Shown one piece after another: positions 1 through 20,434 of a stretch of 20,434 nt of DNA. The position numbers and the translations under genes are program-made. This DNA is from a virus: IMG/VR virus record IMGVR_UViG_3300027771_000135, positions 1-20,434 of that record. One strand, written 5' to 3'. Numbering within the stretch: the stretch's first letter is position 1; each line of letters starts with the position of its first letter. The notes under the pieces are model-generated. The model had not been told where the DNA came from, made no database searches, and was given only the letters and a program-made list of their open reading frames with translations.

Positions 1-2
1 AG

Positions 3-1334
3 CAGGATCTCATACATCTCACTACAAAGATGTTTGTTGAACCCGCTATAGTATTGGATAGGGAGAGGGTCGCTGTTCACGCTGCCATCTCCGCTGAGCA
101 ACGTACAGCGCTCATCGAACATGGATTGACTTTCATCACTGATCAGTTGGAAACAGTCTATGAAGACCAAAAAATATTCTCCTCGAATAAACAGTTTGCT
201 GAGCTACTTGCACTTCTTAAAGTTAAAGTGCCGAGTAAGATTTCTCCTACTACAGGTAAACCTACGCATGCGCTTGGTAAAACCGATCTCGGCTTTCAAA
301 AACTTCAGCGCGATAACCCTGATTACGAAGCTGTATGGACAGCTCGCAAAGCAGTTAAGTCAACCGGTGAGGTTACTCGGGCCGAAAGGCTTCTGCTTAC
401 TGCTGATCGGTGCCGTGGTCTTATACCTGCTGCCTTAAACTATTATGGTGCACACACAGGCCGCTACAGCGGCGGTGAGAAGCTCAACTTACAGAACCTT
501 AAACGAGGTAGCGAGTTACGTAAGTCACTCTGCTCACCTAAAGGTAGCCTTGTCTATGTCGCAGACAGCTCTAACATTGAAGCACGTATGCTGGCTTGGC
601 TCGCTGACCAGCGATCAATGCTCGATGTGTTTAATGCAAAAGGCGATGTGTACTGCGATTTTGCATCAAAAATATACTTACGTCCTATAACCAAAGGCGT
701 AGACAATGCCGAACGTTTCCTTGGGAAATGTGCAGTGCTCGGTCTTGGCTACGGCATGGGCGCAGACAAGTTCAGGGACACTCTAAAGATGGGTTCTCTT
801 GGTCCACCTGTAAATCTAGAACAACACGAAGTGCAAGACATTGTCGATTTGTATAGATCTGCCAACTCTCGCATCACCGAGTACTGGAAGCGTTGCCAAA
901 ACGCGTGCACCGCAATGCAGAACAAGAGTGCTAACTTTGCATTCGGGCCACTGATCATTAAGTACCAAAAAATTAAACTACCCAATGGCATGTACCTTCG
1001 CTACCCAGACCTACGGACTGAGGGACGCGAGACAGTGTACGGCTCTGGTAGACACAAGACTAAGATCTACGGCGGTAAGCTGTGTGAGAACATCACACAA
1101 GCCCTTGCTCGTATCGTAGTCACAGATCAGATGCTTGCAGCTGACGAGTACCTCAACACTGTTGGTGGTCGTATCGTACTGCAAGTACATGATGAGTTAG
1201 TGGGCATAGCCCCACAAACAGACCCTGAGCAAACGATGAATAAAATGTACGACATTATGCGTACACCGCCTGCTTGGGCACCCACCCTACCCTTAGACGC
1301 CGAAGGCGGCTATGCGGATAACTACAGTAAATAA
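3..1334 (+). CDS. polA: Family A DNA polymerase, polymerase domain (5' truncated by window)
   Basis: This is the replicative DNA polymerase of the phage. The reading frame is open to the left edge, so only the palm/fingers part is seen and the real start lies outside. The first ATG at 30 sits inside a conserved-looking stretch and is unlikely to be the start. Residues below count from that ATG. The TGR box is at 143-145. Motif A (ADSSNIEAR) has its metal-binding Asp at 179. The O-helix is R229-x3-K233-x3-L237-x3-Y241-G242. Motif C is VHDE at 386-389. The residue equivalent to E. coli Pol I Phe762 is Leu237, a variant common in marine phages and linked in the literature to temperate lifestyles. 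The gene is followed 12 nt later by csrA in the same direction. Whether a 3'-5' exonuclease is fused upstream cannot be seen. Confidence 0.95.
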   Translation, partial: QDLIHLTTKMFVEPAIVLDRERVAVHAAISAEQRTALIEHGLTFITDQLETVYEDQKIFSSNKQFAELLALLKVKVPSKISPTTGKPTHALGKTDLGFQKLQRDNPDYEAVWTARKAVKSTGEVTRAERLLLTADRCRGLIPAALNYYGAHTGRYSGGEKLNLQNLKRGSELRKSLCSPKGSLVYVADSSNIEARMLAWLADQRSMLDVFNAKGDVYCDFASKIYLRPITKGVDNAERFLGKCAVLGLGYGMGADKFRDTLKMGSLGPPVNLEQHEVQDIVDLYRSANSRITEYWKRCQNACTAMQNKSANFAFGPLIIKYQKIKLPNGMYLRYPDLRTEGRETVYGSGRHKTKIYGGKLCENITQALARIVVTDQMLAADEYLNTVGGRIVLQVHDELVGIAPQTDPEQTMNKMYDIMRTPPAWAPTLPLDAEGGYADNYSK

Positions 1335-1346
1335 GGAAGTTTTACC

Positions 1347-1535
1347 ATGAACGGCAATTTGGTTTTGACGCGTAATGAAATGCAGCGAGTATTTATCCAA
1401 ACAGACACAGGCTTAGTTAAAGTTACCGTGTTACCAGGACAAAAAAACGGGCAGATACGCCTTAGTTTTGAAGCTCCTCCCGAGATCATCATTGATCGCG
1501 AAGAAGTGTACAAACGTCGCCATAATATTGAATAG
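1347..1535 (+). CDS. csrA: CsrA/RsmA-like post-transcriptional regulator
   Basis: This is a 62-residue homologue of the carbon storage regulator CsrA, a dimeric RNA-binding protein that recognises GGA in mRNA leaders. The N-terminal strand reads LVLTR (residues 5-9, E. coli LILTR). The core GQIRLSFEAP (35-44) matches the GNQVRIGVNAP-type segment, and IIIDREEVYKR (47-57) matches the VHREEIYQR segment. The RNA-contacting residues Leu4, Arg6 and Arg44 of E. coli CsrA correspond to Leu7, Arg9 and Arg51, so RNA binding is likely kept. There is a three-residue N-terminal extension, and the conserved Gly33 position is Ser40. A good ribosome binding site (AAGGAAG) precedes the ATG and itself contains GGA, so autoregulation is possible (inference). 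The gene sits directly after polA and before the primase-helicase. Confidence 0.85.
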   Translation: MNGNLVLTRNEMQRVFIQTDTGLVKVTVLPGQKNGQIRLSFEAPPEIIIDREEVYKRRHNIE

Positions 1536-1576
1536 TTATAGCTATATAATTTAAAGTTATATATAAATGCTTGTGT

Positions 1577-1597
1577 AATATAAGCAATGCTTATATT
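1577..1597. promoter_or_regulatory. Palindromic operator-like site 1, upstream of primase-helicase
   Basis: This is a perfect inverted repeat: the 9-bp arm AATATAAGC (1577-1585), spacer AAT, and the complementary arm GCTTATATT (1589-1597). It lies in the 90-nt AT-rich gap between csrA and the primase gene. A weak promoter-like pair, TTGTGT (1571-1576) and TATTCT (1594-1599) with 17-bp spacing, would place the palindrome between -35 and -10, as expected for an operator. Related palindromes occur in other gaps of the window. An RNA hairpin is the alternative reading. Confidence 0.65.
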
Positions 1598-1625
1598 CTA
1601 GTACGCTATCTGACGGGAAAATATA

Positions 1626-4157
1626 ATGAGCGTTCTTACATTCATGCAGGCGAGCAACGGCGTTCGCCTAGCAAAAGAATTCACACCAACATCTAAAAAG
1701 AGCTACCCTAACGTAGCCAAGTTTGATTCTCACGCTTACGAAGTAGCAAACGATGCAGCTGGTTTAAAACAGATGCACAGTCTCATGATAGCCCATGCAG
1801 CTAAGGGCCATGCGTTACTTAGAGGGCAACTCAAGAAACAATTAAAGGACCAATCTCGCGCTGGTCAGACACAAAAGAATTTGGTCTGCGATTGGATGAC
1901 AATCGACATCGACAACCTTGACCTAGTTAAGGCTGGTGAATTAGGTGTAACACCAAATTATCCTGTGTCTGGCATTATAAGCAGAGCTAATGTAATGTTT
2001 GCAGCGGAGTACCTTGTAAAGCTCCTTCCAACAGAGCTGCACAACATAAGTTACATCGCTACAGCCAGTGCTTCTACTGGTATGAAAAGTGACAGGCTAT
2101 CCATGCATTTGGATTTCATGCTGGCTAATCCAGTGCACCCCAAGACATTAAAAGGTTGGCTGACAAAGCTTAACTTTGACTCCCCTATTTTTAATGACCA
2201 ACTAAAAATGAGTAGCAACGGCACAGCGCTCATCTATCCTTGTGATCGGACCGTGGCAGATAACTCTAAGTTAATCTATATCGCTCCACCGATCATGACA
2301 GGTGTAGAAAAACGATTAGACGATGACGATCGTATTGTCATTGTAGAAAAACAAGCGGCCACTATAGACCTCATGCCACTGCTTGTAGGTTGCACAGAAG
2401 ATCAGATCAAATTACTTGCTGGCAAAGCATTAAAGAAAGTCCGTAAAGACGCTGGTCTTGCTCATAAGACAGCTGACATGCAAAGCATCAGAAGCAGCGG
2501 CAAGACAATCGAGATTGTTGCTAATCCAGATCGTGCGTTGATGCAGTTTGCTTATGTCAACGAGTCATCAGGTTATGTCTACGCTAACCTTCAAGACAAA
2601 GATGGGCGTATGGGCGACAGCAACGCTTACTACTGGCCGATAGACAATCCACAGATCGTTTACAACTTCAAAGACGAACCTCCGTTCAGAATGAAAGATG
2701 TCGACATGGATTTTTATAAGTCGATTTGTGAGCAGTTCAGTGAGCAGATCACTGCAGCCAACATACCGACACCTTATGTATTCCGTGACGCCACGTCGGA
2801 CGAGCATTATGCGCTGACGTATGACACAAACAATGATCTTATTATGAAATTAAACGCCACTAGACGCGCTAACTTAAAAGATTTCATGGCTAATCATGGC
2901 GAAGAAGTGCCTGAGCCTATTCCCGATTGGGATCGTGTCTTTGACCCACAAACAAACGTGCAGTTAGACGTTGATAGTCAATTTGTAAACACGTATGAAC
3001 CGACCAAGTTTCTGCGCCACAGAGAACTCTCTGCGGAAGACGAGCACACACTTGAATACGGTAGAGGTTATCTATTAAAAAAATGCAGCCCCACGTTGTA
3101 CGCAATCATGTATCACATGGTCGGGTCCAGCGATCCGGAATTCGAGCATTTCTTCAACTGGTTTGCGTATGCCTTCCAGACGAAGCAAAAGCTGACGACA
3201 GCGTGGGTGTTCACAGGAATTGAAGGCACAGGCAAAGGCTTGTTCTTCCATCAAATTATCCATCAGTTGTATGGCAAACATGCAGGTTACAAGACGTTAG
3301 AAAACGTCGAAGATCAATTCAACGACTTTGAAGAACACACTTTATTCTTAGTTGTCGACGAATTCAAACTAACCGACAGCGCATCGTCTAACAAGATGAT
3401 GAACAAGCTGAAACATATGGTGACAGAAACCTTCGGTACTGTTCGCGGTATGCGACAAGCTCAACGTCAAGTTAAGTTGTATGCCAACATGTGCTTCAAC
3501 TCTAACGAAATAGAAGTCATTCGTTTGTCAGCTTCAGACCGACGTTTCAACATTGGCAAACGCCAAGAAGTCCCTATCTTAGCTGCTTACCCAAACATGA
3601 TGCAGGACCTTAAAAAGAATCGTGACAAAGAACTAATAAATTTAGTTGAGTTTGTTAACGCGTTTGAAGCTGATCCAATCCAAGCTTATCAACCACTAGA
3701 TAACAACGCTAAACAACTTATGCGTGATGCTTCTATGACTTGGATAGATCATTTTATTACAGCTATCAAAACTGGCAACTTAGATTATTTTGTAGAAAAA
3801 GTGCTCAGTGTCGATGCTGCTTTAAGCCGTGATTACGATGTAAACACACAACTTAACTCAGAACGTATTGTTAAAAACTGGGTATACAACGAAAGCCAAG
3901 AGATAGCCGTCACTAGTCAAGAGCTTTACACCTTGTGCAATGCAATTGAAAACGGTGCGTTTAGTAAAGAAAAATTCGCAAGAATGCTAGGCAAGCGTGG
4001 CGTTGTTACGGAACGAGTTAAGTGCTCCGACAAAATTCGTAGACGAGGTTTAATGAAAACATTCCGTTTAGTCGATTTTGATAAACAAGAATTAATTAAC
4101 CACCATTTTTCAAATACAGATAAAGAAACCATCTGTCACGACAACCCATTACATTAA
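1626..4157 (+). CDS. AEP-type primase fused to SF3 (D5-like) helicase
   Basis: This 843-residue replication protein probably makes primers and unwinds the template at the phage fork. The N-terminal part looks like an archaeo-eukaryotic primase (prim-pol) domain, with metal-binding D94-x-D96 in MTIDID, an S-x-H motif (S159, H161) and a third motif region around 200-212. The C-terminal part is a superfamily 3 ATPase: Walker A GIEGTGKG (531-538), Walker B FLVVDE (D578, E579), a sensor segment CFNSNE (623-628) and SDRRF (637-641) as in DUF5906-type helicases. About 300 residues between the two domains are not recognised. The start has a GGGA ribosome binding site 7 nt upstream. The PD-(D/E)XK nuclease gene follows after 14 nt. 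No separate DnaG- or DnaB-type protein is visible, so this protein probably covers both roles. Confidence 0.85.
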   Translation: MSVLTFMQASNGVRLAKEFTPTSKKSYPNVAKFDSHAYEVANDAAGLKQMHSLMIAHAAKGHALLRGQLKKQLKDQSRAGQTQKNLVCDWMTIDIDNLDLVKAGELGVTPNYPVSGIISRANVMFAAEYLVKLLPTELHNISYIATASASTGMKSDRLSMHLDFMLANPVHPKTLKGWLTKLNFDSPIFNDQLKMSSNGTALIYPCDRTVADNSKLIYIAPPIMTGVEKRLDDDDRIVIVEKQAATIDLMPLLVGCTEDQIKLLAGKALKKVRKDAGLAHKTADMQSIRSSGKTIEIVANPDRALMQFAYVNESSGYVYANLQDKDGRMGDSNAYYWPIDNPQIVYNFKDEPPFRMKDVDMDFYKSICEQFSEQITAANIPTPYVFRDATSDEHYALTYDTNNDLIMKLNATRRANLKDFMANHGEEVPEPIPDWDRVFDPQTNVQLDVDSQFVNTYEPTKFLRHRELSAEDEHTLEYGRGYLLKKCSPTLYAIMYHMVGSSDPEFEHFFNWFAYAFQTKQKLTTAWVFTGIEGTGKGLFFHQIIHQLYGKHAGYKTLENVEDQFNDFEEHTLFLVVDEFKLTDSASSNKMMNKLKHMVTETFGTVRGMRQAQRQVKLYANMCFNSNEIEVIRLSASDRRFNIGKRQEVPILAAYPNMMQDLKKNRDKELINLVEFVNAFEADPIQAYQPLDNNAKQLMRDASMTWIDHFITAIKTGNLDYFVEKVLSVDAALSRDYDVNTQLNSERIVKNWVYNESQEIAVTSQELYTLCNAIENGAFSKEKFARMLGKRGVVTERVKCSDKIRRRGLMKTFRLVDFDKQELINHHFSNTDKETICHDNPLH

Positions 4158-4171
4158 AACGGAGCATTGAT

Positions 4172-4939
4172 ATGGACTTTTTTGCAAACGACAGACCCGA
4201 CCAAAATAAAATTAACGAAGAAGCTGTGGCACAGGAAGCTGCACTGCAAGTCCTTGGGCCTATCAAAGCGTGGTCATTCTCTACCCTTACTAAATTTGAA
4301 GAGTGTCCATATCGTGTGTACCTCAACAAAGTAAAGAAACTCCCTGAGTCATCTGGCAGTGCTGCAGATCGTGGTACTGCTATACACACGCTTGCAGAAG
4401 ACTACACACAAGGACACATTGGCGAGTTACCCGAAGAGCTATCTAAATACACTGAGAGCTTTAAGCAACTGCGTAGCGATTACGAAGATGGCAAGGTAGA
4501 GATCGAAGGTGACTGGGGTTTCACACAATCCTGGGAACCAACAGGTTGGGCAGTACCCAATACCTGGGCACGCATTAAGTTAGATGCATTTGTTACGGAG
4601 AGCGAGACGTCAGGTCGTGCTATCGACCATAAGACAGGCAAGAAATGGAATAACGAACTAAAGCACGGCGCTCAGCTCATGACGTACGCAATTGCATCGT
4701 TCATGCGCTTCCCCAAAATGGAATACATAGAGACCGAACTTTGGTATTTGGATCAGAATCACGGGCCCACGATCCAAGCATATACCCGTGAACAAGCCAT
4801 GATGTTCTGGCCTAAGCTCAACAAAAGAGCACTCACCATGACGTCATGCACAGACTTTGAACCTAAGCCCTCTCGTCAAAACTGTAGATGGTGTACTTAC
4901 GCCAAAGACAATTCATGCGAATGGGGCGTTATAGATTAG
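4172..4939 (+). CDS. Cas4/RecB-like PD-(D/E)XK nuclease with Fe-S cluster cysteines
   Basis: This is a 255-residue exonuclease-like protein of the PDDEXK_1 group. The N-terminus has the typical S-x-L-x-x-F-x-x-CP motif (35-46, Cys45), then RG-x-x-x-H (R67, H72). The active site follows: Asp138 in RIKLDAF, then the D152-x-K154 core in IDHKTGK, and the Q168-x3-Y172 helix. Three further cysteines near the C-terminus (238, 241, 249) combine with Cys45 in the one-plus-three pattern that binds a 4Fe-4S cluster in Cas4 and AddB. The likely role is 5' or 3' end processing during phage replication or recombination. No CRISPR genes are nearby, so Cas4 function in adaptation is not implied. A GGAG ribosome binding site precedes the start. 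Confidence 0.88.
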   Translation: MDFFANDRPDQNKINEEAVAQEAALQVLGPIKAWSFSTLTKFEECPYRVYLNKVKKLPESSGSAADRGTAIHTLAEDYTQGHIGELPEELSKYTESFKQLRSDYEDGKVEIEGDWGFTQSWEPTGWAVPNTWARIKLDAFVTESETSGRAIDHKTGKKWNNELKHGAQLMTYAIASFMRFPKMEYIETELWYLDQNHGPTIQAYTREQAMMFWPKLNKRALTMTSCTDFEPKPSRQNCRWCTYAKDNSCEWGVID

Positions 4940-5045
4940 CCCAGCAGGCGGTGGCGCAAGTAACACCTGCAGCAGAGGCCAAAGTTCTCCGAGCCGAGTA
5001 ATATGCGGCGGAAGTTTGTAAGCGAGTGTGTCAGCACTCAAAACG

Positions 5046-5062
5046 AATGACACAGTGTCATT
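5046..5062. repeat. 17-bp palindrome in the gap after the nuclease gene
   Basis: This is a perfect inverted repeat, AATGACAC-A-GTGTCATT, unrelated in sequence to the TATAAGC palindromes. It lies in the 209-nt stretch 4940-5148 that has no convincing gene. It could be an operator or a small hairpin. It is not followed directly by a T-tract, although a T-run occurs at 5074-5079. Very short reading frames overlap it but are not called. Confidence 0.45.
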
Positions 5063-5148
5063 TATGCGAACGTTTTTTAAGACCTTACAACTCCAAATCC
5101 TTGCTTTGGTGACTCTGCACTTTTTCAATTCTAAACCATGGAGGTTCT

Positions 5149-5355
5149 ATGACCCTTTATTCACGACTCAAAACCTTATCGACTGATCGCAGCCTTAAAT
5201 ACGCTTCGATCGCATCGGTGTGCACAGTTGTACTGTCGCTATTATCCAGCGCACTCAGCTTTGTTGCTACCACCGTCATGGTGCTGCTCATTGCTGCGCT
5301 ACTTATCAAACTACTATGGGAGGTTTCCAATCGTGTTGAGAAACGTACTGATTAA
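5149..5355 (+). CDS. Small membrane protein (68 aa)
   Basis: This is the first of three overlapping small membrane-protein genes between the nuclease and the SNF2-like helicase. About residues 17-38 (ASIASVCTVVLSLLSSALSF) and 40-56 (ATTVMVLLIAALLIKLL) are two adjacent hydrophobic segments, probably a transmembrane hairpin. Charged residues are at both ends (RLKTLSTDR; NRVEKRTD). The start has a strong GGAGG ribosome binding site 4 nt upstream. The family is not recognised. Position among early genes suggests a role in host takeover, membrane attachment of replication or superinfection exclusion, but this is only inference. Confidence 0.7.
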   Translation: MTLYSRLKTLSTDRSLKYASIASVCTVVLSLLSSALSFVATTVMVLLIAALLIKLLWEVSNRVEKRTD

Positions 5356-5503
5356 TTTTCTAGTCTGGGCAGCATATGCCTATGACATTTTCACATTAGC
5401 CATGAACTGTGTTCAGTTCTTAATAGAGAGGTATCGCGATGTTAAGCGCCGGTTTGCTGACAGCACTAGGGATTCTGTTCCTATTGTACAAAGTCGGCTT
5501 TAA
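5333..5503 (+). CDS. Small membrane-associated protein with GTG start (56 aa)
   Basis: The reading frame begins at GTG 5333 inside the end of the preceding gene (23-nt overlap) and runs 65 nt into the next one. A very good ribosome binding site (GGGAGG, 8 nt before the GTG) decides this start. The protein begins LRNVLINFLVWAAYAYDIF, one long hydrophobic segment to about residue 33, followed by a basic tail with ERYRDVKRR. Family and function are unknown. The phased overlaps with both neighbours suggest translational coupling of the three genes. Confidence 0.55.
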   Translation: MLRNVLINFLVWAAYAYDIFTLAMNCVQFLIERYRDVKRRFADSTRDSVPIVQSRL

Positions 5504-5744
5504 ACGGGTCCTCGCCTACGATGTCATTGTTGACATCGTAGCAACTCTTGGACTCATGACTATTTTCGCAGGAACTTACGCAGGCATGATGGCAGCAATC
5601 GTTGGTGGCTTGTTCATCAGTGTTGTTCTTATCATTGCTAAAAAATTGTTTGGCTACGAAAAGCTAACATGCCTGTGGGTTCCATTCACTTATAAAAACA
5701 TTCCACTTATACGTCCACGTTTTATCTGGACGCCAGTCAACTAG
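5439..5744 (+). CDS. Small membrane protein (101 aa)
   Basis: This is the third member of the membrane-protein trio. Three hydrophobic stretches are visible, at about 2-18 (LSAGLLTALGILFLLYK), 27-45 (VIVDIVATLGLMTIFAG) and 48-68 (AGMMAAIVGGLFISVVLII), followed by a polar and basic C-terminus. A GAGAGG ribosome binding site lies 7 nt upstream of the ATG, within the coding part of the previous gene. The stop is 8 nt before the helicase start, whose own AGGAGG site overlaps the gap. No family is recognised. A holin-like topology is possible, but the place among replication genes argues against a lysis role. Confidence 0.7.
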   Translation: MLSAGLLTALGILFLLYKVGFKRVLAYDVIVDIVATLGLMTIFAGTYAGMMAAIVGGLFISVVLIIAKKLFGYEKLTCLWVPFTYKNIPLIRPRFIWTPVN

Positions 5745-5752
5745 GAGGACTT

Positions 5753-7123
5753 ATGGAGTTCTTTAAGAACACACCAGACTTGTACAAGCACCAGCGCGTT
5801 ACATCAGACTTTATTGCAGCTAATGACCGTGTGATTGTCACCTCAGATCCTGGCACTGGTAAGACTCGCTCAGTACTGCAGGCTTACACAGAAAACAAAG
5901 ACGGCAAGATGCTCGTCATTGCACCACTGTCCATCCTCCAGCCTAGCTGGGGTGACGACATTGAGCGGTTTAATCCAGAGCTCAAGTACGCTGTAGCGTA
6001 CGCTAAAAACCGAGCCAAGATGTTCTCAGAGAATGTAGACATTACGATTACCAATCACGATGCAGTCAAGTGGCTTGTCAATAACCCAGACGTTCTCGAT
6101 GGTTTCACATGGATTTGTATTGACGAGTTTACTGCGTTCAAAAATTCCACCAGCCAACGCTCCAAAGCAATAGCTAAGTTAGTGCATATGTTCAAACACC
6201 GCATTGTTATGTCAGGCACACCTAATGCCAACACGATCTTAGACATGTGGCATCCAGCCAAGCTTGTTGACGACGGTGAGCGTCTTGGCAAAAGCTACTG
6301 GGGTTATCGCTCTCAAGTATGTTCACCACAACAAGTCGGTCCTGACCCACGCATGGTTCAGTGGAAAGACAAGCCCGGCTCAGAAGATGCAGTTGCAGGC
6401 ATGCTCAAAGACATCTCCATACGTTTTCGTTTCGAGGACTGTATTGATGTCCCAGAAAATACAGAGCACACCATGTACATCGACCTGCCCCCTGCGTTAA
6501 TGAAACAGTATCGCGATTTCTCATGGGACTCCATGATTGACACCAATGACGGCGAGACGATCAATGCGATCCATGCAGGTGCCAAAGTCAAAAAACTATT
6601 GCAGCTATGCACAGGTGCAATCTATAACGAAGATGGCGTTCCTAAAGTATTCCACACACAACGCTATGATCTTGTCATGGAGTTAGTTGCTGCACGCAAG
6701 CACAGTCTTGTTGCTTTCAACTGGCGACATGAGCGCACAGAACTTTGCAAGCTCGCTGACAAGATGGGTATCGAGTATGCATACATCGACGGCACAGTGC
6801 CCGTTGCTCGACGTACTGAGATCGTTCGCGACTACCAAGCTGGTAAGCTCCAGGTTATTTTCTGTCACCCGCAGGCCGCTGGTCACGGACTGACATTGAC
6901 CAAGGGCACTACGACCATCTGGTGTAGCCCATCGTACAATGCCGAGCACTTCCAGCAGATGAACCGTCGTATCTACCGTGCAGGCCAGACACAAAAGACT
7001 GAGACCATCATGATCGCAGCCCGTGACACACACGAAACCAAAGTGTACGAGCGACTTGGCGAGAAGATGACACGCATGAATGACCTGTTGTCGTTGTTCA
7101 ATCAAATTACTAAAGCAGCATAG
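5753..7123 (+). CDS. SNF2-like superfamily 2 helicase/ATPase
   Basis: This is a compact 456-residue SF2 ATPase. Visible motifs are Walker A SDPGTGKT (31-38), motif Ia around VIAPLS (55-60), Walker B with D124-E125 in CIDEF (so DEFT rather than DEAH), motif III SGTP (154-157), motif IV region FNWR (322-325), motif V GHGLTLTKG (377-385) and motif VI QMNRRIYRAGQ (402-412), whose RAGQ ending is typical of SNF2 proteins. Such proteins translocate on double-stranded DNA. Phage versions are usually found in replication modules and may remodel recombination intermediates or protein-DNA complexes. No nuclease or SET-like extra domain is present. The start has AGGAGG at good spacing. Confidence 0.9.
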   Translation: MEFFKNTPDLYKHQRVTSDFIAANDRVIVTSDPGTGKTRSVLQAYTENKDGKMLVIAPLSILQPSWGDDIERFNPELKYAVAYAKNRAKMFSENVDITITNHDAVKWLVNNPDVLDGFTWICIDEFTAFKNSTSQRSKAIAKLVHMFKHRIVMSGTPNANTILDMWHPAKLVDDGERLGKSYWGYRSQVCSPQQVGPDPRMVQWKDKPGSEDAVAGMLKDISIRFRFEDCIDVPENTEHTMYIDLPPALMKQYRDFSWDSMIDTNDGETINAIHAGAKVKKLLQLCTGAIYNEDGVPKVFHTQRYDLVMELVAARKHSLVAFNWRHERTELCKLADKMGIEYAYIDGTVPVARRTEIVRDYQAGKLQVIFCHPQAAGHGLTLTKGTTTIWCSPSYNAEHFQQMNRRIYRAGQTQKTETIMIAARDTHETKVYERLGEKMTRMNDLLSLFNQITKAA

Positions 7124-7131
7124 GAGAACGT

Positions 7132-7548
7132 ATGCGACTTACTAAACTATATTCATGTAAACACTGCACAGAAGGTTTTGTTAGCGCTCTAGAGCACTGG
7201 AAAGATCAGTTCTTTAGCTCTGAAGACGACTATGGCCACGAACTAATAGAAATGTTTGACGACAAAATACATGAAGTGAACCTCGAACTAGAAAAACTTG
7301 AGCTAAGAAAAACAAAATTAAAAACTTATAAATTTTGGAACCCATCTCATGTAAGTGATTACCTACCAAATGTCATTGACCCACACACTTGCACTGCAGC
7401 GGAGTTAACAAAAGCTGAAACAAGTGGATGTATAAGCACTGAGATTTTGCTAGTTGACGATAAACAAGCCGAAGCTATCGTTAGAATGTTTATAAACGAG
7501 ACTGTCTACGAAGACCTTCGTTACGAAGAAATTAAGGAGGACGTATGA
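7132..7548 (+). CDS. Hypothetical protein with N-terminal CxxC (138 aa)
   Basis: The protein is not recognised. The N-terminus carries C9-x2-C12 (SCKHC), which could be half of a metal site, but no second CxxC pair follows. Isolated cysteines are at 87 and 100. The middle part (about 46-66) is charged and helical (IHEVNLELEKLELRKTK), possibly a short coiled coil. The C-terminus is acidic. The ribosome binding site GGAGA precedes the ATG, and the stop overlaps the next gene by 4 nt (ATGA), indicating translational coupling. Confidence 0.75.
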   Translation: MRLTKLYSCKHCTEGFVSALEHWKDQFFSSEDDYGHELIEMFDDKIHEVNLELEKLELRKTKLKTYKFWNPSHVSDYLPNVIDPHTCTAAELTKAETSGCISTEILLVDDKQAEAIVRMFINETVYEDLRYEEIKEDV

Positions 7549-7757
7549 CAACTTATAAAGGCATTAAATGTTATGGCGATATGTCAGAAACCGCTACTGT
7601 GGCCATGGTAGGTACATGGGACAACAGTGGCGAAGAGTTTGATTCAATATATCTGGGTTCTCAAGGCTTTACTACGTGGGCTCAGTTAGCTGACTACACT
7701 CACTCAGGAGGCCAAGAAGAAGGATATACAATTCATGAAATGGAGAGTGACGAATGA
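7545..7757 (+). CDS. Hypothetical small acidic protein (70 aa)
   Basis: The protein is not recognised. It is acidic, with tryptophan and glycine in WDNSGEEFDSIYLG and an acidic C-terminus (HEMESDE). It is linked by 4-nt ATGA overlaps to both the preceding and following genes, and AAGGAGG lies just before its ATG, so it is well supported as a translated gene. Acidic small early proteins of phages are often DNA mimics or inhibitors of host proteins, but nothing here shows that directly. Confidence 0.7.
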   Translation: MTTYKGIKCYGDMSETATVAMVGTWDNSGEEFDSIYLGSQGFTTWAQLADYTHSGGQEEGYTIHEMESDE

Positions 7758-8038
7758 CAACAATTCACGAAGCAGACTTCCCGTTTGAGGAGATCAGAGA
7801 TGAAGGCGGTGATTATTTCTACCGTATTTCTGAGCTATTAGCACTTGGTTACGTTGAGTCGCAAATCTGGTCAGTTGTTAGCGGTGATGACGAAGTGGAC
7901 CAAAACGGTCAGCGATGGATCTACTTCACTTACGGCCCATCACATCATTACGTAAATCTTATCGGTTATGTGGCCACTAAAGAACATCACGACGGTGACA
8001 CCTATTACGAAGAAGCAATGGACATGGACCCCTTATAA
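7754..8038 (+). CDS. Hypothetical acidic protein (94 aa)
   Basis: The protein is not recognised. It is strongly acidic, with many aromatic residues (RWIYFTYGPSHHYVN in the middle) and an acidic end (YYEEAMDMDPL). It starts in a 4-nt ATGA overlap with the preceding gene and is followed after 11 nt by a small HTH-like gene. Its N-terminus FPFEEIRDEGGDYFYRI and the charge profile resemble its neighbour in general character only. No motif or membrane segment is seen. Confidence 0.7.
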   Translation: MTTIHEADFPFEEIRDEGGDYFYRISELLALGYVESQIWSVVSGDDEVDQNGQRWIYFTYGPSHHYVNLIGYVATKEHHDGDTYYEEAMDMDPL

Positions 8039-8049
8039 AAGGAAGACGT

Positions 8050-8178
8050 ATGAGTAACGAACAAATTATAAACCTATTCGACAGCAACCCAAACCTACTG
8101 CTATCTGAGCTGGCCATAATTACTGGCAAGTCGGTTAAGCAACTTAAAAAAATATTAATGGAGAATACCAATGACTGA
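8050..8178 (+). CDS. Small helix-turn-helix-like protein (42 aa)
   Basis: This very short gene has a strong AAGGAAG ribosome binding site. The sequence NEQIINLFDSNPNLLLSEL followed by AIITGKSVKQLKKILM has the pattern of a small winged-helix or HTH unit: a first helix IINLF, a second helix LLLSELAIITG and a recognition-like helix SVKQLKKIL. Similar mini-proteins are frequent in marine phage early regions. Its stop overlaps the next gene by 8 nt. DNA binding is inferred from the pattern alone. Confidence 0.65.
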   Translation: MSNEQIINLFDSNPNLLLSELAIITGKSVKQLKKILMENTND

Positions 8179-8545
8179 TTCAAAACTAGGTGACCTGATC
8201 GAACAGGCACATCAACTACGCGAAGTAATCCGTGCTGACGAAAAGAAAGTCAACGCACTCAAGGAAGACTTCAAAAACTTATCCAGCGAGATCATGGTCA
8301 AGATGGACGACCAAGGTGCCAAGCGTATCGGCGGTCTTAGTGCCAACGTATCTATCTCAGAGACTGACGTACCTACTGTCAAAGATTGGGATCTTGTGTA
8401 CGACTACATCAAGACCAACGACTCGTTCTACCTCTTGCAAAAACGCATGAGTGCAGCAGCGTTTCGTGAGCTATTAAACCTTGGACATGAAGTCCCTGGT
8501 GTCGAGATTTTCAAAGACCGTAAGTTAAACCTTCGAGCTTTGTAA
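8171..8545 (+). CDS. Conserved phage early protein with N-terminal coiled coil (124 aa)
   Basis: Residues about 5-48 form a charged heptad-like helix (IEQAHQLREVIRADEKKVNALKE is the start of it). A C-terminal part with DWDLVYDYI and LLQKRMSAAAFRELL follows, then VPGVEIF. I recognise this arrangement as a recurrent phage hypothetical protein but cannot assign a function. It overlaps the mini-HTH gene by 8 nt and is the last gene before the tandem palindromes at 8549-8590, so it probably ends the first early operon. Confidence 0.75.
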   Translation: MTDSKLGDLIEQAHQLREVIRADEKKVNALKEDFKNLSSEIMVKMDDQGAKRIGGLSANVSISETDVPTVKDWDLVYDYIKTNDSFYLLQKRMSAAAFRELLNLGHEVPGVEIFKDRKLNLRAL

Positions 8546-8548
8546 ATA

Positions 8549-8590
8549 AATAAGCCCTACTTATATACATAGTTATAAGCAGGGCTTATA
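8549..8590. promoter_or_regulatory. Tandem palindromic operator-like sites 2a and 2b
   Basis: Two copies of the TATAAGC-N3-GCTTATA palindrome stand side by side, with centres 25 bp apart. Site 2a (8549-8565) reads AATAAGC-CCT-ACTTATA, with 12 of 14 arm bases matching. Site 2b (8574-8590) reads TATAAGC-AGG-GCTTATA and is perfect (8-bp arms from 8573 to 8591). The two are also inverted copies of each other, since AGG in one spacer answers CCT in the other, so the whole segment could fold into one long hairpin with a single mismatch. No T-tract follows, which argues against a terminator. It lies upstream of the putative ssDNA-binding protein gene. Confidence 0.65.
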
Positions 8591-8649
8591 ATTAACGTGC
8601 TACCCAACAGGGTCCAGCGTCCAATGTAACTAAAGTGAGTAAAAGTCCA

Positions 8650-9375
8650 ATGTCCAAAAAAGAAATTGCAACACCATCAAGCTTAATGCTAATTGATGAC
8701 ACCCCAGACCATGTAACCAACGCTGCCGGCCTCGGCAACGAAAACGTTACAGTTTCCTCCGATGATATTCCAGAGATCAAGCTGCTTCAAAAGATCAGCA
8801 ACGAATGTGACGAAAGTCATGCGCGTTATATTCCTGGTGCAAAGCCTGGCATGATGTTCAATGACCAGACTCGCGAGATCATGGCAGAATGTTTAGTAGT
8901 CAATGTGTACTACGATCATTTCTGGATGGCGTGGAACAAGAACACCAACTACCCGTTTCTCGACGCAGCAACCAATACCAAAGAATTCGAGTCTAAAGAA
9001 GCTATCGAGCAAGCGTTCAATAGTCCTTCTGCAGAGTTTGAAGACATTGATAACTACGACGTAAACGATTCACCTCGTCACTACGTACTCGTACTTAATC
9101 TCGAGACTGGCAAAGCCACTGGCGCTATCATGAAGTTCCCTCGTACCAAGGCCAAAGTGTCTAATCGTTGGAACAATCAGATTGCAGCAGCGGGCGGCGA
9201 TCGTTTCTCAGCTGTGTGGGCTGTATCTGGCATCACAGAAGAGAATAAGAAGAACGGTAAGACGTATCTTAACTACAAGATCGAGCGCAAAGGCTGGGCA
9301 TCCCCTGACCTGCACGCTAAGGCAGAAGAAGCTTACAAGCATCTGTCTGGTCACGTAGACCAAAAAGCAGCCTAA
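8650..9375 (+). CDS. Phage replication-associated protein, putative ssDNA-binding protein
   Basis: This protein of about 240 residues belongs to a recurrent phage family that I associate with replication modules. Its start (GNENVTVSSDDIPEIKLLQ), the YIPGAKPGMMFND segment and the later FPRTKAKVSNRWNNQI segment are the recognisable parts. Binding of single-stranded DNA is suggested by context, with polymerase, primase-helicase and nucleases nearby and no other SSB candidate, rather than by a clear OB-fold motif. There is no acidic C-terminal tail of the classical SSB kind (it ends HVDQKAA). The start is uncertain: GTG 8635 gives five more residues, and neither start has a good ribosome binding site. 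Transcription probably begins near the tandem palindromes and ends at the terminator 14 nt downstream. Confidence 0.75.
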   Translation: MSKKEIATPSSLMLIDDTPDHVTNAAGLGNENVTVSSDDIPEIKLLQKISNECDESHARYIPGAKPGMMFNDQTREIMAECLVVNVYYDHFWMAWNKNTNYPFLDAATNTKEFESKEAIEQAFNSPSAEFEDIDNYDVNDSPRHYVLVLNLETGKATGAIMKFPRTKAKVSNRWNNQIAAAGGDRFSAVWAVSGITEENKKNGKTYLNYKIERKGWASPDLHAKAEEAYKHLSGHVDQKAA

Positions 9376-9388
9376 CCGCTGCGCACTG

Positions 9389-9416
9389 AGCGTTGTATGG
9401 AAGCAACGCTTTTTTT
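9389..9416 (+). terminator. Rho-independent terminator after the putative SSB gene
   Basis: The stem is AGCGTTG (9389-9395) with CAACGCT (9404-9410), closing an 8-nt loop and followed by six T (9411-9416). It is placed 13 nt after the stop codon of the preceding gene and separates the replication block from the nuclease/repressor block. Confidence 0.88.
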
Positions 9417-9453
9417 ATGGTGGACGGAGCCCTTGATGAAGAGGCCCTAACCT

Positions 9454-9903
9454 TTGAACGAGCATGGATACATTCGTTCCGTCCACCGCCACTTGCCTGC
9501 AGAGATGCACAAGTGGAAAATCCATGATAACTACGCAGGCGGCGTTCCCGACTGCTGGTATGCAGGCCCTCACGGAAATATTTGGGTCGAGTACAAATGG
9601 ATTGCAGCCCTTCCAAAACGCGGCAGCACAGTCATTAAACCCAATCTTTCTGCACAACAATTAGCATGGCTAATAAAAATGTCTGGACAAGACATAAGCT
9701 GTGCTTGTATTATTGGGTCACCAGATGGAGGTATCCTTCTCACAGAGACGGACCACTGGGAACATGGACTTGTAAAATCGGTCTTGAATAAAGCTAATGT
9801 ATTACCAGCAAAGGACATTGCTCGTTGGCTAATTCAACACTGTATGGAGGCGGAATCAGATGACCACATTAAAAACAAAAACGGGCGCACCGCCCTCCAG
9901 TAA
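9454..9903 (+). CDS. VRR-NUC-like PD-(D/E)XK nuclease
   Basis: This is a 149-residue small nuclease. The active-site pattern GGVPD (29-33, P32-D33) followed by VEYK (45-48, E46-x-K48) after a 12-residue turn is the VRR-NUC/Holliday-junction-resolvase type of PD-(D/E)XK core. It probably cleaves branched DNA during replication or packaging. A stop codon lies directly upstream in frame, so translation must begin at TTG 9454 (GAAGAGG about 9 nt upstream) or at an internal Met18. The Met18 start would leave too little before the motif, so TTG is preferred. The C-terminus overlaps the repressor gene by 44 nt. Confidence 0.78.
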   Translation: MNEHGYIRSVHRHLPAEMHKWKIHDNYAGGVPDCWYAGPHGNIWVEYKWIAALPKRGSTVIKPNLSAQQLAWLIKMSGQDISCACIIGSPDGGILLTETDHWEHGLVKSVLNKANVLPAKDIARWLIQHCMEAESDDHIKNKNGRTALQ

Positions 9904-10537
9904 ACGAAGTCTATCCAAGGATTCCCTTGAGATGTCGCGGCGTATTACTAACTCATGGAATGACTATAAGAACAAGAAGTCTGGACAAGACCTTACTCAA
10001 CAAAACGCAGCTAAACAACTTGGCATTACCCAGCCAATGTTTAGTCAGATGTTGCACGGCACAGTTGCAGTTAATCCGATGATGGTGCTTTCTTTAGCAA
10101 GCCTGATTCGATGCGATTTGAGTTTGTTGGTAGCAGGACTTGATGAGTACAAGATCCTACATGCAGTTACGCCGACAAAGAGTATGGAAATTCCAGTGTC
10201 ATTAACATTAACGGGGAGAACCGTTACAGGGAAAACAGTAAATATCATGACGTTAGCAATCTCAGAAGCCTTTGCGGTCGAGATTGATACAGACGAGTAC
10301 TCACCACGCTACAGTGTGGGCGAATACGCCATAATAGAGCCACTAGCAAAGTGGGAAAAAGGTAATCAGGTTCTAGTCCGTTATGGAAAAGACTCCTGCA
10401 TTATTCGTGTCGTTACCAGTATCAATGGAGATGAGGTAGAGACCCATCATCCGACTGTCGTAGGCATAAGTACAACGATTAATTTAGCAGACCCAAAGAT
10501 CACCGTACGCGGTGTCATTCGAGGGGTGCAATTTTAG
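9860..10537 (+). CDS. XRE-family repressor with degenerate S24/LexA-like C-terminal domain
   Basis: This 225-residue protein is the likely lysogeny regulator. An HTH_3 DNA-binding domain spans about 45-85 (LTQQNAAKQLGITQPMFSQ contains the HTH). The C-terminal part (about 130-222) follows the peptidase S24 pattern: AFAVEI, then TDEYSPRY where cleavable repressors have GDSM-x-P, then VLVRYGKDSCIIRVV where they have the catalytic Lys. The Ser position is Glu146 and the Lys position is Ile182 or Ile181, so RecA-stimulated self-cleavage looks impossible. Such repressors usually need an antirepressor for induction. The start at ATG 9860 is supported by GGAGG 9 nt upstream even though it lies inside the nuclease gene. 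No divergent promoter pair is seen. Confidence 0.85.
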   Translation: MTTLKTKTGAPPSSKRSLSKDSLEMSRRITNSWNDYKNKKSGQDLTQQNAAKQLGITQPMFSQMLHGTVAVNPMMVLSLASLIRCDLSLLVAGLDEYKILHAVTPTKSMEIPVSLTLTGRTVTGKTVNIMTLAISEAFAVEIDTDEYSPRYSVGEYAIIEPLAKWEKGNQVLVRYGKDSCIIRVVTSINGDEVETHHPTVVGISTTINLADPKITVRGVIRGVQF

Positions 10538-10539
10538 TT

Positions 10540-10740
10540 ATGAACAACTTTAATTTTAGTAAAATGCGCTGTAAAAAGTTAGCTTGGATGCTGGAGGATT
10601 GGCCTAATTGGTTATTTCTCGTTGATGCGTATAGCCACTTAATTCCGCGTGTTGCAGTTAGTAGTCCAGAATTTGCGTTTATGCAAACGAACTTTGGCAA
10701 CAACCAAAACCAACAGTGCCAGCAAGGGCCACCTAATTAA
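10540..10740 (+). CDS. Hypothetical protein (66 aa)
   Basis: The protein is not recognised. It begins 2 nt after the repressor stop, so it is probably translated from the same message. The sequence is rich in aromatics early on (WMLEDWPNWLFLVDAYSHL) and in Asn/Gln at the end (NQNQQCQQGPPN). No clear ribosome binding site stands before the ATG, which lowers confidence. A T-run after its stop (10742-10748) is not preceded by a convincing stem. Confidence 0.5.
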   Translation: MNNFNFSKMRCKKLAWMLEDWPNWLFLVDAYSHLIPRVAVSSPEFAFMQTNFGNNQNQQCQQGPPN

Positions 10741-10757
10741 CTTTTTTTAAACCTCCA

Positions 10758-10778
10758 AATATAAGCAGGGCTAATAAC
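10758..10778. promoter_or_regulatory. Palindromic operator-like site 3, upstream of DUF3310 gene
   Basis: The left arm AATATAAGC (10758-10766) is identical to the left arm at 1577-1585. The spacer AGG is the same as in site 2b. The right arm GCTAATAAC matches only 6 of 9. The site abuts the ATG at 10779, so a bound protein, or a hairpin in the message, would interfere with expression of the DUF3310-xis-int group. Confidence 0.5.
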
Positions 10779-11006
10779 ATGAAAGAACACGATATGGTTA
10801 AACAACCAATGCACTATCAATCCGATACAGGAATGCAATGCATTGACGCCATACGCGCTGCACTAGGACCGGAAGGATTCCGGGCCCATTGCAGAGCGAC
10901 CGTAATTAAATACCTATGGAGGGAGAAATGGGACACCGCAGAGGATGCCAAAAAGGCAGCGTGGTATCTCAATAAATTGGTTGAATCATATGAAGATGCT
11001 AGATAG
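10779..11006 (+). CDS. DUF3310 family protein
   Basis: This is a 75-residue DUF3310 protein. The family signature is clear: HY (13-14), CIDAIRAALGPEGF (21-34), CRATVIKYLWREK and the closing EDAKKAAWYLNKLV. Such proteins are often named nucleotide kinase-like or SaV-like in phage genomes, but no kinase motif is visible here and the function is unproven. It follows palindrome 3 directly and overlaps the excisionase gene by 17 nt. Confidence 0.85.
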   Translation: MKEHDMVKQPMHYQSDTGMQCIDAIRAALGPEGFRAHCRATVIKYLWREKWDTAEDAKKAAWYLNKLVESYEDAR

Positions 11007-11286
11007 AGTAACGATTAGTAAGTTTTCAGAATTATCAGGCTATACAGAAATAGCCATACGTTCTAAAATAAGTGAAGGTGTGTGGCAAGAGAATGAAGTA
11101 TTCTCTAGAGCACCCGACAATAGGATATTGATTAGCCTCGGAGGATACGAAGCATGGGTAGACCAAAAACGTACAAGGGGGTCGCAAAAGCGTCTAAAAG
11201 TTCAATCGAAGTACGATTTTACTACCCAGACTCCAAAACAGAACAACGCGAGCGCATTGAACTTGAGCCCACCCCCGCTAATTTAG
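10990..11286 (+). CDS. xis: Excisionase-like DNA-binding protein
   Basis: This is a 98-residue protein placed directly before the integrase. The N-terminal part VTISKFSELSGYTEIAIRS with KISEGVW, then RAPDNRILISLGGYEAWVD, is the pattern of prophage excisionases with a MerR-like winged helix (recombination directionality factors). The rest is a basic low-complexity tail. ATG 10990 is chosen because the family begins only a few residues before VTISKF. ATG 10996 is also possible, and no strong ribosome binding site distinguishes them. The last 133 nt overlap the integrase start in another frame, so the tail may be constrained by the integrase sequence. Confidence 0.75.
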   Translation: MKMLDRVTISKFSELSGYTEIAIRSKISEGVWQENEVFSRAPDNRILISLGGYEAWVDQKRTRGSQKRLKVQSKYDFTTQTPKQNNASALNLSPPPLI

Positions 11287-12329
11287 AACGGTGTTTTGTA
11301 CACCTCTCGCAAATCAAAGATGCCATTAAGAATGGCTCCTTTGATTACGCCGCTACCTTCCCAAATTCTAAAAGAGCCGCGTTATTCGTCAACAAGCGAC
11401 AGGTCTATACTTTCCTAAAACACTGGCTGAACAGTCATTACAGTATTGGACCAGGCACTTACACCTTTTATAAACGAATCATCGAGGGCCAAGTTAAGAA
11501 ATCTTCTTTAGCAAAAACTAAAGTGGTCAATCTAACATGGCCTATGGTAAAAGATTGGGCATTAGCCATGCAAGTGCTCCCCTCGACACGCACTCAACGA
11601 ATTGCCGTGCTACGCGACGTACTTAACGCAGCGGTAGAAGAAGGGATTATCTCTGTGAATCCCCTATTAGGTAAGAAACTCAAAAAACAAACAGTGGTTA
11701 TCAAATCTGAAGCCACGCGAATTGACCCTTTCTCTTGGGAAGAACGAGAAGCTATTATTGGAGCCGCCTCTAAACAACTTGGATTGCAGCTAATGTTCCA
11801 GTTCTTTACGGGAATGCGACCAGAAGAGATTCGAGGGTTATGCTGGAGCCGTGTCGATTTCATTGGCTGCACTGTTCTAATCGATCAGGTCATCGTTGAT
11901 GCAAGTCCCAATAAATTTCAGCCGCCTAAATCACAAGCCTCTTATAGAACAATTGATTTAGTTGGCCCTGCAATCCAATGTCTAAGAGCGTACAAAGAGT
12001 ATTCCTTCCTCAAAGGAGTAGAGCCAAATGACATTGTGTTTATGAATCCGCTCACTAGCCAGCCTTGGAGTACGACTAATAAAATACGAGCGCAGTGGAA
12101 ACAAGCATTAAAGAAAGCAGGGGTTCGCTACAGAATACCTTATCAAACCAGACACACTTACGCATCGCAGATGTTAAATGCGGGTGAAGAGCTTACCTAT
12201 ATTGCAAAACAAATGGGACATGCTGACAGTTCGACTACGCTAAAGTATTACGCACGATTTATTAAAAATACTGGGGTCAAACATGGATCAAAAATGGAAG
12301 CGGCTTACAAAGAGTTTTTATCGAAATAG
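11154..12329 (+). CDS. int: Tyrosine recombinase integrase
   Basis: This 391-residue phage integrase catalyses integration at the host tRNA site. The N-terminus (1-75) is the DUF3596 type arm-binding domain (YKGVAKASKSSIEVRF and PTPANLERCF). A SAM-like core-binding domain covers about 80-175. The catalytic domain shows Arg222 (FTGMRPEE), Lys259 (PPKSQAS), Y330-x-x-R333 (PYQTRHTY, Tyr in place of the first His as in many phage integrases), His356 (QMGH) and the nucleophile Tyr365. GGAGG stands 9 nt before the ATG. The gene ends 74 nt before the attP core, the classical int-attP arrangement. Confidence 0.95.
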   Translation: MGRPKTYKGVAKASKSSIEVRFYYPDSKTEQRERIELEPTPANLERCFVHLSQIKDAIKNGSFDYAATFPNSKRAALFVNKRQVYTFLKHWLNSHYSIGPGTYTFYKRIIEGQVKKSSLAKTKVVNLTWPMVKDWALAMQVLPSTRTQRIAVLRDVLNAAVEEGIISVNPLLGKKLKKQTVVIKSEATRIDPFSWEEREAIIGAASKQLGLQLMFQFFTGMRPEEIRGLCWSRVDFIGCTVLIDQVIVDASPNKFQPPKSQASYRTIDLVGPAIQCLRAYKEYSFLKGVEPNDIVFMNPLTSQPWSTTNKIRAQWKQALKKAGVRYRIPYQTRHTYASQMLNAGEELTYIAKQMGHADSSTTLKYYARFIKNTGVKHGSKMEAAYKEFLSK

Positions 12330-12348
12330 GTACATAAAATAGCTGTTT

Positions 12349-12370
12349 TTCGCAGCAATTCCGCAGCTTT
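12349..12370 (+). repeat. Arm-like direct repeats left of attP
   Basis: Two imperfect direct copies of the motif CCCGCAGCAAT are present: 12349-12359 (TTCGCAGCAAT, 9 of 11) and 12360-12370 (TCCGCAGCTTT, about 8 of 11). Together with three copies to the right of the core they look like arm-type binding sites for the integrase N-terminal domain. The function is inferred from placement. Confidence 0.5.
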
Positions 12371-12403
12371 GAAAATAAAATTCTTGTAAATCAAGTACTT
12401 AAA

Positions 12404-12425
12404 TGGTGCGGACGGAGAGACTCGA
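12404..12425 (-). other. attP: attP core identical to the 3' end of a host tRNA gene
   Basis: Read on the - strand, these 22 bases are TCGAGT, then CTCTC, then CGTCCGC, A and CCA. They correspond to the end of a T loop, the 3' half of the T stem, the 3' acceptor strand, the discriminator and an encoded CCA end. One base further 5' the match to a T loop (TTCGAGT) breaks, and no tRNA body follows, so this is an attachment core and not a gene. The acceptor strand implies a tRNA beginning GCGGACG, which fits several gammaproteobacterial tRNA-Leu genes (from memory). The core is 74 nt after int. Confidence 0.82.
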
Positions 12426-12484
12426 TCTTTTTAATACCTACTAAATAAGCTTATATTTCAATGACTTAACCCAATGCTAAGACC

Positions 12485-12543
12485 ATTGCTGCGGGTAAAT
12501 ACGGGTAGTTTAAGGTCAATTCCGCAGCAATTCCCGCAGCAAT
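12485..12543. repeat. Arm-like repeats right of attP
   Basis: Three copies of the 11-bp motif CCCGCAGCAAT are present: an exact inverted copy at 12485-12495, a 10 of 11 direct copy at 12521-12531 and an exact direct copy at 12533-12543. With the two copies left of the core they give a left-arm, core, right-arm arrangement as expected for an integrase that uses arm sites. The rest of the 227-nt gap 12330-12556 contains an AT-rich stretch and a short palindrome around 12447-12456 (ATAAGCTTAT), but no gene. Confidence 0.55.
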
Positions 12544-12556
12544 TTTTAAGCCCTAT

Positions 12557-12766
12557 TTAGCCTTCTTCGTCCTCTGGTTCAGTACCTAAAGCTAGCCCCC
12601 AGGATTTTAGAATCCTCTCGCCTTCTTCCTTGTTGTTAACGTGCAGTTCTATGTTACGGTGAATCTCTACAGGCACTATACCAATGATCGCTAGCACAAC
12701 GCCAGCTATCCCTCCCACTGTAATTGCCTGTACTAAAAATGCTAACGCTTCCCATAATGCTTCCAT
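12557..12766 (-). CDS. Small membrane protein (69 aa)
   Basis: The start at 12766 (MEALWEALAFL) is chosen because GAGGGG lies 7 nt upstream. It falls right after the PhoH stop, with one base between. A single long hydrophobic stretch covers about residues 7-33 (ALAFLVQAITVGGIAGVVLA continuing to IIGIV). A polar part and a very acidic end (GTEPEDEEG) follow. The family is not recognised. It is the last gene of the leftward late block before attP. Confidence 0.65.
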   Translation of the reverse strand: MEALWEALAFLVQAITVGGIAGVVLAIIGIVPVEIHRNIELHVNNKEEGERILKSWGLALGTEPEDEEG

Positions 12767-12767
12767 A

Positions 12768-13499
12768 TCATATCCCCTCTTTATAGAATAATTCCACGAA
12801 CATACGACAAATATCGCTGCGTTGAATGTCTGAGATTTCAAAGTCAATAACTGTAATCGGCAGCTTATGTTTATCAAGTAGTTTGATTAACACACCTAAC
12901 CCTGACGATTGTTTAATGTCTGATTGGGCCAAGTCGCCCATCAATACCAACACACAATTCTCACCGATCCGAGTAGTCACCGCTTTAATTTCTTCAACAG
13001 TCATCTGCTGTGCTTCATCGATGAGCACCATCGCACCTTCTTTCTCACCACCGAAACTACGCCCTCTGATCGTCTCTAAAGGTTGCAGCTCGATGTTGCC
13101 ATTAGCCAAAGCTGTGTCAAAACGGCCTGCACCCATGCGCTGCTTGAGTACGTCGACCATAGGCATAACCCAGTTCATCATCTTGTCGTCTTTGTCACCT
13201 TTGAATGCGCCGAGACTTCGGCCAGTAGGAATGTTGGCGCGACACAGAATGATCTTCTGTACACGGTTCTGCATGAATTGATCAGCGGCATAAGCGCACG
13301 CTAGGAAGGTTTTACCTGACCCCGCCACACCCGATGCAATGATCACCGGGCAATGTGGGTTTTTTAATGCTTTAAGATACTTATCTTGATTAGGTGTCTT
13401 CGGTTGTAACGGCGGTCTTTCTCGTTCCTCTGCAAATTTTAACGACGATTTCATTCGTGCTTCTTGGGTGCTAATGCGCTGCCGTTTGACTGATGCCAC
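12768..13499 (-). CDS. phoH: PhoH-like ATPase
   Basis: This is a 243-residue PhoH family protein. Walker A is GVAGSGKT (57-64), Walker B is VLIDEAQ (158-164, D161-E162), and a further conserved patch LMGDLAQSD lies at 186-194. The family is frequent in marine phages and is used as a marker gene. An RNA-directed ATPase/helicase-like role has been proposed, but the phage function is not settled. The N-terminal 35 residues are basic. The ribosome binding site AAAGGT is 6 nt before the ATG. It lies between the tail gene and attP, an unusual place compared with phages that carry phoH in the early block. Confidence 0.92.
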   Translation of the reverse strand: MASVKRQRISTQEARMKSSLKFAEERERPPLQPKTPNQDKYLKALKNPHCPVIIASGVAGSGKTFLACAYAADQFMQNRVQKIILCRANIPTGRSLGAFKGDKDDKMMNWVMPMVDVLKQRMGAGRFDTALANGNIELQPLETIRGRSFGGEKEGAMVLIDEAQQMTVEEIKAVTTRIGENCVLVLMGDLAQSDIKQSSGLGVLIKLLDKHKLPITVIDFEISDIQRSDICRMFVELFYKEGI

Positions 13500-13526
13500 A
13501 TTTATTACCTTTATAAACTTTGCTTT

Positions 13527-15581
13527 TTAATGGTTGGTCTCTAAAACAGACACCCTATTTATTAGGGCAACTAAATCGATTTCGACACCACCCGCGTTTG
13601 GATTTGTCATAGCTAGATAACCATTACCCCCGTTTCCCCCTGGAGTTGTAAAAACTGCAGCATGATTAGCAGTCGCTGCTGCTGTGTAAGACCCGCCGAC
13701 TCCACCTGTGCCTATAAAACATTTATAGCTTTGAGCTCGAGCACCGTTAAATGTCGGTACAGCAAGTGACGCATGAGAAACTGTAGCCCCCGCTTGGGCT
13801 TGAACATTAACTGGGCCATAAGGAAAACCGCTGGTATAACCGCCTCCTGGTCCACCGCCACCGCCGCCTTTTGACCCGTTCATGTTTGTATTAAAAGGGG
13901 GTAGTCCGTTGGCAACGCCTGCTGATCCACTTGCGCCACCAGATCCTGCTTGTGAAGATGCTTGCCCCGATTGACCAGGAGCAGGAGAATTGTTTGGTCC
14001 AACAGAATGAGCTGAACCTGTGCCGCCAGTTGCCGTAAAAGACACTATTGCAGTACCTGTTGCATCGGGGCCCGACCAAAACTCAACCCAAGAGTTTTGA
14101 CCATCTTGGCCACTTGCTCTTGTATGGTTTCCAAGAACAGAACCAACAGCGTTGTTACACGCGCCGCCTCCTGCTCCAACTAAAGTTATTGTTATGTTAG
14201 TTTGTAATGCTGAGACGTTAGCAATGTGATAACCACTCGTTATAAACTCTAGCGCTTGACCTGCTTCACCAGCGTACAAATTAACGTTGTTCAACGACAC
14301 GTTGCCCGTTGTATCTGCGTATATTCCTGCACTTGGTGATGAAATGTTAATGCCTGCAAACCCTGCTTGGGCTCCAACACCTCTCCCAAAATAAGCGCCT
14401 GTTGTAGTGCTAGCTAACGCTGTCTTAGTAAAGTGAATTCCTGAACCAGCATTGCTAAAAGCTAAGTTGCCATCAAGCGTAATCTTGTTACTTGTTATAG
14501 CGCCAGCACCGATTTTATCAGCGGTTATTGTTCCCGCGCCTATCTGAGCAGCAGTTAATGTGCCTACAATATTAGCTGTAGTAACAGTCAGGTTGTTAAT
14601 TTTTGCGGTGTCTATGGAGGCATCAGCAATCATTGCTGTGTCCATGTATGTTCCAGCAGCAAACCATTTGCCTGATGGATGGTTTGCTAGTTGATAGCTT
14701 TGAGGAGTATTTGTATATTTTGTGCCGTTTGCAGCAACGGTCATACCCTGACCTGAAACAATAAAAAACGGTATAGTGCTGCCGCCAAGTCCATTACCGA
14801 CTTTAAATAAGCCTGCGTTAACTGTGAACTCGCTAGAGGTAGCACCAGCAGCAATGCCATATCCTGCAACTTCGTTTGCGCCATTAATTCTAATGTACTG
14901 TTCCCCTTCAAGAGCGCCTAGAGCTGATGTGTGTGAGGTAACTGATGTACCAATAGTTCCAATGGTAGCAATGTTTTCTGACAAAGCAGTATCTAAGGAA
15001 CTTATACCAATGGATTCATTTAGGTCAGTTAGAATAGATGCGACTGTTTTGTTAGTGGTTGCAACTGTGCCATCAGTGGCGTTGAATGGACCAATCACAC
15101 CTGAGTTTGACACAAAACGCACCCAATAATAAAAAGTACTGCCGGGGTCAACAGTGTCTACATAAATGCTGCCAGGAGTGCTACCAATGTGTGTTGCCGC
15201 AGTTAAAACGTCAGTGGAACTGCGAAATATTTCTACGGATGCAACAGCTCTATTTGCAAAGCTTCCGTTCCAAGACAATAGAACGTTAGTAAAAGCACCA
15301 GCTGCAGATAAGTTAGAAGGACTTTGCGGCACTGCCGAGTCGCTAATCGTTGCATCTGCTGGTAAAAGAGTTCCACCGCCATTTGCGATGGCGTTTGCTC
15401 TAAACGTAGCTATGCCAGCCTCGGTCAGGTCTCGAAAGGTAACAGCTTTGTCCAGCGCTTCGCCGCGCTGCCCTACTTGGATTTCTAAGGCTTCCTTTAC
15501 GGCAGTCAATATAGGTTTAAGGTTAGGGTCTACCTGAGATGGTACGGCTGGTATAGCTGTTACTTTTGTAGGTCTGCTCAT
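13527..15581 (-). CDS. Tail tip/fibre protein with FnIII-like domain and glycine-rich adhesin end
   Basis: This 684-residue structural protein probably forms the tail tip or fibre. About residues 85-175 look like a fibronectin type III domain (NVLLSWNGS; FYYWVRFVS). About 180-300 resemble the central part of phage lambda J-like proteins (DUF1983: NEVAGYGIAAGATSSEFTV, FKVGNG). About 330-375 show the AQIGAGTITADKIGAGAI repeat style common in tail fibres. The last 200 residues are glycine-rich (KGGGGGGPGGGYTSG; GGNGGNGYLAM) and probably form the receptor-binding tip. Its start overlaps the stop of the upstream gene by 4 nt (ATGA). Confidence 0.82.
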   Translation of the reverse strand: MSRPTKVTAIPAVPSQVDPNLKPILTAVKEALEIQVGQRGEALDKAVTFRDLTEAGIATFRANAIANGGGTLLPADATISDSAVPQSPSNLSAAGAFTNVLLSWNGSFANRAVASVEIFRSSTDVLTAATHIGSTPGSIYVDTVDPGSTFYYWVRFVSNSGVIGPFNATDGTVATTNKTVASILTDLNESIGISSLDTALSENIATIGTIGTSVTSHTSALGALEGEQYIRINGANEVAGYGIAAGATSSEFTVNAGLFKVGNGLGGSTIPFFIVSGQGMTVAANGTKYTNTPQSYQLANHPSGKWFAAGTYMDTAMIADASIDTAKINNLTVTTANIVGTLTAAQIGAGTITADKIGAGAITSNKITLDGNLAFSNAGSGIHFTKTALASTTTGAYFGRGVGAQAGFAGINISSPSAGIYADTTGNVSLNNVNLYAGEAGQALEFITSGYHIANVSALQTNITITLVGAGGGACNNAVGSVLGNHTRASGQDGQNSWVEFWSGPDATGTAIVSFTATGGTGSAHSVGPNNSPAPGQSGQASSQAGSGGASGSAGVANGLPPFNTNMNGSKGGGGGGPGGGYTSGFPYGPVNVQAQAGATVSHASLAVPTFNGARAQSYKCFIGTGGVGGSYTAAATANHAAVFTTPGGNGGNGYLAMTNPNAGGVEIDLVALINRVSVLETNH

Positions 15582-17596
15582 AATAGTTCGTTCACGTTGT
15601 CTGCAATGCTTATACTGTTTACAGGCGCTGTTCCTGCCACTTCAAATTCCCATTGCTTTACGCGACTGCCCGAGGGCAAATGAAAAGGATCATTGCTAGT
15701 TACGCTATAAGTATATGCAAGATTTGCATTCGCTGGCGTCGTTGCCGTCCCACCCATACCACTGTGATTAGTACAGTAGTAGTACAATGTTGCGGCACTT
15801 GCAGCAACAACAATCTGCGTGTAAGCCCCAGCACTACCAGCAGTTCCTACTGTTGTGACGCCAGTGGTATAAGCAGAACCGCTGTTATGTGTGCCATTAG
15901 ACGTTGCTGAAAATCTTAAAGGATGGCCACTGTTGCTTGATGCTGACTGATCAAATTTATAAGTGTAGCCTTCTTTTAAACTAACTGTAGCTTGCATCAC
16001 TCCGTCGATGTAGTACTTATTTCCTGAACCTGGATTAGAAACTGTAACTGCAAATGTAGTTAGAGCTGGCGGTGTGACGTCTGTAAACAACTTAAACGTA
16101 ATAGGATAAGAGTCAGCGTCAACGCGCGCCCAACCTAAATTGCGTGGCTTGGTGCTAACGTAAGATTTAGATTTCCAAACGTAGTTAGCAAAACCACTGC
16201 CCTGCCCAAATTTCTTGACCGCTGTGCCGTCGACAAAATACAAACAGTCGCTTTCCAAATGATTGTAAGCACCGTCATAGGTTTCACTACTTGTAGACAA
16301 AGCGTTCTTGCCCCCACGGGGGTCAAACAAAATACTCTCTGTAGCATTAGAGGCGATGTACGTGCCTTCATAATTCATGGCTTTTAGAGTAGTTGGGTTG
16401 TAAGCCTGCCACTGTGAGCGGCGAAGCAATGCTTCGGTCACTAACTGTATCTGTTGACCTTGCACTGTGACTAACCCATCAGGAGAGGCGTAAATTACAT
16501 ACCCGCCCATATCTACCATGGACATTTTACTGACGCAGGCTTGGTCACTCTCCAATTGGATGAGGCTAATAGACGCTGGATCTGAACCTTGGGCGATGTA
16601 CGGTTTGCCCTTAGTACCAACTACTAGTCCACCGGGCGTTGGCTTGATCGCAACAATATCTGATTCTGTTGCTAGCTGATAGCTAGTAGGCCAAGCGTGT
16701 GGTAAATAAGGCACACTGAAACAAAGTGTCTTGCCAGTAAACCCGGCCATGATGCCGTTGCCTATAGAGCATATCCCTTGCATTGGACCTGTTGGAAACA
16801 ATGTTGCATTGTCATCAGGTGGACGCATCCAAGTTACTGAAGGGATTAATTCCCCTAGTGCAGTGCTAGTTGTCGCCTGAGCGGAAACAACACCACCGAC
16901 CATTGTGGGTGTTGTTGTGGATGCATAGCTTGAATTGGCTGTGCCTAACTCCACATACGATGTGGCAGTGTAAGCCACTTCAGCAACAAACTGAAAACCT
17001 GTAGAAGAGCTGCCTGTGTTAGTTCTATAAATACGTTTTAGAGAACCTGTAGTAAAATTAAGGCCAGAAGTAGAAGGCATAGCTGGTAAGCTGAGCGTTG
17101 TAGTCTGTCCGTTTCTAAACGCAACTGCTGTGCTTGCAAATGATGGAGGGCCCTCTTCTCCCCAACTAGTGACAAATGTAACGACATAGCTTCTACTCTC
17201 TTCTAGTTCATCTGGCGATACGGCGCCTGTTACTGAAACAGTTGGCGCAGCTGTAGGAGCTGGCACACCGAGTCGGTATGGACCTCCGTCATTTCGATAT
17301 ACTTTTGGGTACGTTTCACCTGTGTAGTACACCCGTTCAGTTACGTCATTCACAATCGGACCTTCAACAATGTCGACTTGTGAAGCGTAGCTTTTCCAGA
17401 TGGAGCCAGAGTAGAGATAAACTGTGTTGGTTCCACTTGGTACTGTAGTCACTGACGCAGAGTGGTCAGGTAACGCCTCTAAACGACCTGAATCTAAACG
17501 CACGTTAAGTGCTGACTGCGCTATTGATTCGGCAAGTAACCGAGGAGCAATCTTAGGGGCAATGCCGTTGAACTGTGAGACGCTAAAATTAGCCAT
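15578..17596 (-). CDS. Structural (tail/stem) protein with inserted cupredoxin-like domain
   Basis: This protein of about 672 residues begins MANFSVSQFNGIAPKIAP. ATG 17596 is chosen over TTG 17608 because GGAG lies 6 nt upstream. The N-terminal and middle parts resemble virion stem or stabilisation proteins of marine phages (beta-rich, with a FnIII-like part around 115-235 and repeats of the VDMGGYVIYASPDGLV type). Near the C-terminus, 15734-16063 encodes a cupredoxin-like domain. It has His in GHPLRF, then YYYCTNHSGMGG, giving His-Cys-His-Met ligands spaced as in amicyanin (C-x2-H-x2-M). The sequence resumes with SNDPFHLPSG and WEFEVAGT, so the domain looks inserted into an older fold. It is coupled by ATGA and TAATG overlaps to both neighbours. 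Confidence 0.8.
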   Translation of the reverse strand: MANFSVSQFNGIAPKIAPRLLAESIAQSALNVRLDSGRLEALPDHSASVTTVPSGTNTVYLYSGSIWKSYASQVDIVEGPIVNDVTERVYYTGETYPKVYRNDGGPYRLGVPAPTAAPTVSVTGAVSPDELEESRSYVVTFVTSWGEEGPPSFASTAVAFRNGQTTTLSLPAMPSTSGLNFTTGSLKRIYRTNTGSSSTGFQFVAEVAYTATSYVELGTANSSYASTTTPTMVGGVVSAQATTSTALGELIPSVTWMRPPDDNATLFPTGPMQGICSIGNGIMAGFTGKTLCFSVPYLPHAWPTSYQLATESDIVAIKPTPGGLVVGTKGKPYIAQGSDPASISLIQLESDQACVSKMSMVDMGGYVIYASPDGLVTVQGQQIQLVTEALLRRSQWQAYNPTTLKAMNYEGTYIASNATESILFDPRGGKNALSTSSETYDGAYNHLESDCLYFVDGTAVKKFGQGSGFANYVWKSKSYVSTKPRNLGWARVDADSYPITFKLFTDVTPPALTTFAVTVSNPGSGNKYYIDGVMQATVSLKEGYTYKFDQSASSNSGHPLRFSATSNGTHNSGSAYTTGVTTVGTAGSAGAYTQIVVAASAATLYYYCTNHSGMGGTATTPANANLAYTYSVTSNDPFHLPSGSRVKQWEFEVAGTAPVNSISIADNVNELL

Positions 17597-17970
17597 TAGT
17601 AACTCCAAATATTTGGTCGTGCAAACCCATCATCAATTGTTAGGTCGTCAAGATGTATAAATCGACCGCCACCTTTTTGCTGAACACCGAGCCCTGTAAT
17701 GCCGAACTCAAAAGCTACCTTTATTAATTTAATAGCTTTGTCACCGCGCACAGCTATATCAACAGCACGACCACTGGCATGTGTTCCAGGCTTTGCTTTC
17801 TTAGCTTCTATAGGGTGGGTAGGGTCACGGTATGCAGAGGTTATTGTGAAAGGGAAATCACATTTAATACGGATGGCTTCAAGCGTAATCATAAAGCCAG
17901 GGTCCATCAGACACTTTCCAGAATGGCTGCATTTTAACTCGTCTTCGGTAAAATATTTCCAATCGCTCAT
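17596..17970 (-). CDS. Endolysin, peptidase M15 (D-Ala-D-Ala carboxypeptidase-like)
   Basis: This 124-residue peptidoglycan peptidase is probably the phage lysin. The signature ITSAYRDPTHP (43-53) is followed by GTHASGRAVDI, with zinc ligands His64 and Asp71, and by FIHLD with the third ligand His106. The length is typical of the minimal M15A catalytic domain without a wall-binding part. There is no signal peptide, so export needs a holin. Its stop overlaps the start of the downstream structural gene (TAATG), and its start overlaps the stop of the coiled-coil/TM gene by 4 nt. Confidence 0.88.
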   Translation of the reverse strand: MSDWKYFTEDELKCSHSGKCLMDPGFMITLEAIRIKCDFPFTITSAYRDPTHPIEAKKAKPGTHASGRAVDIAVRGDKAIKLIKVAFEFGITGLGVQQKGGGRFIHLDDLTIDDGFARPNIWSY

Positions 17971-18188
17971 GATAGTAGCTTCATTAAGGTTGCACTAAAA
18001 GTATGATCGCTAACGGCAACGACAAGTAATGCGCCAACTGCGATCCATTTAATCTGGGCTAGAAGTTTTTCTATACCATTAAGAGTTGTGCTAAGCCCCT
18101 TAAAGGCTTCTTCAAGCTCTTCAATCTGCTCTGCTTGGGCTTCAAGAACGTACTCAGCTTTGGTCATACGTTTTTCTAAATCTGACAT
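17967..18188 (-). CDS. Coiled-coil single-TM lysis-associated protein (73 aa)
   Basis: Residues 3-45 form a heptad-like charged helix (MTKAEYVLEAQAEQIEELEE is the core), followed by one transmembrane segment (IKWIAVGALLVVAVS, about 46-60) and a short tail. The arrangement resembles XhlA/hemolysin-type phage proteins that work with holin and endolysin. It overlaps the endolysin gene by 4 nt, and a GGGA-like ribosome binding site precedes the ATG. A palindrome of the TATAAGC family lies 12 nt upstream. Confidence 0.7.
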   Translation of the reverse strand: MSDLEKRMTKAEYVLEAQAEQIEELEEAFKGLSTTLNGIEKLLAQIKWIAVGALLVVAVSDHTFSATLMKLLS

Positions 18189-18199
18189 GTCAATCCCAA

Positions 18200-18220
18200 T
18201 ATATTAGCACAGCTTATATT
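18200..18220. promoter_or_regulatory. Palindromic operator-like site 4, upstream of lysis cassette
   Basis: The arms are TATATTAGC (18200-18208) and GCTTATATT (18212-18220), with spacer ACA. The right arm is identical to that of site 1, and the left arm has 2 mismatches of 9. On the - strand a TATAAT hexamer (18223-18218) overlaps its edge, although no good -35 is seen. It is the only gap of more than 40 nt inside the lysis region, so it may be the control point of the coiled-coil/TM and endolysin genes. Confidence 0.55.
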
Positions 18221-18231
18221 ATATATTAAAG

Positions 18232-18678
18232 CTAAGGAGTTTTCGCGTTTAGGACGCCCAGCCTGCCAGACACTAGCTTAGTCAATAAACCGCGCATACC
18301 AAATTTAACAATGTAAACGCCAAGTACTAAGTATTGATACCAATCAGGCATTGAGGCAAAGGATTCAAAAGCAGCTGTGACTTCAGCTTGGTAACCTAAG
18401 AACGACGCTGCAATAGGCACCAGCAGTAGCGCAATCATAATCTCATCTAAAAAAGACTTGTCCATTGCCTGCATAGCTACAAGGTCCAGGTTATATTCTT
18501 GTGTCTGTCCGTTGTCCGCTAGCTTATGTGCAGCTTTAGCACCAGCTACCTTAACATCTGCGTCGGCTTCTAAACTTATTATAGCAGCTGCAGTTTTAGC
18601 CTTGGCGACATGGTTCTTACCTTCTAGGTAAGTTTTACCTAAGCTTGCAATAGGATTTAAAAAACTTAAAATACCCAT
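18232..18678 (-). CDS. Holin-like membrane protein
   Basis: This is a 148-residue protein resembling the three-TM holin family described from gene transfer agents and phages. An N-terminal part MGILSFLNPIASLGKTYLEG is followed by an alanine-rich charged helix. Then comes DEIMIALLLVPIAASFLGY (TM), a loop containing AFESFASMPDWYQY, and a second TM with a VKFGMRGL end that is characteristic of the family. It probably forms the lesion for endolysin release. It is 3 nt after the preceding gene, in the same - strand operon. Confidence 0.72.
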   Translation of the reverse strand: MGILSFLNPIASLGKTYLEGKNHVAKAKTAAAIISLEADADVKVAGAKAAHKLADNGQTQEYNLDLVAMQAMDKSFLDEIMIALLLVPIAASFLGYQAEVTAAFESFASMPDWYQYLVLGVYIVKFGMRGLLTKLVSGRLGVLNAKTP

Positions 18679-18681
18679 GTG

Positions 18682-19110
18682 TTACCTCGTATAAATGGCT
18701 ACACCAAAAAGAACCCCTAGTATCATCACCACAATTATAATTGTTACTAACAGACCTGTTGCCCATTTTTCTTTACGTTGATTAACTTTAACCTTATGTT
18801 TCTTAGCCGCTGATTTCTGCTTTTTATAAAAGTCATCACGGAATTGGCAGTACTTGTAGTAGCCTAGCAACCCTTGTTTGTTCAGCATAAACTCTAGCTC
18901 TTTTTCCTGTCGCTCTATAGCTTGCTTCGCTTGGTAAGCGCCCAACACATCGCCATTACCAGTTTTAACTTTCTGTTCAATCGCCTGGCTTGCCCCAAAA
19001 TATTTGGTGAGCGCAGAGCCAGCGTCCGCTATCTCTTTGCCATTAGCTAGCGTTTTTTTGATAACTGCAAAGGCTGCATTCGCAACCATTAATTCTGCTA
19101 GCATATCCAT
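18682..19110 (-). CDS. Coiled-coil protein with C-terminal TM segment (142 aa)
   Basis: This is a recurrent marine-phage hypothetical protein. It has a helical N-terminal half, a middle LEFMLNKQGLLGYYKYCQF segment, a strongly basic stretch (KKQKSAAKKHKVKVNQRKEK) and a C-terminal transmembrane helix (LLVTIIIVVMILGVLFGVAI). The likely topology is a cytoplasmic or virion-internal domain tethered by the C-terminus. A spanin-like or virion-entry role is possible but not shown. The start may be ATG 19110 (GGAG only 3 nt away) or ATG 19104 (9 nt). The latter has the better spacing. Confidence 0.7.
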   Translation of the reverse strand: MDMLAELMVANAAFAVIKKTLANGKEIADAGSALTKYFGASQAIEQKVKTGNGDVLGAYQAKQAIERQEKELEFMLNKQGLLGYYKYCQFRDDFYKKQKSAAKKHKVKVNQRKEKWATGLLVTIIIVVMILGVLFGVAIYTR

Positions 19111-19280
19111 AATCTCCGTGTGTATTCTTGGGGAATCCCATAGGGCTCCCTCGACGGCTGCACCACAAGATATTCTGCATTTACTGTGTGTGTAGTAGGT
19201 TCAATTAATGGTCTTTGCCCTTCAGGTGCAAGAGTCGGAGACACATGCACTGGGTATAATTCTAAAGGGCTAGACCACAT
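19098..19280 (-). CDS. Hypothetical small protein (60 aa)
   Basis: The protein is not recognised. It is proline-rich at the start (LELYPVHVSPTLAPEGQRP), has no membrane segment and ends REPYGIPQEYTRRLWIC. Its stop overlaps the next gene by 13 nt, and an AGAG-type ribosome binding site lies before the ATG. It fills an otherwise empty stretch in the same direction as its neighbours, which supports it, but composition alone is not decisive. Confidence 0.5.
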   Translation of the reverse strand: MWSSPLELYPVHVSPTLAPEGQRPLIEPTTHTVNAEYLVVQPSREPYGIPQEYTRRLWIC

Positions 19281-19290
19281 TAATTACACT

Positions 19291-19398
19291 CTAATAACTT
19301 TTTTTTGCCTTCTTCTTCTTAGGCATGGCTGAGTTTTTCATGAGTTTGCCGTTAGGCATTACATGCATTTTTTTGGGGACTTTCTTTTTTACTACCAT
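19291..19398 (-). CDS. Very small lysine-rich protein (35 aa)
   Basis: The reading frame encodes MVVKKKVPKKMHVMPNGKL continuing to a MPKKKKAKKSY end. A strong GAGGAAG ribosome binding site sits upstream of the ATG. About 40 percent of the residues are Lys. Similar short proteins with a K-rich start and a MPNG-type motif recur next to structural genes of marine phages. The family function is unknown, and binding to DNA or RNA inside the virion is one possibility. Confidence 0.6.
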   Translation of the reverse strand: MVVKKKVPKKMHVMPNGKLMKNSAMPKKKKAKKSY

Positions 19399-19401
19399 AA
19401 T

Positions 19402-19545
19402 TTACTTCCTCTTCTTTACTGTCTTAGCAGCGGTTTTAAAATTCTTTGCAGTTGGAGCACCCTTTGCTCCAACCTTTTTCATGGTTTCTCCAGACCCTGC
19501 TAAGATCCTTTTTTTCTTTGCATGGATATTTTTATACAGACTCAA
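19402..19545 (-). CDS. Small basic phage protein with TTG start (47 aa)
   Basis: The frame starts at TTG 19545, with AGGGGG 5 nt upstream. It encodes (M)SLYKNIHAKKKRILAGSGE, then a TMKKVGAKGAPTAKNF segment and a TVKKRK end. The SLYxNIHxKxKRIxAGSGE pattern is a well-conserved small protein of marine phages, which supports the TTG start and the whole frame even though it is short. The function is unknown. It ends 3 nt before the next small basic gene and begins 9 nt after the preceding stop. Confidence 0.7.
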   Translation of the reverse strand: MSLYKNIHAKKKRILAGSGETMKKVGAKGAPTAKNFKTAAKTVKKRK

Positions 19546-19554
19546 GATTACCCC

Positions 19555-19833
19555 CTACCATTTCGTACGTGAGGCCCAATAGGCCGCTGAAGTTTTACCT
19601 TTGGCAATGTTCTTGCCATGACGTGCTTTAAATGATTTGCGTTTTGCTTTCATTTTATCCGACTCGCCAGCTTTTGGTTTGCCAGCAGTAGAAGCGCCCT
19701 GCTCACCAAACCTAATCATCCGATCCTTGCCGCCGTCTTTAATAAGAACGGCGTGGGATTTTTTAGGATGGCTAGGCGTTCGCTTCGGTTTGTTATAACC
19801 AGCGAACGTTATACCCCTGTATGTGATTGACAT
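19555..19833 (-). CDS. Conserved basic marine-phage protein (92 aa)
   Basis: The recognisable pattern is ITFAGYNKPKRTPSHPKKSH, AVLIKDGGKDRMIRFGEQG, then GKPKAGESDKMKAKRKSFK and KGKTSAAYWASRTKW. I know this as a recurrent hypothetical protein next to structural genes in marine phages. About a quarter of the residues are Lys or Arg. The conserved core suggests a folded nucleic-acid-binding or virion protein rather than a disordered one. The ribosome binding site GAGGT is 4 nt before the ATG, and palindrome 5 lies about 14 nt upstream. Confidence 0.78.
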   Translation of the reverse strand: MSITYRGITFAGYNKPKRTPSHPKKSHAVLIKDGGKDRMIRFGEQGASTAGKPKAGESDKMKAKRKSFKARHGKNIAKGKTSAAYWASRTKW

Positions 19834-19846
19834 AGCTACCTCTTTT

Positions 19847-19863
19847 TATAAGCTAGGCTTATA
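19847..19863. promoter_or_regulatory. Palindromic operator-like site 5, upstream of small basic genes
   Basis: This is a perfect inverted repeat, TATAAGC-TAG-GCTTATA (7-bp arms, 3-nt spacer). It overlaps the stop codon of the upstream - strand gene and precedes the ribosome binding site of the 19555-19833 gene. The arms are identical to the inner 7 bp of sites 1 and 2b, while the spacer differs. Confidence 0.6.
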
Positions 19864-20347
19864 GCGTCGGCCAAGTAATAGATGAAGGAAAGTTTGTTTG
19901 TGCCGGCACATCCCTTAAAGCTTGACGGTATGTGGTCATACCCGATGCCATTGTCACGTCGGAATTCCCAGACCAATCAGTGGCGGCTAACAATTCATCA
20001 CGGGTAGTACGAGCACTAGCAGCAACAGCAGCAACAAGCGATGCAGTGTATGCAGTTTCGTAATCAGATTTTGTTGTGACTACACCATCTTCATCTGTAG
20101 TGTCAGCGAACTTATCAGAAATAGCCCATGCTTCTACCCAGTTACCCCTAGCATCTGTCACTGCTCCATTACCACTAACTACTTGAAGGTCTGTAATAGA
20201 AGGTTTTGGTGAAGCTAGAATAGGATCAATGTCTAGTAATGTACATACGTCTGCGTCCCATACTCGAGGGAATGAACGGTGCAGGTTAGCTTGGCGTAGT
20301 TCGCCTTGAGTGCTGATTTCGCCTGTGGTTTTATTACGATAATTCAT
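19859..20347 (-). CDS. Tail fibre assembly chaperone-like protein
   Basis: This is a 162-residue protein. The C-terminal half shows ARTTRDELLAATDWSGNSD, then TTYRQALRDVPAQTNFPSSI ending in WPTL. This is the hallmark of phage tail assembly chaperone/tail-fibre-associated proteins (RD-x-LL-x-x-x-DW ... YRQALRD ... FP ... WP). The N-terminal part (RNKTTGEISTQGELRQAN) is a short accessory domain seen in the same family. It probably helps fold or assemble the fibre encoded just upstream on the - strand, whose end is visible at the window edge. An AGGA ribosome binding site lies about 10 nt before the ATG. Confidence 0.78.
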   Translation of the reverse strand: MNYRNKTTGEISTQGELRQANLHRSFPRVWDADVCTLLDIDPILASPKPSITDLQVVSGNGAVTDARGNWVEAWAISDKFADTTDEDGVVTTKSDYETAYTASLVAAVAASARTTRDELLAATDWSGNSDVTMASGMTTYRQALRDVPAQTNFPSSITWPTL

Positions 20348-20368
20348 AGTTGATTTTTCCTATGTTGT

Positions 20369-20434
20369 TTATGCTATTGCATAAAATATATATGTGCCAG
20401 ATGACACGTTAATGTTGGTGGGTGAATTTTGATT
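20369..20434 (-). CDS. C-terminal end of a structural gene (partial, cut by window)
   Basis: A frame open from the right edge encodes 21 residues (NQNSPTNINVSSGTYIFYAI and a final A) before a stop at 20371-20369. The YIFYAIA ending is typical of phage tail/fibre proteins. Location just upstream of the tail-assembly-chaperone-like gene supports this. An inverted repeat TTTATGC-TATT-GCATAAA (20368-20385) overlaps its stop. Identity cannot be fixed from so short a piece. Confidence 0.6.
   Translation of the reverse strand, partial: NQNSPTNINVSSGTYIFYAIA

Follow-up and report, generated by a model that had tools for sequence, protein, structure and literature searches.

The window, a virus record of 20,434 bases, carries a csrA-family gene between a DNA polymerase gene (polA) and a primase-helicase-like gene. 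Since csrA sits between polymerase and primase in about 200 related uncultured viruses, it is suggested that this gene serves the virus's own DNA replication and is not an occasional host-metabolism gene. On balance we favor, as a somewhat probable explanation, that csrA is a core gene of a polA-csrA-primase replication operon and acts in translational control of phage mRNAs in a large and mostly uncultured phage lineage. The features of the window are collected in Table 1.

Table 1. Genes and sequence elements in and around the polA-csrA-primase segment of the window
Feature	Coordinates	Strand	Evidence
Family-A DNA polymerase gene polA, 5' end lost at window edge	3..1334	+	Pfam PF00476, 102 bits; PHROG 17 DNA polymerase, E 1e-61
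Shine-Dalgarno-like GGAAG of csrA	1334..1338	+	Read from sequence; 8 nt 5' of ATG
csrA-family gene	1347..1535	+	Pfam, PHROG 9500, PDB sequence match, AlphaFold, Foldseek, dN/dS
Perfect palindrome with 10-bp arms, AATATAAGCA-A-TGCTTATATT	1577..1597		Inverted repeat between csrA and primase gene
DUF5906/primase-helicase-like gene, 843 aa	1626..4157	+	Pfam PF19263, 59.6 bits; PHROG 24712, E 1e-156
RecB-like PD-(D/E)XK exonuclease gene, next in replication module	4172..4939	+	Pfam PF12705, 71.6 bits; PHROG 69 exonuclease
SNF2-type DNA helicase gene, replication module	5753..7123	+	Pfam PF00176; PHROG 62 DNA helicase, E 2e-105

The csrA ORF comprises 62 codons and a stop codon. Its 62-amino-acid product (MNGNLVLTRNEMQRVFIQTDTGLVKVTVLPGQKNGQIRLSFEAPPEIIIDREEVYKRRHNIE) was matched by Pfam PF02599 (CsrA) with 41 bits (E 1.9e-10; gathering cut-off, 27) and by PHROG 9500, "CsrA-like regulator" (E 5e-13), and also matched CsrA/RsmA chains in the PDB at the sequence level. 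As the scores were well under the NCBIfam csrA equivalog cut-offs (30.7 versus 70.1 bits for TIGR00202 and 35.1 versus 73 bits for NF002469), the protein is classed by sequence as a member of the CsrA family, without being designated functionally equivalent to cellular CsrA. An AlphaFold monomer model, built with 54 related sequences, had a pLDDT of 92.3 and contained strands at residues 14-18, 23-33 and 36-42 and a helix at 52-59; the antiparallel strands, of which the terminal ones are left free for domain swapping, and the C-terminal helix are those of the CsrA fold. Comparison of this model to the PDB with Foldseek returned the RsmE-RsmZ complex 2mfc as the top match (probability 1.00, TM 0.75/0.78, E 3.5e-3) and no convincing match besides RsmE. 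The identification of a phage-encoded CsrA homologue in the preliminary description was hence confirmed by Pfam, PHROG 9500, the AlphaFold model and Foldseek. The ORF, its start and its neighbors were kept in three IMG/VR contigs with 79 to 94% protein identity. Values of dN/dS were 0.04 to 0.07 when the window was compared to its two closer relatives and when these were compared to each other, the third relative being left out due to saturation of synonymous sites. The csrA gene is under purifying selection.

Alignment with E. coli CsrA placed Leu7, Arg9 and Arg51 of the window protein at L4, R6 and R44, in agreement with the earlier statement that the RNA-contacting residues are kept. Among 157 distinct CsrA sequences of the lineage, L2, R6 and R44 were present in 100% and L4 and A36 in 97%. 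The His43 of the VHRE/D motif was absent from the window protein; this position, adjoining the essential Arg44, is occupied by Asp50, and Asp was found there in 94% of the lineage sequences. Replacement of His43 by Asp counts against the best explanation but is a divergence within the CsrA family and provides no ground for exclusion. Furthermore, Val34 was replaced by Phe in 98% of these sequences. The preliminary description had singled out an N-terminal extension, which amounts to three residues, and a Ser in place of Gly33 (Ser40 of the window protein). Both were present but neither is odd within the lineage, where extensions are the rule and the Gly33 position is mostly Ala, Gly or Thr. 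The window protein also has four extra residues between strands in comparison to E. coli CsrA. Overall, it resembles cellular CsrA, RsmA and RsmE (PF02599; RsmE 2MFC) in family score, predicted strand order, size and the residues L4, R6, A36 and R44, and differs from them in its extension, in the changes at H43 and G33, in the Asp often found at P37 in the lineage and in the linkage of its gene to polA and primase.

Within the window, csrA is located 12 nt downstream of polA, whose product carries a C-terminal VHDE motif, and 90 nt upstream of the DUF5906 gene, whose product was additionally matched by PHROG 1156 DNA primase (E 4e-19). Assignment of csrA to a replication operon was borne out, with polA directly upstream and the primase/helicase gene directly downstream. 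The window phage is probably temperate, as genes for an integrase, PhoH, an internal virion protein and tail proteins are also present; no tRNA was detected in the window. The product of a gene at 8171-8545 (+), by the replication module, was weakly matched by Mu Gam-like end-protection proteins. In the internal-virion-like protein encoded at 15578-17608 (-), a C-terminal stretch matched tail-fibre families and contained a repeated-looking motif, HSGHPLRF...YYYCTNHSGMGG.

In order to establish how regularly this gene order occurs, two types of census were performed. For the first, viral contigs were searched with a four-sequence csrA alignment and the best 80 loci were retained; in this set, which is biased towards csrA, the gene immediately followed a polymerase gene encoding a C-terminal VHDE motif in 69 of 81 loci (the window included), and primase was usually next. 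Due to this bias, IMG/VR was then searched with the neighboring primase instead of csrA. An initial primase search detected csrA between polA and primase in each of the 78 viral loci whose upstream sequence was long enough. Two further primase alignments found csrA in the same slot in 150/150 loci, and two more, led by the primases of the window and phiA008, in 155/155. Each scan covered its best 80 loci, below which several hundred weaker primase relatives rank, and the few loci of incomplete upstream sequence were set aside. The sets overlap and together contain about 203 different primase sequences and 191 different csrA tails. A polA gene was confirmed to adjoin csrA in nearly all loci (149/150 and 152/155 in the later sets). 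The position of csrA is fixed in this lineage and its retention is near universal. Among 106 listed spacings, 92 placed the csrA start between -11 and +3 nt relative to the polA stop codon, which was often overlapped, and translation of csrA is therefore probably coupled to that of polA, judging from these gene boundaries.

Four genome records were also matched by the primase, three of which were metagenome bins. The contigs from bins named Neomarinimicrobiota, Planctomycetaceae and Rhodospirillaceae (L173, L174 and L175) carried the polA-csrA-primase module; these may be stray phage contigs, as two of them are 55 to 61 kb, a length similar to that of these phages. A record labelled as an Acinetobacter phage (L008; CAKLQH020000034.1) had alaS, thrA and csrA arranged as on a chromosome. 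The csrA of this record probably belongs to the host, and entries of this kind swell the tally of phage csrA genes; chromosome-like records in the phage collection, this one among them, were left out of the phage csrA count.

A quick tree was constructed from 62 alignment columns, with most forks unresolved. The 51 polA-linked CsrAs were on the opposite side of a branch from 13 cellular and other phage CsrAs, with an indecisive SH-aLRT value of 90, and the window's group of four formed a long branch inside the polA-linked side. Distance matrices for csrA were correlated with those for polA (r = 0.75) and primase (r = 0.78), and none of 2,000 permutations reached values as high. The linked CsrAs share a common origin and have co-diverged with polA and primase.

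No DNA similarity of the window to cultured phages was found. The nearest cultured relatives were KPP25/phiR18 and phiA008, with 31 to 34% identity for the polymerase, about 29 to 32% for the primase and 36 to 40% for the helicase. The csrA gene was absent from 14-kb stretches around the distant primase relatives in KPP25 and phiA008 and from a distantly related Aggregatibacter prophage (L176), and KPP25, unlike the polA-csrA-primase lineage, has its polA gene located elsewhere. By eye, the csrA slot was seen to hold a small Cys-rich, zinc-finger-like ORF with paired cysteines instead in phiA008 (L011, 5786-5974) and in the Aggregatibacter prophage (9820-10013). The polA-csrA-primase order was not found in any annotated phage of the INPHARED collection, and the open-access literature yielded no description of a csrA gene with a fixed place between the polymerase and primase genes of phages. 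Phage-borne csrA is itself already known; what appears to be new is a distinct CsrA clade with a set position in the replication operon of a phage lineage.

On the basis of gene context and the known action of CsrA proteins, we infer a mechanism in which a dimer of the phage CsrA would bind GGA-containing sites close to the translation starts of phage mRNAs. The most plausible target would be the polA-csrA-primase message itself. Autogenous or operon-level translational control would then determine how much of the replication proteins is made, or when, and an additional action on host mRNAs would be possible. The GGA core inside the Shine-Dalgarno-like sequence of csrA is a possible candidate site.

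A search for RNA targets was performed on the starts of the replication genes. In a discovery set, GGA was present in the loop of a short-stem hairpin at 23 of 48 non-redundant primase starts, as compared to 19% for other genes of the same contigs and 16% for shuffled sequences. This criterion was fixed in writing before held-out loci were scanned, and the held-out primase starts were positive in 2 of 13 cases, or 4 of 24 in an enlarged set, both being background levels. We discarded the idea of a GGA-hairpin operator that marks primase starts across the lineage, and the disappearance of this signal in held-out loci counts against the best explanation. The same test of polA starts detected no excess over background (11/53). 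In one clade, with the loop TGTAGGAG, a 4-bp stem was kept with a few compensatory pairs, which is suggestive only, and in the window itself the leaders of csrA and primase form only weak hairpins. An Rfam search of the window detected no CsrB/RsmY-type sponge RNA, a search that a new sponge family would escape.

A different element was observed in the csrA-primase interval. The core of the palindrome listed in Table 1 was conserved in three other loci (L002, L003 and L004). Searching for TATAAGC-N3-GCTTATA with up to three mismatches yielded six matches in the window against 0.15 expected (1579-1595, 8574-8590, 10760-10776, 15598-15614, 18202-18218 and 19847-19863). Five of these are intergenic and just 5' of start codons while that at 15598 is within a gene, and relatives of the window hold additional copies. 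The copy between csrA and primase probably acts as an operator or promoter for the primase gene. Taken together, the copies resemble an operator or promoter in use across the phage genome, perhaps one served by a repressor-like gene at 9860-10537.

The alternative with the most in its favor is that the phage CsrA becomes part of the Csr/Rsm regulon of the host, with effects on carbon flux, motility or biofilm formation. The RNA-contact residues are conserved, and there is a precedent in RsmQ, a CsrA homologue of plasmid pQBR103 that binds GGA sites, takes global translational control of Pseudomonas fluorescens and reshapes host behavior (PMC9928087). RsmQ can be likened to the window CsrA by description, not by sequence alignment; it is plasmid-borne and host-acting and retains the His43-Arg44 motif, and an alanine mutant at His43 had weaker binding (PMC9928087). 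Unrelated Vibrio and Pseudomonas phages also carry csrA in other gene contexts. A 2020 survey detected csrA in 30 phages among 2,517 genomes, several of which were metagenomic marine viruses (PMC7366521). The copies in Vibrio phages 1.232.O and 219E41, in Pseudomonas phages of the H66/F116 type (RsmM) and in Providencia phage PSTCR8lys belong to the same family, with about 40 to 49% identity to the window protein, but adjoin accessory or repressor-region genes and group with cellular CsrA in the tree. A host-aimed auxiliary gene is expected to come and go among related phages and to shift its genome position. Such sporadic presence and variable position were not observed in the primase-selected loci, and the constant position of csrA and its retention throughout the lineage resemble those of a core phage function. 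The preliminary description had left the choice between timing phage translation and reprogramming the host; gene context favors the former, and the emphasis on host metabolism was weakened because csrA occurred in the same slot of every primase-selected locus with intact upstream sequence. Host reprogramming is therefore considered unlikely.

Two further alternatives were given lower weight. The phage CsrA could hold host defence genes under Gac/Rsm control translationally silent during infection. Both CRISPR-Cas in Serratia (PMC8450108) and anti-phage defences of pseudomonads (PMC11888443) are under such control, by Rsm/Csr and Gac/Rsm, respectively, and timing alongside replication genes would fit. 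However, a gene with this role would be expected to be patchy and untied to polA, making such a function distinctly doubtful. A direct replisome role, in which the CsrA fold acts on GGA-bearing single-stranded DNA or RNA primers and aids the polymerase or primase, would be in keeping with the exclusive linkage of csrA to polA and primase in primase-selected loci and with the start-stop overlap with polA, which would favor matched expression. We know of no CsrA protein that acts as a replication factor, and as the invariant residues are those for RNA binding, no change of function is needed; this role is thus highly improbable even though in vitro binding of RsmQ to GGA sites of single-stranded DNA has been shown (PMC9928087). 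Finally, a chance or decayed small ORF, which might be suspected from the 62-codon length and sub-cut-off equivalog scores, was ruled out by the family matches, conservation, dN/dS and model pLDDT and retains practically no probability.

Translational control of phage mRNAs by a core operon gene remains the explanation that we prefer. A bolder and tentative proposal is that this dedicated CsrA clade is an obligatory part of the replication machinery throughout this phage lineage, either as a translational governor of the operon that works without any host Csr system or as a GGA-reading accessory for primers or single-stranded DNA.

CsrA is known as a global regulator of bacteria, and phage copies of csrA have previously been listed without explanation. 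A phage-centred role is implied by a CsrA clade that stays in one slot, between polymerase and primase, across some two hundred distinct viral sequences. In phage T4, RegA and gp43 are known to control the translation of replication genes; the present findings would extend such control to a CsrA-type protein and would also advise caution against tagging every phage csrA as a host-metabolism gene.

What the first reader, a model, noticed from the sequence alone, without database searches (positions are those of the whole stretch)
5149..5744. Three mutually overlapping small membrane proteins inside the replication block
Genes at 5149-5355, 5333-5503 (GTG) and 5439-5744 each have their own good ribosome binding site and overlap in different frames. 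All are hydrophobic and of unknown family. A membrane trio between a Cas4-like nuclease and an SNF2-like helicase is unexpected and may be a superinfection-exclusion, anti-defence or membrane-anchoring unit.
Basis: partly seen in the sequence, partly recalled or inferred. Interest (0 to 1): 0.6.

Follow-up and report, generated by a model that had tools for sequence, protein, structure and literature searches.

The report
Conserved three-gene phage membrane cassette
Three tiny overlapping genes in a marine phage's DNA-replication block really do encode membrane proteins; they have been kept together across distantly related phages, and the third belongs to a widespread phage family, encoded early where the map can be read, whose job is still unknown.

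Summary
The ORFs at 5149-5355 (g1), 5333-5503 (g2, GTG) and 5439-5744 (g3) exist, each with a good ribosome binding site. All three frames are kept in three other phages with an ungapped 596-nt region. The same g1-g2-g3 architecture recurs after the Cas4-like nuclease in two further diverged lineages. g3 is the core: a 3-TM family (at least 268 IMG/VR places; PHROG 19152/37899/29412, function unknown), also in early regions of alphaproteobacterial Autographiviridae and Pseudomonas phage KPP25. Two cultured relatives annotate it 'holin class I' from topology alone. I argue against lysis: ten of ten genomes with an M15 endolysin carry it at least 12 kb away on the other strand, and two cultured relatives have a separate holin. 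Best guess, weakly held: an early inner-membrane host-takeover or superinfection-exclusion complex. Unexpectedly, the leader before g1 carries a conserved pseudoknot RNA, in about 30 phage or prophage copies, with perfect covariation and no Rfam match; it may be the more novel find.

The parts
4172..4939 (+). Cas4/RecB-type exonuclease, gene upstream of the cassette
   Evidence: phrog_69 exonuclease E 1.1e-28; conserved upstream neighbour of the trio in three lineages
4937..5118 (+). Structured leader RNA: pseudoknot core 4937-4972, stem GCAGAG 4972-4977 with CTCTGC 5113-5118 preceded by UGA 5110-5112
   Evidence: Conserved in window, L001, L002, L004; pattern in 26 IMG/VR stretches and 7 bacterial contigs; covariation; no Rfam match
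5140..5145 (+). Shine-Dalgarno of g1 (GGAGGT)
   Evidence: sequence; CATGGAGG invariant in 4 relatives
5149..5355 (+). g1: 68-aa hydrophobic protein, predicted alpha-helical (one long helix 15-67 in the AF2 model), basic N-terminus
   Evidence: (pN/pS 0.30); weak profile link to g1 of lineages B and C (47% probability)
5319..5324 (+). Shine-Dalgarno of g2 (GGAGGT), inside g1
   Evidence: sequence
5333..5503 (+). g2: 56-aa protein (GTG start), one hydrophobic segment and a basic tail
   Evidence: Frame and start kept in L001, L002, L004; pN/pS 0.17 in own frame; tail over g3 unconstrained
5428..5432 (+). Shine-Dalgarno of g3 (GAGGT), inside g2
   Evidence: sequence
5439..5744 (+). g3: 101-aa three-TM inner-membrane protein, core of the cassette; invariant D28, D32, G45, G49, G57, K68; C-terminal Trp
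5753..7123 (+). SNF2-type DNA helicase, gene downstream
   Evidence: phrog_62 E 1.7e-105
17596..17970 (-). M15 endolysin, separate late module on the other strand (evidence against a lysis role of the trio)
   Evidence: Peptidase_M15_3 E 1.3e-9, phrog_894 endolysin E 1.2e-24

Best explanation
Shown: the three ORFs form a conserved, compact cassette of small membrane proteins. g3 is the ancient core and g1 and g2 are fast-evolving companions. Inferred: the overlapping genes are translationally coupled and make a stoichiometric inner-membrane complex during the early or middle phase of infection. g3 sits N-out/C-in with three helices; its helix 2/3 hairpin (invariant D32, G45xxxG49, G57) oligomerises, and its basic, Trp-ended C-terminal tail faces the cytoplasm. 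Most likely role (weakly held): an early host-takeover function at the inner membrane, most plausibly superinfection exclusion in the manner of T4 Imm, blocking entry of a second phage genome. The confidence given is for the exclusion or takeover mechanism. For 'real conserved membrane cassette, not lysis' it is about 0.8.
For: Frames kept and selected. Trio recurs after Cas4 in lineages A (window, L001, L002, L004), B (L008, L085, L040, L122) and C (L119-L121, L123-L128). g3 family: 268 places in IMG/VR but none confirmed in 84,980 bacterial and archaeal species genomes, so it appears phage-restricted (the second pattern was narrow). Early position in lytic phages: between the genome end and the primase in Rhizobium phages Paso, Palo and RHEph02, and the seventh gene of KPP25's rightward block. 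Topology: K/R means 0 (N-term), 3.0 (loop 1), 0 (turn), 8.0 (tail); AF2 shows three helices, pLDDT 72. M15 endolysin at least 12 kb away on the opposite strand in window and 9 of 9 relatives. Separate PHROG holins in ParKuw1 and SI01.
Against: No sequence or fold link to any exclusion protein. No expression data: early timing is read from gene order only. In two marine contigs (L032, L051) g3 lies directly upstream of a small TM protein and a GH108 endolysin, as a lysis gene would. g3 occurs without g1/g2 in many phages, so the three-part complex is not obligatory. g2 of lineages B/C is not detectably homologous to g2 of lineage A.
Confidence: 0.33

Rival explanations
1. g3 is a class I holin (or the trio a holin/antiholin set) that controls lysis.
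For: Three TM segments, N-out/C-in, basic C-terminus; annotated 'holin class I' in Rhizobium phages Paso and Palo on topology; next to a GH108 endolysin in L032 and L051.
Against: Separate endolysin module on the opposite strand and at least 12 kb away in 10 of 10 genomes with M15; GH108 is 7 kb away and opposite in 5 of 7. ParKuw1 and SI01 have their own holin beside the endolysin. No holin family matches g3. Early-region location in lytic phages.
Confidence: 0.2
2. The trio anchors the phage replisome to the inner membrane, like phi29 p16.7 or p1.
For: Kept between Cas4-like nuclease and SNF2 helicase within a pol-primase-nuclease-helicase block in three lineages; cytoplasmic basic tail on g3.
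Against: phiA008 joins nuclease to helicase with no membrane gene, and KPP25 has a soluble protein there. g3 sits outside the replication block in KPP25 and the Autographiviridae. No DNA-binding domain.
Confidence: 0.15
3. Early anti-defence or other host-targeting membrane function (for example inhibition of a membrane protease, transporter or membrane-acting defence).
For: Early position, phage restriction and fast-evolving companions fit host-interaction genes; invariant intramembrane Asp32 suggests a specific intramembrane partner or ion function.
Against: No match to any known anti-defence or defence family; no target identified.
Confidence: 0.22
4. g2 is a spurious frame and only g1 and g3 are genes.
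For: g2's C-terminal overlap is unconstrained, and its stop at +52 in relatives is a by-product of g3's conserved [FY]K codons.
Against: Start, SD and WAAYAYDIFTLAM core kept in all four lineage-A phages; pN/pS 0.17 against 2.7 and 1.3; same pattern in lineage C (0.31 against 0.58 and 1.63).
Confidence: 0.07

Closest known systems
PHROG families 19152, 37899, 29412, 26075 (unknown function): early 3-TM proteins of Rhizobium, Agrobacterium, Stappia and Paracoccus Autographiviridae and Pseudomonas KPP25/phiR18
   Same: g3 is a homologue (E down to 1e-12 across the family; Foldseek hits Atu_ph02, RHph_Y1_20, phiR18), with invariant Asp32 and Gly49 and a C-terminal Trp
   Different: Those phages lack recognisable g1/g2, and the gene lies in the early region rather than behind a Cas4-like nuclease
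Class I holins (lambda S type)
   Same: Size, three TMs, predicted N-out/C-in, basic tail
   Different: No sequence match; away from the endolysin; separate holins elsewhere; charged invariant Asp inside helix 2
T4 Imm and other superinfection-exclusion membrane proteins (own knowledge)
   Same: Small early inner-membrane phage protein
   Different: No detectable homology; exclusion not tested
Overlapped or embedded phage spanin genes Rz/Rz1 (PMC6139136)
   Same: Small membrane-protein genes overlapping in different frames
   Different: No lipobox or coiled-coil i-spanin; not in a lysis module

Membership tests
PHROG_19152 / 37899 early membrane protein family (g3) | Significant profile match over the TM region | tested here: met
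   E 1.8e-9 and 1.2e-8 for the window protein; 30 of 30 family members match
PHROG_19152 / 37899 early membrane protein family (g3) | Shared motif (Asp32, Gly49) and fold | tested here: met
   alignment of 16; Foldseek probability 1.00 to Atu_ph02, RHph_Y1_20, phiR18
Class I holin | Three TM segments, N-out/C-in | tested here: met
   AF2 helices 2-19, 21-42, 47-71; charge distribution
Class I holin | Match to a holin family | tested here: not met
   no Pfam, NCBIfam or PHROG holin match
Class I holin | Encoded with the endolysin in the late lysis module | tested here: not met
   opposite strand and at least 12 kb away in window and 9 relatives; exceptions L032 and L051
Class I holin | Triggers lysis on expression | not testable with these tools
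   experiment needed
Superinfection-exclusion protein | Blocks entry of a second phage genome | not testable with these tools
   experiment needed
Superinfection-exclusion protein | Homology to a known exclusion protein | tested here: not met
   none found in PHROGs, Pfam, PADLOC or PDB
Two-component spanin | o-spanin lipobox and SPase II signal | tested here: not met
   no lipobox seen by eye in the g1 or g2 translations; no signal-peptide predictor was run

The most novel reading that the evidence does not exclude
The trio is a dedicated three-subunit inner-membrane complex used early in infection, and its expression in this lineage is gated by a new class of phage structured RNA in its leader (H-type pseudoknot plus a UGA-bulged stem). 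That RNA is reused before unrelated genes in many gammaproteobacterial phages and prophages.
Probability: 0.25. Interest if true: 0.72.

Novelty: new variant of a known kind. Interest (0 to 1): 0.5.

Why it matters
g3 is a common unknown small membrane protein of marine phages, present in at least 268 IMG/VR places, and its cultured homologues (RHEph02, Atu_ph02, KPP25) make it testable. A probably wrong 'holin' label is already entering annotation. The conserved overlap shows that gene callers will miss real partners such as g2. The leader RNA, absent from Rfam 15, could be a new regulatory element of phages.

Tried and rejected
Close DNA relatives among named phages: none. g1 homologues among named phages: none. 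g3 in bacterial genomes: none confirmed. Defence, Pfam and NCBIfam families: none. PDB by sequence and fold: no meaningful hit. Homology of g2 between lineages: not detectable. Shared g2 stop position at +52 as evidence for g2: rejected, it follows from g3 codons. Sigma-70 promoter between Cas4 and g1: none found. Literature on function of the g3 family: nothing found; the Atu_ph02 endolysin paper is not held. Known RNA families for the leader: none. The leader as a whole does not fold clearly better than shuffles (z -1.7, -0.2, +0.7); the RNA claim rests on covariation in the core, not on energy.

Full report
OBSERVATION. g1 (5149-5355, 68 aa, ATG) has GGAGGT at 5140-5145; g2 (5333-5503, 56 aa, GTG) has GGAGGT at 5319-5324; g3 (5439-5744, 101 aa, ATG) has GAGGT at 5428-5432. 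g1 and g2 overlap by 23 nt, g2 and g3 by 65 nt. The flanking genes are a Cas4/RecB-type exonuclease (phrog_69) and an SNF2-type helicase (phrog_62), inside a block with DNA polymerase and primase.

IS IT MORE THAN CHANCE. Three IMG/VR phages (L001, L002, L004; L003 has the same trio protein sequences as L004) keep all three frames with their start and SD in a 596-nt region of identical length. In the stretch covered by g2 alone, 15 of 24 variable columns are at g2 codon position 3; pN/pS is 0.17 in the g2 frame but 2.70 and 1.31 in the other two. g1 and g3 give 0.30 and 0.31. In the g2/g3 overlap the selection is on g3 (0.19), not g2 (8.7), so g2's last 15-20 residues are passive. The shared stop at +52 in most relatives is likewise a by-product of g3's conserved [FY]K codons and is not used as evidence. 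The window's four extra codons arise because Tyr17 is TAC.

BEYOND CLOSE RELATIVES. Searching with g3 and then with the diverged g2 gave two further lineages. In both, the Cas4-like gene is followed, directly or after one to three small genes, by a hydrophobic g1 (50-65 aa), a one-TM g2 (41-42 aa) whose end overlaps g3, and g3: lineage B (L008, L085, L040, L122) and lineage C (L119-L121, L123-L128). g2 of lineage C also evolves as protein where it is alone (0.31 against 0.58 and 1.63), whereas the two lineage-B comparisons are too small to decide. g1 of lineage A and g1 of B/C show a weak full-length profile match (47% probability, 49 columns); g2 does not. Thus g2 is conserved by position, not detectably by sequence, across lineages. 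Lineage C was collected with a g2 query, so its completeness as a trio is partly by selection; lineages A and B came from g3 queries.

THE CORE. g3 belongs to a large family: 268 confirmed places in IMG/VR and none confirmed in the bacterial and archaeal genome collection. It matches PHROG 19152 and 37899 in 30 of 30 members scanned. Named relatives are early-region proteins of alphaproteobacterial Autographiviridae and KPP25 ORF031, the phage genus whose primase and helicase are also among the nearest to the window's. Asp32 and Gly49 are invariant in the 16-sequence alignment with the Autographiviridae; a Trp near the C-terminus is in all 43 distinct viral-contig members. AlphaFold gives three helices and a short C-terminal beta pair at moderate confidence (pLDDT 72). 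Positive charges predict N-out/C-in. A model of g1 gives one long helix from 15 to 67, which fits a membrane helix but does not settle one pass or two.

WHAT IT DOES. The only function on record is 'holin class I' in Rhizobium phages Paso and Palo, with the note that it rests on three predicted TMs. I tested this by position. The window has an M15 endolysin in a separate module on the other strand. In all nine relatives where the M15 family was found it is on the opposite strand from g3 and at least 12 kb away (distances computed from the listed contig ranges). ParKuw1 and SI01 have a separate PHROG holin next to their endolysin as well as the g3 homologue. Against this, two marine contigs, L032 and L051, have g3, a small TM protein and a GH108 endolysin in a row, although in five others the GH108 gene is about 7 kb away on the other strand. 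On balance lysis is less likely than an early role. Phage restriction, early placement in lytic phages, rapid change of g1/g2 and absence of catalytic domains fit a host-directed membrane function. I put superinfection exclusion first, at about one in three, because that is what early small inner-membrane phage proteins of this kind are known to do in T4 (own knowledge). No experiment or homology shows it here. Replisome anchoring is less likely: phiA008 and KPP25 lack a membrane gene between nuclease and helicase, and g3 is elsewhere in KPP25 and the Autographiviridae.

AN UNEXPECTED LEADER. Between the Cas4 stop and g1 lies a conserved non-coding stretch. Its core, A[C/G]CCC-R-GC-R-GGCGGTGG-[G/C]-GC-NNN-TAACACC-Y-GC, was found in 26 IMG/VR stretches and 7 bacterial contigs including Pantoea, Saccharospirillum, Endozoicomonas and Methylophaga. 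In 30 distinct copies, base -8 (not part of the search pattern) pairs with base 9 as C-G 20 times and G-C 10 times, without exception; base -1 pairs with base 22 as G-C 27 and A-T 3. The named pseudoknot pairs 100% of cells with a covariation score reached by 0 of 500 shuffles and by none of the slid controls. About ten copies share a downstream stem whose 3' strand is preceded by UGA, including the window (GCAGAG 4972-4977 with CTCTGC 5113-5118). There is no Rfam 15 match. It lies in many copies just after a stop codon and about 100-200 nt before the next gene, among them single-stranded DNA binding proteins, terminases and replication genes (these gene names are my reading of the translations, not a family search). 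Two of its eight core pairs vary, so it is supported but not proven. DNA-level function is not excluded.

VERDICT. The trio is real and conserved; its function stays open. Calling g3 a holin is not supported by position. The cassette is a new variant among small early phage membrane genes, and the leader RNA deserves its own study.

Noticed in passing
window 4937-5118: Conserved pseudoknot RNA (or DNA) element in the leader of the trio, in about 30 phage or prophage copies before unrelated genes, with perfect covariation and no Rfam 15 match.
   Followed up: partly
L119-L128 (not L122), about 30-120 nt upstream of g1: Lineage C has a terminator-like hairpin and a conserved palindromic stretch TTCCCGATCGGAAT at the place where lineage A has the pseudoknot RNA; possibly a different regulatory site at the same junction.
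   Followed up: no
L032 3983-5144, L051 3992-5311: g3 followed by a small TM protein and a GH108 endolysin; the same TM protein accompanies g3 in other marine contigs where the endolysin is elsewhere.
   Followed up: partly
L096 3553-3869: g1-like and g2-like small proteins upstream of g3 but separated from it, in phages where g3 lies before the DNA polymerase.
   Followed up: no
MT708544 and MT708546 (Rhizobium phages Palo and Paso): The g3 homologue is annotated 'holin class I' on topology alone; likely over-annotation.
   Followed up: yes
L023 2043-2543 and L025 1674-2141: Three adjacent overlapping small hydrophobic genes about 0.8-0.9 kb upstream of the g3 homologue in Rhizobium phages; possible analogue of g1/g2.
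   Followed up: no
window 9860-12329: HTH repressor-like gene and integrase next to the replication block: the window phage is probably temperate, unlike most g3-bearing named phages.
   Followed up: no
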